64,000 nucleotides of DNA. Origin: Prevotella sp. Lineage in GTDB: Bacteria > Bacteroidota > Bacteroidia > Bacteroidales > Bacteroidaceae. The stretch lies in NCBI GenBank assembly GCA_017557185.1, contig JAFZAP010000078.1, positions 1 to 64,000 of the forward strand. The letters run 5' to 3'. Every line of letters starts with the position of its first letter. The stretch's first letter is position 1. Below, piece by piece: positions 1 to 64,000 of this stretch. The translations under genes were made by a program, and so were the position numbers. A model generated the notes under the pieces. It was not told where the DNA came from, ran no database searches, and worked only from the letters and a program-made list of their open reading frames with translations.

Positions 1-31
1 AGAATGCTCTGAAATGGCTATAGTATTGCCC

Positions 32-40
32 TAGTTTTGC
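32..40 (+). promoter_or_regulatory. Possible -7 promoter box upstream of repeat array 1
   Basis: TAGTTTTGC fits the Bacteroidota -7 consensus TAnnTTTGC and lies 5 bp before the first unit of the 22-bp array, so the array may be transcribed. The -33 box cannot be judged this close to the window edge. Confidence 0.3.
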
Positions 41-45
41 AAATC

Positions 46-177
46 AACTTATTTTAATCAGTAAATTAACTTAATTTGATGAGTAAATTAACTTAATTTG
101 GTAAGTAAAATAACTTAATTTACTGAGTAAAATAACTTAATTTACCGAACAAATTAAGTTAATTTACTTTTCTACCT
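46..177. repeat. 22-bp-period tandem array 1, six units
   Basis: Units begin at 46, 68, 90, 112, 134 and 156, exactly 22 bp apart. Each opens with AACTTAATTT or a one-base variant and the first four continue with four variable bases and AGTAAA(A/T)T. The sixth unit (AAGTTAATTTAC) is degenerate, and bases 151-167 are also the reverse complement of 61-77, so the array ends in an inverted copy. No ORF explains it. The period equals about two helical turns, which would place each unit on the same DNA face. Two further arrays with the same period and unit number occur at 16231 and 29759. Confidence 0.85.
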
Positions 178-360
178 CATTGCTCTTGCATCACTACAGC
201 ATTGAGATAAACAAATGAGAGGGCTGCTTTTGATGGATGAGATCGTTGTAAAGACAATCTGAGTAGTAGATTCTTTAAGATTTAAGACCGCTCGACCCGT
301 AGGGGCGCTTTCAGAGCGAAGCGGGGAAAGAACTTCGACAACTCTAGACAACTCTTTATT

Positions 361-600
361 TGCCCACAGATAGCACAGATTCTAAGGAATGAAGGAATTG
401 AGGAAAACGAATGAAACGAAGGAAATAGGATAATGGAAGAGATGGTGTTTCTCACCATTGTCACACGTCTGACGGAGGCCGTCATGACAAACGAGTTTGT
501 CAATGCCAGCTCTGTCAAACGTTAGATTCCGTGCGCGGAATCGCCTCCTTTATCCTATTTCATTCGTATCATTCTGAAAGATTTATGGAAGATCTTCTGT
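361..600 (-). repeat. Dispersed structured element, copy A
   Basis: One of three copies (others near 58480 and 62975) of an intergenic element. Outer inverted repeats (GGAAATAGGATAATGGA at 421 and TCCTTTATCCTATTTC near 546) enclose hairpins: ATGGTG/CACCAT at 442-458, TGACGG/CCGTCA at 469-483, GACAAAC/GTTTGTC at 486-501, and GATTCCG/CGGAATC at 524-541. The order is reversed relative to copies B and C, so this copy is in the opposite orientation. The rest of 178-685 shows only low-complexity flank and no convincing gene. Confidence 0.75.
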
Positions 601-685
601 CGATTTTGAGTCCTAAATCATTCGCTGAATTCGCTAAATTCGTAGACAAAAAATTAATTACTTATGCTTTTTCTATATCGATTGG

Positions 686-2653
686 CTACTTTGGCTCGGC
701 AAACTGGCGGAAGTAATCGACGCAGACCTGCTGCCACTCACGGGCATTGCTAAGCTGCTGGTGGAGTTTTGCATCTACTTCCTGCCAACGCTGGTCGTCG
801 ATGGCGGGCTTCAGCTGCTGCCAGATGCGCACGAAGTCCTCGACCTCGCTGACGCCACGCTGATATCGGTGCTGTATTTCTTCCCAAAGTGTGCGCCCGC
901 TGAGCGTTCGGTAGGTCCAGGGAACATGGTGGAACCACAACAGATAGCGCTCCGGACACGTGGTGAGACCCTCGTATTGCGTGCAATATGGTTCGGGATA
1001 TTGCCCTGTGGCCCCGCTTCCGGTAGCACGTGTGCGGTCGAAGCCCACACCGAGCGTGTCGGCCTGATGATAGTAGACGGGGCACCACTCCAGTGGGTAG
1101 TGGGCTTTGAATCCACCAGGTTCGGGACCATAATGGTGGTCGAACTTAAAAATATGGTGTAAGCCCAAAGGCATCATGTAGTCAACACATGCCTCGCGGG
1201 AGCGAAGGAGGAGCCCTACCCCCAACCCCTCCCCCATAGGGAGGGGGGAATCTGCAGACAAGGAAGTTGCATTCTCGACTCCACTCCCCTCGGGAGGGGC
1301 TGGGGGTGGGTTGTTAAATGTTTGCCGCCACCACTCTTCCGCTATCTGGCGGGAGGAGAGGGTTGGATCCCAGGCCAGGCGGCCGAAGGCATACCAATTG
1401 GCTTGCGCAAAGTGATGCCCGCACCAGTTGCGGTCTTTACCGATATTGGCTACTCCTGCGATGCCCACCAGTTTGCTGGGATTGACGAACGAGAAGAACT
1501 CCTTCCACATCGGGGCAAGATACACGAGATGAACGCTCTGCCCGAGGTATTCCTGCGTGATCTGCAACTCCGCCATCTGCGGTGTGTGCTGCATCTGGTC
1601 GAAGATGGGTGCATAGGGTTCGCGCGGCTGGAAGTCGAGCGGTCCGTTCTTCGACTGCAGGATTACATTCGGCCGAAACTGTCCGTCGCAAGGCTTGAAC
1701 TCGCTGACGGCCTGCATGACGCGGTCTTCGCCCTTGTGCTTCGCACCATAGACAAACGAGCGCCACATCACAATTCCCCCATAAGGCTTCAACGCATCGG
1801 CCAGCATATTGGCACCGTCGGCATGGGTGCGACCGTAGTCGAAAGGACCGGGCTGTCCCTCGCTGTTGGCTTTCACGAGGAATCCACCGAAGTCGGGAAT
1901 GAGACCGTATATCTCTTTCGCCTTACGCTGCCACCAGCGCTGCACGCGCTTGTCGAGCGGGTCGGCGGTGGGAACCTCGCCCAATGCCTTCGGCGAGCCG
2001 AAGTTCACAGAGAGATAGACGTGGATGCCCCAAGGACGAAGGATGTCGGCCACTTCCTTCACCTTATTTAAATACGGGCGCGTGAGCATCTTCGGCGAAG
2101 CATTCACATTGTTGAGTACGGAGCCGTTGATGCCGATAGAGGCACAGGCCTCAGCATATTTGTCAATTAGCGCTTTATTGATAGGGGCGATATTGCTCCC
2201 CTCGCCCTTTGGAGAGGGGTCGGGGGTGAGGCTGAGGCCCCAGAAGATGCTCTTGCCGGCATAGCCGCGCTCGATACTGCCATCGAGGTTATCCCAGTGG
2301 TTGAGGATGCGCAGCTTGAAATAGGGGTGCGACTCTCCCTGCTCGCCACGCAACAGGGCGTAGCGGCCGTAGAGCAATCCCATTTCGGTGCGGGCGGTGA
2401 CGGTACGTCCGCTGATGCGATAACCGTCGTCGTCGGGCATCGTGGAATCTATCTTCAGCGTGATGTCCTTCGGCATCTCGCCACGCAGCCATAAACGACT
2501 ACCGTCCTCTGCATAAAGCCCTACCCCAACCCAGATAAAGAGGAGGAGAAGCCCACCCCTAACCCCTCCCCAAGGGAGGAGAACCTGATTTGCTTTGGCA
2601 ATGATCGACTTGATGTTTCTACAGGAGAAGACGTGTTTCAGTAGCATTTGCAT
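686..2653 (-). CDS. aguA: Alpha-glucuronidase, GH67 family
   Basis: Secreted or periplasmic enzyme expected to remove (4-O-methyl)glucuronic acid from the non-reducing end of glucuronoxylan oligosaccharides. The GH67 core is recognisable: KANSEGQPGPFDYGRTHADG carries the likely acid Glu265, QSKNGPLDF holds Asp340 and MAELQITQEY holds Glu362, matching the family's catalytic trio. An N-terminal hydrophobic stretch (about residues 34-47) suggests a signal peptide but is partly built from a GC-rich palindrome (LLPWGGVRGG). Two further palindromes are read through in frame, giving LTPDPSPKGEG (about 143-152) and a longer segment at about 449-484, so the protein is longer than normal GH67 enzymes. 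It lies downstream of the GH43 and symporter genes on the same strand, consistent with a xylan-use operon. Whether the insertions leave it active is unknown. Confidence 0.93.
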   Translation of the reverse strand: MQMLLKHVFSCRNIKSIIAKANQVLLPWGGVRGGLLLLFIWVGVGLYAEDGSRLWLRGEMPKDITLKIDSTMPDDDGYRISGRTVTARTEMGLLYGRYALLRGEQGESHPYFKLRILNHWDNLDGSIERGYAGKSIFWGLSLTPDPSPKGEGSNIAPINKALIDKYAEACASIGINGSVLNNVNASPKMLTRPYLNKVKEVADILRPWGIHVYLSVNFGSPKALGEVPTADPLDKRVQRWWQRKAKEIYGLIPDFGGFLVKANSEGQPGPFDYGRTHADGANMLADALKPYGGIVMWRSFVYGAKHKGEDRVMQAVSEFKPCDGQFRPNVILQSKNGPLDFQPREPYAPIFDQMQHTPQMAELQITQEYLGQSVHLVYLAPMWKEFFSFVNPSKLVGIAGVANIGKDRNWCGHHFAQANWYAFGRLAWDPTLSSRQIAEEWWRQTFNNPPPAPPEGSGVENATSLSADSPLPMGEGLGVGLLLRSREACVDYMMPLGLHHIFKFDHHYGPEPGGFKAHYPLEWCPVYYHQADTLGVGFDRTRATGSGATGQYPEPYCTQYEGLTTCPERYLLWFHHVPWTYRTLSGRTLWEEIQHRYQRGVSEVEDFVRIWQQLKPAIDDQRWQEVDAKLHQQLSNAREWQQVCVDYFRQFAEPK

Positions 2654-2698
2654 GATAGAATAAAGGTCTTGACAGTTTTTGGTGGAAAATGGAAACCC

Positions 2699-2732
2699 AC
2701 CGCCCCTCCCTTGGGGAGGGGGTGGGGGTAGG
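2699..2732. repeat. GC-rich palindrome (CCCTCCC/GGGAGGG type)
   Basis: CCGCCCCTCCCTTGGGGAGG and the following GGTGGGGGT form a short hairpin between the GH67 and GH43 genes. It belongs to a family with more than twenty members in this window, both between and inside genes. Confidence 0.8.
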
Positions 2733-2735
2733 CTT

Positions 2736-3773
2736 CTACTCGTTCACAACTTTCTGAATAGTGCCGTCCTCATTGTAGAACAGGCGCTGCACCTTCAGCG
2801 AACGCAAGTGCGTGATATCGTTGGAGGGCACACAGTCGTGATAGAACAGATACCACTGGCCTTTGTACTCTACGATGCTGTGGTGGGTGGTCCAACCAAC
2901 GACGGGTTCAAGAATCACACCCTGATAGGTGAACGGTCCATAGGGGTTGTCGCCGATGGCGTAGCAAAGGAAATGGCTGTCGCCGGTGGAGTACGAGAAA
3001 TAGTACTTACCATTGTACTTGTGCATCCACGATGCCTCGAAGAAGCGATGCGGGTCGCCAGCCTTCAGGGGCTGTCCGTCCTTGTCGAGGATAACAACGG
3101 CACGTGGAGCCTCGGCAAACTGCAGCACATCGTCGCTCATGCGCACTACGCCACTGTTGATGGCAGGGGCATCGGGCTGGGCAAAGAGCTGTGTCTTGTG
3201 ATCGGGAGCGGGGCCGAGGTCGATGAGACCATTGTCATCGCCGTACTTGCCGGGGATGGGAGCCCGTCCGCCAGGCAGCGGGCGCCACCACTGCAGCTGT
3301 CCGCCCCAGAGTCCGCCGAAGTAGCAGTAGATCTGTCCGTCGTCATCCTTGAACATACAGGGATCGATGGAGAAAGAGCCGCGAATGGGATGTTCCTGCG
3401 GGACGAACGGACCTTCGGGCTTGTCGGCAATGGCCACACCGAGGTGGAACACGCCATCGTAGCCTTTCGCGGAGAAGATGAGGTAGTACTTGCCGTCCTT
3501 CTCGACGACGTCGTTATCCCACATCTGCTTCTCTGCCCAGGGCACCTGGTCGACATCGAGAATCACACCATGATCGGTGGTCTCGTCGTTCTCGACGTCG
3601 TCCCACGACAGCACGTGGTAGTCGCGCATCTGGAAATGTCCGCCGTCGTCGTCGAAACATTCGCCGGCATCCCAGTCGTGGCTGGGATATACATAGAGCC
3701 TTCCGTTGAACACGTTGGCCGAAGGATCAGCCATATAATCGCTCGGGAACAGATAACGAGGTAATTTTGCCAT
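2736..3773 (-). CDS. Glycoside hydrolase family 43 (beta-xylosidase/arabinofuranosidase type)
   Basis: A 345-residue single-domain GH43 protein with no signal peptide, so probably cytoplasmic. The five-bladed propeller catalytic residues can be placed: Asp16 in YMADPSANVFNGRLY (base), Asp137 in SFSIDPCMFKDDDG (pKa modulator) and Glu246 in FFEASWMHKYNGKYYFSYST (acid). In this family these enzymes release xylose or arabinose from short xylo-oligosaccharides. It starts 18 bp after the symporter stop codon and precedes the alpha-glucuronidase, so a logical path is import by the symporter and cleavage inside the cell. The exact subfamily and substrate cannot be fixed from sequence alone. Confidence 0.92.
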   Translation of the reverse strand: MAKLPRYLFPSDYMADPSANVFNGRLYVYPSHDWDAGECFDDDGGHFQMRDYHVLSWDDVENDETTDHGVILDVDQVPWAEKQMWDNDVVEKDGKYYLIFSAKGYDGVFHLGVAIADKPEGPFVPQEHPIRGSFSIDPCMFKDDDGQIYCYFGGLWGGQLQWWRPLPGGRAPIPGKYGDDNGLIDLGPAPDHKTQLFAQPDAPAINSGVVRMSDDVLQFAEAPRAVVILDKDGQPLKAGDPHRFFEASWMHKYNGKYYFSYSTGDSHFLCYAIGDNPYGPFTYQGVILEPVVGWTTHHSIVEYKGQWYLFYHDCVPSNDITHLRSLKVQRLFYNEDGTIQKVVNE

Positions 3774-3791
3774 ATTTTCTATGTTTTAAGG

Positions 3792-5189
3792 TTATTTGTT
3801 GCTGCGTGCCTCGATTTCCCTGTTGATTTCATCCAGCTTCTCATCAGTAAGCGGATACTTATAGATAAGATAGCCTACGACAATCAGGAGAGCGGCAGGA
3901 ATAATAGTCGTGAACACCAGAATGGCGTTCTGGGCGATTTCAGAATAGTTGGCCAGTTTAGGATAATAGGCATTCACGGGTGCGCTGATAAATGATGCGA
4001 GGAATACCACAACAAAAATGCCAAGCACTAACTGTAGGCACTTGTTGACCTTGAACTCTTGCCACATCTCACCGAATGAAACGGGCTTTTCGGGTGTCGT
4101 AGTGATGTTCTCCTTGCTGCCCATGAAGCAGAGCATTAAGAGGACAAAACCGACGAGTGCGAAAACACAGGTCACCGTGAACCATGCCATCGGACTAGTA
4201 GGCAAGGCAGACTCTTCGCTGGCGAAGTTAAAGCCAATCCATCCCATCACCAGAGGCGTAATCCAACCGGCAATGGAGAAGCCTGCCTTGAAGGCAACAC
4301 CGGCCAATGCATTGACGGTGGCGGCAGGTCTGTTGCCTGTACGATATTCGGCTTCTGTAATGACTTCAGGAACCAACGCCCACATCAGCGAACCTACGAG
4401 CAGTCCGACACCCGTCATAACCTTTGCCGTCTGAACAAGTGCATTGAGACTTGCAACATCAAAGAATTTACCGATGATGAACAGGATGGCAAATCCAACT
4501 AAGCCGACGGAGAGGAGCGTATAATAAAGTCCCTTCTTTCCCAACCATTTCTTCAGTATTGGCAGAGAAGGCAGGATGACGAAGGCGGGAATCGTACCGA
4601 TGGCCATAAACGTAGCCTGATTCCAGTCGATGGCCATGTGAACACACATAGCGAGACCAATGGGGAAACCTGCCTGGACAATAATCTGACCGATGTTGGC
4701 ACAGACCATTCGCGTAGAAGTAAGGATAAGTACTTCATCGTTGTCACGTGTCATACTTGCCATGATAGAGCCGTAAGGAATGTTAACCACGGAATAGATC
4801 ATGCTCAGCACGGTGTAGCTGACTGTGGCATAAATCATCTTCATGGTTACCGACCACGTGGCTGCCTGAGGAAGCATCAACAAGCAGGCGGCAACAGTAA
4901 GAGGAATACCACCGTAAAGGAGGTAAGCGCGGTACTTGCCTAACTTGGGATTGCGATTGTCAATAAAACGCCCCACTATAGGACTCCAGAAGCAGTCAAT
5001 GAGTCGAACCGTGAGAATCAATCCGCTGACAAAAGCCGGATTGATCTTCAACACTGTAGTAAGGTAAATCATCAGGTAGCATGCCACCGTCTGGAAAATC
5101 AGGTTCTGAGCCAGGTCGCCCGAGCCGAAGCCGATGCGCTGTGCCCACGATAGCTTGTAAAAGCCTTTTTGTTCTAAAGAGTCTGCCAT
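3792..5189 (-). CDS. GPH-family (glycoside-pentoside-hexuronide) cation symporter
   Basis: A 465-residue integral membrane protein with about twelve hydrophobic segments. The N-terminal motif LSWAQRIGFGSGDLAQN followed by DCFWSPIVGRFIDNRNPKLGKYR is typical of the GPH group of the major facilitator superfamily (MelB, XynP, YicJ). Beside GH43 and GH67 genes it most likely imports xylosides or aldouronic acids. I start at the ATG at 5189 rather than the upstream ATG at 5246, because a TAATTTTGC promoter box at 5247-5255 touches 5246 and would leave that start untranscribed. It is the first gene of the minus-strand xylan cluster. Confidence 0.9.
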   Translation of the reverse strand: MADSLEQKGFYKLSWAQRIGFGSGDLAQNLIFQTVACYLMIYLTTVLKINPAFVSGLILTVRLIDCFWSPIVGRFIDNRNPKLGKYRAYLLYGGIPLTVAACLLMLPQAATWSVTMKMIYATVSYTVLSMIYSVVNIPYGSIMASMTRDNDEVLILTSTRMVCANIGQIIVQAGFPIGLAMCVHMAIDWNQATFMAIGTIPAFVILPSLPILKKWLGKKGLYYTLLSVGLVGFAILFIIGKFFDVASLNALVQTAKVMTGVGLLVGSLMWALVPEVITEAEYRTGNRPAATVNALAGVAFKAGFSIAGWITPLVMGWIGFNFASEESALPTSPMAWFTVTCVFALVGFVLLMLCFMGSKENITTTPEKPVSFGEMWQEFKVNKCLQLVLGIFVVVFLASFISAPVNAYYPKLANYSEIAQNAILVFTTIIPAALLIVVGYLIYKYPLTDEKLDEINREIEARSNK

Positions 5190-5246
5190 ATCATTTAGTT
5201 GTTTTAATTGTTTCTGGTTGCTTGAGTTTACATCTGATTTCAACAT

Positions 5247-5255
5247 GCAAAATTA
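5247..5255 (-). promoter_or_regulatory. -7 promoter box for the symporter operon
   Basis: TAATTTTGC on the minus strand fits TAnnTTTGC and supports the downstream start at 5189. No clear -33 box at 20 bp. Confidence 0.55.
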
Positions 5256-5362
5256 ACAATTTTGCCGCATTTCCGTATCACAAATTGTAACAGATGCTTT
5301 TCAAAATGTGTCATTTAGCGAGAATCACTCTGCACACACGGGGTTTTCTCAGTGGAAATCAG

Positions 5363-5371
5363 TATATTTGC
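5363..5371 (+). promoter_or_regulatory. -7 promoter box for the esterase gene
   Basis: TATATTTGC, 7 bp before the ATG at 5379, fits TAnnTTTGC. It implies a very short leader, and excludes the upstream in-frame start at 5352. It is divergent from the symporter promoter about 110 bp away, so the two may share regulation. Confidence 0.6.
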
Positions 5372-5378
5372 GGTTGAT

Positions 5379-7331
5379 ATGAAGAAACTTTTTGCCTTTT
5401 CGTTAGCGCTATTTTGCGCTTGGGCAGCACAAGCAAAAGTGCAGCTGCCACAGTTGTTCCAGTCGGGAATGGTCATGCAACGCAATCAGCCCGTGCCTGT
5501 TTGGGGACAGGCCGACGCCGGGGAATCGGTGGTGGTGACATTCCGGAAGAAAGAATACACGGCAACGGCCGACGCCGAAGGTCGCTGGCAGGTCATGCTG
5601 CCTGCACAGAAGGCCGGCGGTCCGTATGAGCTGCGGATAGCATCACGCGAACAGCAGGAAGAGGCCTTCACCATCAGCGACGTACTCTTCGGTGACGTGT
5701 GGCTGCTGTCGGGACAGTCAAACATCGACGTAACCATTGAGCGCGTCTATCCCTGGTACACGAAGGAAATCGACAGCTACTCCAACGACCGTATCCGCCT
5801 GTTCCGTGTGCAGAACGAAACCGATACCCACGGACCGAAGAACGACATCCGGCCGACAAGCATTAACTGGAAGCCCGTGAACAAGCAGAATGCCTGGCTG
5901 TTCTCGGCCGCAGGCTATTTCCTCGGTCGCGAAATGTTCGAGAAGAACGGCGTGCCACAGGGCATCATCGTGAATAGCTGGGGCGGCACACCCATCGAGG
6001 CATGGATTTCGGCTGACTCGCTACGGCGCGACTATCCGATGCTCGTTGAGAAGACGCGGCTCTATCAGGACGAGGACTACGTGCGAACACAGATGCGTGC
6101 CAACCAACTCGCCGACCGCCGGTGGAACACTATGCTCAACGAGAAGGAGACGTTCTTCACCGCTACAGACCTTGACGATTCCGACTGGGAGACCATCGAC
6201 CAGTATGAATGGGGCTGGCGCGGCATTGGTACCACATGGCTTCGCCAGCATGTGCAGATCGACAAGGAGCATGCCGGACAGCCGGCACGACTGCTGCTCG
6301 GTACGCTCTTCGATCAGGACTTCACCTATGTGAACGGCAAGCAGGTTGGCCACACAGGCTACCAGTATCCGCCGCGCCGCTATGATATTCCTGAAGGTCT
6401 GCTGCAGGAAGGCGATAACGTCATCACCATCCGCTTCGTGAACAAATACGGGATGGTGCATTTCATCAAAGAGAAAAACTATCTGATTGCATTCGGCGAA
6501 GACCGCTTCAGCCAGAATCCGTTGCCTGCCGACATTATTCCTTTGAGCACGAAGTGGAAGCATCACGACGGTGTGCAGATGCCGTCGTGCCCAAGTGCCG
6601 ACGTGTCGCTGCAGAACCTTCCCACCACACTCTATAATGCTGTGCTGTATCCGTTGGCACCCTATGCCCTGTCAGGAGTGGTATGGTATCAGGGTGAGTC
6701 GAATGCCGGCAACCCCGCACCCTATGCCGACTTCCTTCGGAAGATGATGGGCTGCTGGCGCGACCGCTGGCAAAATCAGCAGATGCCGTTTGTCATTGTG
6801 CAGTTACCTAATTACATGGAACCCAGTGACAAACCGCAGGAAAGCGGATGGGCAAGTCTGCGCGAGGCACAGCGGATCGTGGCGAAAGAAGACCCGCATG
6901 CCGAGCTGGCCTGCATCATCGACCTTGGCGAGACTGTCGACATCCATCCGTTGCGCAAGTGGGAGGTGGCACAGCGCATCGCCCGCTGCTTCGACCACAT
7001 GCTCTGGCATCCGAAAACGCTGCTTTCGCCTGAAGTTGTTTCCTTCTCCCTCCCTACGGGGGAGGGTCAGGGTGGGGCCCAGATCGTGCTAACTCTCGAT
7101 CAGCCGCTTCGCCCAGTGGATGGTACGCTCAACGAATTCGAGGTCGCTGCTGCCGGAGGTCGCTTCATGTCAGCTCAGGCCCGCGCCGAAGGCAACCGCA
7201 TTGTGATCACCTCGCCTGTTGACGCACCGGCAACGGTGCGCTACGCCTGGAAGAACAATCCCCTGCGTGCCAATGCGTTCTCTCTGGAAGGTCTGCCACT
7301 AACGCCCTTCCAGCTGAAACTAGAAAAATAA
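5379..7331 (+). CDS. Sialate O-acetylesterase-family (SGNH) carbohydrate esterase
   Basis: A 650-residue secreted esterase. The signal peptide MKKLFAFSLALFCAWAAQA ends near residue 19. The SGNH hydrolase motifs are GQSN (Ser114), GVVWYQGESNAG (about 434-445) and DIHPLRKWEVAQR (about 521-533, the Asp/His pair). A beta-sandwich insertion lies between the first two motifs, as in the sialate O-acetylesterase family. Beside xylan-degrading genes it probably removes acetyl groups from xylan; sialic acid is a less likely substrate here. A GC-rich palindrome at 7048-7078 is read in frame as SLPTGEGQGGA, inserted before the C-terminal domain. The gene converges on murI with only 12 bp between them. 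Confidence 0.88.
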   Translation: MKKLFAFSLALFCAWAAQAKVQLPQLFQSGMVMQRNQPVPVWGQADAGESVVVTFRKKEYTATADAEGRWQVMLPAQKAGGPYELRIASREQQEEAFTISDVLFGDVWLLSGQSNIDVTIERVYPWYTKEIDSYSNDRIRLFRVQNETDTHGPKNDIRPTSINWKPVNKQNAWLFSAAGYFLGREMFEKNGVPQGIIVNSWGGTPIEAWISADSLRRDYPMLVEKTRLYQDEDYVRTQMRANQLADRRWNTMLNEKETFFTATDLDDSDWETIDQYEWGWRGIGTTWLRQHVQIDKEHAGQPARLLLGTLFDQDFTYVNGKQVGHTGYQYPPRRYDIPEGLLQEGDNVITIRFVNKYGMVHFIKEKNYLIAFGEDRFSQNPLPADIIPLSTKWKHHDGVQMPSCPSADVSLQNLPTTLYNAVLYPLAPYALSGVVWYQGESNAGNPAPYADFLRKMMGCWRDRWQNQQMPFVIVQLPNYMEPSDKPQESGWASLREAQRIVAKEDPHAELACIIDLGETVDIHPLRKWEVAQRIARCFDHMLWHPKTLLSPEVVSFSLPTGEGQGGAQIVLTLDQPLRPVDGTLNEFEVAAAGGRFMSAQARAEGNRIVITSPVDAPATVRYAWKNNPLRANAFSLEGLPLTPFQLKLEK

Positions 7332-7343
7332 AAGTAGTAAAAG

Positions 7344-8246
7344 TCAGCCCAAGACGACGTGCTTCACTTCGACGGGGCCGTCGTTCAGGAAGATACTGGC
7401 CGTTTCCTGAAAACGGTCAGGACTTTCGGTGGTGAGATAGCGTACCGTTCCACCCGTGGAACAGCTGCCCTGAATATCGGGATGACGTTCAAGATAGTCT
7501 TTCAGACTGGTACCTACATAATGTCCCTGCGAGACGATGCGAACGCCCTGTGGCACGTATTGTTCAATCTTCGGCAGCAACAACGGATAGTGGGTGCAGC
7601 CAAGGATGATTGCATCGATGAGCGGATCCTTGGCCAACAACTGGTCGATGCGTTTCTTCACGAAATAATCAGCACCTGGTGAAGAAGCTTCGCCAGCCTC
7701 GACGATGGGTGCCCACAACGGACATGCCACACCGCTCACCACGATATCGGGGAAGATTTTCTGGATTTCGAGCTTGTAACTCTCGCTGCGCACGGTTCCC
7801 TCAGTGGCCAGCAATCCTACATGGCGACTCTTCGTGAGTGTGCCGATAACCTCGGCGGTCGGACGGATGACACCTAATACACGACGCTGAGAACCGTTCT
7901 CACTACCGAGCGTATTGTTCCATCGGGGCAGGTCGTTCTGCTGGATGCTGCGCAATGCCTTTGCCGATGCTGTATTACAGCCCAGGATGACCAGTCGGCA
8001 ACCCATGGAAAACAACTTCTCGACAGCTTGTCGTGTGTACTCATAGACCACGTCGAAGGAACGTCCGCCATAGGGTGCACGCGCATTGTCGCCCAAGTAC
8101 AGATAGTCATACTCGGGCATAAGCCTGCGGATGCCGTCAAGAATGGTTAATCCGCCATAGCCTGAATCGAAGATGCCGATTGGAGTTGTTTCCAATTGAA
8201 GTGTTGTGATTTTGATTAAGAATCGCTCGGAGAGCCCATACCCCAC
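7344..8246 (-). CDS. murI: Glutamate racemase
   Basis: Makes D-glutamate for peptidoglycan. The family motifs are present: FDSGYGGLTI (Asp27), LGCNTASAKALR (catalytic Cys90) and ILGCTHYPLLLP (catalytic Cys217). The open frame begins at a GTG at 8246 that overlaps the ompH stop by one base. Only a few extra residues precede the conserved TPIGIFDSG, so the true start could also be a TTG a few codons before it. It is the last gene of the envelope cluster and is probably translated by coupling to the OmpH gene before it. Confidence 0.95.
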   Translation of the reverse strand: MGYGLSERFLIKITTLQLETTPIGIFDSGYGGLTILDGIRRLMPEYDYLYLGDNARAPYGGRSFDVVYEYTRQAVEKLFSMGCRLVILGCNTASAKALRSIQQNDLPRWNNTLGSENGSQRRVLGVIRPTAEVIGTLTKSRHVGLLATEGTVRSESYKLEIQKIFPDIVVSGVACPLWAPIVEAGEASSPGADYFVKKRIDQLLAKDPLIDAIILGCTHYPLLLPKIEQYVPQGVRIVSQGHYVGTSLKDYLERHPDIQGSCSTGGTVRYLTTESPDRFQETASIFLNDGPVEVKHVVLG

Positions 8247-8791
8247 TACTCACCCGCGAGGATGACGATCAAGGCCTTGGTGATATCGGTGCCGAGACCT
8301 GGTGTCACATAGGGAAGGGCGTCGCCGTCGGTATTCAGTACGAAGGCAAGGTTCTTGGCCTTGGCTACCCTGGCGACGGCAGCAGTGAGCTTGGCCTTGA
8401 GCGGAACCATCGCATCGGCTTCCATCTTCTGCAACTGCTGCTGTGCTTCAGCCTTGAAGTTAATGTTGCGCTGCATTAGATCGGTGAGCTCTGCCTGGCG
8501 CTTCTTGTAGATAGACGGAGCAAACTGGCGCTGACCTTCAAGGAAGTCCTCGTATTTCTTGTTGAACTCCTCCTCAGCTCGCTTCATCTCGGCCTCGTAC
8601 TGGCTGCGCTGACTGGCTATCTTCTTCTTCAGCTGGGCCATGTCGGGCATTGTCGCAAGCACTTCCTGATAGCTGAAGTAGCCAAAGAGTGCCACCGTAT
8701 CGACTGCAGTCGGCTCGTGCTGTGCTGATGCCGATAAACTGCAAACGGCCATCACAGCCAGCAGAAAGAATCGGTGAATCGTCTTACGCAT
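8246..8791 (-). CDS. OmpH/Skp-family periplasmic chaperone (paralogue 3)
   Basis: An exported 181-residue protein with signal peptide MRKTIHRFFLLAVMAVCSLSASAQ. Its long charged helical middle (about residues 50-135, rich in K, E and Q) is typical of the Skp tentacle domain. The start at 8791 is chosen because it begins the signal peptide; an upstream in-frame start at 8845 would add an unlikely tail. Skp-family proteins hold unfolded outer-membrane proteins for the BamA machine encoded upstream. Two similar genes precede it in the same cluster. Confidence 0.88.
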   Translation of the reverse strand: MRKTIHRFFLLAVMAVCSLSASAQHEPTAVDTVALFGYFSYQEVLATMPDMAQLKKKIASQRSQYEAEMKRAEEEFNKKYEDFLEGQRQFAPSIYKKRQAELTDLMQRNINFKAEAQQQLQKMEADAMVPLKAKLTAAVARVAKAKNLAFVLNTDGDALPYVTPGLGTDITKALIVILAGE

Positions 8792-8863
8792 AGTAAAAAC
8801 TGATAAAGGACACAAACTGGCAGCCTGCTGCCCGCTTGTGTCCATATGATTGAGTTAATATAA

Positions 8864-9361
8864 TTACTTCAGCTTCAGTACTTCGGTCTTGCACTCGCTG
8901 GTGACGTCGGTGACGAGCGTCGAGCTGATGAAGGGCATCGAGCCTTTCATGACGATGAGCGAATACTTGCCGTTGTTGCCAACGTTCTCGATGGCCTTGG
9001 CCACCTTCGACTGGATGGGAGTGAGTTTGTCCTGCTGCTCCTTGGCAAGCTCCTGCTCAGCATCCTGGCGAGCCTGCGTAATCTTCTGCTGCAGCTCGAT
9101 CAGGGCCTGCTCGGTCTCCTGCTGCTTCGTGGCGTTCATCGTCGACTTGGTCTTGTCATACTCCTCGGCCTTGCGCTGGTACTCGGTGAACATCTCCTGG
9201 AGCTCGTTGTCCTTCTGCTTGGCGAGTGCCTGCAGGTCGCCCTGTGCCTTTGCAAATTCAGGCAGGTTCTGAGCAACTGCGTCGTAGTCAACACATCCGA
9301 TTTTCTGTGCCTGCATGGCCATCGGAGCCAGCAGCATCAATGCTAAAAAGATCTTTTTCAT
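8864..9361 (-). CDS. OmpH/Skp-family periplasmic chaperone (paralogue 2)
   Basis: A 165-residue protein with signal peptide MKKIFLALMLLAPMAMQAQ, then KIGCVDYDAVAQNLPEF, a Skp-type N-terminal strand, and a coiled-coil-like helix from about residue 40 to 110 rich in Q, E and K. The C-terminal strand (SLIVMKGSMPFISSTLVTDVT) closes the small beta body. It lies between the other two OmpH genes and probably acts with BamA in outer-membrane protein delivery. Confidence 0.9.
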   Translation of the reverse strand: MKKIFLALMLLAPMAMQAQKIGCVDYDAVAQNLPEFAKAQGDLQALAKQKDNELQEMFTEYQRKAEEYDKTKSTMNATKQQETEQALIELQQKITQARQDAEQELAKEQQDKLTPIQSKVAKAIENVGNNGKYSLIVMKGSMPFISSTLVTDVTSECKTEVLKLK

Positions 9362-9430
9362 TTCGATAATTCGTTTTAAATTTTTAATTATTGTTCTTTA
9401 GATTTCAATTCTTCAATCCACTAATCCTTC

Positions 9431-9955
9431 TTACTGGCCGTAGCCGAGTTTCTGGAGAACCTCGTTGGAGATGTCGACGCTGGGCGAACCGAAGATGATG
9501 CCGGCAGCCTCGCTGGCACGGTCGAGCACCAGACTATAGCCACGCATCTCAGAGATTTCCTTCACGGTGTTGTAGATCTCCTCCTGAATGGGCGACATCA
9601 GACTTTCACGCTTCTTGAAGAGCTCGCCTTCCGGTCCGAAGTACTTGCGCTTCAGGTCGCTGGCCTCCTTCTCCTTCTGCATGATGGCATCCTGCTTGTC
9701 CTTCTTCTGTTCTTGCGAGAGGAATACCACCTCGTTCTGGTAGTTCTTATACATGGTCTGTGCCTCCGTGTTGAGAGCCTCCACCTCAGCCTGCCACTTC
9801 TTCGACACCTGATTGAGCTGTTCGTTGGCACGCTCGTAGGCGGGGATGTTCTTCAGAATATACTCCATGTCGAGCAGCGCGAATTTCTGAGCGCTTGCCG
9901 ATGTGAATCCGCAGATGGCGCAGATTGCACAGATAACGATTTTCTTCATATTCAT
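9431..9955 (-). CDS. OmpH/Skp-family periplasmic chaperone (paralogue 1)
   Basis: A 174-residue protein with signal peptide (MKKIVICAICAICGFTSASAQ), the Skp-like strand KFALLDMEYILKNIPAY and a long charged helix (about 40-115). It is the first OmpH gene after bamA, the usual Bacteroidota order. The start could be the ATG at 9955 or two codons later at 9949; both give the same mature protein. The 106 bp up to bamA hold no clear terminator, so readthrough from bamA is plausible. Confidence 0.9.
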   Translation of the reverse strand: MNMKKIVICAICAICGFTSASAQKFALLDMEYILKNIPAYERANEQLNQVSKKWQAEVEALNTEAQTMYKNYQNEVVFLSQEQKKDKQDAIMQKEKEASDLKRKYFGPEGELFKKRESLMSPIQEEIYNTVKEISEMRGYSLVLDRASEAAGIIFGSPSVDISNEVLQKLGYGQ

Positions 9956-10061
9956 TTACTTCCGTATTTTGGTTTGTTACTCATTCGCTTTGACTTTCTG
10001 CACGATAAAAAGTTGCACAACGTTTCATTTTTTTAACAGATAAGTCTTTTGTTACCTTGCT

Positions 10062-12782
10062 TTAGAACTCCTGTCCGAGGATGAAGTGGAACTGCGAGCC
10101 GCCCTTCTTCATGCCACCATTGCTGTAGGCCTTGTCGAAACCATAAGCCCAGTCGATACCCATCAGACCCACCATCGGCAGGAAGATGCGCACACCGACA
10201 CCCGCTGAACGCTTCAGCTCGAACGGATTGAACTTCTTGGTGTCGGCCCAGGCATTACCGCCCTCGAGGAATCCCAGACCATAGATCGTGGTGTTACCGA
10301 GCATGAACGGATAGCGCAGCTCGAGCGTGAAGCGGTCGTAGGCATAGGCATTGTAATAGCTGCTCGTACCAGCTTCGTAGGCAGCGGTATTCGATATTGA
10401 ACCGTTCTCATAACCACGCAGACCGATCGTTTCCTCAGCATAGCCATAGCTGTAGCCGCTCATACCGTCACCGCCGACGTAGAACGTCTCGAACGGCGAC
10501 TTCTTGAATTTGTTGTAGGAACCCAGGATACCCAACTCAACACGCGTCATCAACACGAAGCACTTGTTGGCCGTGGTGAGTGCCGTGAACGTGCGGGCCT
10601 TGAACTTCCACTTGTGGTATTCAATCCAGCGATATTTCTCCTGCTGTTCCTGCGAATAGGTGGCCGACTTATAGTTATTGGCCAGATTCTCGTAGTCTTT
10701 ACCATCCCAAAGCGACCAGGGAGGAGTGATTTGAACCGATGCCGAGAACTCCGATCCGCGACGCGGATACAGCTGGTTATCCGTCGAGGCACGGCTCAGC
10801 GCGAGCGTAAGGTTCAGGTTGTTGGAGTTACCGTTGCTCATGATGGCGAAGTACGACCAGTTCTTCAACGAGTAGCGTGTGAACGCCAACTGTGCTGACA
10901 ACATGAAATAGTCGTCGGGCCAGCGCAGTCGCTTACCCCATCCGAGCGAGGCACCATAGAGCTTGATATACTTATCAGGGTCGTAGTAGCTCTCGTAGTT
11001 ATTATAATAGTAGCTGTTGTTGCCGTAGAGGTACGCCATGTAGTTGTTCATGTACGCGCTATTATAATAGGTGTTAGAGACATCGCTCTGCTTCGAATAG
11101 AAAGCTCCTACGGAGAACTGGATGGGTCGCTTGTTGCCGAACCAGTTGGTGCTATAGCTCGTGTTGAGCGACTTGTAGTAGCGGCCGTTGGTCTGGAAGT
11201 TGATGCCGAGCGTCTCGCCGTCGCCAATAGGCATGATGCCTCGGTGTTCGCGATTCTTGTGGAAGAGGTTCGCCATCGAGAAGTTGTTGAGTTTCAGACC
11301 GATACGTCCGATGACACCCGTCTGTCCCCAACCCAGTGAGAACTCTACCTGGTCGTTCGACTTCTGTTCGAGGTTCCAGTCGATGTCAACGGTACCGTTG
11401 TCGCCATTGGGCTTCGGCACGGGAGTGACCTTCTCCGGATCAAAGTGGCCCATCGAAGCCAGCTCGCGGGCCGATCGCATGAGGGCATCCTTCGAGAAGA
11501 GGTCGCCAGGCTTGGTGCGCAGCTCACGTCGGATGACATTCTCATAGAGGCGGTCGTTACCATTGATTCGCACACGGCTGATATGAGCCTGCGGACCCTC
11601 CGTGATACGCATCTCCAAATCGATGCTGTCGCCAACAACGTTCACCTCGACGGGATCGAGCTGATAGAACAGATAACCGTTGTTCCAATAGGCATTGCCC
11701 ACAGCATCTTCGTCCTCGGTGAGTCGCTTGTTCAGTTGCTTCTGGTTGTAGACGTCGCCTTTCTCCATGCCGAGAATATCGGACAATCCCTGTACGTTGC
11801 CCACCCGATAGGTCGGATACACCGTGTTGCCTACCCACGTGATGTTGCGGATGAAGTATTTCTTGCCTTCGTCAACCTTCACATAGACGTTGACATGCTT
11901 CGGGTCGACGTTCCACACGCTATCCTCGATGATGACGGCATCGCGGAAGCCGTATTCGTTGTATTTATCAATGAGTTTCTTCTTATCTTCCTTCCAGCGG
12001 TCGGGTGTGAACTTCTTAGCCTTGAGGAAAGAGGACAACTTACCTGCCTCGTGGGTCTTCGCAAAGGCACCCTTCGTGAAGAGTTTTCCCTTGATCTTCT
12101 TATCGGTGAGCTGTTCGTTGCCTTCGATGTAGATGGTGCGCACCTTCATTTTCTCCTTCTTATCAACCACCACGTCAAGGATGACGCTATTCTTCTGCGT
12201 CACGTCCTCACGCTGCAGGATCTCGATGTCGGCATTCTTAAAGCCCTTGTCGTCGAAGTATTTCTTGGCAAGGATCTTCGCACGGTCGATGACATTCGGG
12301 TGTACGCTCATACCCTGTGTCATTCCGAGTTTCTTCTCCATATCCTCACGCTCCGACTTCTTCAGACCCACATAGTTGATTTCCGACACACGCGGACGTG
12401 CAGCCAGCGTGATGTGGAGCCAGATGCGGTTGCCCACGATGGAATCAGCAGCAATAGAGACATTCGAGAACAGACCGTGACGCCAATAGCGCTTCACGGC
12501 ATCGGTAATCTGCGAACCCGGCACCTCGATTTCCTGACCGACGGTCAGACCGGAGATACCTGTGAGTGCATAGTCCTCATAGCCTTCCATACCCGAAACG
12601 TTGATGCCGCCCAATATCAGGGTGCGCGGCGTGCCGGCATAAGAGATATCAGGAAACTCTACGACGTCCTGAGCCTGTGAGGCTAAAGTAACAAAGAGAA
12701 ATAAAAACAGAGAGACCCACCCCCTGCCCCTCCCTGAATGGAGGGGAGTAGTTAGTCTTGTTAATATTTTTATTCTTTTCAT
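10062..12782 (-). CDS. bamA: Outer membrane protein assembly factor BamA
   Basis: A 906-residue Omp85 protein that folds and inserts beta-barrel proteins into the outer membrane. Several POTRA-like modules occupy roughly residues 45-480 (for example VSEINYVGLKKSEREDMEKKLG and VRTIYIEGNEQLTDKKIKGKLF). The rest is a beta-barrel rich in aromatic and glycine residues, ending in FHFILGQEF with a terminal aromatic residue. The N-terminus is odd: TPLHSGRGRGW comes from a GC-rich palindrome (12719-12750) inserted just before the hydrophobic part of the signal peptide (VSLFLFLFVTLASQAQ). uppS lies directly upstream and ompH genes downstream. Confidence 0.95.
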   Translation of the reverse strand: MKRIKILTRLTTPLHSGRGRGWVSLFLFLFVTLASQAQDVVEFPDISYAGTPRTLILGGINVSGMEGYEDYALTGISGLTVGQEIEVPGSQITDAVKRYWRHGLFSNVSIAADSIVGNRIWLHITLAARPRVSEINYVGLKKSEREDMEKKLGMTQGMSVHPNVIDRAKILAKKYFDDKGFKNADIEILQREDVTQKNSVILDVVVDKKEKMKVRTIYIEGNEQLTDKKIKGKLFTKGAFAKTHEAGKLSSFLKAKKFTPDRWKEDKKKLIDKYNEYGFRDAVIIEDSVWNVDPKHVNVYVKVDEGKKYFIRNITWVGNTVYPTYRVGNVQGLSDILGMEKGDVYNQKQLNKRLTEDEDAVGNAYWNNGYLFYQLDPVEVNVVGDSIDLEMRITEGPQAHISRVRINGNDRLYENVIRRELRTKPGDLFSKDALMRSARELASMGHFDPEKVTPVPKPNGDNGTVDIDWNLEQKSNDQVEFSLGWGQTGVIGRIGLKLNNFSMANLFHKNREHRGIMPIGDGETLGINFQTNGRYYKSLNTSYSTNWFGNKRPIQFSVGAFYSKQSDVSNTYYNSAYMNNYMAYLYGNNSYYYNNYESYYDPDKYIKLYGASLGWGKRLRWPDDYFMLSAQLAFTRYSLKNWSYFAIMSNGNSNNLNLTLALSRASTDNQLYPRRGSEFSASVQITPPWSLWDGKDYENLANNYKSATYSQEQQEKYRWIEYHKWKFKARTFTALTTANKCFVLMTRVELGILGSYNKFKKSPFETFYVGGDGMSGYSYGYAEETIGLRGYENGSISNTAAYEAGTSSYYNAYAYDRFTLELRYPFMLGNTTIYGLGFLEGGNAWADTKKFNPFELKRSAGVGVRIFLPMVGLMGIDWAYGFDKAYSNGGMKKGGSQFHFILGQEF
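12719..12750. repeat. GC-rich palindrome inside the bamA signal-peptide coding region
   Basis: ACCCCCTGCCCCTCCCTGAA and the following TGGAGGGGAG form a hairpin and are translated as part of the BamA leader (TPLHSGRGRGW). A related palindrome at 12829-12862 makes the C-terminal tail of UppS. Confidence 0.75.
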
Positions 12783-12825
12783 TTATTTCATTTTTTATAT
12801 GATTCAATGACTTAGTTGAATGCAA

Positions 12826-13635
12826 CTATTCCCCTTCATTCAGGGAGGAGTCGGGGGTGGGGCTTTCTGCTTCCACCTGTTCTTCTGTCTTGCCGAAGCG
12901 GCGCTGACGACTCTGAAAGCTCTCTATGGCGCGGTGCAGGTCTTCCACGCTGAAATCCGGCCAGAAGGTGTCGCAGAAATAGAGCTCGGAGTAGGCAATC
13001 TGCCAAAGCAGGTAGTTGGAGATGCGCAACTCGCCACCGGTGCGGATGAGCAGATCGGGATCGGGCATGAAACTGGTCTGCAGATGCTGACCGACGAAGT
13101 CTTCGGTGATGTCCTCAGCACGCAAACCGCCAGTGCGCCAGTTCTTCAGGATGTTCTGCGGCCATTCCTCCATATCGTGCACCTCGGTGACAATCTTCTT
13201 GACGGCTTCGGTAATCTCCCACCGACTGCTGTAACTCAGCGCCACCACCATTGTCATCGCCGTGTTCTGGGCGGTATGCTCCTCCGTCTCACGCAACCTC
13301 TGCTGCACGTCGTCGGGCAGGCGCTTCATGTCGCCAATGACGCGGAAACGCACATTGTTCTTCATGAAGATCTCATCCTCGAGCGACGAGAGCACCAGTC
13401 CCATGAGTGCCGACACCTCGTCGGCAGGACGGTTCCAGTTCTCGGTGGAGAACGTGTAGAGCGTCAGATACTTCACGCCCAGCCGCACACACTCGGTGGT
13501 GATGCGCCTGACGGTTTCCACGCCAGCCTGATGGCCGTAGTTGCGGGGTTTGCCCTGCTGGGCTGCCCAGCGTCCGTTGCCATCCATGATGATGGCGATA
13601 TGCTGCGGTATATTCATGCGATTGTCAGTTTTCAT
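12826..13635 (-). CDS. uppS: Isoprenyl transferase (undecaprenyl diphosphate synthase)
   Basis: Builds the C55 lipid carrier for cell-wall synthesis from FPP and IPP. Conserved cis-prenyltransferase motifs: [13 protein letters not shown] (catalytic Asp18), [22 protein letters not shown] and [27 protein letters not shown]. The last 14 residues or so ([13 protein letters not shown]) come from a GC-rich palindrome that has replaced or extended the 3' end. The ATG at 13635 overlaps the preceding gene by about 11 bp; MNIPQ at 13617 is an alternative start. The protein is cytoplasmic or membrane-associated and co-encoded with outer-membrane assembly genes. Confidence 0.96.
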
Positions 13636-14383
13636 CTGAGTTATGACATGTTCTGCAACGGGCCTTGAAGCTGTAGGTCAGCGTGACCTGCAAGGCCTGA
13701 TAGCAGTCGGTATTCTTGAAAGAACCGCTCGACTTGATGCCGTAGGGATCGCGCACACCGTCGAGTTCATCGCTCAACGAGAAGTGCACACCCCACTCCA
13801 CACCCAGATTCAGGCGGCTGGCTATCTTATACTTCACACCAATACCCATCGGCACATTGCCCGTGAAGACATTCTTCGGGCCACCCGACACATAGGCGAT
13901 GCCCACACCGCCGAAGATGAACGGCGTCAGCCGTTTGGCACCACGATAGTCGCGGCCCGTACCATAGGGCCAGAAGTTATATTCGAACACACACGAGGCA
14001 TCGGCCAACGTGTGGTTGAACTTATAGGGCAGCGGCTCGTGCGTGGGCGTGAGGTCGTCGGGGCGATACTCAGGGTAGTAGGTATCCGCATCTTTCGACG
14101 AGCCCGACAGCTTTCCCCACGAAGCCGAGAATTTCAATCCGGCAAATGGACTGAAGAGACGGCGATACACGACTGAAGCCATCGGCTGCAGGTCGCTGGT
14201 GAGCTGGTCGTTGAAATCACCGAGATAGCCGACAGTGCCCACTCCTCCACCGATCTCCATGAGATATTCAGGATCAGTCTGTGCACGAGCTACCGAAGTA
14301 ACAAAATGACAGAGAAATAGAGTAACAAAGAGGCACATAATCCCTCTACTGCACTTATTCCTATTTGCTATTGTTGCTCGCAT
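13625..14383 (-). CDS. porG: PorG-like outer membrane protein (DUF6089 family)
   Basis: A 252-residue exported protein with a signal peptide ending near SVARAQ and a predicted small beta-barrel ([20 protein letters not shown] is characteristic). In Bacteroidota this family lies just upstream of uppS and bamA, exactly as here; Porphyromonas PorG, an outer-membrane protein of the type IX secretion system, belongs to it. No other type IX genes are visible, so a type IX role is inferred from family and position only. The ATG at 14383 is used; a GTG lies one codon earlier. Confidence 0.8.
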
Positions 14384-14414
14384 CACTCGTTACCTCGTTA
14401 CTTTTGTTGCCTAA

Positions 14415-15821
14415 TTATTTTGCATCCCATCCCAGACGATTGAGCCGGCAGCGCCAAACCTGACCCGTGCCGCCAAGCACCATCCAGAGGTAGTTGTCGT
14501 TATCGACAGCGGCAGCGAGCACGCCCTGTCCGTCAGCAGCGGCAGGCCACACATAAGCCTCGTCGGTCACCCAGTTGATGCCGCCATCGCTGCTCAGGAA
14601 GATATCGCCCAGACCGCCTTCGACGTTATAGCCAAAGGCAAGGTCCTGGTTGTCATAGGCCAGAACACTCTGGGCCTGATTTGCAGGCAGCGCATGGGTT
14701 TTGTTCGAAGCCGTTCCGTCGGACACCAGCATCCACTGCCCGGCACCAGGAACGTCGCGGTCGACGACTTTCATCCACACCACAGCATATGCTTTGCCGG
14801 GTACGGAGCCAATGAGTTCGACGCGCTCCATATTCTGATTGGTGCGAAGCATGTGCACGGTACAGCTAATGTTCTGTGCAGGCAACAGCTCTGCATCATT
14901 ATCGAGGCTCTCCTCTGCCCACGACAGGCAGTTGTCGGTAGAAACGAGCAGCGTGCCCTGCTTGCTCAGCGCATAAATCTCCTTCGAGGAAGCACCCACC
15001 AGACGTTCAACATCCGTCGTATCGCAGCCTTCCTGATATTCGTGGGTTGATGCGTTGATGCAATGGAGTTTTCTTCCTTCTTTCTCCAGCACATACAGCA
15101 TGCTTCCATTCGTCACAGCATTGTCGAAGGCCGAAGCGCTGAGCGATAGAGTTCCTGTCGTCGGATAGTCCTGTTCGACATCCATGATGTGCTGCTTCAG
15201 GTCGTACATGACGGTAGAACCATTGTCCTTCAGGAAGAGATAGGGCTTGTCGCCGGCGCTGAGCATGCGCATGCGCTCTGTTTGTGCGAAGTTGGGTTCC
15301 TGGTCGAGAACCTTTTTCCAACAAAGCTCGTCGCCGTCCTGCTGATGCACGTTCACCGTAATCGTATATTTGCGGTAGGCAATTCCTGAATAGGCATAGA
15401 CCCGCAACTCCATCGGGTTCGTGAAGTCCAGGGAGTCGGTACTCGAATAGGTCACCAGCGAGTCCTTCAAGCCGTCCTTCGTGCGGACGTTGAGTACGGC
15501 GGTGCCGGAGTTCTTCGTTGAGATGGTGCAGAGCACGCGTTTCACGTTGGTACCAACGGGCAGCGAGTCGGTGTTGTAGATGAGTCCGCGCTGTTGGTCG
15601 ATGGAGAAGGCGTATTTTGAACCCGTAACCGATGCGGTATAAGTGCTGTCTTCGCCTGTAGAGCTCGTGGTGCGCATCGTACGTGTCAACGTACCCAGCG
15701 AAAACGCCGTGATAGCCGTATCGTTATAGATTACCGTTTCTGTATCATCTTCACCCAGACAAGCCGTCAGCACAGTGAGCACCGACAGCAACAGCCCGAG
15801 AGTCATCAGTCTATTTTTCAT
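14415..15821 (-). CDS. DUF6242-type lipoprotein
   Basis: A 468-residue lipoprotein with signal peptide and lipobox LTAC (Cys21). The N-terminal half looks like an immunoglobulin-like strand domain (TAITAFSLGTLTRTM, followed by repeats of short strands). The C-terminal half has spaced SxDxGxxW-like strands (LLVSTDNCLSWAEESL, LSSDGGINWVTDEAYVWP), typical of a BNR/propeller fold. I recognise it as the Bacteroidota DUF6242 family; its function is unknown. It ends 29 bp before the PorG-like gene and may be the first gene of the envelope cluster. A minus-strand TAAATTTGC box lies upstream. Confidence 0.78.
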   Translation of the reverse strand: MKNRLMTLGLLLSVLTVLTACLGEDDTETVIYNDTAITAFSLGTLTRTMRTTSSTGEDSTYTASVTGSKYAFSIDQQRGLIYNTDSLPVGTNVKRVLCTISTKNSGTAVLNVRTKDGLKDSLVTYSSTDSLDFTNPMELRVYAYSGIAYRKYTITVNVHQQDGDELCWKKVLDQEPNFAQTERMRMLSAGDKPYLFLKDNGSTVMYDLKQHIMDVEQDYPTTGTLSLSASAFDNAVTNGSMLYVLEKEGRKLHCINASTHEYQEGCDTTDVERLVGASSKEIYALSKQGTLLVSTDNCLSWAEESLDNDAELLPAQNISCTVHMLRTNQNMERVELIGSVPGKAYAVVWMKVVDRDVPGAGQWMLVSDGTASNKTHALPANQAQSVLAYDNQDLAFGYNVEGGLGDIFLSSDGGINWVTDEAYVWPAAADGQGVLAAAVDNDNYLWMVLGGTGQVWRCRLNRLGWDAK

Positions 15822-15863
15822 ACTTGTGTACGTACTTTTTTACCTTATACTTTATTTCAGCCT

Positions 15864-15872
15864 GCAAATTTA
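15864..15872 (-). promoter_or_regulatory. -7 promoter box for the DUF6242 gene
   Basis: TAAATTTGC on the minus strand, about 43 bp before the ATG at 15821, fits TAnnTTTGC. The -33 element is not clear. Confidence 0.5.
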
Positions 15873-15959
15873 ATGAGAAAAACGCTAAAAACCGCCTTTT
15901 TACTATATTTATTATGCAAAATATTGATTATTACAGCGTTTTTTAAGGTTTATTGATAC

Positions 15960-16092
15960 AAAATGAGGCTGGAATCTATCACAGACTCCAGCCTCGTTTC
16001 TTAGATTAAAAAATCTAATGACATAATCTTTACCTTAAAATCTATCAAACTACTAACCTAATGAAAACCTTTTTGGGATGTGTTCCTCTCGA
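15960..16092 (-). ncRNA. Candidate small RNA (minus strand)
   Basis: A complete small transcription unit of about 130 nt. A GTTG-20 bp-TACCTTTGC promoter lies just upstream (16100-16132) and a strong hairpin followed by ATTTTGT at the end (15965-15995). It contains no meaningful ORF; the only ATG gives seven codons (MSLDFLI). An inner hairpin TTAGATT/AATCTAA lies at 16001-16018. I do not recognise it as a named RNA family. It could instead be a leader whose downstream gene was lost. Confidence 0.45.
15965..15995 (-). terminator. Terminator-like hairpin at the end of the candidate small RNA
   Basis: GAGGCTGGA pairs perfectly with TCCAGCCTC, with three more inner pairs after one mismatch. On the minus strand it is followed by ATTTTGT; on the plus strand by GTTTCTT, so it may work both ways. 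Confidence 0.6.
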
Positions 16093-16099
16093 ACACGGT

Positions 16100-16132
16100 G
16101 CAAAGGTACGACGATTTCTGCGTCCCCGCAAC
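16100..16132 (-). promoter_or_regulatory. Promoter of the candidate small RNA
   Basis: On the minus strand GTTG (plus 16129-16132) is followed after 20 bp by TACCTTTGC (plus 16100-16108), the standard Bacteroidota -33/-7 spacing seen at several other genes here. Confidence 0.6.
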
Positions 16133-16230
16133 AATCGCCTGCAGAAAAGCGGAAAAAGCATGTAATTATTGACGCAGGTCAAGTAGGGTTGTGAGCCTAA
16201 CCCCTCGAAACAAACCAGGTGATAACACGG

Positions 16231-16362
16231 AGCTATGCTCCATACTATACAGAGCTATACTCCGTAGCTTATAGAGCTATGCTCCGTAGCATATAGAGCA
16301 ATGCTCCGTAACTTCTAGAGCTATGCTCCATATAGTGCAGAGCATAGCTCATAAAAAAAAGA
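16231..16362. repeat. 22-bp-period tandem array 2, six units
   Basis: Units begin at 16231, 16253, 16275, 16297, 16319 and 16341, exactly 22 bp apart. Each has an 11-nt core AGCTATGCTCC (or close variant; the last is AGCATAGCTCA) and an 11-nt variable half that usually ends in AG. The core is nearly palindromic, so each unit could form a small hairpin or bind a dimeric protein. The array lies downstream of the pckA terminator and upstream (on the minus strand) of the candidate small RNA. Array 3 at 29759 carries the same core in reverse complement. Confidence 0.88.
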
Positions 16363-16388
16363 TTGCATCCCCTTTCGAGAATGCAATC
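16353..16388 (-). terminator. Rho-independent terminator of pckA
   Basis: On the minus strand GATTGCAT and ATGCAATC (plus 16381-16388 and 16361-16368) pair around a 12-nt loop and are followed directly by eight T residues. The T-run overlaps the last unit of array 2. Confidence 0.8.
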
Positions 16389-16427
16389 CTTGGTTGCTTT
16401 TGTACCTTGTTAGTCAAGTAACTTGGC

Positions 16428-16507
16428 TTAAAGCTTCGGGCCTGCAACTATTCCCTGTTGGAGAAGTTGCTTTCGGCTCAAATCTTTTTTAAAGCTTCGG
16501 GCCTGCA
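16428..16507. repeat. Direct repeat of the pckA 3' end
   Basis: The 19 nt at 16489-16507, which encode the last residues AGPKL and the stop of PckA, are repeated exactly at 16428-16446, 61 bp downstream of the gene. The second copy would also encode VAGPKL and a stop in a different frame. Such a duplicated gene end is what an integration or excision event leaves, but no integrase is present. Confidence 0.75.
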
Positions 16508-18102
16508 GCGACCAGAGCCTTACCGGCCTCGTTGCCCTCGTACTTCTTGAAGTTCTTGATGAAGCGGGCAGCCAGATCCTTGGCCTTCTCCTCCCACTGA
16601 GCGGCATCAGCATAGGTGTCGCGGGGATCGAGGATGGCAGGATTCACGTTGGGCAGCTCGGTGGGAACCTCGAAGTCGAAGTAAGGAATCTTCTTCGTGG
16701 GAGCTTTCAGGATAGAACCGTCGAGGATAGCGTCGATGATACCGCGTGTGTCGGGAATCGAGATACGCTTGCCTGTTCCGTTCCAACCGGTGTTCACCAG
16801 ATAAGCCTTTGCACCGCTCTTCTCCATGCGCTTCACGAGCTCCTCACCGTACTTGGTGGGATGCAGCTCGAGGAATGCCTGGCCGAAGCAAGCCGAGAAG
16901 GTCGGCGTGGGCTCGGTGATGCCGCGCTCTGTACCAGCGAGCTTGGCTGTGAAGCCAGAGAGGAAGTAGTACTTCGTCTGCTCGGGAGTCAGAATGCTCA
17001 CGGGAGGAAGCACGCCAAAGGCATCGGCGCTCAGGAAGATCACGTTCTTGGCCTCGGGGCCTGCGCTCTTCTTGTTCACCTTCTTGGCAATCTTCTCGAT
17101 GTGCTCGATAGGATAGCTGACGCGGGTGTTCTCGGTCACGCTCTTATCGGCGAAGTCGATCTTACCCTCAGCATCAACGGTTACGTTCTCGAGCAGAGCA
17201 TCGCGGCGGATAGCGTTGTAGATGTCAGGCTCGTTCTCCTTCGACAGGTTGATGACCTTTGCATAGCAGCCACCCTCGAAGTTGAACACACCCTCGTCGT
17301 CCCAACCGTGCTCGTCGTCGCCGATGAGCAGGCGCTTCGGGTCGGTAGAAAGTGTGGTCTTACCAGTTCCGGAGAGACCGAAGAAGATGGCGGTGTTCTT
17401 ACCTTCCATATCGGTGTTGGCCGAGCAGTGCATCGAAGCGATTCCCTGCAGGGGAAGGTAGTAGTTCATCATCGAGAACATACCCTTCTTCATTTCACCA
17501 CCGTACCAGGTGTTAATGATCACCTGCTCGCGACTGGTGGTGTTGAAGGCTGCGCAAGTCTCTGAACGCAGACCGAGCTCCTTGTAGTTCTCTACCTTTG
17601 CCTTCGAGGCGTTGTAGATCACGAAGTTGGGCTCGAACGACTCCAGTTCCTCAGCGGTGGGCTGGATGAACATGTTCTTCACGAAGTGAGCCTGCCAGGC
17701 AACCTCGACGATGAAGCGCACGCGCAGACGGGTAGCCTCGTTGGCACCGCAGAAAGCGTCCATCACATAGAGTTCCTTGTTGGAGAGCTCCTTGATGGCG
17801 ATCTTCTTCACCTCGGCCCAAACTTCCTCACTCATGGGGTGATTGTCGTTGGGATAATCCTCGGTGGGCCACCATACTTTGTCCTCGCTCTGGGCGTCCT
17901 TCACGATGTATTTGTCCTTAGGCGAACGGCCGGTAAAGATACCTGTCATCACGTTCACGGCATCGAGCTCGGTCATCTGACCCTTGTCAAAACCAGTCAG
18001 TTCAGACTTCATCTCCTCTTTAAAGAGGAACTCATAGCTGGGATTGTGGGCAATCACGGTGCTACCGGTGATGCCATACTGAGTTAAATCTAACTTTGCC
18101 AT
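16489..18102 (-). CDS. pckA: Phosphoenolpyruvate carboxykinase (ATP)
   Basis: Interconverts oxaloacetate and PEP. In anaerobic Bacteroidales it usually runs toward oxaloacetate with ATP gain, feeding succinate production. The 537-residue length is normal. The kinase-1a P-loop GLSGTGKT is at residues 242-249, followed by the metal-binding kinase-2 region [45 protein letters not shown] is the adenine-binding region. A TAACTTTGC promoter box lies upstream and a Rho-independent terminator downstream, so it is probably a single-gene unit. Confidence 0.97.
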
Positions 18103-18154
18103 AATTGTTGTTATTATTAAGTGTAAATTTTTTACTTCTCATTCTAAATCGGGT

Positions 18155-18163
18155 GCAAAGTTA
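18155..18163 (-). promoter_or_regulatory. -7 promoter box for pckA
   Basis: TAACTTTGC on the minus strand, about 52 bp before the pckA start, matches TAnnTTTGC. Confidence 0.6.
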
Positions 18164-18346
18164 CAAATATTTTACGACTTTCGATTTACGATTTACAATT
18201 TATTTCATTTTTTATCTCTCTTTTTAGGTTAAAGAATATAAAAATCTGCATTCCTTCCGTACGATTGCCACACCGAGTTTGCAAAAAAGTTTCATTCCGA
18301 CAGTATTTTCAGCTCCGTATGTATGCTGTTTCTCAAAAAATTTTTA

Positions 18347-18354
18347 TATCTTTG
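18347..18354 (+). promoter_or_regulatory. -7 promoter box for the GH31 gene
   Basis: TATCTTTG, 36 bp before the ATG at 18391, matches TAnnTTTG. The region between pckA and this gene holds two divergent promoters and little else. Confidence 0.5.
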
Positions 18355-18390
18355 TGGCCGAAATCAATCACACAAAAACAATATTGAAAC

Positions 18391-20820
18391 ATGAAGAAAA
18401 GAAATCTTTTCGCAGTATTGCTTTGCATGGCGGCTGTTGTCGCCTACGGAGCACCTGTCGACATGCAAGCAGGCAAGACGGCCGTAACGCTGGAGTTCTT
18501 TACACCGTCGATCGTACACGTGGTGAAAGCACCCGTGGGACATGAGTATCAGAAAAAGAGTCTCGTGGTGATAGCAAAGCCCGACGAGGTTGCTATCAAG
18601 AAGAACGGGAACAGCGTGAGTAGCAATATTCTCTCCGTGAAGATGGATTCCAAGACGGGAGCGCTTATCTTCACGGCCAAGGGTCGCACGCTGCTGCGTG
18701 AGAAGGGTGATGCCAGCTTCGAGCCGCGTACCAGCGGCCCCGATGCCGGAGCCTATCGCGTGACGCAGACCTTCCTCTTGGATAAGGACGAGGCCGTTTA
18801 CGGCTTAGGCACTTTCCAGAACGGGAAGATGAACCGTCGCGGCGAACACAAGCTGATGGAGCAGTCGAACCTCGAGGACTTCCAGAACGTGTTGCAGAGC
18901 ATCAAGGGCTGGGGACTGTTCTGGGACAACTACTCGCGCACCCAGTTCGACGACGATGCGAAGGGAATGTCGTTCTCATCGGAGGTAGGCGACTGCGTGG
19001 ATTATTACTTCATGTACGGAGCGACTTCTGGCTCTGCCCAGGGAAGTGCTGACGGCGTCATCGCTCAGATGCGCCACCTGTCGGGCGATGTGCCTATGTT
19101 CCCGCTGTGGACCTATGGCTTCTGGCAATGCAAGGAGCGTTATAAGAGTGCTCGCGAATTGTTGAGCGTAGTCGATAAGTACCGTGAGCTTCAAGTGCCC
19201 CTTGACGGTATCATCCAAGACTGGCAATACTGGGGCAGCAATTACCTGTGGAATGCGATGGACTTCCTGACCGAGGAGTATGCCAACGGTCAGAAGATGA
19301 TTGACGACGTGCATAAGAAGAATGCCCACTTCATGATCAGCATCTGGGCGAGTTTCGGACCGATGACCAAGGCTTACCGGCAGTTGGACGAGAAGGGACT
19401 GATGTACGATTTCCAGACTTGGCCGCAAAGCGGACTGACATTCTGGCCGCCAAAAATGGAATACCCCTCGGGTGTCCGCGTCTATAACGCCTTTACAAAG
19501 GAGGGACGCGACATCTACTGGCAGAACCTGAAGAACCTCTTCGACAAAGGGGTTGACGGCTGGTGGATGGACTCTACCGACCCCGATTTCTTCAACCCAA
19601 AGGATACTGACTACGACCAGAAGGCCGGAGGTCCCGACACATGGCGTAAACTGCGCAACGCCTTCCCGCTCGAGACCGTTCGCGGTGTCTATGACGCACA
19701 GCGCAAGGAGTCGGAACAGAAGCGCGTGTTCATCATGACTCGCTCAGCCTTTGCCGGACAACAGCACTACGGCTCGAACATGTGGAGCGGCGATGTAGCA
19801 TCGTCGTGGGACATGCTGCGTAAGCAGGTGACCGCAGGCCTGAGCTACACGCTGACAGGCAATCCAAACTTCAACACCGACATCGGTGGTTTCTTCTGCG
19901 GCTCTTACAACACTCGTGGCGGCGGCTCGGCACCTCGCAATCCGCAATATCAGGAACTCTATGTGCGCTGGATGCAGTATGCCCTGTTCTGCCCCATCTT
20001 CCGTAGTCACGGCGCCGACGCTCCTCGCGAGATCTGGCAATTCGGCAAGAAGGGCGAGCCTGTCTATGACGCTATCGAGAAGACCATACGCCTGCGCTAT
20101 CGTCTGGTACCTTATCTGTATAGCACCGCCTGGCAGGTCACCTCTGCCAACAGTAGCTACATGCGCCCGCTGTTCAGCGACTTCGCAAATGATCGGAAGG
20201 TGTGGGACACAACCGATGAATTCCTCTTCGGCAGTAGCATCCTTGCCGCACCCATCCTCAGTCCGCAATACACCGAAGAGAAGGTTATCCGCGAGAATGC
20301 GATGTCGGGCTGGGACCGCAAGGAAGCAACTGGCGATGGTGTGAAAAATGAAGGGATTGACTGGACTGCCGCCAAGCAGAGCACAGCCTATCTGCCTAAG
20401 GGTGTTCAGTGGTACGACTTCTGGACGGGCACCATCATGAAAGGCGGACAAACCGTTACGCTGACTACGCAACTCGACCGTGTGCCGATGTTCGTCCGTG
20501 CCGGCAGCATTCTTCCTTTGGCTCCTGAGATGCAGTATATCGGACAGCAGGCGTGGGACGATCTCGAAGTGCGTGTCTATCCTGGCACCAACGGCACATT
20601 CACCCTCTATGAGGACGAAGGCGACAACTACAACTACGAGCGTGGCCAGTACACAGAGATTCCCTTCTCGTGGAACGATGCCGCAAAGACACTCACCATC
20701 GGCCAGCGTCGCGGCCAGTACAAGGGAATGTTGCAACAGCGCCAGTTCCGTATCGTCCTGCCCAACGGCACCAGCAAGGCCGTCGACTACAAGGGCGCAG
20801 AAATCACGGTGAAAATGTAA
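18391..20820 (+). CDS. Glycoside hydrolase family 31 (alpha-xylosidase/alpha-glucosidase type)
   Basis: An 809-residue exported enzyme with signal peptide MKKRNLFAVLLCMAAVVAYGA. The GH31 barrel shows DGIIQDWQYWG, the nucleophile Asp394 in GWWMDSTDPDFF, and the acid/base Asp468 in NMWSGDVASSWDMLRKQV. The STDPD context and the FWQCKERYKS stretch resemble GH31 enzymes of Bacteroidota that cleave alpha-xylose or alpha-glucose ends; the substrate is not decided by sequence. A C-terminal beta-sandwich (TLYEDEGDNYNYERGQY) completes the fold. upp follows after 18 bp and could be co-transcribed, although the functions are unrelated. Confidence 0.92.
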   Translation: MKKRNLFAVLLCMAAVVAYGAPVDMQAGKTAVTLEFFTPSIVHVVKAPVGHEYQKKSLVVIAKPDEVAIKKNGNSVSSNILSVKMDSKTGALIFTAKGRTLLREKGDASFEPRTSGPDAGAYRVTQTFLLDKDEAVYGLGTFQNGKMNRRGEHKLMEQSNLEDFQNVLQSIKGWGLFWDNYSRTQFDDDAKGMSFSSEVGDCVDYYFMYGATSGSAQGSADGVIAQMRHLSGDVPMFPLWTYGFWQCKERYKSARELLSVVDKYRELQVPLDGIIQDWQYWGSNYLWNAMDFLTEEYANGQKMIDDVHKKNAHFMISIWASFGPMTKAYRQLDEKGLMYDFQTWPQSGLTFWPPKMEYPSGVRVYNAFTKEGRDIYWQNLKNLFDKGVDGWWMDSTDPDFFNPKDTDYDQKAGGPDTWRKLRNAFPLETVRGVYDAQRKESEQKRVFIMTRSAFAGQQHYGSNMWSGDVASSWDMLRKQVTAGLSYTLTGNPNFNTDIGGFFCGSYNTRGGGSAPRNPQYQELYVRWMQYALFCPIFRSHGADAPREIWQFGKKGEPVYDAIEKTIRLRYRLVPYLYSTAWQVTSANSSYMRPLFSDFANDRKVWDTTDEFLFGSSILAAPILSPQYTEEKVIRENAMSGWDRKEATGDGVKNEGIDWTAAKQSTAYLPKGVQWYDFWTGTIMKGGQTVTLTTQLDRVPMFVRAGSILPLAPEMQYIGQQAWDDLEVRVYPGTNGTFTLYEDEGDNYNYERGQYTEIPFSWNDAAKTLTIGQRRGQYKGMLQQRQFRIVLPNGTSKAVDYKGAEITVKM

Positions 20821-20838
20821 CCCTACAAAACAATAATC

Positions 20839-21498
20839 ATGAAAACTATTAACCTGAGCGAACAGAATTCGGTGATGAACCGTTTCATGGCGGAGATTCG
20901 CGACATCAACTACCAACAGAACCGGCTACTCTTCCGGAAGAACATCGAGCGCATCGGCGAATACATGGCCTTCGAAATCTCGAAGGCTCTTACCTATGCC
21001 GATCAGCATGTTGTCACACCATTGGGCGAACTCAACATCCCACAGTTCACCGACGAAATCGTCGTCGCCACTGTGCTGCGTGCCGGTCTGCCTTTCCACC
21101 AGGGGTTCCTCAACGTTTTCGACCATGCCGACAATGCCTTCATCTCGGCCTTCCGCATGTACACCAACCGCGAGCACACTGAGGTGGGCGTGCATACCGA
21201 GTACATCGCCTCACCGTCGGTTGAGGGGAAGACTCTGATCATCGTCGACCCGATGCTTGCAACAGGCGGCTCAATGGCGGCTGCCTACGAGGCATTCCTG
21301 AAGACGGGCAAGCCGAAATGTGTTCACATCGCCTGTGTCATCGGCACCGAGGAAGGCATCAGCGTGGTAGAAGATGCTGTGAAGGATGCCGACGTCACAC
21401 TATGGTGCGCCGCCATCGACCCCGGCATGAACGAACACAAGTATATCGTTCCGGGCTTCGGCGATTGCGGCGATTTGTGCTACGGGGAGAAGTTATAA
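20839..21498 (+). CDS. upp: Uracil phosphoribosyltransferase
   Basis: Pyrimidine salvage: uracil plus PRPP gives UMP. The 219-residue length is close to the family norm. The PRPP-binding loop is TLIIVDPMLATGGSM (about residues 131-145), and the C-terminal GFGDCGDLCYG matches the uracil-binding region of the family. An early conserved stretch, VVATVLRAGLPFHQGFLNVF, is also present. It sits directly behind the GH31 gene and converges on the GH18 gene with a 1-bp gap. Confidence 0.95.
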   Translation: MKTINLSEQNSVMNRFMAEIRDINYQQNRLLFRKNIERIGEYMAFEISKALTYADQHVVTPLGELNIPQFTDEIVVATVLRAGLPFHQGFLNVFDHADNAFISAFRMYTNREHTEVGVHTEYIASPSVEGKTLIIVDPMLATGGSMAAAYEAFLKTGKPKCVHIACVIGTEEGISVVEDAVKDADVTLWCAAIDPGMNEHKYIVPGFGDCGDLCYGEKL

Positions 21499-21499
21499 A

Positions 21500-22507
21500 C
21501 TACTTATTCAGGTAGAGCCAAATAGCCCGCATTCCTTCAAGCAGGTCGTTGTCCTCGGTGCATTCCCAGTACATTGCGCCGAGCAAACCCTGTTCCTTGA
21601 TGTATTGGCACTTATAAGCCAGCGACACAGGGCTGTCGTAGGCCAGCAGGAGCTTGCCGTCATCGCCAGCCAGATAGGGAACCTTGCCCACATCGTCCCA
21701 CATGCGCTTGTACTGTCCGCCCGTCTCGCCCGTCTTCACGAAACTTCCTAACACCTTGTTACTACCTGCTCCGCGACCGTAGAGCGGCATGCCGAGTGTG
21801 AGCTTCTGGCGGGGAACACCTGCCTTCAGATGTGCCTGCACGGCTTCCTCAACGGTGATGCGTCCCGAGAGCGGTGAGCGATAAAGAGTGGTGTGGTGCT
21901 TTGGCGGATTGGCAACGTCGTAGGCCATGATATTGACAAAGTCAAGGTACTTGATGCAGGCACGGAAGTCGATGAACTTTGCATCCGCGATGGTGGCAAT
22001 CGTGAGCAGCGTCTTCTTGCCCAGCACCTGCCGCAAATCGCGCATGAGCAGGGTAAAGTTATCGATGTCGTCGGGCGAAGCCGAGATGCCAGCCTCGTTG
22101 CTGGAAGGATACTCCCAGTCGATGTCGATGCCGTCGAGACCATATTCGTCGACTGCCTTCTTGCAGTCCCGGGCAAACCCCATGCGACAACGTGCGTCGG
22201 CTGCCATCTCGCTGAAGTTGCCTGCCGTCCATCCGCCAATGGAGAGGATGATCTTCAGGTCAGGATTCTGCTCCTTCAGCTTCATCACCTTCCGCAGGAA
22301 GTCGGTGTTCTGGATGGTCATGCCATCGAATGTGTTGGTCACCTTTCCAAAGGCATAGTTCAAGTGGGTCATCAGCGTCGGATCAGGCATGCGTTGTGAA
22401 CCCCATGAGGCTACATACGCCACGATAATCGGCTTTTGCTGTTTCTTTGCCATCAGTCCATGACAGCCCAGCATCGCCAGCATGAGCAAAAAGATAATTC
22501 TTTTCAT
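21500..22507 (-). CDS. Glycoside hydrolase family 18 (chitinase/endo-N-acetylglucosaminidase-like)
   Basis: A 335-residue exported protein. The N-terminus MKRIIFLLMLAMLGCHG suggests a signal peptide, possibly a lipoprotein at Cys15. The GH18 catalytic motif DGIDIDWEYP (residues 125-134, proton donor Glu132) and the SxGG strand ILSIGGWTAGNF (about 87-98) are intact. FVNIMAYD (the third conserved strand) and the closing GAMYWECTED are also in place, so it should be active on beta-1,4-GlcNAc-containing glycans. It starts 20 bp after the nucleoside kinase stop, so the two could share a transcript. Confidence 0.93.
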   Translation of the reverse strand: MKRIIFLLMLAMLGCHGLMAKKQQKPIIVAYVASWGSQRMPDPTLMTHLNYAFGKVTNTFDGMTIQNTDFLRKVMKLKEQNPDLKIILSIGGWTAGNFSEMAADARCRMGFARDCKKAVDEYGLDGIDIDWEYPSSNEAGISASPDDIDNFTLLMRDLRQVLGKKTLLTIATIADAKFIDFRACIKYLDFVNIMAYDVANPPKHHTTLYRSPLSGRITVEEAVQAHLKAGVPRQKLTLGMPLYGRGAGSNKVLGSFVKTGETGGQYKRMWDDVGKVPYLAGDDGKLLLAYDSPVSLAYKCQYIKEQGLLGAMYWECTEDNDLLEGMRAIWLYLNK

Positions 22508-22527
22508 ATTTCTCGGAGTTTTGTTGA

Positions 22528-24189
22528 TTAATAGCTGAACGAGCTGCCTCCCAGGAACTCACGCAGGAGCGACGTCGGCGGCAGGGCATCGAAGGGAAGC
22601 GGGGTGATGTACCTCAGGAATTTGCGCAAGCGATAGGCCTCGGCATATTCCTCGCAGTTCTCGGGCACCTGTTCCAATGCTGGCTCGGCCTGAGTGCGAA
22701 TGACAGCCAACTCGTAGATCATGGCGGTGTTGAACATCGCGTCGGCATTCTCCTGATAGGGGAATATCCACTTGTTTTCACCAGCACGCACCGACGGCCA
22801 GCGGTGAATGGTGTCACGAGCCGAACAGCCACGATACTTCACATCACGGATGATGCGGCGCAATAGTCGATTGTCGGTGGTGGGAATGTAGTTATGCGTA
22901 TCCAAGAGAATAGTGGTCAGCGCGGAGGCATAGACGCGGAACTTCTGCTCCTCGGGAATCTGTGCCGTCAGTTCGGGATTCAAGGCGTGAATACCTTCCA
23001 CGACAAGTATGTCGCGAGGTCTTAGGCGCAGCTTATTACCGCTCTTCTCGCTATGCCCCGTCTGGAAGTTATAGCGTGGCAATTCCACTTCCTCACCACG
23101 GAAGAGGGCTTTGAACTGCTTGTTGATGAGTTCCAGGTCAAGCGCATGCAGACACTCATAGTCGTAATCGCCTTTCTCATCACGCGGCGTACGCTCCCGA
23201 TCTACAAAGTAGTCGTCGAGCGAAATCTGAACGGGCCGTATGCCGTTGGTGAGAAGTTGTATCGACAACCGCTTGCACGTCGTGGTCTTGCCGCTCGACG
23301 ACGGACCAGCAATGAGCACCATGCGCACACCGGGCCGTTCGGCAATCATGTCGGCAATGCGAGCGATTTTCTTCTCCTGCAAAGCCTCCGACACATGAAC
23401 GATGTTGCTCGCCATTCCTTGTTGAATAGCACTATTGAAAGCTCCCACCGTACCTATTCCGAGGATGTTCTGCCAGCGATGATGCTCCTTGAAAATTTCG
23501 AACATCTTGTCCTGTCGTGTCAGCTCACCCAGCTGTGAAGGATCTTTCGTCGATGGAATGCGCAACAGCAGACCATCATAGTAGGGCACCAGGTCGAAGA
23601 GTGTCACCATACCCGTGTGAGGAAGCAGTGCTCCGTAGAAATAGTCCATGTAGCCATCCAGGTCGTAATACGTCGTATAGAGGGTTCCGAGTGTCTCGAG
23701 CAGCTTCGCTTTCGAGTTGGCACCCAGCTTCTTGAACAGGCTAATGGCCTTCTCGGTGAGTTCCTCGTGATGCACGATGGGAATATCGTCATCGATGATC
23801 TGCTGCATCCGGGCACGGAGTGCGGCAGCATCTTCTGGTGTTACCTTGCGCCCCATCTTCAAATTGCAGTAATAGCCGTTCGAGACGGGGATGTCAATCA
23901 CTACCGAGCCCTTGGGGAACAGGTCGCTGACAGCCTTGCAGAGGATGAAGAAGAGCGTGCGGGTATAAGCACGAACACCTGCCGGCGACGTCATGTCGAG
24001 GTATTCCACCTGCTTGGGCCTATATAAACAGTAGTGCATAGGCTCCACCTTGTTATTCACCTTGACCCCCACAGGGCCGTATTTCATCTGGAGGCCCGTC
24101 TTGGCATAAGCCTCCTCGAGCGATGTACCCACAGGCACCTCAATGGACTTTCCATTGTTCAGGCAATCGAATGTTACTTGAGTTTCCAT
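22528..24189 (-). CDS. Nucleoside (uridine) kinase with N-terminal TGS/tRNA-synthetase-like domains
   Basis: A 553-residue cytoplasmic protein. The N-terminus (about 1-65) resembles a TGS domain, and about 66-200 a threonyl-tRNA synthetase second-additional-like domain without an aminoacylation core. The C-terminal half is a uridine kinase-type P-loop kinase with Walker A GPSSSGKTT (295-303) and conserved ISLDDYFVDRERTPRDEKGDY and ILVVEGIHALNPEL. This fusion is common in Bacteroidota and clostridia, annotated as nucleoside kinase. It probably phosphorylates uridine/cytidine; the role of the TGS part is unknown. A TATTTTTGC box lies about 50 bp upstream. Confidence 0.9.
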   Translation of the reverse strand: METQVTFDCLNNGKSIEVPVGTSLEEAYAKTGLQMKYGPVGVKVNNKVEPMHYCLYRPKQVEYLDMTSPAGVRAYTRTLFFILCKAVSDLFPKGSVVIDIPVSNGYYCNLKMGRKVTPEDAAALRARMQQIIDDDIPIVHHEELTEKAISLFKKLGANSKAKLLETLGTLYTTYYDLDGYMDYFYGALLPHTGMVTLFDLVPYYDGLLLRIPSTKDPSQLGELTRQDKMFEIFKEHHRWQNILGIGTVGAFNSAIQQGMASNIVHVSEALQEKKIARIADMIAERPGVRMVLIAGPSSSGKTTTCKRLSIQLLTNGIRPVQISLDDYFVDRERTPRDEKGDYDYECLHALDLELINKQFKALFRGEEVELPRYNFQTGHSEKSGNKLRLRPRDILVVEGIHALNPELTAQIPEEQKFRVYASALTTILLDTHNYIPTTDNRLLRRIIRDVKYRGCSARDTIHRWPSVRAGENKWIFPYQENADAMFNTAMIYELAVIRTQAEPALEQVPENCEEYAEAYRLRKFLRYITPLPFDALPPTSLLREFLGGSSFSY

Positions 24190-24237
24190 GATTCTTTTAA
24201 GATGTAGGATTCTTAGTTGACGTTGTTTGATGATGAT

Positions 24238-24246
24238 GCAAAAATA
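24238..24246 (-). promoter_or_regulatory. -7 promoter box for the nucleoside kinase
   Basis: TATTTTTGC on the minus strand fits TAnnTTTGC. A GTTG lies 17-18 bp upstream, slightly closer than usual. Confidence 0.45.
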
Positions 24247-24372
24247 CTAAAAATTTCTGAATATCAACACTTCAACGCGTTATTTCAGCCTCTTCACGCC
24301 TTTTTTTTTATTTTTTTCTGCTATCTATGAATAAATTCGCCTCTTTTTCACGCTTTTCAAGAAAATTTTCAT

Positions 24373-24381
24373 TACCTTTGC
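24373..24381 (+). promoter_or_regulatory. -7 promoter box for the Na/Pi cotransporter
   Basis: TACCTTTGC, 24 bp before the ATG at 24405, matches TAnnTTTGC. It rules out the upstream in-frame start at 24327, which would precede the transcript. Confidence 0.6.
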
Positions 24382-24404
24382 ACCCAGAAAACTTCGTTAA
24401 CAGG

Positions 24405-26138
24405 ATGTTTATAGCACTCAAACTATTAGGATCGCTGGCACTGCTCATGTTCGGTATGAAAGGCATGAGTGAGGCTTTGCAGAAAATGGCCGGTCCGCAA
24501 CTGCGCCACGTCTTGGGCGCCATGACCACCAATCGCTTCACTGGCATGCTGACAGGTACACTCGTCACAGCCAGTGTGCAATCGTCAACAGCCACCACTG
24601 TGATGACAGTATCGTTTGTCAATGCAGGCCTGCTCACCCTTGCGCAGGCTATCTCTGTCATCATGGGTGCAAACATCGGCACAACGCTGACAGCATGGAT
24701 CATGTCCGCTGGTATGTCGTTCGACATCAGCATCGTCAGCTACGTGGGCTTCTTCCTAGGCATCATCCTCATCTACTTGAAGAGTCATCGCTACATCGGC
24801 GATTTCCTCTTCGGACTGGGATTGCTGCTGTTGGGTCTGACCACGCTGCGCCTTACGGGCAATGAGATGGACCTGGGTCACAACGAGGCGGTATTGGGCT
24901 TCTTCCAAAGCTTCAACCCCCATTCGTTCATGACCACTCTGATATTCCTGATCCTTGGCGGAGTGCTCACGTTCTGCGTACAGTCGTCGGCAGCCGTCAT
25001 GGCCATCACGATGATTCTGTGTAGCAGTGGTGCGCTGCCCATCTATCAGGGTATCGCCCTGGTGCTTGGCGAGAACATCGGTACCACCATCACCTCAAAC
25101 CTCGCCGCACTCTCGGCCAACACACAAGCCCGCCGTGCAGCCCTTGCCCACATGTTCTTCAACGTGTTCGGCGTACTGTGGATACTGGTGGTGTTCCGGC
25201 CATTTATTAATATGGTGTGCGGATGGGTAGGCTTCGACGTAAACATGGGGAAAGATACCGTCAGCGCAGCAACCTTCGCGGCCAACACCGCCAAGCTGTC
25301 GTTTGTGCTGGCAGCCTTCCATACCACTTTCAACGTCATCAATGCCGGCATCCTCATCTGGTTTATCCCGCAGATCGAGAAATTCGTCTGCTGGGTCATC
25401 AAGCCGAAGAAGGTCGACGAGGAAGAGGACTTCCGCCTGCACTTCATCACCTCAGGCATCATGAAGACCCCTGAGCTTTCGGTGTTGGAGGCACAGAAGG
25501 AGATACAGTCGTTCTCCGAGCGCATGCAGCGCATGTTCGGTATGGTAAAGGAACTGCTCAACGAGTCGTCGTCGCTCATGGGTAAACAGAAGAACGACGA
25601 TTCGTTCAACAAACTGTACAGCCGCATCGAGAAGTACGAAGGCATCAGCGATAACATGGAACTGGAAATCGCAAAGTATCTGGAACAGGTTGCCGATGCC
25701 CACCTCTCCGATGAAACGAAAGGCAAGATTCGTTCCATGCTGCGCGAAATCTCCGAGCTGGAGTCGATTGGCGATGCCTGTTTCAACATGGCACGCACCA
25801 TCTCGCGCAAGTATCTGGGCAAGCAGGATCACTTCACCGACAGTCAGTATGACCACCTGCACCAGATGATGCAACTCACCGACAACGCGCTGACGCAGAT
25901 GAACCGCCTGATGCTGGGACGAAAGGAGTCGTTCGATGCAAACCGCACGTTCAACATCGAGAACGAAATCAACAACTATCGCAACCAGCTGAAGTCGCAG
26001 AACATCATCGACGTGAACAATCACGAGTACACCTACGCCGTGGGAACCATCTACATGGATCTCGTCAACGAGTGCGAGAAGCTGGGCGACTACGTCGTGA
26101 ACGTCGTCGAGGCACGCATGGGAATCAGGCAGAGATAA
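24405..26138 (+). CDS. Na+/phosphate cotransporter family protein with PhoU-like C-terminus
   Basis: A 577-residue inner-membrane protein. Two inverted membrane halves each carry the QSS signature of the Na/Pi cotransporter (SLC34-like) family: QSSTATTVMTVSFV (from Gln59) and QSSAAVMAITMIL (from Gln193). GANIGTTLTAW and GENIGTTITSN complete each half. The last 190 residues or so are soluble, helical and PhoU-like (ERMQRMFGMVKELLNESSSL onward). It probably takes up phosphate using sodium, with the PhoU-like part regulating it. Confidence 0.92.
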   Translation: MFIALKLLGSLALLMFGMKGMSEALQKMAGPQLRHVLGAMTTNRFTGMLTGTLVTASVQSSTATTVMTVSFVNAGLLTLAQAISVIMGANIGTTLTAWIMSAGMSFDISIVSYVGFFLGIILIYLKSHRYIGDFLFGLGLLLLGLTTLRLTGNEMDLGHNEAVLGFFQSFNPHSFMTTLIFLILGGVLTFCVQSSAAVMAITMILCSSGALPIYQGIALVLGENIGTTITSNLAALSANTQARRAALAHMFFNVFGVLWILVVFRPFINMVCGWVGFDVNMGKDTVSAATFAANTAKLSFVLAAFHTTFNVINAGILIWFIPQIEKFVCWVIKPKKVDEEEDFRLHFITSGIMKTPELSVLEAQKEIQSFSERMQRMFGMVKELLNESSSLMGKQKNDDSFNKLYSRIEKYEGISDNMELEIAKYLEQVADAHLSDETKGKIRSMLREISELESIGDACFNMARTISRKYLGKQDHFTDSQYDHLHQMMQLTDNALTQMNRLMLGRKESFDANRTFNIENEINNYRNQLKSQNIIDVNNHEYTYAVGTIYMDLVNECEKLGDYVVNVVEARMGIRQR

Positions 26139-26142
26139 AGCC

Positions 26143-26175
26143 TCACCCCCAACCCCTCCCCCGTAGGGAGGGGAG
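26143..26175. repeat. GC-rich palindrome after the Na/Pi transporter
   Basis: CACCCCCAACCCCTCCCCCG and the following TAGGGAGGGGAGT form a hairpin of the window-wide family. Confidence 0.75.
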
Positions 26176-26250
26176 TAAAATGCTCTTCAATTAAAGAGAT
26201 ATATCACCTGCACTAAAAAGCAATCTGAATTTTAATAACAAAAACCAAGT

Positions 26251-26279
26251 GGCCTGTCTTGCGCGAAGCAAGGCAGGCC
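26251..26279. terminator. Bidirectional terminator between convergent genes
   Basis: GGCCTGTCTTGC pairs with GCAAGGCAGGCC (one G-T pair) around a short loop. On the minus strand it is followed by ACTTGGTTTTT, fitting the end of tnaA; it lies between two convergent genes. Confidence 0.65.
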
Positions 26280-26337
26280 TATCATTTGTGTCATCCTACC
26301 CAGGCCGATGCCCAAGAGTAATCACTCCCTCCAAAGC

Positions 26338-26388
26338 TACCCTCCCTATGGGGGAGGGGCTGGGGGTGAGGCTGGAGGGGCAGGGGGG
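26338..26388. repeat. GC-rich palindrome before the tnaA 3' end
   Basis: CTACCCTCCCTATGGGGGAG followed by two more G-rich runs, a longer and more degenerate member of the palindrome family. Confidence 0.7.
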
Positions 26389-26398
26389 TGAGTCTCTT

Positions 26399-27781
26399 TC
26401 ACAACCTCTTCAGTTGCACAGTGAAGTGGCGCATGAGCGGGGCCTCCCACTCGATGGCGACGCCACGCGTGATTTCATGACGGCGGTCGTAGACATTCTT
26501 CAACGCGGCAGCGATGACATTCATGTGGTTGTCGGTATATACACGGCGGGGAATGCACAGACGCAACAGGTCGAGGCCGCCGAAGCGGTTCTCGCGCGTC
26601 ACGGGGTCGCGGTCGGCAAGGATATAGCCAATCTCACAACCGCGGATGCCTGCCTCGAGATACAGCTCGCAGGTGAGCGTCTGGGCGGGGAACTCCTCCT
26701 TCGGCACATTGCAGAGAATCTTGTCGGCATCGATGAACAGGGCGTGGCCACCCACCGGCCGCTGATAAGGAATGCCGTATTCGTCGAGCTTTTCGGCAAG
26801 GTAGTGCACCTGGTGGATGCGCGTCTCCAGCATCGGGAATTCCGTGTTCTCGTCGAGTCCCACCGCCAGCGCGTTCAGGTCACGGCCGTTCAGTCCGCCG
26901 TAGGTCAGGAAGCCTTCGAAGGGAATGCAGAACAACTTCGCACCCTCATACCAGTCCTTGTTGTTCATGGCAATGAAGCCACCCATGTTCACCAATCCGT
27001 CCTTCTTCGCCGACATCGTCATCGCATCGACATACGAGTACATCTCGCGAGCAATCTCTTTGATGGTCTTGTCCTGATAGCCGTCCTCGCGCATCTTGAT
27101 GAAATAGGCATTCTCGGCGAAGCGCGCCGAGTCCATCACCACAGGCACACCGTATTGATGGCAGAGGGCGCAGGTCTCGCGGATGTTCTGCATCGACACC
27201 GGCTGTCCGCCTACCGTGTTGTTCGTCACGGTGAGCACCATGAACGGCACGCGGTAGCCATCACGCTGCCCGCCACTCAGCACTTTCTCCAGCTTCTCCA
27301 GCGACACATTACCTTTGAACGGCAACTCCAGCTGCGTGTTCTTCGCCTCATCGATGGTCACGTCGATGGCCTTCGCCTTGCGCGCCTCGATATGTCCCTT
27401 CGTCGTGTCGAAGTGAGCATTGCCCGGCACTACGTCGCCTTCCTTCACCAGATACGAGAACAGCACGTTCTCTGCTGCACGGCCCTGGTGCGTGGGGATG
27501 ACATACTTGAATCCGAACAAGCGCTGCACCACCTCCTGGAATTTATAGAACGACGTGGCGCCAGCATAGCTCTCGTCGCCCAGCATCATCGCCGACCACT
27601 GGCGGTCGCTCATCGCGCCCGTGCCGGAATCCGTCAGGCAGTCTATATACACCTGTTCGGCTTTTAGCATGAATACATTGTAGTGGGCTTCGCGAAGCCA
27701 CTGTTCTCTCTCTTCGCGCGTACTTTTACGAAGCGGTTCGACCATCTTGATCTTCCACGCTTCAGCAAATGGTAATTCCAT
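26399..27781 (-). CDS. tnaA: Tryptophanase
   Basis: PLP-dependent lyase that splits L-tryptophan into indole, pyruvate and ammonia. 460 residues, close to the family norm. The PLP-lysine motif is MSAKKDGLVNMGG (Lys260); LFGFKYVIPTHQGRAAENVLF and LTVTNNTVGGQPVS are conserved. The start at 27781 (MELPFAEAWKIKMVEPL) matches the family N-terminus; the frame extends upstream to 27838 without an obvious start signal. The promoter is about 260 bp upstream, leaving a long leader with a 25-codon ORF, as in the attenuated tna operons of Proteobacteria. Confidence 0.96.
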   Translation of the reverse strand: MELPFAEAWKIKMVEPLRKSTREEREQWLREAHYNVFMLKAEQVYIDCLTDSGTGAMSDRQWSAMMLGDESYAGATSFYKFQEVVQRLFGFKYVIPTHQGRAAENVLFSYLVKEGDVVPGNAHFDTTKGHIEARKAKAIDVTIDEAKNTQLELPFKGNVSLEKLEKVLSGGQRDGYRVPFMVLTVTNNTVGGQPVSMQNIRETCALCHQYGVPVVMDSARFAENAYFIKMREDGYQDKTIKEIAREMYSYVDAMTMSAKKDGLVNMGGFIAMNNKDWYEGAKLFCIPFEGFLTYGGLNGRDLNALAVGLDENTEFPMLETRIHQVHYLAEKLDEYGIPYQRPVGGHALFIDADKILCNVPKEEFPAQTLTCELYLEAGIRGCEIGYILADRDPVTRENRFGGLDLLRLCIPRRVYTDNHMNVIAAALKNVYDRRHEITRGVAIEWEAPLMRHFTVQLKRL

Positions 27782-27951
27782 AACGTTACTTATTGATTGG
27801 TTTTTAAATTTACAGATAAAGATTGTGGAGGGAAACATTTATCCTTCGCCACCCTCCCTGAAACAGCTGGTGCTGTCGCTATTCGCAACAGACAAGAAAA
27901 AAAGGAATGGTACAAGAAAGAAAGGCTGTCCCCATCGGCCAGACCAGAATA

Positions 27952-28029
27952 TCAAAGGCAGTAATGATCGATCTCCTTAATATTCATGAACTTGTGCGAG
28001 ATAAGTGCTTTATGACTCTTCTTATGCAT
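27952..28029 (-). CDS. Candidate leader peptide of tnaA (25 codons)
   Basis: The first ATG after the tnaA promoter, about 10 nt into the transcript. The 25 codons start MHKKSHKALIS and end HKFMNIKEIDHYCL. The segment KFMNIKEIDH loosely resembles E. coli TnaC (KWFNIDNKIVDH), but the essential Trp and the final Pro are absent, so it may be coincidence. The 170 nt between its stop and tnaA include a pyrimidine-rich run (CTTTCTTTCTTG, then CCTTTTTTTCTTG), a plausible Rho-loading stretch. Its position is the strongest evidence; function is inferred. Confidence 0.4.
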   Translation of the reverse strand: MHKKSHKALISHKFMNIKEIDHYCL

Positions 28030-28047
28030 GGTATTTTTGTTCACTCT

Positions 28048-28080
28048 GCAAAAGTAATGAATAAAAATCAATTTACCAAA
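28048..28080 (-). promoter_or_regulatory. Promoter of the tnaA leader
   Basis: On the minus strand TTTG (plus 28077-28080), exactly 20 bp, then TACTTTTGC (plus 28048-28056): a textbook Bacteroidota promoter. Transcription would start near 28041, about 260 nt before tnaA. Confidence 0.7.
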
Positions 28081-28193
28081 TAATTTACGAAAAAACAGTC
28101 TGCCTTTTGTTACATAACACAAAACTACAAGGCGCCTAATAGTTTTTCATTTGTAACAATTAGTTTTGATGGTGTGTAAAAGTCTGAATGATA

Positions 28194-28226
28194 GTTGTTC
28201 GTATGGAATATAATATGTAACTTTGC
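28194..28226 (+). promoter_or_regulatory. Promoter of the inositol-phosphate synthase gene
   Basis: GTTG at 28194-28197, 20 bp, then TAACTTTGC at 28218-28226, with the ATG 28 bp further. It is divergent from the tnaA promoter about 110 bp away. Confidence 0.65.
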
Positions 28227-28254
28227 GCCACTTTTACTCATTTAAACAAAAGCT

Positions 28255-29571
28255 ATGAAACAGACTAATGTAAAGCCGGCAAACGGCAAATTGGGAATAC
28301 TCATCGTCGGCAACGGCGCAGTGGCAACAACATTCATGACAGGCGTGCTCATGGCCCGCAAAGGACTGACGAAGCCCATCGGCGCGATGACGCAGTACGA
28401 CAAGGTGCGTGTGGGACGCGGCGAAGCAAAGCAATATCTGCACTACAAGGACATCGTTCCACTGGCCAGCCTCAACGACATCGTCTTCGGATGCTGGGAC
28501 GTCTATCCGCAGAACGCCTATCAGTCGGCAGTCTATGCTGAGGTGCTGAAGCGCAACGACATCGACCCCGTGCGCGACGAACTGGAACAGATTGTACCCA
28601 TGAAGGCGGCATTCGACAAGAACTATGCGAAGCGCCTCGACGGCGACAACGTGAAGGGAGGCAACGTGATGCCCACCCGCTGGGAGATGGTGGAGATGCT
28701 GCGCGAGGACATCCGCCAGTTCAAGGCAGAGAAGGAGTGCGACCGCTGCGTGGTGCTGTGGGCAGCCTCCACAGAGATCTACGTGCCCATCGACGAGCAG
28801 GTGCACTACACGCTCGACGCACTGGAAGCCGCTATGAAGGCCGACGACCGCGAACACATCGCCCCGTCGATGTGCTACGCCTATGCTGCACTCACCGAGG
28901 GCTGCCCCTTCGTGATGGGTGCTCCGAACACCACTGTCGATATTCCTGCCATGTGGGAGCTGGCTGAGAAGACGCAGATGCCCATCGCAGGCAAGGACTT
29001 CAAGACCGGTCAGACACTGGTGAAGAGCGGCTTCGCCCCGATCATCGGCACACGCTGCCTCGGCCTCGACGGCTGGTTCTCGACGAACATCCTCGGCAAC
29101 CGTGACGGCCTGGTGCTCGATGTTCCAGAGAACTTCCGCACGAAGGAGGTATCGAAGCTCTCCACACTCGAGACGATCCTCAAGGCCGACGAGCAGCCCG
29201 ACCTCTACAGCGACTACTATCACAAGGTGCGCATCAACTACTATCCGCCGCGCAACGACAACAAGGAGTCGTGGGACAACATCGACATCAGCGGATGGAT
29301 GGGCTACCCCATGCAGATCAAGATCAACTTCCTCTGCCGCGACTCCATCCTCGCAGCACCCGTCTGTCTGGACCTCTGCCTGCTCATCGACCTCGCCGCC
29401 CGTGCCGGCCACTACGGCACCCAGCGCTTCCTGAGCTTCTTCCTGAAGAGCCCGATGCACGACTACACCGTGGGCGAGGAAGCCGTGAACCACCTGTACC
29501 GCCAGCACACCATGCTGAAGAATGCCATCCGCGAGATGGGCGGCTATGAGGCGGACGAGGAGATCGACTAA
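28255..29571 (+). CDS. ino1: Inositol-3-phosphate synthase
   Basis: Converts glucose 6-phosphate to myo-inositol 3-phosphate with bound NAD. The 438-residue protein has the Rossmann motif ILIVGNGAVATTFMTG (about residues 15-30), the family stretch MPIAGKDFKTGQTLVKSGFAP with catalytic lysines, and LGNRDGLVLD. In Bacteroidota this enzyme opens the pathway to inositol phospholipids and sphingolipids, but no lipid-synthesis partner is next to it here. It has its own promoter and a strong terminator. Confidence 0.93.
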   Translation: MKQTNVKPANGKLGILIVGNGAVATTFMTGVLMARKGLTKPIGAMTQYDKVRVGRGEAKQYLHYKDIVPLASLNDIVFGCWDVYPQNAYQSAVYAEVLKRNDIDPVRDELEQIVPMKAAFDKNYAKRLDGDNVKGGNVMPTRWEMVEMLREDIRQFKAEKECDRCVVLWAASTEIYVPIDEQVHYTLDALEAAMKADDREHIAPSMCYAYAALTEGCPFVMGAPNTTVDIPAMWELAEKTQMPIAGKDFKTGQTLVKSGFAPIIGTRCLGLDGWFSTNILGNRDGLVLDVPENFRTKEVSKLSTLETILKADEQPDLYSDYYHKVRINYYPPRNDNKESWDNIDISGWMGYPMQIKINFLCRDSILAAPVCLDLCLLIDLAARAGHYGTQRFLSFFLKSPMHDYTVGEEAVNHLYRQHTMLKNAIREMGGYEADEEID

Positions 29572-29603
29572 GAACCCCAAACCCACAACAATAATCGATA
29601 ATT

Positions 29604-29642
29604 ATCCCCCAGCTTACCCATTGGCAGGCTGGGGGATTTATT
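29604..29642 (+). terminator. Terminator of ino1
   Basis: CCCCCAGC pairs with GCTGGGGG around a 14-nt loop, followed by ATTTATTTCT. It lies 35 bp after the ino1 stop. Confidence 0.75.
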
Positions 29643-29758
29643 TCTGCGTCATCAGTGGATAAAAAACTTATGTACGTCTGTCACGTATGTCTTATTTTGA
29701 ATAAGATTTTGTAAAACGCCGCAACGAGACCTTCATGACATGCTTTTCAGCATGGAAG

Positions 29759-29890
29759 AGCAATGGTTTCGGAACCCTAGAGCATAGCTCCAGCAGTCCG
29801 AAAGCAATGCTCCAGTTGTCCGTAAGCATAGCTCCAGAGGTACGAGAGCATAGCTTCAGAGGTACGAGAGCATAGGTTTTACCACTTGTA
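29759..29890. repeat. 22-bp-period tandem array 3, six units
   Basis: Units begin at 29759, 29781, 29803, 29825, 29847 and 29869, exactly 22 bp apart. The core AGCATAGCTCC (variants AGCAATGCTCC, AGCATAGCTTC; both end units degenerate) is the reverse complement of the GAGCTATGCT core of array 2. The variable half is shared between neighbours (AGAGGTACGAG in units four and five), which suggests local duplication. It lies between the 3' ends of ino1 and the TlpA-like gene, beyond the ino1 terminator. Confidence 0.87.
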
Positions 29891-29924
29891 GGGACGGGGT
29901 TCATTCCCCGTCCGCAAGCTGCTG

Positions 29925-30015
29925 ATGGCTCCCTCCCTTTGGGGGAGGGCGGGGGGAGAGGCTCCATCCCTACAAGCTGATGGCTCCCTCTCCTTGGAGA
30001 GGGTCGGGGTGAGGC
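29925..30015. repeat. Two adjacent GC-rich palindromes
   Basis: CTCCCTCCCTTTGGGGGAGG (29930 region) and CTCCCTCTCCTTGGAGAGGG (29982 region) stand about 50 bp apart in opposite flanks of the sequence CTACAAGCTGATGG, a near-duplicate pair. Confidence 0.7.
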
Positions 30016-30041
30016 CTCTGTTTTTTCATTTTAACATCAAC

Positions 30042-30345
30042 ACCTCCCGCTTGTTTAGTAACTGTCTGTGTATCAATTGCTTATGAAACAATCAACCTCC
30101 CGTCACACCTCCCATTAACCTCCCGTCATACCTCCCGTAAATCTCCCGTACCTCCCCTGACCCCTCCAAAGGAGGGGAACCACAAAAACTATTGAATAAA
30201 CGGCTAATGACTGATTTGGCTCCCCTCCTTTTGGAGGGGCTGGGGGAGGCTCCCGACGGGAGGTTGACGGGAGGTCTTTTTGCGATACCTCCCGTGCCGA
30301 AACCCCTTAGTATAAAGGCATTTCAGAAGAATACGGGAGGATGGG
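30042..30345. repeat. Cluster of CCTCCCGT repeats with inverted copies
   Basis: ACCTCCCG(T/C) or a close form appears at least six times between 30042 and 30150, and the inverse ACGGGAGG or close forms appear at 30255-30345. The direct and inverted sets could fold into a long, imperfect hairpin. A GC-rich palindrome pair sits between them (30158-30250). No ORF is supported in 29643-30480. Confidence 0.6.
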
Positions 30346-30430
30346 AGGTTAAAATGCGAAAAACTTTTTTTGAAAAAAAGAGTTGTCCTATGTGGTCCGT
30401 GTTGTTTTAAAAACAAATAGATAGATAAAT

Positions 30431-30458
30431 AAGGCTCTCCGCAATCGCGAAGAGCCTT
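30431..30458 (-). terminator. Terminator of the SusC/SusD locus
   Basis: AAGGCTCT and AGAGCCTT pair, with inner CGC/GCG, around AATC; it lies 22 bp after the last gene of the minus-strand locus and is followed on that strand by a T-rich stretch. Confidence 0.7.
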
Positions 30459-30480
30459 ACTTGTTCGAAAAAGGATATAT

Positions 30481-31647
30481 TTACTTCAGCAACTCCTTGA
30501 GCTTGGCGGCGAGCGCCTCACCGCGGCATTCCTCGTTGGCAGCGACAATATTGCCTTCGGCATCGCAGAGATAAACCGTGGGCACCGCCTTCACCTTGAA
30601 CTGGTTAGCCACCTCGTTATCGCGGAAGTTCGGCCACGGCATCTTCTCCTCGTCGAGGGCCTTGCGCCAGTCGGCTTCTTTCTGGTCAATGGAGATGCTG
30701 ACCACCTGGAAGCCCTTGTCATTGAACTCTGCGTAGGCTTTCTTCACATTAGGCAGCTCGCGTCGGCACGGTCCGCACCATGAAGCCCAGAAGTCGAGCA
30801 ACACGTATTTCTTGCCCTCGGCCAGCTTGGCGAAGTCGTACTCCGTGCCGTCGTCGCCCGTCAGCTTGAATGCCTTCACCTGATCGGCGATGGCGAGCTC
30901 AGGCCATATCTCCATCTGCATCTTCCTGCCATAGAACGAGTTCTTCACATCGTCGGGCAGCGAATTGTAGAGGTCGGCCTGCTCTTTGCCGAAGTAGTTC
31001 AAATACTTGGTCAGGAGCAGCGGTCCCCAGAAGGAGTCCTTGTTGTCGTTGACCATGCCCATGATGGTGCTTTCCACGGTGTCGAAGAAGTTCTTCTCGG
31101 CATCCACAGCCGCCTTGCACTCATCGGTCTGCTGGAAGGCTGCGAGCTCGGGACCTTTCAGCGAGTGCATCTTCTTGTACACCTCGTCGAACTTCTCGTG
31201 ATACTCGCGGTAGAGGATGTCGAGCGAGTCGTGACGGGCGTCGAAGGCGGCGAGCTTATCGGTGAGCGGCGACCCAGTCACCTTCACTTCCCAGTTGTAG
31301 ATCTTGCCATTAGGTGCTTCCCGCACATCGGCAATCTTTCCACTGACGTTCATTTCGCCACCCTCTAATATCACGTAGGGACCGCCCCATGCGTCCTTCA
31401 CTGCGATGCGTGCGCAGATGGGTTCGTCGGCAATGCCCGACAGTTGGAACTTTCCGCCCTCGACAGTGGCCTCGCAGAGTGCCGAGTCGTTGTCGTGGCT
31501 CATGGGAACGAGCGTGACCACAGTGCCGTCGTCGAGCCCTTCCACTTGTCCGTTAATCACATAACCCTTGGGGTTGTTGCAGGCGGCGAAGGCTGCAAAC
31601 ATGCAGCCCGCCAAGCCTGCCAAAGAGAGAATCTTTATGGTTTTCAT
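30481..31647 (-). CDS. TlpA-like thioredoxin-domain lipoprotein (DUF4369 N-terminus)
   Basis: A 388-residue lipoprotein with lipobox FAAC (Cys near 22). The N-terminal domain (about 28-120) is DUF4369-like (YVINGQVEGLDDGTVVTLVP). A helical middle follows, and the C-terminus is a TlpA/ResA-like thioredoxin with intact active site FWASWCGPCRRELP at about residue 290 and cis-Pro region VKAVPTVYL. It should reduce or isomerise periplasmic disulfides. The start at 31647 is the first ATG, directly before the signal peptide. It closes the minus-strand SusC/SusD operon. Confidence 0.9.
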   Translation of the reverse strand: MKTIKILSLAGLAGCMFAAFAACNNPKGYVINGQVEGLDDGTVVTLVPMSHDNDSALCEATVEGGKFQLSGIADEPICARIAVKDAWGGPYVILEGGEMNVSGKIADVREAPNGKIYNWEVKVTGSPLTDKLAAFDARHDSLDILYREYHEKFDEVYKKMHSLKGPELAAFQQTDECKAAVDAEKNFFDTVESTIMGMVNDNKDSFWGPLLLTKYLNYFGKEQADLYNSLPDDVKNSFYGRKMQMEIWPELAIADQVKAFKLTGDDGTEYDFAKLAEGKKYVLLDFWASWCGPCRRELPNVKKAYAEFNDKGFQVVSISIDQKEADWRKALDEEKMPWPNFRDNEVANQFKVKAVPTVYLCDAEGNIVAANEECRGEALAAKLKELLK

Positions 31648-31686
31648 AACTATCAACTATAAATTGTCAATTTTCAACTAAAAATA

Positions 31687-33312
31687 CTACTCTGCATCGA
31701 TATTTGTCATGTCGATGATCTTACCCCATCCCGTTGTGATGACGGGGTTGTCGGGCGCACCGAACATCGGTCCCCACATGGAGGTAGGAATGCCATAGTT
31801 CACGTCCATCTCGTACTGGATGAGCTTGCCGTCCTTCTGACCTTCGTTCCAGATACCAATCCAAAGGGCACAGTCGCTGGTAGGCCAGCCGCCGCCAGCC
31901 GAACCCCATGCGTAGATGGAAGTAACCTCTTCGCCAGCCTCGCACTTATAGACCTCCTTCGAAGTGGTCTCACCACTGCTGGCCGAGAAGGAATAGACAC
32001 CCTTATCGGTGTAATAATAGAACGCGAAACCAGAGGTGTTCGAGCAGAACTTCTTCGCCTTCAGGATATCCTCACAGCCGCTGAGGTCGATGATGGAACG
32101 AGCACCCTCGGCCGAGAGATCTCCATTGTCCACCACATTGTAGAAGCAGTAGCGGTAGAGATAGGGCGTACCATCGATGACCGTGATCACACATGTGTAG
32201 TTGCCACCACCTTGGAACACGGCTTTCACGTCGCCAGGCACATTGTTGGCATCAACATAAGCGTCAGCGACGGTGGTCTTGAACGCGCTGAGCGATGTAG
32301 CCTGCGAGAAGTACGGCTTGAAGCTGTGATGCTTTTCGTCGTAGATGACCTGCCAGGCCGTGATGGCTCCTTCGACGGGACGCCATGTCGTGTAAGTGTT
32401 ACGCATCAGGAACGGGAATGCCGTGTAGTCACCGGCAATCGGTTCCGAGAACTTCATGTCGTTTGGCTGGTTCGCATAGATGACATGCAGCTTACCGTTG
32501 TTGATAAGGAAGTCGCAGTTGTTGCAGTAGAAACTCGTCTGCGGGTTGTACACTTCAGGAGTAGTATAGAACATCTCATTCCATGTGTTCACCGTTCCCA
32601 TACCATCGGCAGCCAGTCGATAGAGGTTCTTGTCGGTGGCTACGAGGTAACCGTTCTTCGATGCCTTGCCGGTATGAGTGCCCTTGATCCAAAGAGGCTT
32701 GCCTTCCAGATAATGGCCTGTGCTCTGGCTATAGTACTTGTAGAAGCAATTTAGTCCGCCATAGATCAGCATCAGATCGGACGTGAACACCTCGATGTCG
32801 GTTTGTCCGTCGCGCTCCGTCAACAGGTAAATACCACCCTGATTACCTGCTGAAGCAACCGTGCAATAACCGCCCGTTGTCCAGTAGGCTTTCATTTCGT
32901 TGACGGGATCATATGCCTGGCAATAGAAGAAGTACGTACCGGGAGTGAGGTCACACACCCAGTGCAGGTCGCGCTCATGCCAGATGGTGTCGGCAGGAGG
33001 ATAGACCATCTCGTTGCCCACTTGCTCGGCACGATAGCTGTTATAGTATGTCTTCAGCACGAACCAGCGATACTGCAGCCGGTCGGCATAGGCATAATCT
33101 GTCTTCAAATAGAAATCGATGGTGTCACCAGGGTTGAGACTGCTGAGCAAATACGGATTCTTGGTGATGGTCGTATCGATTTCCAGTTTTATCTCGCTCA
33201 CCTGTTCGTCGGGCAGGTAGTCATAATTACCGTCGTCCTGAGAACAGGACACGCAGAACGCACAGAGAAGACCGAGGACACAGAGCAAGCTATAATAATT
33301 CTTTGTCTTCAT
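31687..33312 (-). CDS. PKD-like family lipoprotein
   Basis: A 541-residue surface lipoprotein with lipobox VSC (Cys near 23). The first part has Ig/PKD-like strands (TIDFYLKTDYAYADRLQYRWFVLK, then YFFYCQAYDPVNEMKAYWTT). The rest looks like a propeller of short repeated strands (YLVATDKNLYRLAADGMG, and FYYYTDKGVYSFSASSG). I recognise the family often encoded next to DUF4843 and SusC/SusD genes, called PKD-like. Its ligand is unknown; a substrate-binding role at the cell surface is inferred from the locus. Confidence 0.8.
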   Translation of the reverse strand: MKTKNYYSLLCVLGLLCAFCVSCSQDDGNYDYLPDEQVSEIKLEIDTTITKNPYLLSSLNPGDTIDFYLKTDYAYADRLQYRWFVLKTYYNSYRAEQVGNEMVYPPADTIWHERDLHWVCDLTPGTYFFYCQAYDPVNEMKAYWTTGGYCTVASAGNQGGIYLLTERDGQTDIEVFTSDLMLIYGGLNCFYKYYSQSTGHYLEGKPLWIKGTHTGKASKNGYLVATDKNLYRLAADGMGTVNTWNEMFYTTPEVYNPQTSFYCNNCDFLINNGKLHVIYANQPNDMKFSEPIAGDYTAFPFLMRNTYTTWRPVEGAITAWQVIYDEKHHSFKPYFSQATSLSAFKTTVADAYVDANNVPGDVKAVFQGGGNYTCVITVIDGTPYLYRYCFYNVVDNGDLSAEGARSIIDLSGCEDILKAKKFCSNTSGFAFYYYTDKGVYSFSASSGETTSKEVYKCEAGEEVTSIYAWGSAGGGWPTSDCALWIGIWNEGQKDGKLIQYEMDVNYGIPTSMWGPMFGAPDNPVITTGWGKIIDMTNIDAE

Positions 33313-33342
33313 AATTATCAATTGTCAATTATCAATTATCAA

Positions 33343-34068
33343 CTAAAATGTCACCAGATTACCATTCTCATCGGTCAGGGGATTGCCCGGATGAGCGGCA
33401 TTATAGTCATTGAGTGCGTTCTGGAAACGAATCTTCAGGTTGTTGAGCTTTGCCCATGACATGGTTTCCGTTGAGAGTTCACCGTCGTCGGCATGCAGGT
33501 TGAGCAACATGAAGCGATACTTTACATTGCTATAGGTGCCGAAGAAAGGCTCCAGGTCGGCCCAGTTGTTAGGCTTCGAGAGGATGTCGTTCCAGTTAAA
33601 GGTGATATGGTTCTCTTCGTTGACGCCGGGCTTGAAGTCGCCACTCTCTGCCACTTTCAGGCAGAGGCGCACGCCTTTCTTCTCGAGCGAGGCATCACGT
33701 TTGAGTACAACAGGGAAGGTACCCTTTGCCTGACCGGCAGGCACTATGACGGTTGCCGGAACGGTGTATTGACTGGCGGAGGCCGTTGTGAGTTGCGGGT
33801 CAACAATCAGATTCACCGTGCGATCGCGGTCGGCCACCTCGCCCATGATCTGTGCATCCACATAGATGGTCTTCTCTACCGTTTCGGCAGGATAGGCAAC
33901 AAACGAGAATGTCACCGAATCGGTACCTGCTGCCCACATCTTCTCACCCACAAGGCGCACGCGCGGTTCGTCTTGATAGAAGAAGTCCTCGTCGCTTGAG
34001 CATGACACACAGAGCGCACAGAAAAGACTGAGGGCACAGAGTATGCTATAAAAATGCTTTGTTTTCAT
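33343..34068 (-). CDS. DUF4843-type lipoprotein
   Basis: A 241-residue lipoprotein with lipobox CVSC (Cys near 23). The strand pattern DSVTFSFVAYPAETVEKTIYVDAQIMGEVADRDRTV and later CLKVAESGDFKPG fits the Bacteroidota DUF4843 family. Its function is unknown. The C-terminal half (about 165-241) is more helical. It lies between the SusD and PKD-like genes with gaps of about 30 bp, so the set is almost certainly one operon. Confidence 0.8.
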   Translation of the reverse strand: MKTKHFYSILCALSLFCALCVSCSSDEDFFYQDEPRVRLVGEKMWAAGTDSVTFSFVAYPAETVEKTIYVDAQIMGEVADRDRTVNLIVDPQLTTASASQYTVPATVIVPAGQAKGTFPVVLKRDASLEKKGVRLCLKVAESGDFKPGVNEENHITFNWNDILSKPNNWADLEPFFGTYSNVKYRFMLLNLHADDGELSTETMSWAKLNNLKIRFQNALNDYNAAHPGNPLTDENGNLVTF

Positions 34069-34098
34069 AACTATATACTATAATCTATAAACTATATA

Positions 34099-35562
34099 CT
34101 AATTTGAGTATCCACCGAACTCCTGGTCGTTGCTTGGGATGGGCAGCACATAAACGGACTTGCTGCCACGCGTGGCCGAGCCCTTGATGTCGGAGATGTT
34201 CAGACGCTTGTAGTAGAAGAACAGTTCGCCGTGTTCACCGATGAACTCCTTGCGATACTCCTTGTAAATCTCCTGCTGAATCTGATCGGCAGTGAGGTCG
34301 GTCGATAGCGGGAAGAGACTCAGGTTGCGGTTTTCGCGCACGATATTGAGCAATTCCACTGCTCTTGAGCGATTCGACTGCTTCTGGCACTCAGCAGCGA
34401 TGTAATAAGGCTCGCTCATTCGTATGAGCGGATAGCGGTTGTTATAGGTGCTACCATCGTTATACCAGAACTTAGCCATATAGCGGTTCTCGCCGTCCTG
34501 CTCGTAGCCTCTCAGATAACGATAGTCGTTACCATAGCCGTTGTCAACCTCATAAATGTCGCTGGCTGTAGCCTCCGAAGGTGTGAGCACGCTAATGCTG
34601 CCCTGCTTGGTGAAGTAGAGGTTGGCGGTGTCCTCCCAGTCGTTGATATAGAGCTGGAAGAGGTGTTCGCTGGTGAAGGAGCAGTCCAACTCGTTGCGCT
34701 TGGTCGATTGCATATTCGTATAGTGAATCCAGCTGAAACCGGGATTGAAGTGGTTATCCTGCCAATCAATCAGCTCATTGGCGTACTTCAACGCATTCTG
34801 CGTGTCGCCTATCCAAAGATAAGCTTTCGCCAGCGTAACCACACATGCCAGGTAATTGAAACTATTGCGATACAAGTCGTAAGTCAACGTGGTTCCGCTA
34901 TAGGGACGTTGATTCAGCGTGTCGGTAACCAATTCCTCACGAGCAAGCAACAGGTCGTTGATGATGAGCTGCATGGTTTCGCCTACCGAGAGTTGCGGCA
35001 CCACATCGGTAGAATATGCAGTAACATAAGGCACGCCCTTCGAACTGGCCGATGCTGTAACAGGAGCCTCGGCGAAGAGACGCATCAGCTCGAAGTGCAG
35101 GAAAGCACGCAGACCGTAGGCTTCACCGCGATAGATGCGGTAGCCACGCTCAGTGAACATATCTGGATCGGCCTTTTCAATGTTGCGGATAAAAATATTC
35201 AGATTGGCAATGCAAGAATAGGTCGATTGCCAAATCTGCTTGATGATACCCTCGCTGCTGGCCTCAGAATAATCAAACTGATCGGCATAGCGCCAGTTGC
35301 TGTTAGGGTTGATATCATAGCTGTGCGACAGCACTTCTACAAAACCAATGCCCATGTTCAGACCGTACATCGACTTTTCTGTCATCTGAGTATAGACACC
35401 AGCCAGCTGGTCCTTGAAACCACCTTCGCGATTGAAGTGGTCTTCCTCCTTAATCTGCGACTTCGGTTCCACGTCGAGCCAGTCGTTACATGAGGCACAG
35501 AGAACACAGAGAAGACTGAGGGCAAAGAGATTGCGCAAGGTCTTATAAATATTTGTATTCAT
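34099..35562 (-). CDS. RagB/SusD-family nutrient-uptake outer membrane lipoprotein
   Basis: A 487-residue surface lipoprotein with lipobox CASC (Cys near 25), then the family hallmark NDWLDVEPKSQIKEEDHF. Helical TPR-like repeats follow, with GEAYGLRAFLHFELMRLF and the C-terminal IYKEYRKEFIGEHGELFFYYKRL typical of SusD. It forms the lid over the SusC barrel and captures substrate. The substrate is unknown because no degradative enzyme is in the locus. A perfect AGGAGG lies 8 bp before the ATG, uncommon in this phylum. Confidence 0.94.
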   Translation of the reverse strand: MNTNIYKTLRNLFALSLLCVLCASCNDWLDVEPKSQIKEEDHFNREGGFKDQLAGVYTQMTEKSMYGLNMGIGFVEVLSHSYDINPNSNWRYADQFDYSEASSEGIIKQIWQSTYSCIANLNIFIRNIEKADPDMFTERGYRIYRGEAYGLRAFLHFELMRLFAEAPVTASASSKGVPYVTAYSTDVVPQLSVGETMQLIINDLLLAREELVTDTLNQRPYSGTTLTYDLYRNSFNYLACVVTLAKAYLWIGDTQNALKYANELIDWQDNHFNPGFSWIHYTNMQSTKRNELDCSFTSEHLFQLYINDWEDTANLYFTKQGSISVLTPSEATASDIYEVDNGYGNDYRYLRGYEQDGENRYMAKFWYNDGSTYNNRYPLIRMSEPYYIAAECQKQSNRSRAVELLNIVRENRNLSLFPLSTDLTADQIQQEIYKEYRKEFIGEHGELFFYYKRLNISDIKGSATRGSKSVYVLPIPSNDQEFGGYSN

Positions 35563-35570
35563 AGTTGATT

Positions 35571-35576
35571 CCTCCT
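35571..35576 (-). promoter_or_regulatory. Strong Shine-Dalgarno of the SusD gene
   Basis: AGGAGG with 8 bp to the ATG at 35562, between the susC stop and the susD start. Most starts in this window have no such motif. Confidence 0.6.
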
Positions 35577-35580
35577 TTCT

Positions 35581-38500
35581 TTAGAATGTTAGTTGTGCTG
35601 ACAGCGAGAAGGTGCGAGCGAAGGGGTATGAGGTACCACGCTCGGTCTTTACACTGGAAATGACGAACAAATCGTTGGTGTAGGCACTGATCTTCAGGCG
35701 CTCGAGGAACGAGTTCTTCACGAAAGCACAGTTGCGGAAGTCATAATAGAGAGTCAGCGACGAGAGGGTGAACAGGGAATAATCCTGCACAAAACGGCTC
35801 GTCGGATAGGTGGTCGACTGGTCGAGAATACTCTTGTAGAGAGCCACGTCGCCAGGTTTCTGCCAGCGGTCGGTGAGCACACGGCGGTCGGCATTATACT
35901 GCAGCTGGGCATTCTCAACCTTTTCCACCAATGTGGCGTTGTACATCTGGCCACCCCAGCGATAATTCATGGTGACATTCCAGCCCCAACCCTTGATCTC
36001 ACCATTCACTCCGAAGTTTCCATTCCACTTGGGCTGCGTGTCACCGCATACCACTTGGTCGTTCATGTCGTACTCGTAGGTGACGGTGCCATCGCGCTTC
36101 ACGAAGATTTCCTTACCGGTCTGCGGATCGATGCCGAGCGAGGGAACAGCCCAGATGGCCGACATTGAACATCCTTCGTAGTACTTCACCTGCGGGGCAG
36201 TGGTCTTATTCTCCAGGGCAGTAGCGTCCTGAGCTTCGTTCCAAGCGCGGAGGGAGTTGGAAATCTTCTTCAGCTTGTTCACATTGTGTGCTGCTGACGC
36301 AAAGACATTCACATAGTCGCGACCGCGATCGAAGATGCGGTAGTTCAGATAGAGTTCAACACCCTTGTTCTGAGTTTCACCGAGGTTGGCAACATAAGTG
36401 TTGAAACCAGTGGTGTAGGGAACTGTGACGTTTGTCACCATGCCCTTGGTGTTGGCAACATAATAGTCGAAACGACCTGTGAGCCGGTTGTTGAATAGGG
36501 CGAGGTCGATACCGAAGTTCGTATCGTACTTCTCCTGCCACTTCAGCATTTCGTTGGCAAGACGGGTGATATAGGAACCGATGCTGCTATTAATACCGCT
36601 GTTATAGCCGATGGTATAGGTATAGGTGTTGTCGCTGAAGTAGCTGAAGGTGGGCATCGCATCATAGCTGGAGAAGCCCTGCGAACCGGTATAGCCATAG
36701 GAAGCGCGGAGCTTCAGGCGGTTCACCCACGTTACATCCTTCATAAACGGCTCGTTGTGGACGTTCCAACCGGCACCAACCGACCAGAACGATCCCCAGC
36801 GGTTATCCTTACCAGCCTCGGAGGAGCCCATCAGACGGTAGTTGGCATCGAAGAGATAGCGCTCGGCAAACGAATAGTTCAGCGAAAGCAGTCCGCCGCA
36901 GTTGCGTGAGATGCCTTCCGAACCCGTGGGCTTGCTGTCCTTGGCATAGGCGACGGCAAACTTGATGTCGTCCATGAAATCGTTGGGGAAGCCTTCGGCG
37001 AGCAGACCGGTGCTATTGTATTTGTTGTCGCTCATCGACAGCTGTCCGTTCACGAACACGAGGTGCTGGTCCCACTGCTTCGACCACTGTAGGCCGAGGT
37101 CGGCAGAAATGTCGGTATTCATGCCGTTGAGCTGATAGTAGGAGCCCTTGCGGAACACATCGGTTTGATTGAGGAAGTCGGTGTGGTTGGCGGGCTTGAA
37201 CTGGTCGGCTGTGGAGTGCTTGTTGATGATGCCGAAACGTCCCGTCATCTTCAGCTGCTCGTTGATGAACCACTCCAGATAGAAGTCGTTGGTGATGGTG
37301 GTATAGCCAGTGCGGTCGATGGTGTTCAGGGTGGTGTTGTAGAGCGGGTTGTAGTAGATTCCTGCCGTTCCTGCATTGTTCATGTAGCTATAGCTCTTCA
37401 CGAAATCGCCGTTCGCGTCGTAGAGGCGGCTGTAGGGATTCATGCGGTAGTAGAGGTCGAACGTGCCGTAAGGAGAGTTATGGCTCAGGTTGTGGTCGAC
37501 AGTGAGCTTGTCGCGGAACTGCAGGTTCTTCACACGGTAGGCGAGTGTGACTCCACCCGAGAAGTTGTTGCGGTCGCTGCCCTTCATGGCTCCGCCTATG
37601 CGGTTATACATAAGGTTCACGCCATATTGCATGGACTTGTCGCCACCCTCGAGATAGACGGAGTGCTTATGGCCGAAGCCATTGCGCACGGGCTGGGCGA
37701 GCCAGTCGGTCTCCACGCCGGCGAGAATCTCGCGCAGCTTCTGAGTGTAGTTCTGGTCGAGGCTCACCTGGCTGACGGCATTCTCGCTGCTGTAGAGGCC
37801 TGCCATGCGCTCCACCTGCAGCTTCTCGGCGGCATTGGTGAGATCGTAGCTCGTGAGGTCGGGAACCTCAAGGCTCATCGAGCCAGTGTAGGTGATGCGC
37901 ATACGGCCGCTGTCGGGGCGCTTCGTCTCGATAACGATCACACCGTTTGCCGCCTTCGAACCGTAGATGGCCTTGGCTGTGGCATCCTTTAGCGTGGTAA
38001 CACTCTCCACCTGGTTCATGTCAAGGTCGAGGATCTTGGTGAGCTCGGTCTCGAAACCATCGAGGATGAACAGCGGCTGGTTGGCGCTGGAGGCGTATTC
38101 GCCCTGCACACTGGCAATCGTTGAGGCGCCGCGCATCTGGAAGTCGGGCAGCGCATTGGGGTTGCTACCGGCTGCGAGGTTCTCGATCTGGAGGAACGAG
38201 GGGTCGATGTTCTTCAGCGACTGCAGTACGTTCACATTACCCACACGCTGCAGTTCCTCGGCCTTGATGGTTGTGACGGCACCGCTGTAGGTATTGGCCT
38301 TGCGCTCGAAGATACCCGTGACGACCACCTCGTCGATAGCCTTCGAGTCGGGGGTAAGCTGAATCTGGTAGCTGCTCGACGAGTTCAGATAGACCATCTT
38401 CGGCTGGAAACCGATGTAGTTCACCTCGATCTGGCTCACAGCGCCCGAGAGCGTCAGCTTGAAGTGACCGTTCACGTCGGTAATGGCAGTGAACGTCTCG

Positions 38501-38904
38501 CGGTCGCCGGCATTTTTCACATTGGTGACAGTGGCTCCGATGAGTGGTTCGCCCTGGTCGTCGACCACCATTCCGGTAATTTCACGGCTTCCACTCCGCT
38601 GTTGCTGCACCCGGTTGATTGTCACCAGGTTGCCATCAACCTTGTATTCGAATGGCTTGCCGGCAAGCATCATCTGCAAAGCAGCAGCGAAGGGAGCATC
38701 GTTCACCTGACCTGTGACGTTGTAGTTTTCCACGTCCTCGTAGGTGAACATGATTTTCTGCTTACTCACCCTCTCCAGTCGGCGCAGCGCCTTCTGCAGG
38801 GGTTCGTTCTGACAACTGATTGAAATGCGGTCGCCCTGTGCCAGTGCCGGAAGCACCGTCAGACAGAACAATAGCAACAAAGTCGTCCATCGTTTTTTGT
38901 TCAT
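35581..38904 (-). CDS. SusC/RagA-family TonB-linked outer membrane transporter
   Basis: A 1,107-residue TonB-dependent transporter. After the signal peptide come an STN domain (about 22-98, ISISCQNEPLQKALRRLERVSKQ), a carboxypeptidase-regulatory-like domain (about 110-190, ITGMVVDDQGEPLIGATVTN), the plug (IDEVVVTGIFERKANTYSGAV to about 330), and a barrel ending in ARTFSLSAQLTF. The STN domain marks a transporter that signals to a FecR anti-sigma factor; a divergent ECF sigma/FecR pair lies just upstream. No TAnnTTTG promoter is visible before it, which fits control by that sigma factor. Confidence 0.95.
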   Translation of the reverse strand: MNKKRWTTLLLLFCLTVLPALAQGDRISISCQNEPLQKALRRLERVSKQKIMFTYEDVENYNVTGQVNDAPFAAALQMMLAGKPFEYKVDGNLVTINRVQQQRSGSREITGMVVDDQGEPLIGATVTNVKNAGDRETFTAITDVNGHFKLTLSGAVSQIEVNYIGFQPKMVYLNSSSSYQIQLTPDSKAIDEVVVTGIFERKANTYSGAVTTIKAEELQRVGNVNVLQSLKNIDPSFLQIENLAAGSNPNALPDFQMRGASTIASVQGEYASSANQPLFILDGFETELTKILDLDMNQVESVTTLKDATAKAIYGSKAANGVIVIETKRPDSGRMRITYTGSMSLEVPDLTSYDLTNAAEKLQVERMAGLYSSENAVSQVSLDQNYTQKLREILAGVETDWLAQPVRNGFGHKHSVYLEGGDKSMQYGVNLMYNRIGGAMKGSDRNNFSGGVTLAYRVKNLQFRDKLTVDHNLSHNSPYGTFDLYYRMNPYSRLYDANGDFVKSYSYMNNAGTAGIYYNPLYNTTLNTIDRTGYTTITNDFYLEWFINEQLKMTGRFGIINKHSTADQFKPANHTDFLNQTDVFRKGSYYQLNGMNTDISADLGLQWSKQWDQHLVFVNGQLSMSDNKYNSTGLLAEGFPNDFMDDIKFAVAYAKDSKPTGSEGISRNCGGLLSLNYSFAERYLFDANYRLMGSSEAGKDNRWGSFWSVGAGWNVHNEPFMKDVTWVNRLKLRASYGYTGSQGFSSYDAMPTFSYFSDNTYTYTIGYNSGINSSIGSYITRLANEMLKWQEKYDTNFGIDLALFNNRLTGRFDYYVANTKGMVTNVTVPYTTGFNTYVANLGETQNKGVELYLNYRIFDRGRDYVNVFASAAHNVNKLKKISNSLRAWNEAQDATALENKTTAPQVKYYEGCSMSAIWAVPSLGIDPQTGKEIFVKRDGTVTYEYDMNDQVVCGDTQPKWNGNFGVNGEIKGWGWNVTMNYRWGGQMYNATLVEKVENAQLQYNADRRVLTDRWQKPGDVALYKSILDQSTTYPTSRFVQDYSLFTLSSLTLYYDFRNCAFVKNSFLERLKISAYTNDLFVISSVKTERGTSYPFARTFSLSAQLTF

Positions 38905-38981
38905 AAGCGTTGGTTTTTGGTTAATATGATTAGGAATATCTATCTTTTAAACGTCTTTCTGCACTTTTCAGGTATGTTTTT

Positions 38982-39014
38982 ATTGCATTTTCTCATATTT
39001 TTTACTACTTTTGC
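38982..39014 (+). promoter_or_regulatory. Promoter of the ECF sigma gene
   Basis: ATTG at 38982-38985, 20 bp, then TACTTTTGC at 39006-39014. It lies inside the 141-bp gap to the divergent susC gene. Confidence 0.6.
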
Positions 39015-39045
39015 GCAAAATTTCGATTACACAGCAGCCAACACG

Positions 39046-39540
39046 ATGTTTGACCACACTGACTTCGACGAGTTGTTCCGACTCTACTATGCCGAGCTGT
39101 TCCTCTTCGCACGACGCTTCCTTGCCCGCGAGGCCGATTGCGAGGACATGGTCAGTGCGGCTTTCGAGGACGTGTGGCGCAACTTCGGCGCCATCGAGCG
39201 CGAGGCAGCGCGGGCATATCTCTACAAGAACGTGAGAAACAAGTGCGTCGACCATCTGCGGCGCGATGCCACACACCGCCGACATGCCGAACTCTATGCC
39301 CGACTCTCGGAGGGCTACGACCATGCCGACCGTCTGGCTGAACTGCACGAGCGCGAGCAGATTGTGAGCCGCGTGCTCGACTCCCTGCCTGACTACACCC
39401 GCCAGATATTCACCGCCTGCTACGTAGACCGCAAACAATATCGCGAGGTTGCAGAGGAAATGGGCATCTCGCCCAATACCGTGAAGAAATACATCTCGCG
39501 TGCACTCCGCCTCATCGCGGAACAAAGAAAGACCCCGTAG
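39046..39540 (+). CDS. ECF-type RNA polymerase sigma factor
   Basis: A 164-residue sigma-70 family protein. Region 2 is DFDELFRLYYAELFLFARRFL with DCEDMVSAAFEDVWRNF; region 4 is LDSLPDYTRQIFTACYVDRKQYREVAEEMGISPNTVKKYISRAL, a helix-turn-helix. The start at 39046 follows the promoter; the frame upstream to 38917 includes that promoter. With the FecR gene behind it and STN-containing SusC opposite, it most likely switches on the SusC/SusD operon. Confidence 0.93.
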   Translation: MFDHTDFDELFRLYYAELFLFARRFLAREADCEDMVSAAFEDVWRNFGAIEREAARAYLYKNVRNKCVDHLRRDATHRRHAELYARLSEGYDHADRLAELHEREQIVSRVLDSLPDYTRQIFTACYVDRKQYREVAEEMGISPNTVKKYISRALRLIAEQRKTP

Positions 39541-39615
39541 CGCCTGAGGAGCGGTTCAACTATTTTTTACCTTTTTCCATACCTAAGCCGAAAACAAATA
39601 CGTTTTATATACGTC

Positions 39616-40785
39616 ATGAACATAGAAAAGACAATCGATATTATGGAGCCAGGGGCAGTGCTCACCGACGAGCAACTCGCCCAGATACAGGCAGACGCAG
39701 ACCTCCGCGAGGCCTGCCAGGACATCATGATCCTGCAGGGCCAGCTCGCACCGCAGCCCGACACCGAGGTTGCGCTAGAGCATTTCATCGAGAAGCACCA
39801 CCCCGCTGACGTGCCGTCTGTTGCAACGCTGTCGCAGCCCCAATCGGAAAAGACCCGGCGGCTTGCTTCCCGTCTCAAATGGGTTGCACTTGCGGCAGCC
39901 CTCTTCACTGGCGCATTATTCCTGCTGTGGCCAGCCCGCCACTCCACAGAGGAGAGTCTGCTCGCCCAGCAGGCTGAGCTGGCTGAGAAGACAACTATCG
40001 AGGGTGTGCCCGATGGCTTCGGCGTTACCGTGACCACAGCTGACGGCAAGCAGCAACAGATTACCGGCGAGAAGCCTGACGACGCTGCCGACGAGGTAGT
40101 GGATGTCATTGGCAGCAGTAGCCGCAAACGCCACGTGGTAGGGCAGATCATGGCAGGCACCAGCACTCTCACCGTGCCCTATGGCCACTCCGTGCTCGTG
40201 AACCTCAGCGACGGCACCCGCGTCTATCTGCGCCCGGGCTCCAGTCTCATCTATCCCGACGAGTTCATCGACGACAGCCGTATCGTCTCCCTCAAGGGCG
40301 AGGCCTACTTCTGCGTGGCTCGCGATGCCCGACCCTTCATCGTAGGCACTCAACACGGCATCATACGCGACTACGGCACTGAGTTCAACATCTGTGCCGA
40401 AAGCAACAAGACGGAAGTCGTGCTCGTAGAAGGCAGCGTCGGCGTCATGGGAAAGAAAGTCGCCGAGCATCTTCTTCACCCCGGACAAAAAGCTACCCTC
40501 GACGCGTCAACGCCTCTTCTCAACATAGAAGAAGTCGATACAGACCCCTACACCGCCTGGCGCGATGGCTATTTCTATTTCAATGAGCAAACCATCGGCG
40601 ATATCATCACACAACTCGCCTACTCATACAACCTCACTATCGAGTGCCATAACACCGACCTGTTGCGACTGCGACTGCGCTACATCATTCCACGCAACAG
40701 CACCGCCGCCTACGCTATCGAGATCCTCGACCGCTTGCAGAGCGGACACATATCACTCGAGGGCAATCGTATTGTCGTGAAATGA
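39616..40785 (+). CDS. FecR-family anti-sigma factor
   Basis: A 389-residue membrane protein. A cytoplasmic N-terminus of about 85 residues (the sigma-binding part) is followed by one membrane helix (about 87-106, WVALAAALFTGALFLLW). Then comes a periplasmic FecR domain (TVPYGHSVLVNLSDGTRVYLRPGSSLIYP; RPFIVGTQHGIIRDYGTEFNI) and a C-terminal domain (NEQTIGDIITQLAYSYNLTIEC) that resembles an STN/DUF4974 partner. It should hold the ECF sigma factor until the SusC STN domain signals substrate. It starts 75 bp after the sigma gene. Confidence 0.92.
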   Translation: MNIEKTIDIMEPGAVLTDEQLAQIQADADLREACQDIMILQGQLAPQPDTEVALEHFIEKHHPADVPSVATLSQPQSEKTRRLASRLKWVALAAALFTGALFLLWPARHSTEESLLAQQAELAEKTTIEGVPDGFGVTVTTADGKQQQITGEKPDDAADEVVDVIGSSSRKRHVVGQIMAGTSTLTVPYGHSVLVNLSDGTRVYLRPGSSLIYPDEFIDDSRIVSLKGEAYFCVARDARPFIVGTQHGIIRDYGTEFNICAESNKTEVVLVEGSVGVMGKKVAEHLLHPGQKATLDASTPLLNIEEVDTDPYTAWRDGYFYFNEQTIGDIITQLAYSYNLTIECHNTDLLRLRLRYIIPRNSTAAYAIEILDRLQSGHISLEGNRIVVK

Positions 40786-40813
40786 TGCGGCACCGTTTTT
40801 GTGGCATTTCACG
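40776..40813 (+). terminator. Hairpin over the FecR stop codon
   Basis: CGTGAAATG (overlapping the TGA stop) pairs perfectly with CATTTCACG, with more inner pairs around GTTTTT. No T-run follows on the plus strand, so termination is only probable. Confidence 0.45.
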
Positions 40814-40855
40814 TAAATTCACGGGGAGATTGTAGGATAATTCAAAAATAATCAG

Positions 40856-40864
40856 TAATTTTGC
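40856..40864 (+). promoter_or_regulatory. -7 promoter box for pyrE
   Basis: TAATTTTGC, 29 bp before the ATG at 40894, matches TAnnTTTGC. An in-frame TTG at 40861 overlaps the box and cannot be the start. Confidence 0.6.
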
Positions 40865-40893
40865 CAAAAGTTTTATCGATAGAACCAAACAAC

Positions 40894-41526
40894 ATGGATA
40901 ATCAGAAGAAGGCTTTTGCCGCTAAGCTACTGAAGATCAAGGCTATCAAGCTACGACCGCAAGAACCGTTCACATGGGCGAGCGGCTGGAAATCACCCAT
41001 CTATTGCGACAACCGCAAGGTGAACTCCTATCCTGAAGTGCGCACGTACGTGAAGCTGCGCCTGGTGAGTCTGATCCTGGAGCACTATCCCGAGGTGGAG
41101 GCCATCGCCGGCGTCGCCACGGGTGCCATCGCGCAGGGCGCTCTGGTGGCCGACGCACTGGGACTGCCGTTTGCCTATGTGCGCCCGAAGCCGAAGGATC
41201 ACGGCATGGGCAACCAGATTGAGGGCGAGCTCGCCGCAGGCACGAAGGTGGTGGTGGTGGAGGACCTCATCTCAACGGGCGGCTCGTCGCTGAAGGCTGT
41301 TGACGCCCTGCGCCAGGCTGGCGTCGAGGTGCTGGGCATGGTGGCCAGCCACACCTATGGCTTCGACGTGGCTGCCGATGCTTTCCGCGAGGCTGGCGTG
41401 GAACTGCTCACGCTCACCGACTATGAACACGTCATCGCCGAGGCTTCCGAAACGGGCTATGTGTCGGCGGCCGACCTGCAACTGCTGCGCGAATGGCGCA
41501 CGAACCCTGCTGAGTGGGGGAAGTAG
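40894..41526 (+). CDS. pyrE: Orotate phosphoribosyltransferase
   Basis: Fifth step of de novo pyrimidine synthesis: orotate plus PRPP gives OMP. The 210-residue protein contains FTWASGWKSPIYCDNRKVNSYP (orotate/PRPP binding, about 27-48), GVATGAIAQGALVADALGLPFAYVRPKPKDHG and the PRPP loop VVVVEDLISTGGSSLKA. It starts after its own promoter. The downstream 145 bp contain a GC-rich palindrome near 41523. Confidence 0.95.
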   Translation: MDNQKKAFAAKLLKIKAIKLRPQEPFTWASGWKSPIYCDNRKVNSYPEVRTYVKLRLVSLILEHYPEVEAIAGVATGAIAQGALVADALGLPFAYVRPKPKDHGMGNQIEGELAAGTKVVVVEDLISTGGSSLKAVDALRQAGVEVLGMVASHTYGFDVAADAFREAGVELLTLTDYEHVIAEASETGYVSAADLQLLREWRTNPAEWGK

Positions 41527-41550
41527 CCCCACCCCAGCCCTCCCCCAGCG
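41523..41550. repeat. GC-rich palindrome after pyrE
   Basis: The pyrE stop codon lies at the edge of a CCCCACCCCAGCCCTCCCCC stretch, one arm of a degenerate palindrome. Confidence 0.55.
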
Positions 41551-41672
41551 TAGGGGCAGACCCCTGTGTCTGACCGCTTCGTGTAAAATCATCAATCTGT
41601 AAATCGGACTCGGCTCTGCCGCTTTCGTAATAAAATGGAGAAAGAAATTTGTAAATCGTAAATCCTTATATC

Positions 41673-42128
41673 GTGAGTACAAAATTTGAAAGCAGCGTGC
41701 GTCAAATACAGGCACCGCAACAGAAAGTATACGACATGTTGAGCAATCTCGAGAACCTTGAGCTGGTGCGCGACCGCATCCCTGAGGACAAGGTGCAGGG
41801 GTTGGAATTCGACAGCGACAGTGTGAGCCTCGAGGCTCCGATGGTGGGTCGCGTGGCCATGCAGATCGTGGACCGCGAGGAACCCAACACGATCAAGTTT
41901 GAGGCGAAGCAGTCGCCAGTACCGCTGAACTTCTGGATCCAGCTCCTGCCAGTTGGCGAGGAGGAGTGCAAGATGAAGCTCACCATGAAGGCCGAGCTGA
42001 ATTTCTTCATCCGGGCGATGGTCGAAAAGCCGCTGCGGGAAGGCATCGAGAAGATGGCCGACGTACTGCAGGCCCTCGACTACGACCGCTTGAGCGAAAC
42101 TCCCGAGGACCAAGCGGAAATGGGTTGA
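41673..42128 (+). CDS. SRPBCC-fold protein
   Basis: A 151-residue protein with a GTG start. The pattern VRQIQAPQQKVYDMLSNLENL, then FWIQLLPVGEEECKMKLTMKAELNFFIRAMVEKPLREGIEKMADVLQAL, is that of the START/Bet v 1 (SRPBCC) fold that binds hydrophobic ligands. I do not recognise a specific family or ligand. It ends 35 bp before argH on the same strand and could share its transcript. Confidence 0.8.
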   Translation: MSTKFESSVRQIQAPQQKVYDMLSNLENLELVRDRIPEDKVQGLEFDSDSVSLEAPMVGRVAMQIVDREEPNTIKFEAKQSPVPLNFWIQLLPVGEEECKMKLTMKAELNFFIRAMVEKPLREGIEKMADVLQALDYDRLSETPEDQAEMG

Positions 42129-42163
42129 AGTGGATTAGACTTCCTTCAGACACAAAAACAACA

Positions 42164-43525
42164 ATGGAGAAACTTTGGACGAAGAACTTTGAGATGACCG
42201 CCGAGATTGAGCGGTTCACGGTGGGCAGGGATCGCGACATGGATCTCTACCTCGCACGCTACGACGTGCTGGGGTCGATGGCCCATATTACCATGCTCGA
42301 GAGCATCGGACTCCTCGAGCCGCAGGAGCTGACGGTGCTGCTCGACGCCCTGCGCGATATCTACGGGCAGTGCGAGCGCGGCGAGTTCGTCATCGAGGAG
42401 GGCGTCGAGGACGTCCACTCGCAGGTGGAACTGCTGCTCACGCGCCGTCTGGGCGATGTGGGCAAGAAGATTCATTCCGGCCGCTCACGCAACGACCAAG
42501 TGCTCGTCGACCTGAAACTTTTCATCCGCCACGAACTGCAGGAGGTGGTAGAGCTCGTGAAGCAGCTCTTCGACGCCTTGCAGCGCCGCAGCGAGGAGAC
42601 GAAGGACGTGCTCATGCCGGGCTACACACACCTGCAGGTGGCGATGCCCTCGTCGTTCGGACTGTGGTTCGGCGCCCATGCCGAGAGCCTCTGCGACGAC
42701 ATCCTGCTGCTGCAGGCCGCCTACCGCCAGACCAACCGTAATCCGCTGGGCTCTGCAGCAGGCTATGGCTCGTCGTTCCCGCTGAACCGCCAGATGACCA
42801 CCGACCTGCTGGGCTTCGACACGATGGCCTACAACGTGGTGTATGCACAGATGGGGCGCGGCAAGACTGAGCGCAATGTCGCCTTCGCGATGGCATCGGT
42901 GGCAGGCACGCTGTCGAAGCTCGCCTACGATGCCTGCCTGTTCTGTTCGCAGAACTTCGGCTTCGTGCGTCTGCCCAAGGAGTGCACCACGGGCTCGTCG
43001 ATCATGCCGCATAAGAAGAACCCCGATGTCTTCGAACTCATCCGCGGCAAGTCGAACAAGCTGCAGGCGCTGCCGCAGCAGGTCACGCTCATCATGAACA
43101 ACCTGCCTACAGGCTACTTCCGCGACCTGCAGATCATCAAGGAGACCTTCCTGCCCGCCTTCGACGAACTGAAGGACTGCCTCGCGATGGCATGCTACAT
43201 CGTGGACCGCATGGAGGTCGATGAGCACATCCTCGACAACCCGATGTACGACCCGATGTTCTCCGTCGAGGAGGTGAACCGACTGGCGGCCAGCGGCGTG
43301 CCCTTCCGCGATGCCTACCGGCAGGTGGGACTGGCCATCGAAGCCGGCGACTTCCACGCCAATCACGACATCCACCACACCCACGAGGGCAGCATCGGCA
43401 ACCTCTGCAACAAGCAGATCGCCGACCTCATGCAGCAACGCCTCGCCGACTTCCACTTTGAAAGGGCGGAAGAGGCTGAGCGCAGGTTAATAGAAATCCA
43501 CCCCCTCCCCAAGGGAGGGGAGTAA
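42164..43525 (+). CDS. argH: Argininosuccinate lyase
   Basis: Last step of arginine synthesis: argininosuccinate to arginine and fumarate. A 453-residue protein with SGRSRNDQVLVDLKLF, VLMPGYTHLQVAMPSSFGLW (catalytic His region) and the signature GSSIMPHKKNPDVFELIRG. The start at 42164 (MEKLWTKNFEMTAEIERFTVGRD) matches the family; the upstream frame overlaps the SRPBCC gene and is not used. The last ten residues or so (IEIHPLPKGGE) come from a GC-rich palindrome, an added tail as in UppS. Confidence 0.95.
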   Translation: MEKLWTKNFEMTAEIERFTVGRDRDMDLYLARYDVLGSMAHITMLESIGLLEPQELTVLLDALRDIYGQCERGEFVIEEGVEDVHSQVELLLTRRLGDVGKKIHSGRSRNDQVLVDLKLFIRHELQEVVELVKQLFDALQRRSEETKDVLMPGYTHLQVAMPSSFGLWFGAHAESLCDDILLLQAAYRQTNRNPLGSAAGYGSSFPLNRQMTTDLLGFDTMAYNVVYAQMGRGKTERNVAFAMASVAGTLSKLAYDACLFCSQNFGFVRLPKECTTGSSIMPHKKNPDVFELIRGKSNKLQALPQQVTLIMNNLPTGYFRDLQIIKETFLPAFDELKDCLAMACYIVDRMEVDEHILDNPMYDPMFSVEEVNRLAASGVPFRDAYRQVGLAIEAGDFHANHDIHHTHEGSIGNLCNKQIADLMQQRLADFHFERAEEAERRLIEIHPLPKGGE

Positions 43526-43537
43526 TGACTCTTCTTC

Positions 43538-44134
43538 ATGGATTTTCACAAACACCATAGGCTCATCGGCATTTTGCTCTCCCTCCCCCTTTGGGGAGGG
43601 CTGGGGTGGGGCTTCACCTCCTGTGGCGACACCCAGAGCGAATACACGCAGAAGCGCTGCTATCTGGTGATTGACAACGGCACACACAACGACCCCACGC
43701 TGGCAGCTGCCATGACCCCCTACACAGGCGTCTTCACCACCATCACCCTCACCAATCACGGTGGGGCGCAGTATTTCCGCTTCGTGAGCAACCAGCAGAC
43801 CAGTTCCGAGAGCATCTTCAATGCCATCGACACGCGGCGCACCCTGCTGCTGGGCATGAACGACGGTCTCATCGTGGGCTATGGACTGCTCACCGATCCG
43901 CCGACGCTCTATGCCTTCGACCGCGAGTGTCCCAACTGCTACGACGATTCGCGCGTGCCCATCCACAGCTATCCGCTGCAGGTGTCGTCGAACGGCATGG
44001 CGACCTGCAAGACGTGTCAGCGGCAGTACGACCTGAACAACGGCGGCATCATCGCCAGTGGCGACCAGGGCGTGAAGCTCATCCGCTATCGTGCCGCCAC
44101 GACAGGCCCCTATGGTGTGCTTTCTGTGAATTAG
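43538..44134 (+). CDS. Small lipoprotein with Rieske-like fold and two CxxC motifs
   Basis: A 198-residue lipoprotein (lipobox FTSC, Cys near 29). The signal peptide contains palindrome-derived LPLWGGLGWG. The C-terminal part carries CPNC (about 130-133) and CKTC (about 157-160), then YDLNNGGIIASGDQGVKLIRY and GPYGVLSV. This order (ligand pair, ligand pair, Y/FDL..G, GP...L) resembles a Rieske domain, but the CxH ligand pairs are replaced by CxxC, suggesting a rubredoxin-like iron or zinc site instead of a Rieske cluster. Function unknown; the family is widespread in Bacteroidota, as far as I recognise it. Confidence 0.65.
   Translation: MDFHKHHRLIGILLSLPLWGGLGWGFTSCGDTQSEYTQKRCYLVIDNGTHNDPTLAAAMTPYTGVFTTITLTNHGGAQYFRFVSNQQTSSESIFNAIDTRRTLLLGMNDGLIVGYGLLTDPPTLYAFDRECPNCYDDSRVPIHSYPLQVSSNGMATCKTCQRQYDLNNGGIIASGDQGVKLIRYRAATTGPYGVLSVN
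43577..43612. repeat. GC-rich palindrome in a lipoprotein signal-peptide region
   Basis: TGCTCTCCCTCCCCCTTTGG and the following GGAGGGCTGGGGTGG are translated as LSLPLWGGLGW in the signal peptide. A related palindrome at 43500-43524 is the argH tail. Confidence 0.7.
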
Positions 44135-44156
44135 AATATTAAAATTCTTAAATTCT

Positions 44157-44189
44157 TTTGGCAGTCTTAAGAATAAACCGTACCTTTGC
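44157..44189 (+). promoter_or_regulatory. Promoter of the tRNA-Leu transcript
   Basis: TTTG at 44157-44160, 20 bp, then TACCTTTGC at 44181-44189. The tRNA starts about 145 bp downstream, an unusually long leader. Confidence 0.65.
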
Positions 44190-44210
44190 AACTCAGAATG
44201 CCCTTCAATG

Positions 44211-44343
44211 GCTGAGGCGCAGCCTAGTATCGCGCTTTTAGAACGAAGATAAAATGCCGCAATGCTTGTGCAAGCCGAATGCAGAAAGCTCGCTTTATGC
44301 TGAGGCGCCGCCAAGCATCGGGCAAATGAAATTTGCCGCAATG
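44211..44343 (+). repeat. Imperfect direct repeat in the tRNA-Leu leader
   Basis: GCTGAGGCGC occurs at 44211 and 44299, each followed by related sequence and then TGCCGCAATG (from 44255 and 44334). GCCGCAATG is the first nine bases of tRNA-Leu, so the upstream unit may be a relic of a duplicated tRNA 5' end. Confidence 0.4.
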
Positions 44344-44420
44344 GTGGAATTGGTAGACACGAGGGACTTAAAATCCCTTGGCCAGTGATGGTCGTGCGGG
44401 TTCGAGTCCCGCTCGCGGCA
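44335..44420 (+). tRNA. tRNA-Leu (anticodon UAA)
   Basis: 86-nt type II tRNA. Acceptor arms GCCGCAA and TCGCGGC pair except for one A-C mismatch; D-arm GTGGAATTGGTAGACAC; anticodon arm GGGACTTAAAATCCC with anticodon TAA; long variable arm; T-arm CGGGTTCGAGTCCCG. The discriminator is A and the CCA end is not encoded. The next gene begins only 15 bp downstream. Confidence 0.95.
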
Positions 44421-44434
44421 CTTTTTTACTAAAC

Positions 44435-46123
44435 ATGTTTATTTTTATGCGCAAAAATCTTATTCTTGCTGCCGTTGCAGCAATCGTTTTCGTTTTTACT
44501 TCGTGTTCGAAACTCGGCCCGCTGTCGGCTGATAATTTCGAGGTGACCCCTAACCCGTTGGAGACACGGGGTGGAGAAGTGCCTGCTACCATCAATGGTA
44601 AGTTCCCAGAGAAATACATGAAGCGCAAGGCCGTGGTGACCGTGGTTCCCGAGCTGCGCTATGGTGACAGACAGGTGGCACTGGGACAGGAAGCAACCTT
44701 CCAAGGCGAGAAGGTGCTCGGCAACGACCAGACCATCTCCTATCGTCTCGGTGGTCACTACACCATGAAGACGGCCTTCGACTACGAGCCCGACATGCAG
44801 CAGAGCGATATGTACCTCACCTTCAAGGCGAAGATTGGCAAGAAGCAGGTCAGCGTGCCAGCAGTGAAGGTCGCCACGGGCGTCATCGCCACCAGCGAGC
44901 TCTATAAGCAGACCATGATGCAGGCCGGTGGCTGCATCGCCCCCGACTCCTTCCAGCGCATCCAGTCGCAGAAACAGGAAGCCAACGTGAAATTCCTCGT
45001 CAACCAGGCCGTACTGCGCCAGAGCGAGCTGAAGAACAACTCCGTTCAGGAGTTCGTGCGCCTGCTCCAGAAGATCAATGCCGACCGTGGTGAGAAGCTC
45101 GCCATCAAGAATGTCGAGGTAGCCGCCTATGCATCCCCCGAGGGAGGCTTCGAGTTCAACGACCGCCTCGCCGGCAAGCGCCAGGATGCCTCTGAGGACT
45201 ATGTCCAGAAGACCTTGAAGCAGACGAAGGTGCAGACCGATGTCGATGCCCACTACACCGCTCAGGACTGGGAGGGCTTCCAGCAGCTCGTGCAAGCCAG
45301 CAACATCCAGGACAAGGACGTCATCCTGCGTGTGCTGTCCATGTATAAGGATCCCGAGCAACGCGAGCAGCAGATCCGTAATATGAGCCAGGCATTCCGC
45401 GAGCTTGCTGATGGCATTCTGCCCGAGCTGCGCCGTGCCCGCATGACCATCAACTACGATGTCGTGGGCCGCAGCGATGAGCAGATCAAGGAACAATATG
45501 CCACCGATGCCACGAAGCTCAGCGTCGAGGAGATGCTCTATGCCGCCGCCCTCACCGACAACGTCGCCGAGAAGGAGGCCATCTACAAGAAGACAGCCCA
45601 GTATTGGGACCGCGACTATCGCGCCCTGAACAACCTCGCCGTGCTCGCCTTCAACCAGGGCGACGACATACAGGCCGACAAGTATATCCAGCAGGCACTG
45701 CGCGTCAACAAGAACGCCCCTGAGGCATACGCCAACCTCGGACTCATCGCCCTGAAGAACGGAAAGTTTGCCGAGGCAGAGGAGAACATCGCCAATGCCA
45801 TCGGTGCCAACGGCTTCGGTGAGGCTCTCGGCAATCTGAACATCGCCAAGGGTAACTTCGCACAGGCTGAGGCCAGCTTCGGCGAGTCCGTCAGTAACAG
45901 CGCTGCCCTTGCCCAGCTCCTCAACAAGAACTACGAGGGTGCCATCCAGACACTCGACAAGATCAAGAACCCCGATGCCATGACCAGCTATCTCCATGCC
46001 ATCGTTGCCGCCCGCCGCGGCAATAAGTTCGCTGCCGAGTCCTATCTGAAGGAAGCCCTTCAGCTCGATCCCTCTCTGAAGGCCTATGCCGACAAGGACC
46101 TCGAGCTGAAACTGATTAAGTAA
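44435..46123 (+). CDS. TPR-containing lipoprotein with OmpA-like segment
   Basis: A 562-residue lipoprotein with lipobox FTSC (Cys near 23; start at 44435 or four codons later at 44447). The middle contains VEVAAYASPEGGFEFNDRLAGKRQDA, like the OmpA-domain loop in which the arginine and aspartate bind peptidoglycan. The C-terminal third is TPR-like (DRDYRALNNLAVLAFNQGDDIQADKYIQQAL, EAYANLGLIALKNGKFAEAEENI). It is probably an envelope scaffold. It follows tRNA-Leu by 15 bp with no promoter or terminator between, so both may come from one transcript. Confidence 0.85.
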   Translation: MFIFMRKNLILAAVAAIVFVFTSCSKLGPLSADNFEVTPNPLETRGGEVPATINGKFPEKYMKRKAVVTVVPELRYGDRQVALGQEATFQGEKVLGNDQTISYRLGGHYTMKTAFDYEPDMQQSDMYLTFKAKIGKKQVSVPAVKVATGVIATSELYKQTMMQAGGCIAPDSFQRIQSQKQEANVKFLVNQAVLRQSELKNNSVQEFVRLLQKINADRGEKLAIKNVEVAAYASPEGGFEFNDRLAGKRQDASEDYVQKTLKQTKVQTDVDAHYTAQDWEGFQQLVQASNIQDKDVILRVLSMYKDPEQREQQIRNMSQAFRELADGILPELRRARMTINYDVVGRSDEQIKEQYATDATKLSVEEMLYAAALTDNVAEKEAIYKKTAQYWDRDYRALNNLAVLAFNQGDDIQADKYIQQALRVNKNAPEAYANLGLIALKNGKFAEAEENIANAIGANGFGEALGNLNIAKGNFAQAEASFGESVSNSAALAQLLNKNYEGAIQTLDKIKNPDAMTSYLHAIVAARRGNKFAAESYLKEALQLDPSLKAYADKDLELKLIK

Positions 46124-46126
46124 GAG

Positions 46127-46160
46127 CCCCACCCCAGCCCTCCCCCGTAGGGAGGGGGCA
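46127..46160. repeat. GC-rich palindrome after the TPR lipoprotein
   Basis: CACCCCAGCCCTCCCCCGTA and GGGAGGGGGC form a hairpin. Confidence 0.75.
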
Positions 46161-46237
46161 AGAGGGGGAGGTGTAAGGCCCTGCGGGCGTTGAAAATTGT
46201 AATAAGCGCCTGCGGCACAGGCACAATTAAGAAGACA

Positions 46238-47293
46238 ATGAGAAAAGAAGGAATCGTCAGAACACATTGGCAAGAGGCAAAGTTCATCTCTTTGTCTCTT
46301 TGTCAACTTATCCCTATGTCTTTTTGTCTTCTCCTCTTTTTGTCCTGCGGAGCAGGCGGCGGCAACTTCCGCGTGAAGGGAACGTTCAAGAATCTCAACC
46401 AGGGCGAGTTCTATGTCTATAGCCCCGATGGCGTCATCACGAAGGTCGACACCATCCGCGTCGATAAGGGAAACTTCGTCTATACCACTCCCTGCGAGGA
46501 CCCGGGAACACTCGTCCTCGTCTTCCCGAACTTCACCGAGGTGCCTCTCTTCGCGTCGTCGGGGAAGACCGTGAAGATCGAGGGCGACGCCACCAATCTG
46601 CAGGCGATGGTGATGAGCGGCACGAAGGACAACGAGCTGCTGTCGGCATTCCGTCATCAGATCGTCGGCGTGGCACCACCCGAGGTGCTGAAGCTCGCCG
46701 AGGCATTCGTCAACGAGCACCCCGACTCGCGCGCTGCCGTCTATATCGTCAGCCAGTACTTCATGCAGACTGCCAACCCCGGCTACCAGAAGGCACAGCA
46801 GCTCCTGAAGGTCCTCGCCGAGAAGCAACCGAAGAACATCACGCTGACACGTCTGCAGAAGAAAGCCGCCGACCTCGCCCACGCCCAGAAGGGCAGCGGC
46901 ATCCCCGACTTCACCGCCACCGACTGCAAGGGGCGGTCCGTCAACAAGTCCGCGCTCCTCGGCGCACCCGTCGCCGTCGTCACAACCTTCTCCTCATGGA
47001 ACTACGACAGCCAGAACACGCTCCGCGTCATCCACCGCGAGCAGCGCCGCCGCCCGGGCAAGATCAAAGTCCTCAGCTTCTTCCTCGACGGCAACCGCGC
47101 CGAGCTCTACCGCCTGCTGCAGCGCGACACCATCAACTGGCCTGTCATCGCCGATGCCGACTTCTTCGAGAACCCCGCCCTGCAGCGCTTCGGCCTCACC
47201 GCCATCAACGACAACATCGTCTTCCACAACGGGCGCGTCGTCGCTCGTCACCTGAAACAAAACGAACTCCTCGATAAAATCAAGGAATTATAA
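46238..47293 (+). CDS. Thioredoxin-fold lipoprotein lacking the CxxC motif (DUF4369-like N-terminus)
   Basis: A 351-residue lipoprotein with lipobox FLSC (Cys near 37). The N-terminal domain (about 43-135: FRVKGTFKNLNQGEFYVYSPDG) is DUF4369-like. The C-terminal domain (about 225-351) follows the TlpA pattern (IPDFTATDCKGRSVNKSALLGAPVAVVTTFSSWNYDSQNTLRVI), but where TlpA has WCxxC this protein has WNYDS, so both catalytic cysteines are missing. It probably binds rather than reduces. The ATG at 46238 is chosen; a TTG at 46190 opens the same frame. Confidence 0.82.
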   Translation: MRKEGIVRTHWQEAKFISLSLCQLIPMSFCLLLFLSCGAGGGNFRVKGTFKNLNQGEFYVYSPDGVITKVDTIRVDKGNFVYTTPCEDPGTLVLVFPNFTEVPLFASSGKTVKIEGDATNLQAMVMSGTKDNELLSAFRHQIVGVAPPEVLKLAEAFVNEHPDSRAAVYIVSQYFMQTANPGYQKAQQLLKVLAEKQPKNITLTRLQKKAADLAHAQKGSGIPDFTATDCKGRSVNKSALLGAPVAVVTTFSSWNYDSQNTLRVIHREQRRRPGKIKVLSFFLDGNRAELYRLLQRDTINWPVIADADFFENPALQRFGLTAINDNIVFHNGRVVARHLKQNELLDKIKEL

Positions 47294-47351
47294 AGATTGT
47301 GGAGAAAAAACTCCCAGCTTTCCTCAACCATTCTAAACCTTTCATAAACCT

Positions 47352-48899
47352 TTGTTAGTAAGAACCTATTGTGCGGCCGTTAACGGCCTTGATGTCACCA
47401 CTGTAACCATCGAAGTCAGCGTTACCCGGGGAGTGCTCTATCATTTCACGGGGCTGGGCGACACCGCCGTTCGCGAGGGCCGCGATCGTATCAATGTAGC
47501 CCTCCAGCATCTGGGCTATCGGTTTCCACATGGCGATGTCACCGTGAACATGGCACCTGCCGACCTACGAAAAGAAGGCTCCTCCTTCGACCTGCCGCTG
47601 GCCATCGCCCTGTTGGCAGCAAGTGGCAGCATCGTATGCGAAGACCTCGAGCGCTACATGCTCGTGGGCGAACTGTCGCTCGATGGAACCCTCCAGCCCG
47701 TCCGTGGTGCCTTACCCATTGCCATCCGTGCCCGTAAAGACAAGTTCAAGGGTCTTATCGTACCTATTCAAAACGTTCGCGAGGCAGCAGTCGTAAACAA
47801 CATCGACATTTTCGGCGTCGAGTCGCTGGCCGATGTCATCGACCTGCTCTCCGGTCGTCGTCATTTCGAGCCCACTCGCATTGACACACGGCGCGAGTTC
47901 TACGAACAACAAGCTCATTGCGAACTCGATTTTGCCGACGTTCGAGGCCAAGAGGCGGCAAAGCGTGCTCTGGAGGTTGCTGCCGCAGGTGGACACAATC
48001 TCATCATGATCGGTTCGCCTGGTTCCGGAAAGTCGATGATGGCAAAGCGCCTGCCGGGCATTCTGCCCCCGCTGTCGTTGGCCGAGAGTCTCGAGACCAC
48101 ACAGATTCATTCCATCGCAGGCAAACTCGGCCGCAATGCCACCCTCATCTCACAGCGGCCTTTCCGCTCACCCCATCACACCATTTCCGAGGTTGCCCTC
48201 GTCGGTGGAGGCTCTTCGCCTCAGCCAGGTGAGATTTCTCTCGCTCACAATGGCGTCCTATTTTGTGATGAGCTCACCGAGTTTAATAAGCAGACGCTCG
48301 AGGTGCTGCGTCAGCCGCTTGAAGACCGAAAGATTACAATCTCGCGAGCCAAATACACATTGGAACTGCCCTGCTCGTTTATGTTCGTTGCATCGTGCAA
48401 TCCCTGTCCCTGCGGTTGGTACGGCGACCCCTCTCATCTCTGCGTCTGCACCCCGGGCCAACGGGCACGCTACATGTCGAAGATCTCTGGGCCTTTGCTC
48501 GACCGCATCGACATTCAAATCGAAATCACGCCCGTGCCCTTTAACGACCTCTCACAGGCACAGCCGGGCGAGCCGTCGGCACAAATCCGCGAACGGGTTG
48601 TAGCAGCCCGATCGGTTCAGGAGGAACGGTTCCGCGGGCAAAAGGGTGTGCATTGTAACGCCCAGATGACAGAACGCCTCATCCACCAGTTTGCCGAGCC
48701 CGACGAATCAGGCCTGAAGATGCTGCGAATGGCGATGGAGCGCCTCTCGCTCTCTGCCCGTGCCTATAGCCGCATCCTGAAGGTAGCCCGTACTATTGCC
48801 GACCTCGACGGTAGCGACCGTGTGCAGAGCCACCACATTGCTGAAGCGATTGGCTACCGTCAACTGGACCGTGGCGACTGGGCAGAAAGAGGGAATTAA
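47352..48899 (+). CDS. comM: YifB/ComM-family Mg-chelatase-like AAA ATPase
   Basis: A 515-residue protein. The N-terminal Lon-protease-like domain begins LVRTYCAAVNGLDVTTVTIEV. The AAA core has Walker A GSPGSGKSMMAKRLPG and Walker B-like GVLFCDELTEF, with the Cys-rich CNPCPCGWYGDPSHLCVC. A C-terminal Mg-chelatase domain (LSARAYSRILKVARTIADL) ends it. In Proteobacteria ComM is a branch-migration helicase needed for natural transformation with diverged DNA. The start codon is TTG at 47352: the family N-terminus (MLVRTYCAAV) fits exactly from there and no ATG precedes it. Confidence 0.93.
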   Translation: MLVRTYCAAVNGLDVTTVTIEVSVTRGVLYHFTGLGDTAVREGRDRINVALQHLGYRFPHGDVTVNMAPADLRKEGSSFDLPLAIALLAASGSIVCEDLERYMLVGELSLDGTLQPVRGALPIAIRARKDKFKGLIVPIQNVREAAVVNNIDIFGVESLADVIDLLSGRRHFEPTRIDTRREFYEQQAHCELDFADVRGQEAAKRALEVAAAGGHNLIMIGSPGSGKSMMAKRLPGILPPLSLAESLETTQIHSIAGKLGRNATLISQRPFRSPHHTISEVALVGGGSSPQPGEISLAHNGVLFCDELTEFNKQTLEVLRQPLEDRKITISRAKYTLELPCSFMFVASCNPCPCGWYGDPSHLCVCTPGQRARYMSKISGPLLDRIDIQIEITPVPFNDLSQAQPGEPSAQIRERVVAARSVQEERFRGQKGVHCNAQMTERLIHQFAEPDESGLKMLRMAMERLSLSARAYSRILKVARTIADLDGSDRVQSHHIAEAIGYRQLDRGDWAERGN

Positions 48900-48920
48900 T
48901 TATTTTTAGGAAGCTGAAAT

Positions 48921-50378
48921 ATGAAGAAATATCTGTTGTGCGGGTTGCTATTGCTGATGAGTAGTATGTGTCGTGCCGACGACGTGACGATCCGCTTTGA
49001 CGGCTCTACGGCAAAGGTTTCTCTTGGGAAGCTGCGCGGGGGGAGTAAGATTGGCAAAATGAATACCGACAGTGTGTCGGTGACAGTGGACGGTGCGTCG
49101 GTGACGGTGGAGAGCCGATATGCTGCGCACAAGCTCTCGCTGCGGCTGACGGGCAGGAGCGATGACGGACAGCTCGTGCTGAAGACTGCCGGCAAGGCCG
49201 TGGTGACACTCGACGACTTGTCGCTGACGAGCCAAGAGGGTTCGCCGCTCTGTCTGAAGAACAAGAAGAAGGTGGAGGTGGTGGTTGCTAAGCGTACGGT
49301 GAACACGCTGACCATCACTGCCTGCAACGACACGGCGAACCACAAGGCTGCGGTGATCTGGGCAAAGGACAAACTGCTGCTGTCGGGCAAGGGCACGCTG
49401 AACATCGTCGCCACCGGCGACGGCTGTCGCGGCATCAAGACGAAAAAGGATGTCACTATCGACGGTCCAACCATCAACGTGACGACGACAGGCGATAACC
49501 TTGGCGAGAAGCCCTTCGGCTTCGGAGGCTTCCCGGGTTTCGATGGCGAGATGCCCGACTTCGGCGGTGGCTTCCCAGGCTTCGATGGCGAGATGCCCGA
49601 CTTCGGCGGCATGGGTCCGGAAGGCAACGACAGCACCGACGGCGGTGGTTTTGGCGGCTTCGGCGGTAAACACAAATATGTGGCAGCCACGAAGGGCATC
49701 GCCTCGAAGGGACAGATTATCATCAACAACGGTCGTGTGACCGTGAGGACCTCCACCGCTGGCGCTGAGGGCATAGAGGGCAAGGAGGGCATCGTTTGCA
49801 ACGGTGGCACGATTGATGTGCTGGCGACCGACGATGCGATGAATGCCAATGGCACCATCGCTTTCAACGGAGCACATGTCGTAGCCAGAAGTACGTCAAA
49901 CGACGCCATAGACGCCAACCCGCAGAATGGCTTCTTCATGCCCTTCGGCGGCAACGGACAACAGAACATCGACCCGACAATCGTCATCACAGGCGGCATG
50001 GTGTATGCCTGGAGTCAGGTGGGGTCGCCCGAGGAGGGCTTCGACAGCGACTTCGCACCGCTTGCCATTGAGGGTAGTACGGTGTTTTCGGTGGGCGGAG
50101 GCATGGGAGAGATGCCGTCGGTGCCCACGAATGCCACAGCGAAGCAGCCCACGGTGCTGCTCATCGGTGTGGGCATCGCGAAGGACGAGCCCGTGTATAT
50201 CCATGATGACCGCGGCAAGCTCATTGCCACCGTGACCATTCCTTTCTCCCTCAGGCGCAGTGCCAGCATCGTGAGCCATCCCGCTTTCAAGGTGGGTAGC
50301 ACGTACACGGTGAAGACGAAAGGATATGAGCGGACGTTCACCATCGACGAGCCGTTCACGATTGTAAGGAGGAAGTGA
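48921..50378 (+). CDS. Carbohydrate-binding domain-containing surface protein (DUF4353-like)
   Basis: A 485-residue exported protein (signal peptide to about SMCRA). The repeated short-strand pattern (KAAVIWAKDKLLLSGKGTLNIVATGDGCRGIKTKKDVTIDGP; GIEGKEGIVCNGGTIDVLATDDAMNANGTI) is a beta-helix of the Cthe_2159/DUF4353 kind that binds acidic polysaccharide. A glycine-rich loop in the middle contains two copies of a 14-residue unit FPGFDGEMPDFGGG (about 206-233), a recent in-frame duplication. Function is inferred from the family. Confidence 0.8.
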   Translation: MKKYLLCGLLLLMSSMCRADDVTIRFDGSTAKVSLGKLRGGSKIGKMNTDSVSVTVDGASVTVESRYAAHKLSLRLTGRSDDGQLVLKTAGKAVVTLDDLSLTSQEGSPLCLKNKKKVEVVVAKRTVNTLTITACNDTANHKAAVIWAKDKLLLSGKGTLNIVATGDGCRGIKTKKDVTIDGPTINVTTTGDNLGEKPFGFGGFPGFDGEMPDFGGGFPGFDGEMPDFGGMGPEGNDSTDGGGFGGFGGKHKYVAATKGIASKGQIIINNGRVTVRTSTAGAEGIEGKEGIVCNGGTIDVLATDDAMNANGTIAFNGAHVVARSTSNDAIDANPQNGFFMPFGGNGQQNIDPTIVITGGMVYAWSQVGSPEEGFDSDFAPLAIEGSTVFSVGGGMGEMPSVPTNATAKQPTVLLIGVGIAKDEPVYIHDDRGKLIATVTIPFSLRRSASIVSHPAFKVGSTYTVKTKGYERTFTIDEPFTIVRRK

Positions 50379-50411
50379 TATTGCCAGAAATGCGATATTG
50401 ACACATAGAAC

Positions 50412-51605
50412 ATGGGAAGCCAAAGTCGAAACTCTTTCTCTCGCCAGTGGTTGCTACTGTTGTGGCTGCTCTGTGCTGCCACAGCATGGGGGCAGCGGCG
50501 AGTGGTGGTGGCCGACGCTGTGAGCCGTGAGCCGGTAGTGCGTGCATCGCTGTTCACGAAGGACGGCGGCACGTTTCGTGCTGCCATCAGCGACGAGCAG
50601 GGTGTGGCACGCATCGACTTCACCTTTCGCCGCCTCACCGTTTCCCACCTGAACTACCAACAGCTGCAGCTGACGACGCTCCCCGACACCATCTGGCTAC
50701 ACACGAAGTACCGGCAGACGCCAGAGGTGGTGGTGACGAATAAGGAACCGGTATGGATACGCGAGAAGCTGCGGCAGGTGGTGAAACTGAAGGAGCGCAA
50801 CTACTTCACGCGCAGCGACACGATGGCGATGGACTACCACACGGAGAGCCTCGACCAGCGCAGCATCTATCGCTACCATATGACGGGACTGCTGCGCATG
50901 CGCAATAGCGAGAACAAACGGTATGCCATCAGCCCCGACACCAGCAACATCGTGGCCAGCGACAGCACTACGCTCACCGATGTGGCGAACCTTCGGCGCA
51001 TGCTCTACGAGGACTTCGTGGCAGAGCTCGACCGCGGCTTCATCAGCAATCACCGATGGGCAGAGAACCCCGACTACGAAGGTCGCTCGAAGAACGAGAT
51101 AGAACTGGTGTTCCGTTCGAAACAACGTGTCGACGACCGGGGACGCCTCGTCATCGACACCGCGCGCTGCGTGATCCTGCAGGCCCGTCGCTTCACGGGC
51201 ACCGAGACCAATCGCCACGAGCGCATGTCGGCGGTGCTCTATGCTATGTCGCAGGTGCTCACCGGCTATAAAGTGGTGAAATGGACGCGCGACTACCACG
51301 TGAGCTATGACGAGCGCCCGGACGGCACCTTCTTCCCTCGCGAGGTGCGCTACAAAACCTATATGGAGACACAGGACAACGATACCGACCAGCAGCAAGA
51401 GGAGTTTCACAACCAGACGGGCGGCGGCTTCCCGAATATGGAGGCCACACTAAGAATAAGCCCCTCCCGCCAAAGCTCCCTCCCTACGGGGGATGGGGCT
51501 GGTTACACCCTGCCTGCCTCGTGGTATTTACGCTATTCCTCCGACGAGGCACGCCAACAAGAGGTGACGCTCGCCAACCTTCCCGCCACTTTCGCTGTCT
51601 TCTAA
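50412..51605 (+). CDS. Carboxypeptidase-regulatory-like (DUF5686-type) membrane protein
   Basis: A 397-residue exported protein (signal peptide to about TAWGQ). It starts with a carboxypeptidase-regulatory-like domain (VVVADAVSREPVVRASLFTKDGGTFRAAISDEQGVARIDF), followed by EVVVTNKEPVWIREKLRQVVKLKERNYF and a region of charged strands. Function unknown. A GC-rich palindrome is read in frame near the C-terminus (SRQSSLPTGDGAGY, about residues 353-366). It follows the DUF4353-like gene by 33 bp. Confidence 0.6.
   Translation: MGSQSRNSFSRQWLLLLWLLCAATAWGQRRVVVADAVSREPVVRASLFTKDGGTFRAAISDEQGVARIDFTFRRLTVSHLNYQQLQLTTLPDTIWLHTKYRQTPEVVVTNKEPVWIREKLRQVVKLKERNYFTRSDTMAMDYHTESLDQRSIYRYHMTGLLRMRNSENKRYAISPDTSNIVASDSTTLTDVANLRRMLYEDFVAELDRGFISNHRWAENPDYEGRSKNEIELVFRSKQRVDDRGRLVIDTARCVILQARRFTGTETNRHERMSAVLYAMSQVLTGYKVVKWTRDYHVSYDERPDGTFFPREVRYKTYMETQDNDTDQQQEEFHNQTGGGFPNMEATLRISPSRQSSLPTGDGAGYTLPASWYLRYSSDEARQQEVTLANLPATFAVF
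51466..51506. repeat. GC-rich palindrome inside a CDS
   Basis: CCGCCAAAGCTCCCTCCCTA and the following CGGGGGATGGGGCTGG are translated as RQSSLPTGDGAG in the preceding gene. Confidence 0.65.
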
Positions 51606-51619
51606 GGATTTATTGTAGA

Positions 51620-51693
51620 AGGGGCATAAAGGGTGTAAAGGGCGTAAAGGGGAGTGAAAGGGCGTAAAGGGGAGTGAAAGGGCGTAAAGGGAC
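51620..51693. repeat. Tandem repeat of about 20 bp (GGCGTAAAGGGGAGTGAAAG)
   Basis: GGCGTAAAGGGGAGTGAAAG is repeated at 51641 and 51661, preceded by two shortened units and followed by a partial unit ending GACATTA. The same motif occurs at 56364-56402 between dsbD and the desulfidase-like gene. Between here and 51802 a GC-rich palindrome arm (51770 region) is also present. Confidence 0.7.
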
Positions 51694-51802
51694 ATTACTC
51701 TCTTTACTTTCTTTACTTTCTAAACCGCGCGCAGCGCATTGAACCTTTTGAACGTTGCGCAGCAACTCTTGAACCCTCCCAGCCTAGGGCTGGGGTGGGA
51801 CC

Positions 51803-53854
51803 TTAGTTGATGAGGAAAGTCTTTGTCTTGCCCCTGAATGTAGCCTTCACGGTTGCACGTCCGTCGCTGATAGCGCCAATCGAACACTTCACACCCTCTG
51901 GGGCGTTGCTGTCGACCACAATCTTCGAGTCAGCCTTCAGCGGAGCATACAGCTGATAGGTGCTGCAGTCCATCAGACCGTTCTGGTTTCTCGAATAGAC
52001 CGGTGTCTGCGGAATCGCCAGCTTCTTACCATCGACGGTAATCGTCACCTGCGGCACAAAGGGAACCGGACGGGCATCAGTCTTGGAGAATCCGATGCCG
52101 TGAAGGTCGAAGAGTCCCTGCGGACGCTGCGGCTGCTGCGGACCGCGACGCGCCCAAGGTCCCTGCTGTGGCTGCTCGGGCTGCTTCACCTCCGGACCTT
52201 CTACGACGAGGTAGATGGCGTGCTTGCCGGTCAGCCCTTCCACGTCAGGAACTAAATGGGAAATCGTCACTGCCTGATTGACAGGGAATTTGTCGCCAAC
52301 AGGTATAACACCAATCTCTTTACCCTTCGCAGGATCGTCGAGCATCACGTGAATCTTAAAGGCACCCTTGCCGCTATAAGTCAGGTTCAGGTAGAGATGG
52401 GGGTTGTCTCCCTTCTTCACACCCTCGAAGGCCTTGCAGCCCTTCGTGTCCTGAGCCAGACCGCCGAAGCCGAAGTACTTGAAGCCAATGACGCCGCCGT
52501 TCTGAATGCCGGCGAGGTCCATCGAGTTGTTCCACACGTCGTGGTTGTCCTGCATATACTGGTTGGCATTGGGACCCGTCCAATAGCAGGCGAGACCAGC
52601 GCTGTAGTAGTCGTAGGGCGGCAGACCGTAGATCTGGAAGCCCTCGCTGGTCACCTCGGCACCGGTGTACTCATTGCCGTCATTAGCCTTCGCCGTCCAC
52701 ACGTTGTCCTTGGCAAACGGGTCGTAGCCGGTGATGGTCACCTTGCCACCCTTGGCAACAGGTTTCTTGTCCCACGTAATCTTCACCGGAGCCACCATCG
52801 CCTGACGGGCATTGCCGAAGCCGCGCGGCGGACGGTGGTAGAACACATACCACTGGCCGTTGATCTCCTGCAGCGAGCCGTGGGTGTTATGGCCGGCATT
52901 GGTGGTGATGAGCTTCGAGCCGTCCACGTCAGGCACCACGCCACGCGAGTCTACCAGCACACCACCCGACCGCCACGGACCCAGCGGCGAGTCACCGTAG
53001 GCATAGCGCAGGGCGGAGTTGGTATTGCCCAGTCCGTACTCCTTGCCGCTGTAGCCCGAGAACACCATCACGTACTTGTTGCCCACCTGGCGAATCGACG
53101 ATGCCTCGAAAAAGTTGAAGTCCAAGGGATTCTGACCCTTGTAGAGTGCCTTATATTCACTGCCCTCCTTGTCTAAGAGACGGCCGTCGGCACTGCTGGC
53201 GGGGATGAAAGGATCAACGAGCTCCGTGCCCGGGCGCTTCGAGTACATCGTGTTCTGGTCGAGCTCACAGGCGGTGCTGTGCTGGAATCCGTAGAACACA
53301 TAGGCGCGGAAGCCCTTGTCATAGTCGGGGTCTTTCTTGTTGGTCACCGGCTCGATGAACACCGATGGGTCGAAGTCGATGAGCGAGCCCTCCACGCAGC
53401 GTGCGCCGTCCTCGGTGAGGTTCACCGGAGTGAACGGACCATTGGGGCGGTCGCTCTTGCAAACCATTGGAGTGCGACCCCATCCGCGGCTGTGCGGATA
53501 GAGCCAGTAGGTCTTCTTGCCTGTTTGGCGGTCAGTGGTCACCACCAGGTCGGGGGCGTACATCGTGTCCCACTGTCCGTTGACGAACCACGAGAATATG
53601 GGACCTTCGTCGCGCCACTGCGAGAGGTCCTCGACGGGTGCCGACCACATACGGACGTCGTTGCCGCAGTACTGCGAGTAGTTTGTGTCGTGCGAGCCGA
53701 TGATGTAGGCACGCAGCTTTCCCGGCTGGTCGGGGTCTTCAAACACGCGGGGCTCGCCGTCGGGCAGATGTTCCCACAGAGGCAGATAGGGATTCTGTGC
53801 TTGTGTCGATGCTGCTACGACTACGAGCAGCAGGTTCAGAAATAGTCTTTTCAT
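51803..53854 (-). CDS. Secreted glycoside hydrolase family 43 with C-terminal carbohydrate-binding module
   Basis: A 683-residue exported enzyme (signal peptide MKRLFLNLLLVVVAASTQAQ). The N-terminal GH43-like propeller runs from about 25 to 390: FEDPDQPGKLRAYIIGSHD, YAPDLVVTTDRQ, LIDFDPSVFIEP and FEASSIRQVGNKYVMVFSG (likely acid Glu). The C-terminal half holds beta-sandwich binding modules (GAFKIHVMLDDPAKGKEIGV). A low-complexity P/Q-rich stretch (KQPEQPQQGPWARRGPQQPQ) is inserted in the module. The polysaccharide target is unclear; arabinan or xylan are the family options. The start at 53854 follows a TATATTTGC box. Confidence 0.88.
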   Translation of the reverse strand: MKRLFLNLLLVVVAASTQAQNPYLPLWEHLPDGEPRVFEDPDQPGKLRAYIIGSHDTNYSQYCGNDVRMWSAPVEDLSQWRDEGPIFSWFVNGQWDTMYAPDLVVTTDRQTGKKTYWLYPHSRGWGRTPMVCKSDRPNGPFTPVNLTEDGARCVEGSLIDFDPSVFIEPVTNKKDPDYDKGFRAYVFYGFQHSTACELDQNTMYSKRPGTELVDPFIPASSADGRLLDKEGSEYKALYKGQNPLDFNFFEASSIRQVGNKYVMVFSGYSGKEYGLGNTNSALRYAYGDSPLGPWRSGGVLVDSRGVVPDVDGSKLITTNAGHNTHGSLQEINGQWYVFYHRPPRGFGNARQAMVAPVKITWDKKPVAKGGKVTITGYDPFAKDNVWTAKANDGNEYTGAEVTSEGFQIYGLPPYDYYSAGLACYWTGPNANQYMQDNHDVWNNSMDLAGIQNGGVIGFKYFGFGGLAQDTKGCKAFEGVKKGDNPHLYLNLTYSGKGAFKIHVMLDDPAKGKEIGVIPVGDKFPVNQAVTISHLVPDVEGLTGKHAIYLVVEGPEVKQPEQPQQGPWARRGPQQPQRPQGLFDLHGIGFSKTDARPVPFVPQVTITVDGKKLAIPQTPVYSRNQNGLMDCSTYQLYAPLKADSKIVVDSNAPEGVKCSIGAISDGRATVKATFRGKTKTFLIN

Positions 53855-53897
53855 GCGATTTGATATTTTTATGATGTTTGATTTTTTATTCGATGTT

Positions 53898-53906
53898 GCA
53901 AATATA
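53898..53906 (-). promoter_or_regulatory. -7 promoter box for the secreted GH43
   Basis: TATATTTGC on the minus strand, about 44 bp before the ATG at 53854, matches TAnnTTTGC. It lies within an upstream in-frame extension, ruling out the start at 53944. Confidence 0.55.
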
Positions 53907-54035
53907 CTATATTTTTCGCCCGCATGCGTTATATCCATGTTCATAAGTTTTTGTTACTTGTAAACATGTGGTAAATTGATACAATCAACAAACTATTTGT
54001 GACAAAGTGAATTAGCAAATTCGAAAATGACAAAG

Positions 54036-54137
54036 AGGCAAAGCCGAGCGCGTGTTCGACTCTTTGTCTCTCTGTCTTATTTTGTAAGATTTTGAATAAG
54101 ATTTTGTTAAAATTTTGAGACCGATAGGCCGACCCAT
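54036..54137 (+). repeat. Dispersed block R2, copy 1
   Basis: Starts GAGGCAAAGCCGAGCGCGTG, continues GTTCGACTCTTTGTCTCTCT and a TTTTGTAAGATTTTGAATAA run, and ends with GAGACCGATAGGCCGACCCA. The first 70 bp or so recur at 63217-63300; the second part recurs reversed at 58336-58407. A shorter part is at 29686. Confidence 0.75.
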
Positions 54138-54256
54138 ATAATATTATCAGTGAAATCGGTGTAATCTGTGGTTAATAAAGAGTTGTCTATAGAGAATATT
54201 TTCGTATCTTTCGTTTATTTCGATGTTTACGGAATCGGTAAAAAAACATTAATTCT

Positions 54257-54288
54257 TTTGGTTTTTCTCCCGCTTTTATGTACCTTTG
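54257..54288 (+). promoter_or_regulatory. Promoter of dsbD
   Basis: TTTG at 54257-54260, 20 bp, then TACCTTTG at 54281-54288. The -33 context AATTCTTTTGG is the same as at the tRNA-Leu promoter. Confidence 0.7.
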
Positions 54289-54337
54289 TTGCGAGTTTAA
54301 GCGTTATATAGGTAAAAACCAAACTCACAAAAATAAC

Positions 54338-56356
54338 ATGAAACGAATCACAACAATCTGTTTTCTACTAACGGTCGTCTTCGCCGCACAGGCGCAGATG
54401 CAAGACCCCGTGAAGTTCAAGTCTGAATTGAAGACTGGTTCAGGCCCCGAGGCAGAGATGATCTTCAGCGCCACCATCGACCCGGGCTGGCATGTCTATT
54501 CCACCAACCTCGGACAGGACGGCCCCATTGAGGCTTCGTTGCACGTCAACAAACTCGACGGCGCAGAACTCGTTGGCAAGCTCACACCGAAGGGCAAGGA
54601 GATCTCGCAGTACGACGAGATGTTCGACATGAAGCTTCGCTATTTCGAGAATGCTGTGCAGTTCGTGCAGAAGGTGAAGTTCACGAAGCCGCAATACGAC
54701 ATCGATGCGTATCTGGAATGGGGTGCCTGCAACGACGAGATGTGTATGCCGCCGGGCGAAGTAACGCTGAAGAAGAGCGGCAAGAGTCCGGCTAGCCTCA
54801 CCCCCGACCCCACTGAAGAAAAAGAAGAGAAGGCTGAGGACACCGAGAAGACTGCTGCAGAGGATGTCGCCACTACTCAGACCGACTCGGTAACAGTGGA
54901 TTCCATCCCTTCTGAGGGGATGGGAGAGGCCGGTCTCTGGCGTCCCGTCATCCAGGAGCTCCGCGCTATGGGTAGTGCCGACAGCATCACCAACCACTCG
55001 CTGTGGTACATCCTGCTCATGGGCTTCGTGGGCGGTCTGCTGGCAGTAGCGATGCCCTGCATCTGGCCCATCATCCCGATGACGGTGAGCTTCTTCCTGA
55101 AGCGTAATAAGACAGATCATAAGAAAGGCCTCAAGGACGCCATCACCTACGGCCTGTCCATCATCGTCATCTATTTGGCACTGGGCCTGCTGGTCACCGC
55201 GCTCTTCGGCAGCGACACGCTGAATGCCCTGTCCACGAATGCGGTGTTCAACATCTTCCTGTTCCTGCTGCTGGTGGTGTTCGCCCTGTCGTTCTTCGGA
55301 TGGTTCGAAATCAAATTGCCCGACCGCTGGGCAAACGCCGTCGACACGAAGGCATCGAACACCAGCGGACTGCTGTCCATCTTCCTCATGGCGTTCACGC
55401 TAGTGCTGGTGAGCTTCTCCTGCACCGCACCCATCATCGGACTGCTGCTCGTGGAGACCACCACCAGCGGCAACTGGGTGGCACCCGCACTTGGCATGTT
55501 CGGCTTCGCCCTCGCTCTGGCACTGCCTTTCACGCTGTTCGCGATGTTCCCGTCGTGGCTGAAGCAAGCCCCGAAGTCGGGATCGTGGATGACCACCATA
55601 AAGATTGTGCTGGGATTCATCGAGCTCGCCTTCGCACTGAAGTTCTTCTCCGTTGCCGACCTCGCCTATGGCTGGCACCTCCTCGACCGTGAAGTGTTCC
55701 TGTCGCTGTGGATTGTCATCTTCGGCTTGCTCGGCGCTTACCTCGTGGGCTGGCTGAAGTTCCAGGAAGATGAGATCGGCGGCGACATCCGCAAGCCCAT
55801 GCCCGTACTCTGCATCATGGGCGGCCTCATCTCGTTTGCCTTCGCCATCTATATGATTCCGGGCCTGTGGGGAGCACCGTGTAAGGCTGTGAGCGCCTTC
55901 GCACCGCCCATCAACACGCAGGACTTCAACCTGAACACGAAAACCGTCGAGGCCCGCTTCACCGACTATGAGCAGGGAATGGCGGCAGCACGTGCTGAGG
56001 GCAAGCCCGCCTTCCTCGACTTCACCGGCTTCGGCTGCGTGAACTGCCGGAAGATGGAGGCTGCCGTGTGGACCGACCCGCGTGTGGCCGACAAGCTGCG
56101 CAACGACTACGTGCTCATCTCGCTGTTCGTCGACGACAAGACGCCGCTCGCCGAGCCGTTCGAGGTCACCGACGAGAAGGGCGAAACCCGCGTGCTGCGC
56201 ACGGTAGGAGCGAAGTGGAGCTATCTGCAGAGCCATAAGTTCGGGGCCAACGCCCAACCGTTCTATGTTGTCGTCGATGCCGACGGCAATCCGCTCACCG
56301 GCTCCTACTCCTTCAAGGAAGACGTTCCCGCGTTCCTTGAATTCATTTCTCGTTGA
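54338..56356 (+). CDS. dsbD: DsbD-type thiol:disulfide interchange protein
   Basis: A 672-residue inner-membrane protein that passes electrons from the cytoplasm to periplasmic thiols. The N-terminal periplasmic domain (about 20-150) holds the pair in WGACNDEMCMPPGE. The membrane domain (about 220-500) holds Cys in AMPCIWPIIPMTVSFF and SFSCTAPIIGLLLV. The C-terminal thioredoxin domain has GFGCVNCRKME (Cys567, Cys570). The linker before the membrane part includes palindrome-derived SLTPDPTEE and PSEGMGEAG stretches. The start at 54338 follows its promoter. It may serve the TlpA-like lipoprotein of the SusC/SusD locus. Confidence 0.93.
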   Translation: MKRITTICFLLTVVFAAQAQMQDPVKFKSELKTGSGPEAEMIFSATIDPGWHVYSTNLGQDGPIEASLHVNKLDGAELVGKLTPKGKEISQYDEMFDMKLRYFENAVQFVQKVKFTKPQYDIDAYLEWGACNDEMCMPPGEVTLKKSGKSPASLTPDPTEEKEEKAEDTEKTAAEDVATTQTDSVTVDSIPSEGMGEAGLWRPVIQELRAMGSADSITNHSLWYILLMGFVGGLLAVAMPCIWPIIPMTVSFFLKRNKTDHKKGLKDAITYGLSIIVIYLALGLLVTALFGSDTLNALSTNAVFNIFLFLLLVVFALSFFGWFEIKLPDRWANAVDTKASNTSGLLSIFLMAFTLVLVSFSCTAPIIGLLLVETTTSGNWVAPALGMFGFALALALPFTLFAMFPSWLKQAPKSGSWMTTIKIVLGFIELAFALKFFSVADLAYGWHLLDREVFLSLWIVIFGLLGAYLVGWLKFQEDEIGGDIRKPMPVLCIMGGLISFAFAIYMIPGLWGAPCKAVSAFAPPINTQDFNLNTKTVEARFTDYEQGMAAARAEGKPAFLDFTGFGCVNCRKMEAAVWTDPRVADKLRNDYVLISLFVDDKTPLAEPFEVTDEKGETRVLRTVGAKWSYLQSHKFGANAQPFYVVVDADGNPLTGSYSFKEDVPAFLEFISR

Positions 56357-56371
56357 AAGCATAAAGGGCAT

Positions 56372-56418
56372 AAAGGGGAGTGAAAGGGTATAAAGGGACA
56401 TTAGTCCCACTCCCCTTT
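56372..56418 (+). terminator. Hairpin between dsbD and the desulfidase-like gene
   Basis: AAAGGGGAGTG pairs perfectly with CACTCCCCTTT, and inside it GGGAC pairs with GTCCC around ATTA. It is built from the GGCATAAAGGGGAGTGAAAG repeat also seen at 51620. Confidence 0.5.
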
Positions 56419-56490
56419 AAGCCCTTTAAACCCTTTACCCCCCAACCCCTTAAGCCCCTCCACTCCCCCTTATACCCTTTAAGCCCTAAT

Positions 56491-57831
56491 ATGAAAAAAG
56501 CAACACAACAGGCCATTATCAGCCTGATCAATCAAGAAGTCGTGCCCGCCATTGGCTGTACCGAGCCGATGGCAGTGGCGTTGTGTACGGCCCGAGCTAC
56601 GGAGATGCTCGGCTGCCGACCCGAGAAAATTACTGCCCAGCTGTCGGGCAACATCCTGAAGAATGCTATGGGCGTGGGCATTCCCGGCACGGGGATGATC
56701 GGACTGCCCATCGCCATCGCCCTGGGCGCCCTCATCGGCAAGTCGGAATACAAGCTGGAGGTGTTGAAGGACCTCACCCCCGCTTCCCTTGAAGAAGGAA
56801 AGCGCTACATCGCCGAAAACCGCATCAACATCGGCGTGAAAGACAACTGCTGCGACCTCCTCTATATCGAAATCACCTGCGAGGGCGACGGCCGCAGTGA
56901 GACCGCCATCATCGAGGGGAGTCATACGCACTTTAGAGAGCGACCCACCCCCCAGCCCCTCCCTATAAAGGAGGGGAGTGATCACTCTTCTCAATCACAA
57001 TCGCAAGCTGTAGGAGATTCTACTCCCCTCGCTCATAGAGAGGGGCAGGGGGGAGAGTCCGAGTGTGAGCTTTCGCTCACCCTCCGCCTCGTCTACGACT
57101 TCGCGATGGAGACGCCTGTCGAGGATTTGCGGTTCATCCTGAAGACACAGGAGTTGAATATGGCGGCAGCACGCGAAGCGCTGAAGCACAACTACGGCCA
57201 CAACCTCGGAAAAACCATCGACCGACCGTTGGCAAAGGGAATCTTCGGCAATAGCATCTACTCGCACATCATCGCGAAGACCGCAGCCGCCTGCGATGCC
57301 CGCATGGGCGGTGCGATGATCCCCGTGATGTCGAACTCCGGCTCCGGCAACCAAGGCATTTGCGCCACCAATCCCGTTGCCGTCTATGCCGAGGAGAACG
57401 AGAACACCGAAGAAGAGCTCATCCGCGCGCTCACCCTCTCCCACCTCACCGCCATCTACATCAAGCAGAGCCTCGGCCGCCTCTCCGCCCTCTGCGGCTG
57501 TGTCGTCGCTGGCATCGGCTCCAGCGTGGGCATCACCTACCTCATGGGCGGCGACTACGAGCGCATCTGCCGTTCCGTGAAAAACATGATTGCCAACCTC
57601 ACAGGCATGCTCTGCGACGGTGCGAAGCCCTCGTGCTCGCTGAAGATTGCCTCGGGTGTCAACACCGCCGTCCTCTCCGCCGTCCTCTCTATGGAAGGGA
57701 AGTGCGTATCATCTGCCGAAGGCATCGTCGACGACTGCGTCGACAAGACCATCCGCAACCTCACCAGCATCGGTGCAGAAGCCATGTGCGAAACAGACCG
57801 CAAGGTTCTCGACATCATGACGCACAAGTAG
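56491..57831 (+). CDS. L-cysteine desulfidase / L-serine dehydratase-like protein (UPF0597, CyuA/YhaM type)
   Basis: A 446-residue cytoplasmic protein. AIGCTEPMAVALCTARATEML and NILKNAMGVGIPGTGMIG at the N-terminus, and GMLCDGAKPSCSLKIASGVN near the C-terminus, are the conserved cysteine regions of the iron-sulfur desulfidase family that converts cysteine to pyruvate, sulfide and ammonia. Two GC-rich palindromes are read in frame at about residues 150-190 (PTPQPLPIKEGS and TPLAHREGQGGE), separated by a Q/S stretch, making the protein longer than usual. The start at 56491 matches the family; the frame extends upstream through the repeat. Confidence 0.85.
   Translation: MKKATQQAIISLINQEVVPAIGCTEPMAVALCTARATEMLGCRPEKITAQLSGNILKNAMGVGIPGTGMIGLPIAIALGALIGKSEYKLEVLKDLTPASLEEGKRYIAENRINIGVKDNCCDLLYIEITCEGDGRSETAIIEGSHTHFRERPTPQPLPIKEGSDHSSQSQSQAVGDSTPLAHREGQGGESECELSLTLRLVYDFAMETPVEDLRFILKTQELNMAAAREALKHNYGHNLGKTIDRPLAKGIFGNSIYSHIIAKTAAACDARMGGAMIPVMSNSGSGNQGICATNPVAVYAEENENTEEELIRALTLSHLTAIYIKQSLGRLSALCGCVVAGIGSSVGITYLMGGDYERICRSVKNMIANLTGMLCDGAKPSCSLKIASGVNTAVLSAVLSMEGKCVSSAEGIVDDCVDKTIRNLTSIGAEAMCETDRKVLDIMTHK
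56943..57056. repeat. Two GC-rich palindromes inside the desulfidase-like gene
   Basis: CCCACCCCCCAGCCCCTCCC (56943 region) and a second, inverted copy (57020 region: CTACTCCCCTCGCTCATAGA) add about 40 residues without breaking the frame. Confidence 0.75.
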
Positions 57832-57866
57832 AGAGCAAAGGGAAGGCAGCAGAGCGTCCCTTACCA

Positions 57867-58047
57867 CATTAACCATCATTAACGCAGCGAAACCGCCCGT
57901 TTTTGCACACGTTTGCCCAAAAGCCATTATATTTGGACACTGTGCAACCCAGAAGACCTGCACCCGTAGCACCGGCGACACCGGCTCCCTCCCTAGAGCA
58001 AATCACCAAAGAAACAGCAATTTCCCGCGAGTTAATGTTGGTTAATG
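57867..58047. repeat. Inverted repeat arms (17 bp, 148 bp apart)
   Basis: CATTAACCATCATTAAC at 57867-57883 and GTTAATGTTGGTTAATG at 58031-58047 are reverse complements with one mismatch. Between them I see no supported gene: a frame from 57903 lacks an ATG, a signal peptide or recognisable motifs. 58048-58141 holds only a purine-rich run and AT-rich sequence. Confidence 0.5.
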
Positions 58048-58141
58048 ATAGAGAGAGGGGGAGGGAGAAGGGGGTAATCTGGATAAAAATACAGTTTCTA
58101 TTGCATGAATGTATTTTATTTTACAAATAATCGGCAAATTG

Positions 58142-58174
58142 TTTGGAGATATGTGGAATTATTGCTAACTTTGC
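58142..58174 (+). promoter_or_regulatory. Promoter of the candidate small RNA (plus strand)
   Basis: TTTG at 58142-58145, 20 bp, then TAACTTTGC at 58166-58174. Confidence 0.65.
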
Positions 58175-58180
58175 GCACGC

Positions 58181-58295
58181 AAATCCGTTTAGGATGAATG
58201 AATGCCCCAAAAAAGAAAGCACTCATAATCGATTTTTTTATAACACAACAGACTTAACAGAACAGCCCCAGTCGCGAGACAGGGGCTGTTTTTAA
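58181..58295 (+). ncRNA. Candidate small RNA (plus strand)
   Basis: About 115 nt between a textbook promoter and a strong terminator. A 33-codon ORF (MNECPKKESTHNR...) starts at 58195 but runs through the terminator hairpin to a TAA in the T-run, so it is unlikely to be a protein gene unless the hairpin is only coincidental. I do not recognise a named RNA family. Confidence 0.45.
58261..58295 (+). terminator. Terminator of the candidate small RNA
   Basis: AACAGCCCC/GGGGCTGTT, then after one A-A mismatch GTC/GAC, closed by a GCGA tetraloop (GNRA type), followed by TTTAAATTT. Confidence 0.8.
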
Positions 58296-58335
58296 ATTTA
58301 AACTCCACGTATCACACGTATTTTCACGGATTATT

Positions 58336-58407
58336 ATGGGTCGGCCTATCGGCCTCAAAATTTAACAAAATCTTATCCAAAATAAGACATAGAGACAAAG
58401 AGAGATT
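58336..58407 (-). repeat. Dispersed block R2, reversed partial copy
   Basis: GGGTCGGCCTATCGGCCTCA and the following AAAATCTTATCCAAAATAAGACATAGAGACAAAGAGAG are the reverse complement of 54060-54137, with few changes. Confidence 0.7.
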
Positions 58408-58479
58408 TATTTAACCGCAGATTACTCTGATTTTTTTAGAAACAAATTAGAACTAATTCGAACAAATTAAAACAAAATT

Positions 58480-58690
58480 GTTTTTTATGCGAATGAAACG
58501 AACGAAATTGGATCATGGAGGGCGATTCCGCGTGCGGAATCCAACGTTTGACAGAGCCGGCATTGACAAACGAGTTTGTCATGCAGACTCTATCGAACGT
58601 GTGACGATGGTGGAAACACCATCTCCTCCATTATCCGATTTCATTCGTTGAATTCGCTTCCTTCTATTCCTTAGAATTATCTGGGCAAAA
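58480..58690 (+). repeat. Dispersed structured element, copy B
   Basis: Outer inverted repeats (CGAACGAAATTGGATCATGG at 58500 and CCATTATCCGATTTCATTCG at 58628) enclose GATTCCGC-GT-GCGGAATC (58524-58541), a composite stem CGTTTGACAGAG/CTCTATCGAACG closing over GCATTGACAAAC-GA-GTTTGTCATGC (58560-58584), and GATGGTG-GAAA-CACCATC (58606-58623). The IS1595 element below is inserted at its right edge. Confidence 0.75.
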
Positions 58691-58696
58691 AAATTA

Positions 58697-58725
58697 GGGA
58701 ACTATATACCTGTTGGCAGTAAAAA
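58697..58725 (+). repeat. Left terminal inverted repeat of the IS1595 element
   Basis: Begins GGGAACTATATACC and continues TGTTGGCAGTAAAAA; its partner at 61677-61705 differs at one base. Confidence 0.9.
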
Positions 58726-58748
58726 GTTTTAAATGAATATCTATACAG

Positions 58749-58782
58749 AAAATGAGCGGTCACATTAGTGGCTGCTCATTTT
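58749..58782 (-). terminator. Terminator of cargo gene 1
   Basis: AAAATGAGC/GCTCATTTT with inner GTCAC/GTGGC pairs around ATTA, about 55 bp after the cargo gene stop. Confidence 0.6.
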
Positions 58783-58839
58783 ATAACTAAAATAGAATTA
58801 TTTGTTCTAAATTATATATAGCCATAAAGTTCCCTATTT

Positions 58840-59625
58840 TTATTGTTCACTAGCAGTAATCACTTCTATTTCTTCCATTGTTTTCATCTGTTGTTTGAAC
58901 TCAACACCATTAATAATTCCGTCTCTTAAATTTTCAAGTAAATCTAAATTACCGTTAGCCCAAGTTAAAACCAAATTAACATGTTTTTGAGGTATCTTAA
59001 TAGGGGGTAATTTCCCATTATCCATAATTTGCATACTAGGAATGGCAATTGGCATCCACATACGAGGATTAGAAACATCTTTGTCTTGCTGAAACTTCAT
59101 TCTATAACTACCATTATGCCCACTATTTAAATAAGAATTGGTATCGTCAATATATACCCATATTGGTAAGCCAGTTTTGTCTGGGCCATAATTACTCATT
59201 TCAGCAATATAAGACGCACTATAATGATATGCGTGACTATTCTTATATGATTCAATAGCATCAAAAAACTCTGGACCATCTATTTCCATATTAGCAAAAG
59301 CACATAATGAATCATAGTTGTCTTTTATGAACATAATTATCTCGGAAGGTATTTCAAGTGATGAAGTGGCTTCTTTTACAATATCTACTGGATATACGTT
59401 GTTTCCATTGACAACATACAAACATAAAGGATGATTGTAGTATTCATATGTCTTACCACAATCCACAATAATGTCACAAGGCAAACCAGTATCTCTTTGA
59501 TGTAGATATGTAACGCCTTCTGTTAATTCTTCATCTTGAAGTGTTTTAGCATAACCTTCTGCAACAATATTTGTTGCCAAATATTGATTGATTTCTTCTG
59601 ATATTATCTTGTCAATATTATCCAT
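58840..59625 (-). CDS. Transposon cargo gene 1, uncharacterised
   Basis: A 261-residue protein with no signal peptide or membrane segment. It begins MDNIDKIISEEINQYLATNI, a style of N-terminus I associate with large Bacteroidota phages, then strands such as GLPCDIIVDCGKTYEYYNHPLCLYVVNGNNVYPVDIV. No catalytic motif is recognised. AT-richer than the flanks. Its promoter (TATATTTGC, plus 59665-59673) overlaps that of cargo gene 2 in opposite orientation. I do not assign a function. Confidence 0.7.
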   Translation of the reverse strand: MDNIDKIISEEINQYLATNIVAEGYAKTLQDEELTEGVTYLHQRDTGLPCDIIVDCGKTYEYYNHPLCLYVVNGNNVYPVDIVKEATSSLEIPSEIIMFIKDNYDSLCAFANMEIDGPEFFDAIESYKNSHAYHYSASYIAEMSNYGPDKTGLPIWVYIDDTNSYLNSGHNGSYRMKFQQDKDVSNPRMWMPIAIPSMQIMDNGKLPPIKIPQKHVNLVLTWANGNLDLLENLRDGIINGVEFKQQMKTMEEIEVITASEQ

Positions 59626-59655
59626 AATTATACGTTTATATTCTACTATAAATAC

Positions 59656-59673
59656 TATCTTTGTGCAAATATA
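59656..59673. promoter_or_regulatory. Overlapping divergent promoters of the two cargo genes
   Basis: TATCTTTG on the plus strand (59656-59663) and TATATTTGC on the minus strand (plus 59665-59673) are one base apart, so polymerase could probably use only one at a time. Confidence 0.5.
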
Positions 59674-59729
59674 TATAAAAAAATCGAGAAAAACAAATCC
59701 TACGTGATATTTATTTAGAAAAAAGAACT

Positions 59730-60458
59730 ATGAGATATATTAAAGTATTTGAAGAGCATTCTGACTATGAAGACTTCGTAAGTGGTGGTACGATGGATTT
59801 GCCAAATGTATCACATTGTATCGTTGAGAATGAGGTGCATTATAATCCGTATATACCACCATTAAAAGTTGTAGCGACTTTTAACATGGAAAATAGTAGT
59901 TGGATGGGCATAGTTGGGATGATTAGCCAAGGAGAAGATGATGCAGAAGTGTATACGAATTCATTTAGTGAGATTGAAGTTGATGGCGTAGCAGTATCAA
60001 TAAGTGATTTAATCGCCCACGATGGAATGGTGCAAGCAACCGCAGGAAATCATACCGTAACATATACATTAAATGGTAGCGAAATTGGGTATCGTAGTTT
60101 TTATGCTAATTGCGGAGGTTTAGTTAGTATAAATATCCCAGATGGTGTTACAAGTATTGGTGAACGGTCTTTTGCTATATGTCCATTATCTTCAATAACG
60201 ATTCCAAACAGTGTGACAAATATTGATGATGAGGCGTTCTATGAAGCAACAAGTTTAAGAAGTGTAGTGATAAACGCAACCACACCGCCATCAATAGGTG
60301 AAGGTGTATTCACTTATTGGTACGTTGATGAAATAACATATGAGGAAGAATATCGTCCATTGGACGTTACGATTTATGTTCCAAGTGGTTCCGTTAACGC
60401 ATATAAGACCGCACCAGGGTGGAGTGATTATGCAAGTAAAATACAGGCAATACCATAA
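59730..60458 (+). CDS. Transposon cargo gene 2, BspA-type leucine-rich-repeat protein
   Basis: A 242-residue protein. The N-terminus (MRYIKVFEEHSDYEDFV, then MDLPNVSHCIVENEVHYNPY) resembles segments of Bacteroidota phage and mobile-element surface proteins. The C-terminal half contains BspA-type leucine-rich repeats (LVSINIPDGVTSIGERSFAI, LSSITIPNSVTNIDDEAFYE). No signal peptide is seen. Such repeats often bind proteins or surfaces. It has its own promoter and meets the transposase gene end to end. Confidence 0.75.
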   Translation: MRYIKVFEEHSDYEDFVSGGTMDLPNVSHCIVENEVHYNPYIPPLKVVATFNMENSSWMGIVGMISQGEDDAEVYTNSFSEIEVDGVAVSISDLIAHDGMVQATAGNHTVTYTLNGSEIGYRSFYANCGGLVSINIPDGVTSIGERSFAICPLSSITIPNSVTNIDDEAFYEATSLRSVVINATTPPSIGEGVFTYWYVDEITYEEEYRPLDVTIYVPSGSVNAYKTAPGWSDYASKIQAIP

Positions 60459-60481
60459 AGTGAAAACAAATAAACGCATAC

Positions 60482-60512
60482 AAGGGATAATCTCAAACGG
60501 GGTTATCCCTTT
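60482..60512. terminator. Bidirectional terminator between cargo gene 2 and the transposase
   Basis: AAGGGATAA pairs with TTATCCCTT around a loop; T-rich sequence follows on the plus strand (TCTTTAT). Confidence 0.6.
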
Positions 60513-60514
60513 CT

Positions 60515-61528
60515 TTATGCGCTGTGTTTCATCTTCCACATAATGTAGTTGATGACCCTGCGAGTGCGGAAATGCTCAATGCTGACCACACTTGACAATG
60601 AGAGAACGTCTGTATAGTCAAAGGTTTTCACGGCCTTCGAGAACATATCCTCGAAACGGAATGAGGCCTTCTCGTCCCTCGTGTTCCAACGGTACACCTG
60701 CTCGTCGATGTAACGCTGCAAGTAGTCCTTGGACACGCAATGGTATGTGCTGAACACCACACGCTTGAAGTGTGCCCAAAAGCCCTCGATGCCGTTGGTG
60801 TGGATGTCATTGGCACGTACATACTCACGCTGGCTGTGGTTCACAAAAACGTGATTATAACCGTTCTCATCCAACTTGTGGTAGATGGATGCTTCGTCAG
60901 TATAAGTAGTACTTCCTTGCTCCACGAACTGCGACACTATGGGCATAAGGGTTGCACCCTTGGTATCCTCCACCTTCATGGCAACCACCTTGCCCTCACG
61001 CTCAACCATGCCGAAGATGGGAGTCTTGGTCTTCGTTGAACGTCCCTGAGTGCCCTCGGTCTTCTTAGACTCATGCTTATTGGTCTCACGGCCACCAAGG
61101 TACATCTCGTCCATCTCAACCTCTCCATTGAGAGATACAGCGTCAGACTGACCGTACAGGCCACGAATCTTGTGCAGCATGAACCAAGCGGTCTTCTGAG
61201 TAACATTGATGTCCCTCGACAACTGAAGAGATGAAACACCCTTCTTGTGGGAAGATACGAGGTACATTGCCATGAACCACTTGCGGAGGCTAATCTTCGT
61301 GTTCTCGAAGATTGTACCTACGGTAACAGAGAAGTGCTTCGCACAGTCCTTGCAGATATAGCGACCTTCTGCCGTCATATAGGTGTGAGTGCATCCGCAG
61401 TAGGGACAGACTGCATTTCCCTCGCCCCATCGCTCCTGTGCGATTGCAGCCTTGCACTTGTCCTCGGTGTTGAAGAAATCAACGAGTTGGAAGAGGGATT
61501 CGAACTTTGTGAAACTGATGTGTGTCAT
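60515..61528 (-). CDS. IS1595-family transposase
   Basis: A 337-residue DDE-type transposase. An N-terminal zinc ribbon (CPYCGC ... CKDC, about 42-65) is followed by a helix-turn-helix (MAMYLVSSHKKGVSSLQLSRDINVTQKTAWFMLHKIR) and the catalytic core: EMDEMYLGG (first Asp), TYTDEASIYHKL (second Asp), and NGIEGFWAHFKR (Asn/Glu region of this family). The start at 61528 lies downstream of the promoter box at 61570; the frame extends upstream to 61588. No frameshift or stop, so it may be active. Confidence 0.93.
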   Translation of the reverse strand: MTHISFTKFESLFQLVDFFNTEDKCKAAIAQERWGEGNAVCPYCGCTHTYMTAEGRYICKDCAKHFSVTVGTIFENTKISLRKWFMAMYLVSSHKKGVSSLQLSRDINVTQKTAWFMLHKIRGLYGQSDAVSLNGEVEMDEMYLGGRETNKHESKKTEGTQGRSTKTKTPIFGMVEREGKVVAMKVEDTKGATLMPIVSQFVEQGSTTYTDEASIYHKLDENGYNHVFVNHSQREYVRANDIHTNGIEGFWAHFKRVVFSTYHCVSKDYLQRYIDEQVYRWNTRDEKASFRFEDMFSKAVKTFDYTDVLSLSSVVSIEHFRTRRVINYIMWKMKHSA

Positions 61529-61569
61529 AACGGTATACTTGCTAAATGGTTTATAATCAAATTCTACTA

Positions 61570-61577
61570 CAAATATA
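61570..61577 (-). promoter_or_regulatory. -7 promoter box for the transposase
   Basis: TATATTTG on the minus strand, 42 bp before the ATG at 61528. Confidence 0.45.
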
Positions 61578-61622
61578 CCATTTTTCAAGTATTATACTTG
61601 AATTCATACGTATAACAACGAA

Positions 61623-61656
61623 AAATCCGCAGGAATCTCATCTTTCATGCGGATTT
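61623..61656. terminator. Hairpin near the right end of the transposon
   Basis: AAATCCGCA pairs with TGCGGATTT. It may block outside transcription from entering the transposase gene. Confidence 0.55.
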
Positions 61657-61676
61657 GCATATCTATTCATGGGAAT

Positions 61677-61705
61677 TTTTTACTGCCAACAAGTATATAG
61701 TTCCC
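61677..61705 (-). repeat. Right terminal inverted repeat of the IS1595 element
   Basis: Ends AGTATATAGTTCCC; partner of 58697-58725. The target duplication AAAAATTA follows at 61706-61713. Confidence 0.9.
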
Positions 61706-61893
61706 AAAAATTAATGATAATTTGTGGATAATTTGTGGGAATTTGTGTTGAAAATGGTTATCACCGAAGGTACTCTTGCACGGAAAACAAAGCAAAAATT
61801 ATCTTTTTTGTTTTGTATTCTCCTCACTAATTGGATAAATTTCTCACACTCGAAAAAGTAATAGCTTTCTTTTTGCATTTCCCTCACTAATTC

Positions 61894-61919
61894 GTACCTT
61901 TGGCTGGCGCCGAAGGTAC
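61894..61919. promoter_or_regulatory. Hairpin overlapping a promoter-like box
   Basis: GTACCTTTGGC pairs over 11 bp with GCCGAAGGTAC around TGGC, and covers TACCTTTG (61895-61902), a -7-like box. The sequence CCGAAGGTACT recurs at 61768. The region 61714-61953 is otherwise AT-rich with no gene. Confidence 0.4.
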
Positions 61920-61953
61920 TTTCGCTCGACAATAAAAATAATTGCGAAATTAT

Positions 61954-61985
61954 TTTGTATTGTTCTCGCTTAATCGTACCTTTGC
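61954..61985 (+). promoter_or_regulatory. Promoter of the EEP-family gene
   Basis: TTTG at 61954-61957, 19 bp, then TACCTTTGC at 61977-61985; the ATG at 62014 follows. Confidence 0.65.
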
Positions 61986-62013
61986 AAAAGGAAACCTCAA
62001 AAACGATATCGTT

Positions 62014-62943
62014 ATGACACGAAAACTCTTCACCCTCCTCTTCACCCTCCTCCTTCTTCCTATGCTTGGGGAAGGGCCGAGTCTTTCCGCCCAGATGCTC
62101 GTGGGCTCGTACAACATCCGCTACAAGAACACCGAGGACAGCCTGCGCGGCAACAGCTGGAAACAGCGCTGCCCGGTCATCTGCGACCAGGTGAACTTCC
62201 TCGCACCCGACATCTTCGGTGCACAGGAAGTGCTCCACCCGCAGCTCCTCGACCTCCTGCAGGGCCTCGACGGCTACGACTATATCGGTGTGGGCCGTGA
62301 CGACGGAAAGACGGAAGGCGAATATGCCGCTATCTTCTACAAGAAAGACCATATCCGACTCCTCGACAACGGCAACTTCTGGCTCAGCGAGACACCCGAG
62401 AAGCCCGGCCTCGGCTGGGATGCCGCCTGCATTCGCATCTGCACGTGGGGGAAGTTCAAGAACATGAAGACGAAGAAGAAATTCTTTTTCTTCAACCTCC
62501 ACATGGACCACGTCGGCACCACAGCACGCCGCGAAGCCGCTAAGCTCGTCGTACAGCGCATCCGCGACATCGCCAAGGGAGCACCCGTTATCCTCACCGG
62601 CGATTTCAACGTCGACCAAAACAATGAAATCTACCGCATCTTCACCGAGTCCGGAATCCTGAAAGACAGCTACCTCACCACGCGACTGCGGTTTGCCAAG
62701 ACCGGCACCTTCAACAGTTTCAAGCCCGATCTCTATACCACGTCGCGCATCGATCACGTCTTCGTGTCGCCGCAGACACGCGTCGATGCCTATGGCGTCC
62801 TCACCAATGCCTATTGGACCCCCGACAGCGCGTCGGTCGACAAGCAGAAGGAGTCCGATGCCCCGCAGGAGATCTACTTCAGCCGCTATCAGCGCCGCCT
62901 CCCCTCCGACCACTATCCCGTTTTCGTCAGAATCGCGCAATAG
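62014..62943 (+). CDS. Secreted endonuclease/exonuclease/phosphatase-family protein
   Basis: A 309-residue exported protein (signal peptide MTRKLFTLLFTLLLLPMLGEGPSLSAQ). The fold signature is present: VGSYNIRYKN (metal-binding Asn), DIFGAQEVLH (Glu), FNLHMDHVG (His), LTGDFNVDQNNEIY (Asp/Asn), and SRIDHVFVS and SDHYPVFVRI (catalytic Asp-His). It hydrolyses phosphodiesters, of nucleic acids or lipids; which one is unclear. The start at 62014 follows its promoter. Confidence 0.9.
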   Translation: MTRKLFTLLFTLLLLPMLGEGPSLSAQMLVGSYNIRYKNTEDSLRGNSWKQRCPVICDQVNFLAPDIFGAQEVLHPQLLDLLQGLDGYDYIGVGRDDGKTEGEYAAIFYKKDHIRLLDNGNFWLSETPEKPGLGWDAACIRICTWGKFKNMKTKKKFFFFNLHMDHVGTTARREAAKLVVQRIRDIAKGAPVILTGDFNVDQNNEIYRIFTESGILKDSYLTTRLRFAKTGTFNSFKPDLYTTSRIDHVFVSPQTRVDAYGVLTNAYWTPDSASVDKQKESDAPQEIYFSRYQRRLPSDHYPVFVRIAQ

Positions 62944-62974
62944 ATCTGAAGACATAGAGACATAGAGCTTTTAT

Positions 62975-63195
62975 TTACCGCAGATTTCGCTGATTTCGCT
63001 GATTTCTAAGGAATCAAGGAATCGAGGAAACGAATGACATGAAGGAAATAGGTCAATGGAGGGCGATTCCGCTCGCGGAATCATAATGTTTGACAGGTTC
63101 GGCACCGACAAACTCGTTTGCCGTGCAGACCCTATCGAACGTGTGTCGATGGTGAGAAACACCATCTCCTCCATTGGCCTATTTCATTCATGCCA
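62975..63195 (+). repeat. Dispersed structured element, copy C
   Basis: Same architecture as copies A and B: GAAATAGGTCAATGGAGG (63048 region) against CCTCCATTGGCCTATTTC; GATTCCGC-TC-GCGGAATC; a stem GTTTGACAGG/CCTATCGAAC over a GACAAACTCGTTTG-containing hairpin; and GATGGTGAGAAACACCATC. Several stems keep pairing through paired base changes. Confidence 0.75.
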
Positions 63196-63216
63196 TTCTT
63201 TCTCCGTTCGCTACGA

Positions 63217-63300
63217 AAGCGGCAAAGCCGAGCGCGTGTTCGACTCTTTGTCTCTATGTCTAATTTTGTAAGATTTTGAATAAGATTTTGATAAATTTCT
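63217..63300 (+). repeat. Dispersed block R2, copy 2
   Basis: GGCAAAGCCGAGCGCGTGTT followed by CGACTCTTTGTCTCTATGTC and a TTTTGTAAGATTTTGAATAA run, nearly identical to 54036-54110. It sits directly after structured element C. Confidence 0.75.
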
Positions 63301-63317
63301 CGCCGAAGGCGATTAAT

Positions 63318-63355
63318 AAAAAAACACCCATTTGCCCTGGGCAAATGAGCGTTTT
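63318..63355 (-). terminator. Terminator of icd
   Basis: CATTTGCC/GGCAAATG with outer pairs, followed on the minus strand by GGGTGTTTTTTTATT. It lies about 60 bp after the icd stop. Confidence 0.8.
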
Positions 63356-63417
63356 GGATGGGTAGCCTGAGGGGGGGGCGAATCGGACCCCCAACCCCCT
63401 ATCTTAGGGGGCTAGGC

Positions 63418-64000
63418 TTAAGCGAGGCGCTTCTCGAGACGCTCGCGGATGGCAGCGATGAAGCCGGCGGAGTTGACGGCCTTGGGCTCGATGCCTTCCA
63501 TGAGGTTCACGAGGTCCTTCGTGCAGATGCCTTCGTTCAGTGTGTCGAAGCAGGCTGCCTCGAGCTGGTCGGCGAAGTTCTGCAGTTCGGGCAGGTTGTC
63601 CTTCTCACCACGCTTGCGCAGGGCACCACTCCAGGCGAAGATGGTTGCCATCGGGTTGGTGGACGTCTCCTCACCCTGCAGGTACTTGTAGTAGTGGCGA
63701 GTGACGGTGCCGTGAGCAGCCTCATACTCGTAGTTGCCCTCGGGGCTGACGAGCACGGAGGTCATCATGGCGAGCGAACCGAAGGCTGTCGAGACCATAT
63801 CGCTCATCACGTCGCCATCGTAGTTCTTGCAAGCCCAGATGAAGCCGCCCTTCGAACGGATGACGCGGGCCACAGCGTCGTCGATGAGGGTGTAGAAATA
63901 CTCCAGGCCGCGCTTCTCGAACTCGTCCTTGTACTCCTGGAACACCTCGTCGAAGATGATGCGGAACTGTGCGTCGTACTTCTTGGAGATGGTGTCCTTG
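63418..64000 (-). CDS. icd: Isocitrate dehydrogenase (NADP+), 3' part
   Basis: The C-terminal 190 residues or so of the TCA-cycle enzyme that oxidises isocitrate to 2-oxoglutarate; the gene continues beyond the window. Conserved stretches are RSKGGFIWACKNYDGDVMSDMVS (metal-binding Asp region), GSLAMMTSVLVSPEGNYEYEAAHGTVTRHY and NPMATIFAWSGALRKRG, typical of the eukaryotic-like dimeric NADP enzyme. A start at 63945 would be internal, since KKYDAQFRIIFDEVFQEY is read upstream of it. Confidence 0.93.
   Translation of the reverse strand, partial: KDTISKKYDAQFRIIFDEVFQEYKDEFEKRGLEYFYTLIDDAVARVIRSKGGFIWACKNYDGDVMSDMVSTAFGSLAMMTSVLVSPEGNYEYEAAHGTVTRHYYKYLQGEETSTNPMATIFAWSGALRKRGEKDNLPELQNFADQLEAACFDTLNEGICTKDLVNLMEGIEPKAVNSAGFIAAIRERLEKRLA

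What the first reader, a model, noticed from the sequence alone, without database searches (positions are those of the whole stretch)
58697..61705. Intact IS1595 transposon carrying two AT-rich, phage-like cargo genes
Terminal repeats of 29 bp with one mismatch, an exact 8-bp target duplication and an intact transposase. The two cargo genes are a divergent pair with overlapping promoters; one has BspA-type leucine-rich repeats and an N-terminus resembling Bacteroidota phage proteins, the other is uncharacterised. Their base composition differs from the chromosome. Cargo pairs on such elements may be defence, surface or toxin-antidote genes.
Basis: partly seen in the sequence, partly recalled or inferred. 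Interest (0 to 1): 0.72.

Follow-up and report, generated by a model that had tools for sequence, protein, structure and literature searches.

The report
Jumping gene carrying jumbo-phage-type cargo
A small jumping gene in a gut-type bacterium carries two genes of a kind otherwise seen in giant bacterial viruses, and its relatives sit both in bacteria and in such viruses with changing cargo, which suggests a shuttle that swaps virus proteins around.

Summary
58697-61705 is an IS1595-family transposon: 32-bp inverted ends (2 mismatches), exact 8-bp duplication, intact transposase, two divergent AT-rich cargo genes. I delimited 27 bacterial elements (window included) and 26 on viral contigs with such ends and, for 52 of them, a target duplication. 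Cargo mostly differs between elements.

Close relatives lie in uncultivated jumbo-phage contigs up to 412 kb. Phage and bacterial transposases intermingle on the tree (11 changes; shuffled labels average 13). Cargo proteins repeatedly carry one of two short modules common in those phages: a helix ending in [LIV]-x-E (tag A, variant C), or 'YLKxF...LPNVS...VHYNP' (tag B). The window pair carries C-type (c1) and B (c2). A viral-contig-trained profile finds tag A in 12 of 19 close elements, 0 of 7 distant ones and 0 of 422 flanking ORFs. Fourteen of 16 phage records hold 4-18 copies, some beside a T4-type prohead protease.

Best reading: a phage-bacterium shuttle whose cargo are phage accessory proteins; tag A/C is probably a capsid-targeting peptide as in T4. 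The shuttle is well supported, the capsid role inferred. Defence or toxin-antidote readings lack support.

The parts
58697..61705 (.). IS1595-family transposon, 3009 bp
   Evidence: inverted ends, exact 8-bp duplication, transposase
58689..58696 (.). target-site duplication, left copy AAAAATTA
   Evidence: shifted controls
61706..61713 (.). target-site duplication, right copy AAAAATTA
58697..58728 (+). left terminal inverted repeat
   Evidence: the end sequence occurs in 9 of 200 genus genomes (own included) at <=3 mismatches, and a degenerate 21-base form in 66 viral-contig stretches
61674..61705 (-). right terminal inverted repeat
58840..59625 (-). cargo c1, 261 aa; two copies of an unnamed ~100-aa domain (about residues 35-128 and 142-251)
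   Evidence: no family below E 0.1 in Pfam, PHROGs, NCBIfam or PADLOC; relatives in L006, L007, L008, L245/L344; the repeat is read from relatives, since the two copies within c1 align only weakly with each other
59557..59625 (-). N-terminal tag of c1 (IDKIISEEINQYLATNIVAE), C-type helix followed by V-A-E
   Evidence: residues 4-16 score 17.8 bits against the tag C profile, best of 2000 shuffles 9.4; no match to the tag A profile
59730..60458 (+). cargo c2, 242 aa, BspA-type LRR protein without an evident signal peptide (by eye)
   Evidence: PF13306 2e-17; relatives in phage-borne elements L248, L250, L251 and in L233
59730..59852 (+). tag B module of c2 (residues 1-41)
   Evidence: profile from viral contigs only, 1.5e-19
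59666..59697 (-). promoter-like motif of c1 (TTTG-N20-TATATTTG)
   Evidence: consensus recalled
59656..59663 (+). -7-like motif TATCTTTG of c2, beside the c1 promoter
   Evidence: consensus recalled
60515..61588 (-). IS1595 transposase (likely start ATG 61528)
   Evidence: start by eye
61570..61577 (-). -7-like motif TATATTTG upstream of the transposase; a 15-bp stretch there (14 of 15) recurs in c1's leader
   Evidence: (repeat D6)

Best explanation
The element is one member of a group of IS1595 transposons that shuttle between jumbo phages and Prevotella-type chromosomes and change their cargo. SHOWN by sequence: the same kind of ends and closely related transposases sit in bacterial contigs and in phage contigs; cargo mostly differs between elements; most elements of the close clade carry a cargo protein with a short module that is widespread in jumbo-phage proteins; some phage-borne cassettes have the ends and cargo but no transposase. 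INFERRED: transposition moves the element from an infected cell's chromosome into a phage genome and back, and cargo changes by capture of phage genes. INFERRED with less certainty: tag A/C is a capsid-targeting propeptide of the T4 kind, which brings the cargo into the prohead and is cut after [L/I/V]-x-E by the phage's S77 protease. c1 would then be an internal head protein ejected into the next host. Tag B on c2 more likely anchors an adhesin-like repeat domain to the virion. In the chromosome the two genes are probably idle passengers unless such a phage infects.
For: Shuttle: 15 IMG/VR contigs encode a transposase 58-76% identical (best segment), among them contigs of 412,753, 412,514, 354,809, 344,580 and 235,679 bp. 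Of 81 viral-contig loci with a transposase or an end, 37 hold a pair of facing ends, 30 of these with a 7/8 or 8/8 duplication (26 distinct elements, 24 of them 8/8) and 7 without. Tree of 43 transposases: 27 bacterial and 16 phage rows need 11 changes, at least 9 forced by starred branches; shuffled mean 13, 61-69 of 500 shuffles as low, so no clear clustering by host. Sixteen element- or end-bearing phage records: 12 have Peptidase_S77 (0 of 14 control genomes) and 11 a terminase (6 of 14 control genomes also ring); major head and portal proteins in the head cluster of L333. Cargo: tag A by viral-contig-trained profile in 12 of 19 close-clade elements, 0 of 7 distant ones, 13 of 156 inner ORFs, 0 of 422 outer ORFs, 0 of 156 shuffled; tag B in 3 of 19, 0 outside; together 15 of 19. 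Phage-borne L248 and L251 carry transposase plus tag B LRR; L250 (no matching duplication) adds a tag A gene. c1 family: a second IS1595 element (L344 3332-6070, 20/20 ends, 8/8 duplication) carries a c1 relative beside a tag A gene; another relative with a tag A-like start lies beside a phage-type terminase gene. Capsid role: of 165 unique tags 144 could be anchored; 135 of these have [LIV]-x-E within one position of the same place, 126 have [LI]-x-E exactly there. The T4 gp21 rule is L/I-X-E, with 10-19-residue propeptides on internal proteins (PMC9026906, sections 9 and 10 read). A tag A ORF lies next to the S77 protease gene in L333, L334 and L337. 14 of 16 phage records hold 4-18 tags, 147 in all.
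Against: c1 does not match the tag A profile, only the tag C profile, which rests on five partly related C-terminal tags, and its site is V-A-E, not L/I-x-E. The c1 domain was found in 0 of 35 virus records searched and by neither of two viral scans; its phage link rests on one MAG contig. 45 of 210 tagged ORFs (near-duplicates included) have the tag inside and 5 at the C-terminus, unlike a plain N-terminal propeptide (start codons not curated); the one beside the protease in L337 is internal too. Beside the protease, L336 has only weak matches and L335 none. Tag B has no such site. 4 of 16 records lack a S77 match (fragments possible). No tag match in 50,697 GenBank phages or 72,556 plasmids, so nothing deposited as a phage supports it. 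Some IMG/VR contigs may be bacterial and some MAG contigs viral. L100 and seven viral loci have paired ends without a duplication, L117 only 5/8. No empty site was found.
Confidence: 0.6

Rival explanations
1. Plain passenger capture: the IS1595 element picks up whatever phage genes lie beside it, and the cargo has no role for element, phage or host. The tag is enriched only because these phages are full of tagged genes.
For: Tagged genes are common in the phages: 4-18 in each of 14 of 16 records. Cargo is diverse and mostly not shared between elements. AT-rich, orphan-like genes; c1 is rare.
Against: Tagged cargo frames stay open over 116-381 codons and 15 of 19 close elements carry a tag A or B protein, and cassettes keep ends plus one or two tagged genes without transposase. 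That looks more selective than random capture, but I made no estimate of the tagged share of all phage genes and no test of selection.
Confidence: 0.25
2. The cargo serves the bacterium, as surface, defence or toxin-antidote genes spread by the transposon.
For: Genes intact on a chromosome, with promoter-like motifs; one c1-domain protein (L346/L007) on a bacterial contig seems fused to LRR-like repeats (by eye), a hint that c1 and c2 types work together.
Against: No PADLOC hit, no signal peptide on c2 by eye, pair not conserved, and the same gene types sit in phages.
Confidence: 0.1
3. The tag is a phage docking or sorting helix other than a capsid-targeting propeptide, for example for another phage assembly or compartment. 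The element would still be a phage shuttle.
For: Tags lie at the N-terminus (160 of 210), inside (45) or at the C-terminus (5), and tag C proteins carry it at either end, as docking helices may.
Against: [LIV]-x-E at nearly one place in 135 of 144 anchored tags, neighbourhood of the S77 protease in three phage loci, and the same protease family in 12 of 16 records. T4 Alt also has propeptides at both ends (PMC9026906 section 10).
Confidence: 0.25

Closest known systems
IS1595-family transposons with passenger genes (family description recalled; ISfinder groups not searched)
   Same: DDE_Tnp_IS1595 plus zinc ribbon, ~30-bp inverted ends, 8-bp duplication, passenger genes
   Different: Cargo of jumbo-phage type with recurrent short tags; transposase-less cassettes; a tree that mixes phages and bacteria
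T4 capsid targeting sequences of internal proteins IPI-IPIII and Alt (PMC9026906, sections 9 and 10 read)
   Same: Short, mostly N-terminal module on many unrelated proteins; L/I-X-E-like end; gp21-family (S77) protease in most of the same phage records
   Different: About 24 residues rather than 10-19, a long conserved helix, sometimes internal or C-terminal; packaging and cleavage untested; carried on a transposon
BspA-type LRR proteins (LRR_5)
   Same: PF13306 repeats in c2
   Different: No evident signal peptide (by eye); phage-type tag B at the N-terminus
Ejection proteins of giant phages such as SPN3US (openings of the abstracts of PMC5694885 and PMC7411985 seen in a listing)
   Same: Many accessory head proteins in one large phage
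   Different: No sequence relation tested; here some such genes may lie on transposons

Membership tests
IS1595 family | IS1595 DDE transposase domain | tested here: met
   PF12762 9e-46, NF033547 5e-62, over both cut-offs
IS1595 family | N-terminal zinc ribbon | tested here: met
   PF12760 1e-9
IS1595 family | terminal inverted repeats and 8-bp duplication | tested here: met
IS1595 family | placement in a named ISfinder group | not testable with these tools
   no ISfinder at hand
T4-type capsid targeting sequence (tag A) | short N-terminal module on unrelated proteins of one phage | tested here: met
   160 of 210 N-terminal, 45 inside, 5 C-terminal; 4-18 per record in 14 of 16
T4-type capsid targeting sequence (tag A) | L/I-X-E site at its end | tested here: met
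   126 of 144 anchored tags with [LI]-x-E at one place, 135 with [LIV]-x-E within one position; 21 of 165 not anchored
T4-type capsid targeting sequence (tag A) | gp21-type (S77) protease in the same phage | tested here: met
   12 of 16 records, 0 of 14 control genomes
T4-type capsid targeting sequence (tag A) | packaging into the head and cleavage | not testable with these tools
   needs virion proteomics
T4-type capsid targeting sequence (c1 of the window) | same module with L/I-X-E | tested here: inconclusive
   tag C profile 17.8 bits against shuffles up to 9.4; no tag A match; ends V-A-E
Anti-phage defence system | match to a known defence protein | tested here: not met
   0 PADLOC hits for c1 and c2 up to E 1; the transposase had one weak hit to PDC-M01B, 0.0011
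Toxin-antitoxin pair | conserved two-gene pair | tested here: not met
   c1 relative has another partner in L344; sister cargo differs
BspA-like surface protein | LRR_5 repeats | tested here: met
   PF13306 2e-17
BspA-like surface protein | secretion signal | tested here: inconclusive
   none seen by eye; no predictor run

The most novel reading that the evidence does not exclude
A cargo-swapping transposon system shared by jumbo phages and their Bacteroidota hosts, whose passengers are proteins addressed to the phage head by a portable capsid-targeting tag. The transposon would supply phages with exchangeable ejected effectors and virion adhesins, and in return ride phages between hosts; transposase-less cassettes would work like mobile accessory slots of the phage genome.
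Probability: 0.4. Interest if true: 0.88.

Novelty: new variant of a known kind. Interest (0 to 1): 0.72.

Why it matters
It would show how very large phages exchange accessory virion genes with one another and with bacterial chromosomes through a common transposon. It also offers a sequence handle (tag A/C) for spotting candidate ejected proteins in uncultivated jumbo phages. Whether such proteins are packaged and cut could be tested directly by virion proteomics. Searches of the held papers for 'IS1595' with 'jumbo phage' and for the tag core 'LTESDL' gave 0 papers. 'Huge phage' with 'transposase' and 'passenger' gave one paper, unrelated by its title. IS1595/phage/transposon/rumen gave four: in one, PMC9296519, the passages show IS1595 only in a table of counts; the other three are on other matters by title and opening abstract.

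Tried and rejected
Defence/toxin-antidote reading: no PADLOC match for the cargo, pair not conserved. c1 by family search: only chance-level hits in Pfam and PHROGs (best E 0.13), none in NCBIfam or PADLOC, and no PDB sequence below E 0.8 with the domain alignment; its relatives L006 and L245 had no Pfam family, L245 a weak PHROG hit (phrog_38534, 0.0003, unknown function). c1 and c2 relatives by peptide patterns: viral scans with c1, c2 and the L245 relative, and one genome scan with c1, found none. c1 in plasmids: none. c2 in GenBank phages: 6 records, LRR part only, none covering 80%. The window transposase in GenBank phages: 5 records, all under 60% identity. Empty site: the right-hand gene's relatives in four genomes have another neighbourhood. 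Structure prediction: switched off, so no fold search. Tag A in GenBank phages and plasmids: none (short query, low-complexity filter on). ART-like reading of some cargo (L258, L222, L233) is by eye only; Pfam gave no ART family.

Selection and rows dropped. Bacterial elements were kept if the best end pair had an 8/8 duplication (L117, 5/8, added by hand), viral ones if 7/8 or better, so the share with duplications is partly by construction; the shifted controls and the 30 of 37 paired-end viral loci are the fairer measures. Dropped: L050 (same element as L122); L268, L273, L288, L289 (same elements as L258, L254, L251, L246); seven viral end pairs without a matching duplication (L194, L250, L267, L278, L294, L304, L307; five are described); bacterial L100, with ends but no duplication; further bacterial loci of the 45 with no end pair found. 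Of the transposase hits I fetched 10 of 32 other family genomes and 26 of 28 other genus genomes. For the tree, transposases under 250 aligned residues or under 50% identity, identical sequences and seven duplicate loci were left out. L344 was found through its tag and is not among the 19. The tag A training set (91 tags) comes from contigs found with a pattern that I wrote after seeing cargo tags, so it is not independent in conception. Two of the twelve peptides behind one search come from a searched record (L333), so that count is not wholly independent either.
Full report
1. The element. Window 58697-61705 has inverted ends of 32 bp with two mismatches and an exact AAAAATTA duplication. 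Its transposase is of the IS1595 family by Pfam and NCBIfam. Two divergent genes, c1 (261 aa, -) and c2 (242 aa, +), lie between the transposase and the left end. G+C is 0.32, 0.38 and 0.49 for c1, c2 and the transposase, against 0.53 for the window. There is one full copy in the genome's contigs. The flanking genes look chromosomal by eye; no family search was made on them.

2. Sister elements. I searched the transposase in 151 family genomes (33 with a match, own included) and 398 genus genomes (29 at E <= 1e-40, own included), and the end sequence in 200 genus genomes (9 with a match, own included). I fetched 10 of the 32 other family genomes, 26 of the 28 other genus genomes with a transposase, and all 8 others with an end. 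The 45 loci examined gave 26 distinct elements with paired ends, 25 with 8/8 duplications and one (L117) with 5/8. L344 makes 27. L100 has ends without a duplication. Their cargo is listed: 72 ORFs of at least 75 aa, mostly different between elements, though some families recur (for example the 141-148-aa proteins of L097 and L113, by eye).

3. Recurrent tags. Many cargo proteins share a helix, RLTESDLHRIVKESVNKILxE (tag A). A profile trained on 91 tags from viral contigs found it in 12 of 19 elements whose transposase is at least 52% identical to the window's, in 0 of 7 more distant elements, in 13 of 156 inner ORFs, 0 of 422 ORFs outside the elements in the same loci and 0 of 156 shuffled ORFs. 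A second module, YLKxF...LPNVS...VHYNP (tag B), starts c2 and cargo of L098 and L111, found with a profile from viral contigs only, and in no outside ORF. Without either by these profiles are L051, L099, L101 and L106 (part of L106 is withheld).

4. c1. It belongs to a small unnamed family with two copies of a domain of about 100 aa. A relative, with an N-terminal helix, is cargo of another IS1595 element (L344, 2739 bp, 8/8 duplication, transposase frameshifted), beside a tag A gene. Another (L006/L345) starts with a tag A-like helix and lies beside a terminase gene on a 286-kb contig of a MAG. A third (L007/L346) seems fused to LRR-like repeats on a bacterial contig (by eye). c1's own N-terminus, IDKIISEEINQYLATNIVAE, matches the C-type tags (17.8 bits; best of 2000 shuffled c1 sequences 9.4), which in L097, L113, L122 and others stand at the C-terminus and in some phage ORFs at the N-terminus.

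5. Phages. The tag core pattern occurs in 103 viral-contig stretches and in 20 stretches of the 84,980 species genomes. Of the 20 genome stretches, 11 have an IS1595 transposase or a pair of ends with an 8/8 duplication within the 8 kb or less held (L226, L227, L228, L236, L237, L238, L240-L243, L245). IMG/VR contigs gave 15 relatives of the transposase (58-76% identity) and 66 stretches with the end sequence. Of the 81 loci so obtained, 37 hold facing ends 150-9000 bp apart: 30 with a duplication of at least 7/8, 7 without; 44 hold no pair. The 30 are 26 distinct elements: 15 of 902 bp or more, and 11 of 165-614 bp that look like MITEs. Of the 15, six have a transposase (in L259 a fragment) and nine have none. 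Five carry tag A, four tag B, four TnpB, one (L246) tag C, one (L259) none of these. L248 and L251 match the window's layout in having transposase plus tag B LRR. L250 has transposase, tag B LRR and a tag A gene, but its end pair has no matching duplication.

6. Are they phages? Sixteen element- or end-bearing records of 116-413 kb: 12 have Peptidase_S77 (0 of 14 control genomes) and 11 a terminase (also in 6 of 14 control genomes). In L333 the cluster holds portal and major head proteins by PHROGs. Tag A matches number 4-18 in 14 of 16 records, 147 in all, none in the other two. In L333, L334 and L337 a tag A ORF lies directly beside the S77 protease gene (in L337 the tag is internal); in L336 nearby ORFs match only weakly and in L335 there is none at that place.

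7. Traffic. On a tree of 43 transposases (27 bacterial, 16 viral) the label changes at least 11 times, 9 forced by starred branches; shuffled labels average 13 and 61-69 of 500 are as low. So the two pools are not separate lineages. Mis-binned contigs could inflate this.

8. Why a capsid-targeting tag. Of 165 unique tags 144 could be anchored; 126 have [LI]-x-E at one place and 135 [LIV]-x-E within one position of it. T4 gp21 cuts after L/I-X-E, and internal proteins bear 10-19-residue N-terminal propeptides that take them into the head; Alt, an ADP-ribosyltransferase, is packaged and cut too (PMC9026906: sections 9 and 10 read, passages seen). Most of the phage records have the same protease family. 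Against it: 45 of 210 tagged ORFs have the tag inside, c1 has V-A-E, and no virion data exist. I put the shuttle at about 0.85 and the capsid role at about 0.5.

9. 'The same pair elsewhere': not seen as a pair, but both gene types recur in sister elements. Empty site: not found; synteny is lost in the four genomes that could be compared.

10. Literature. IS1595 with 'passenger genes' is in 14 papers of the library (listing only); none is on phage cargo by title and opening abstract. The Jug-phage preprint PMC12363816 (abstract and passages seen) mentions prohead protease and has no occurrence of 'transpos', 'TnpB' or 'IS1595' in its main text. That IS1595 elements can carry passengers is recalled knowledge. 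The phage link with tagged cargo turned up in none of these searches, most of which I saw as listings only.

Noticed in passing
L276 5003-6440, L277 9438-11553, L292 10572-12129, L301 449-1798 (8/8 duplications); L304 11438-12885 (no matching duplication): TnpB genes (OrfB_IS605 and Cas12f1-like TNB domains by Pfam for L277 and L301, the others by eye) lie as cargo between IS1595-type ends without a transposase, in viral contigs: an RNA-guided nuclease family on a different kind of transposon.
   Followed up: partly
L262, L263, L269, L272, L275, L280, L285, L286, L291, L312, L316; L054 504-809: MITE-like pairs of IS1595 ends 165-614 bp apart with 7/8 or 8/8 duplications in viral contigs, and a 306-bp pair of ends on a bacterial contig.
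   Followed up: partly
window 61942-61990: About 45 bp here, upstream of the right-hand gene, match at least 14 other places of the same genome and several in G007 and G009 (lists capped): a dispersed promoter-like or leader repeat.
   Followed up: no
window 58478-58651 and 63056-63271: Short ORFs in both flanks translate to similar peptides (FDRAGIDKRVCHADSIERVTMV / FDRFGTDKLVCRADPIERVSMV), probably a dispersed intergenic repeat rather than genes (by eye).
   Followed up: no
L007 1429-2337 (L346 6851-7759): A c1-type domain seems fused to LRR-like repeats in one protein on a bacterial contig, which hints that the c1 and c2 types are functionally linked (repeats by eye).
   Followed up: partly
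L239 1104-1367 (-) and 1674-2048 (+): Segatella baroniae B14, a named strain with a complete chromosome record, has a divergent pair of ORFs with tag A and C-terminal tag C and no IS1595 transposase in the 8 kb seen: perhaps a decayed cassette.
   Followed up: partly
window 53750-54499: A stretch of low G+C (0.36-0.39) in a 0.58 background, outside the element.
   Followed up: no
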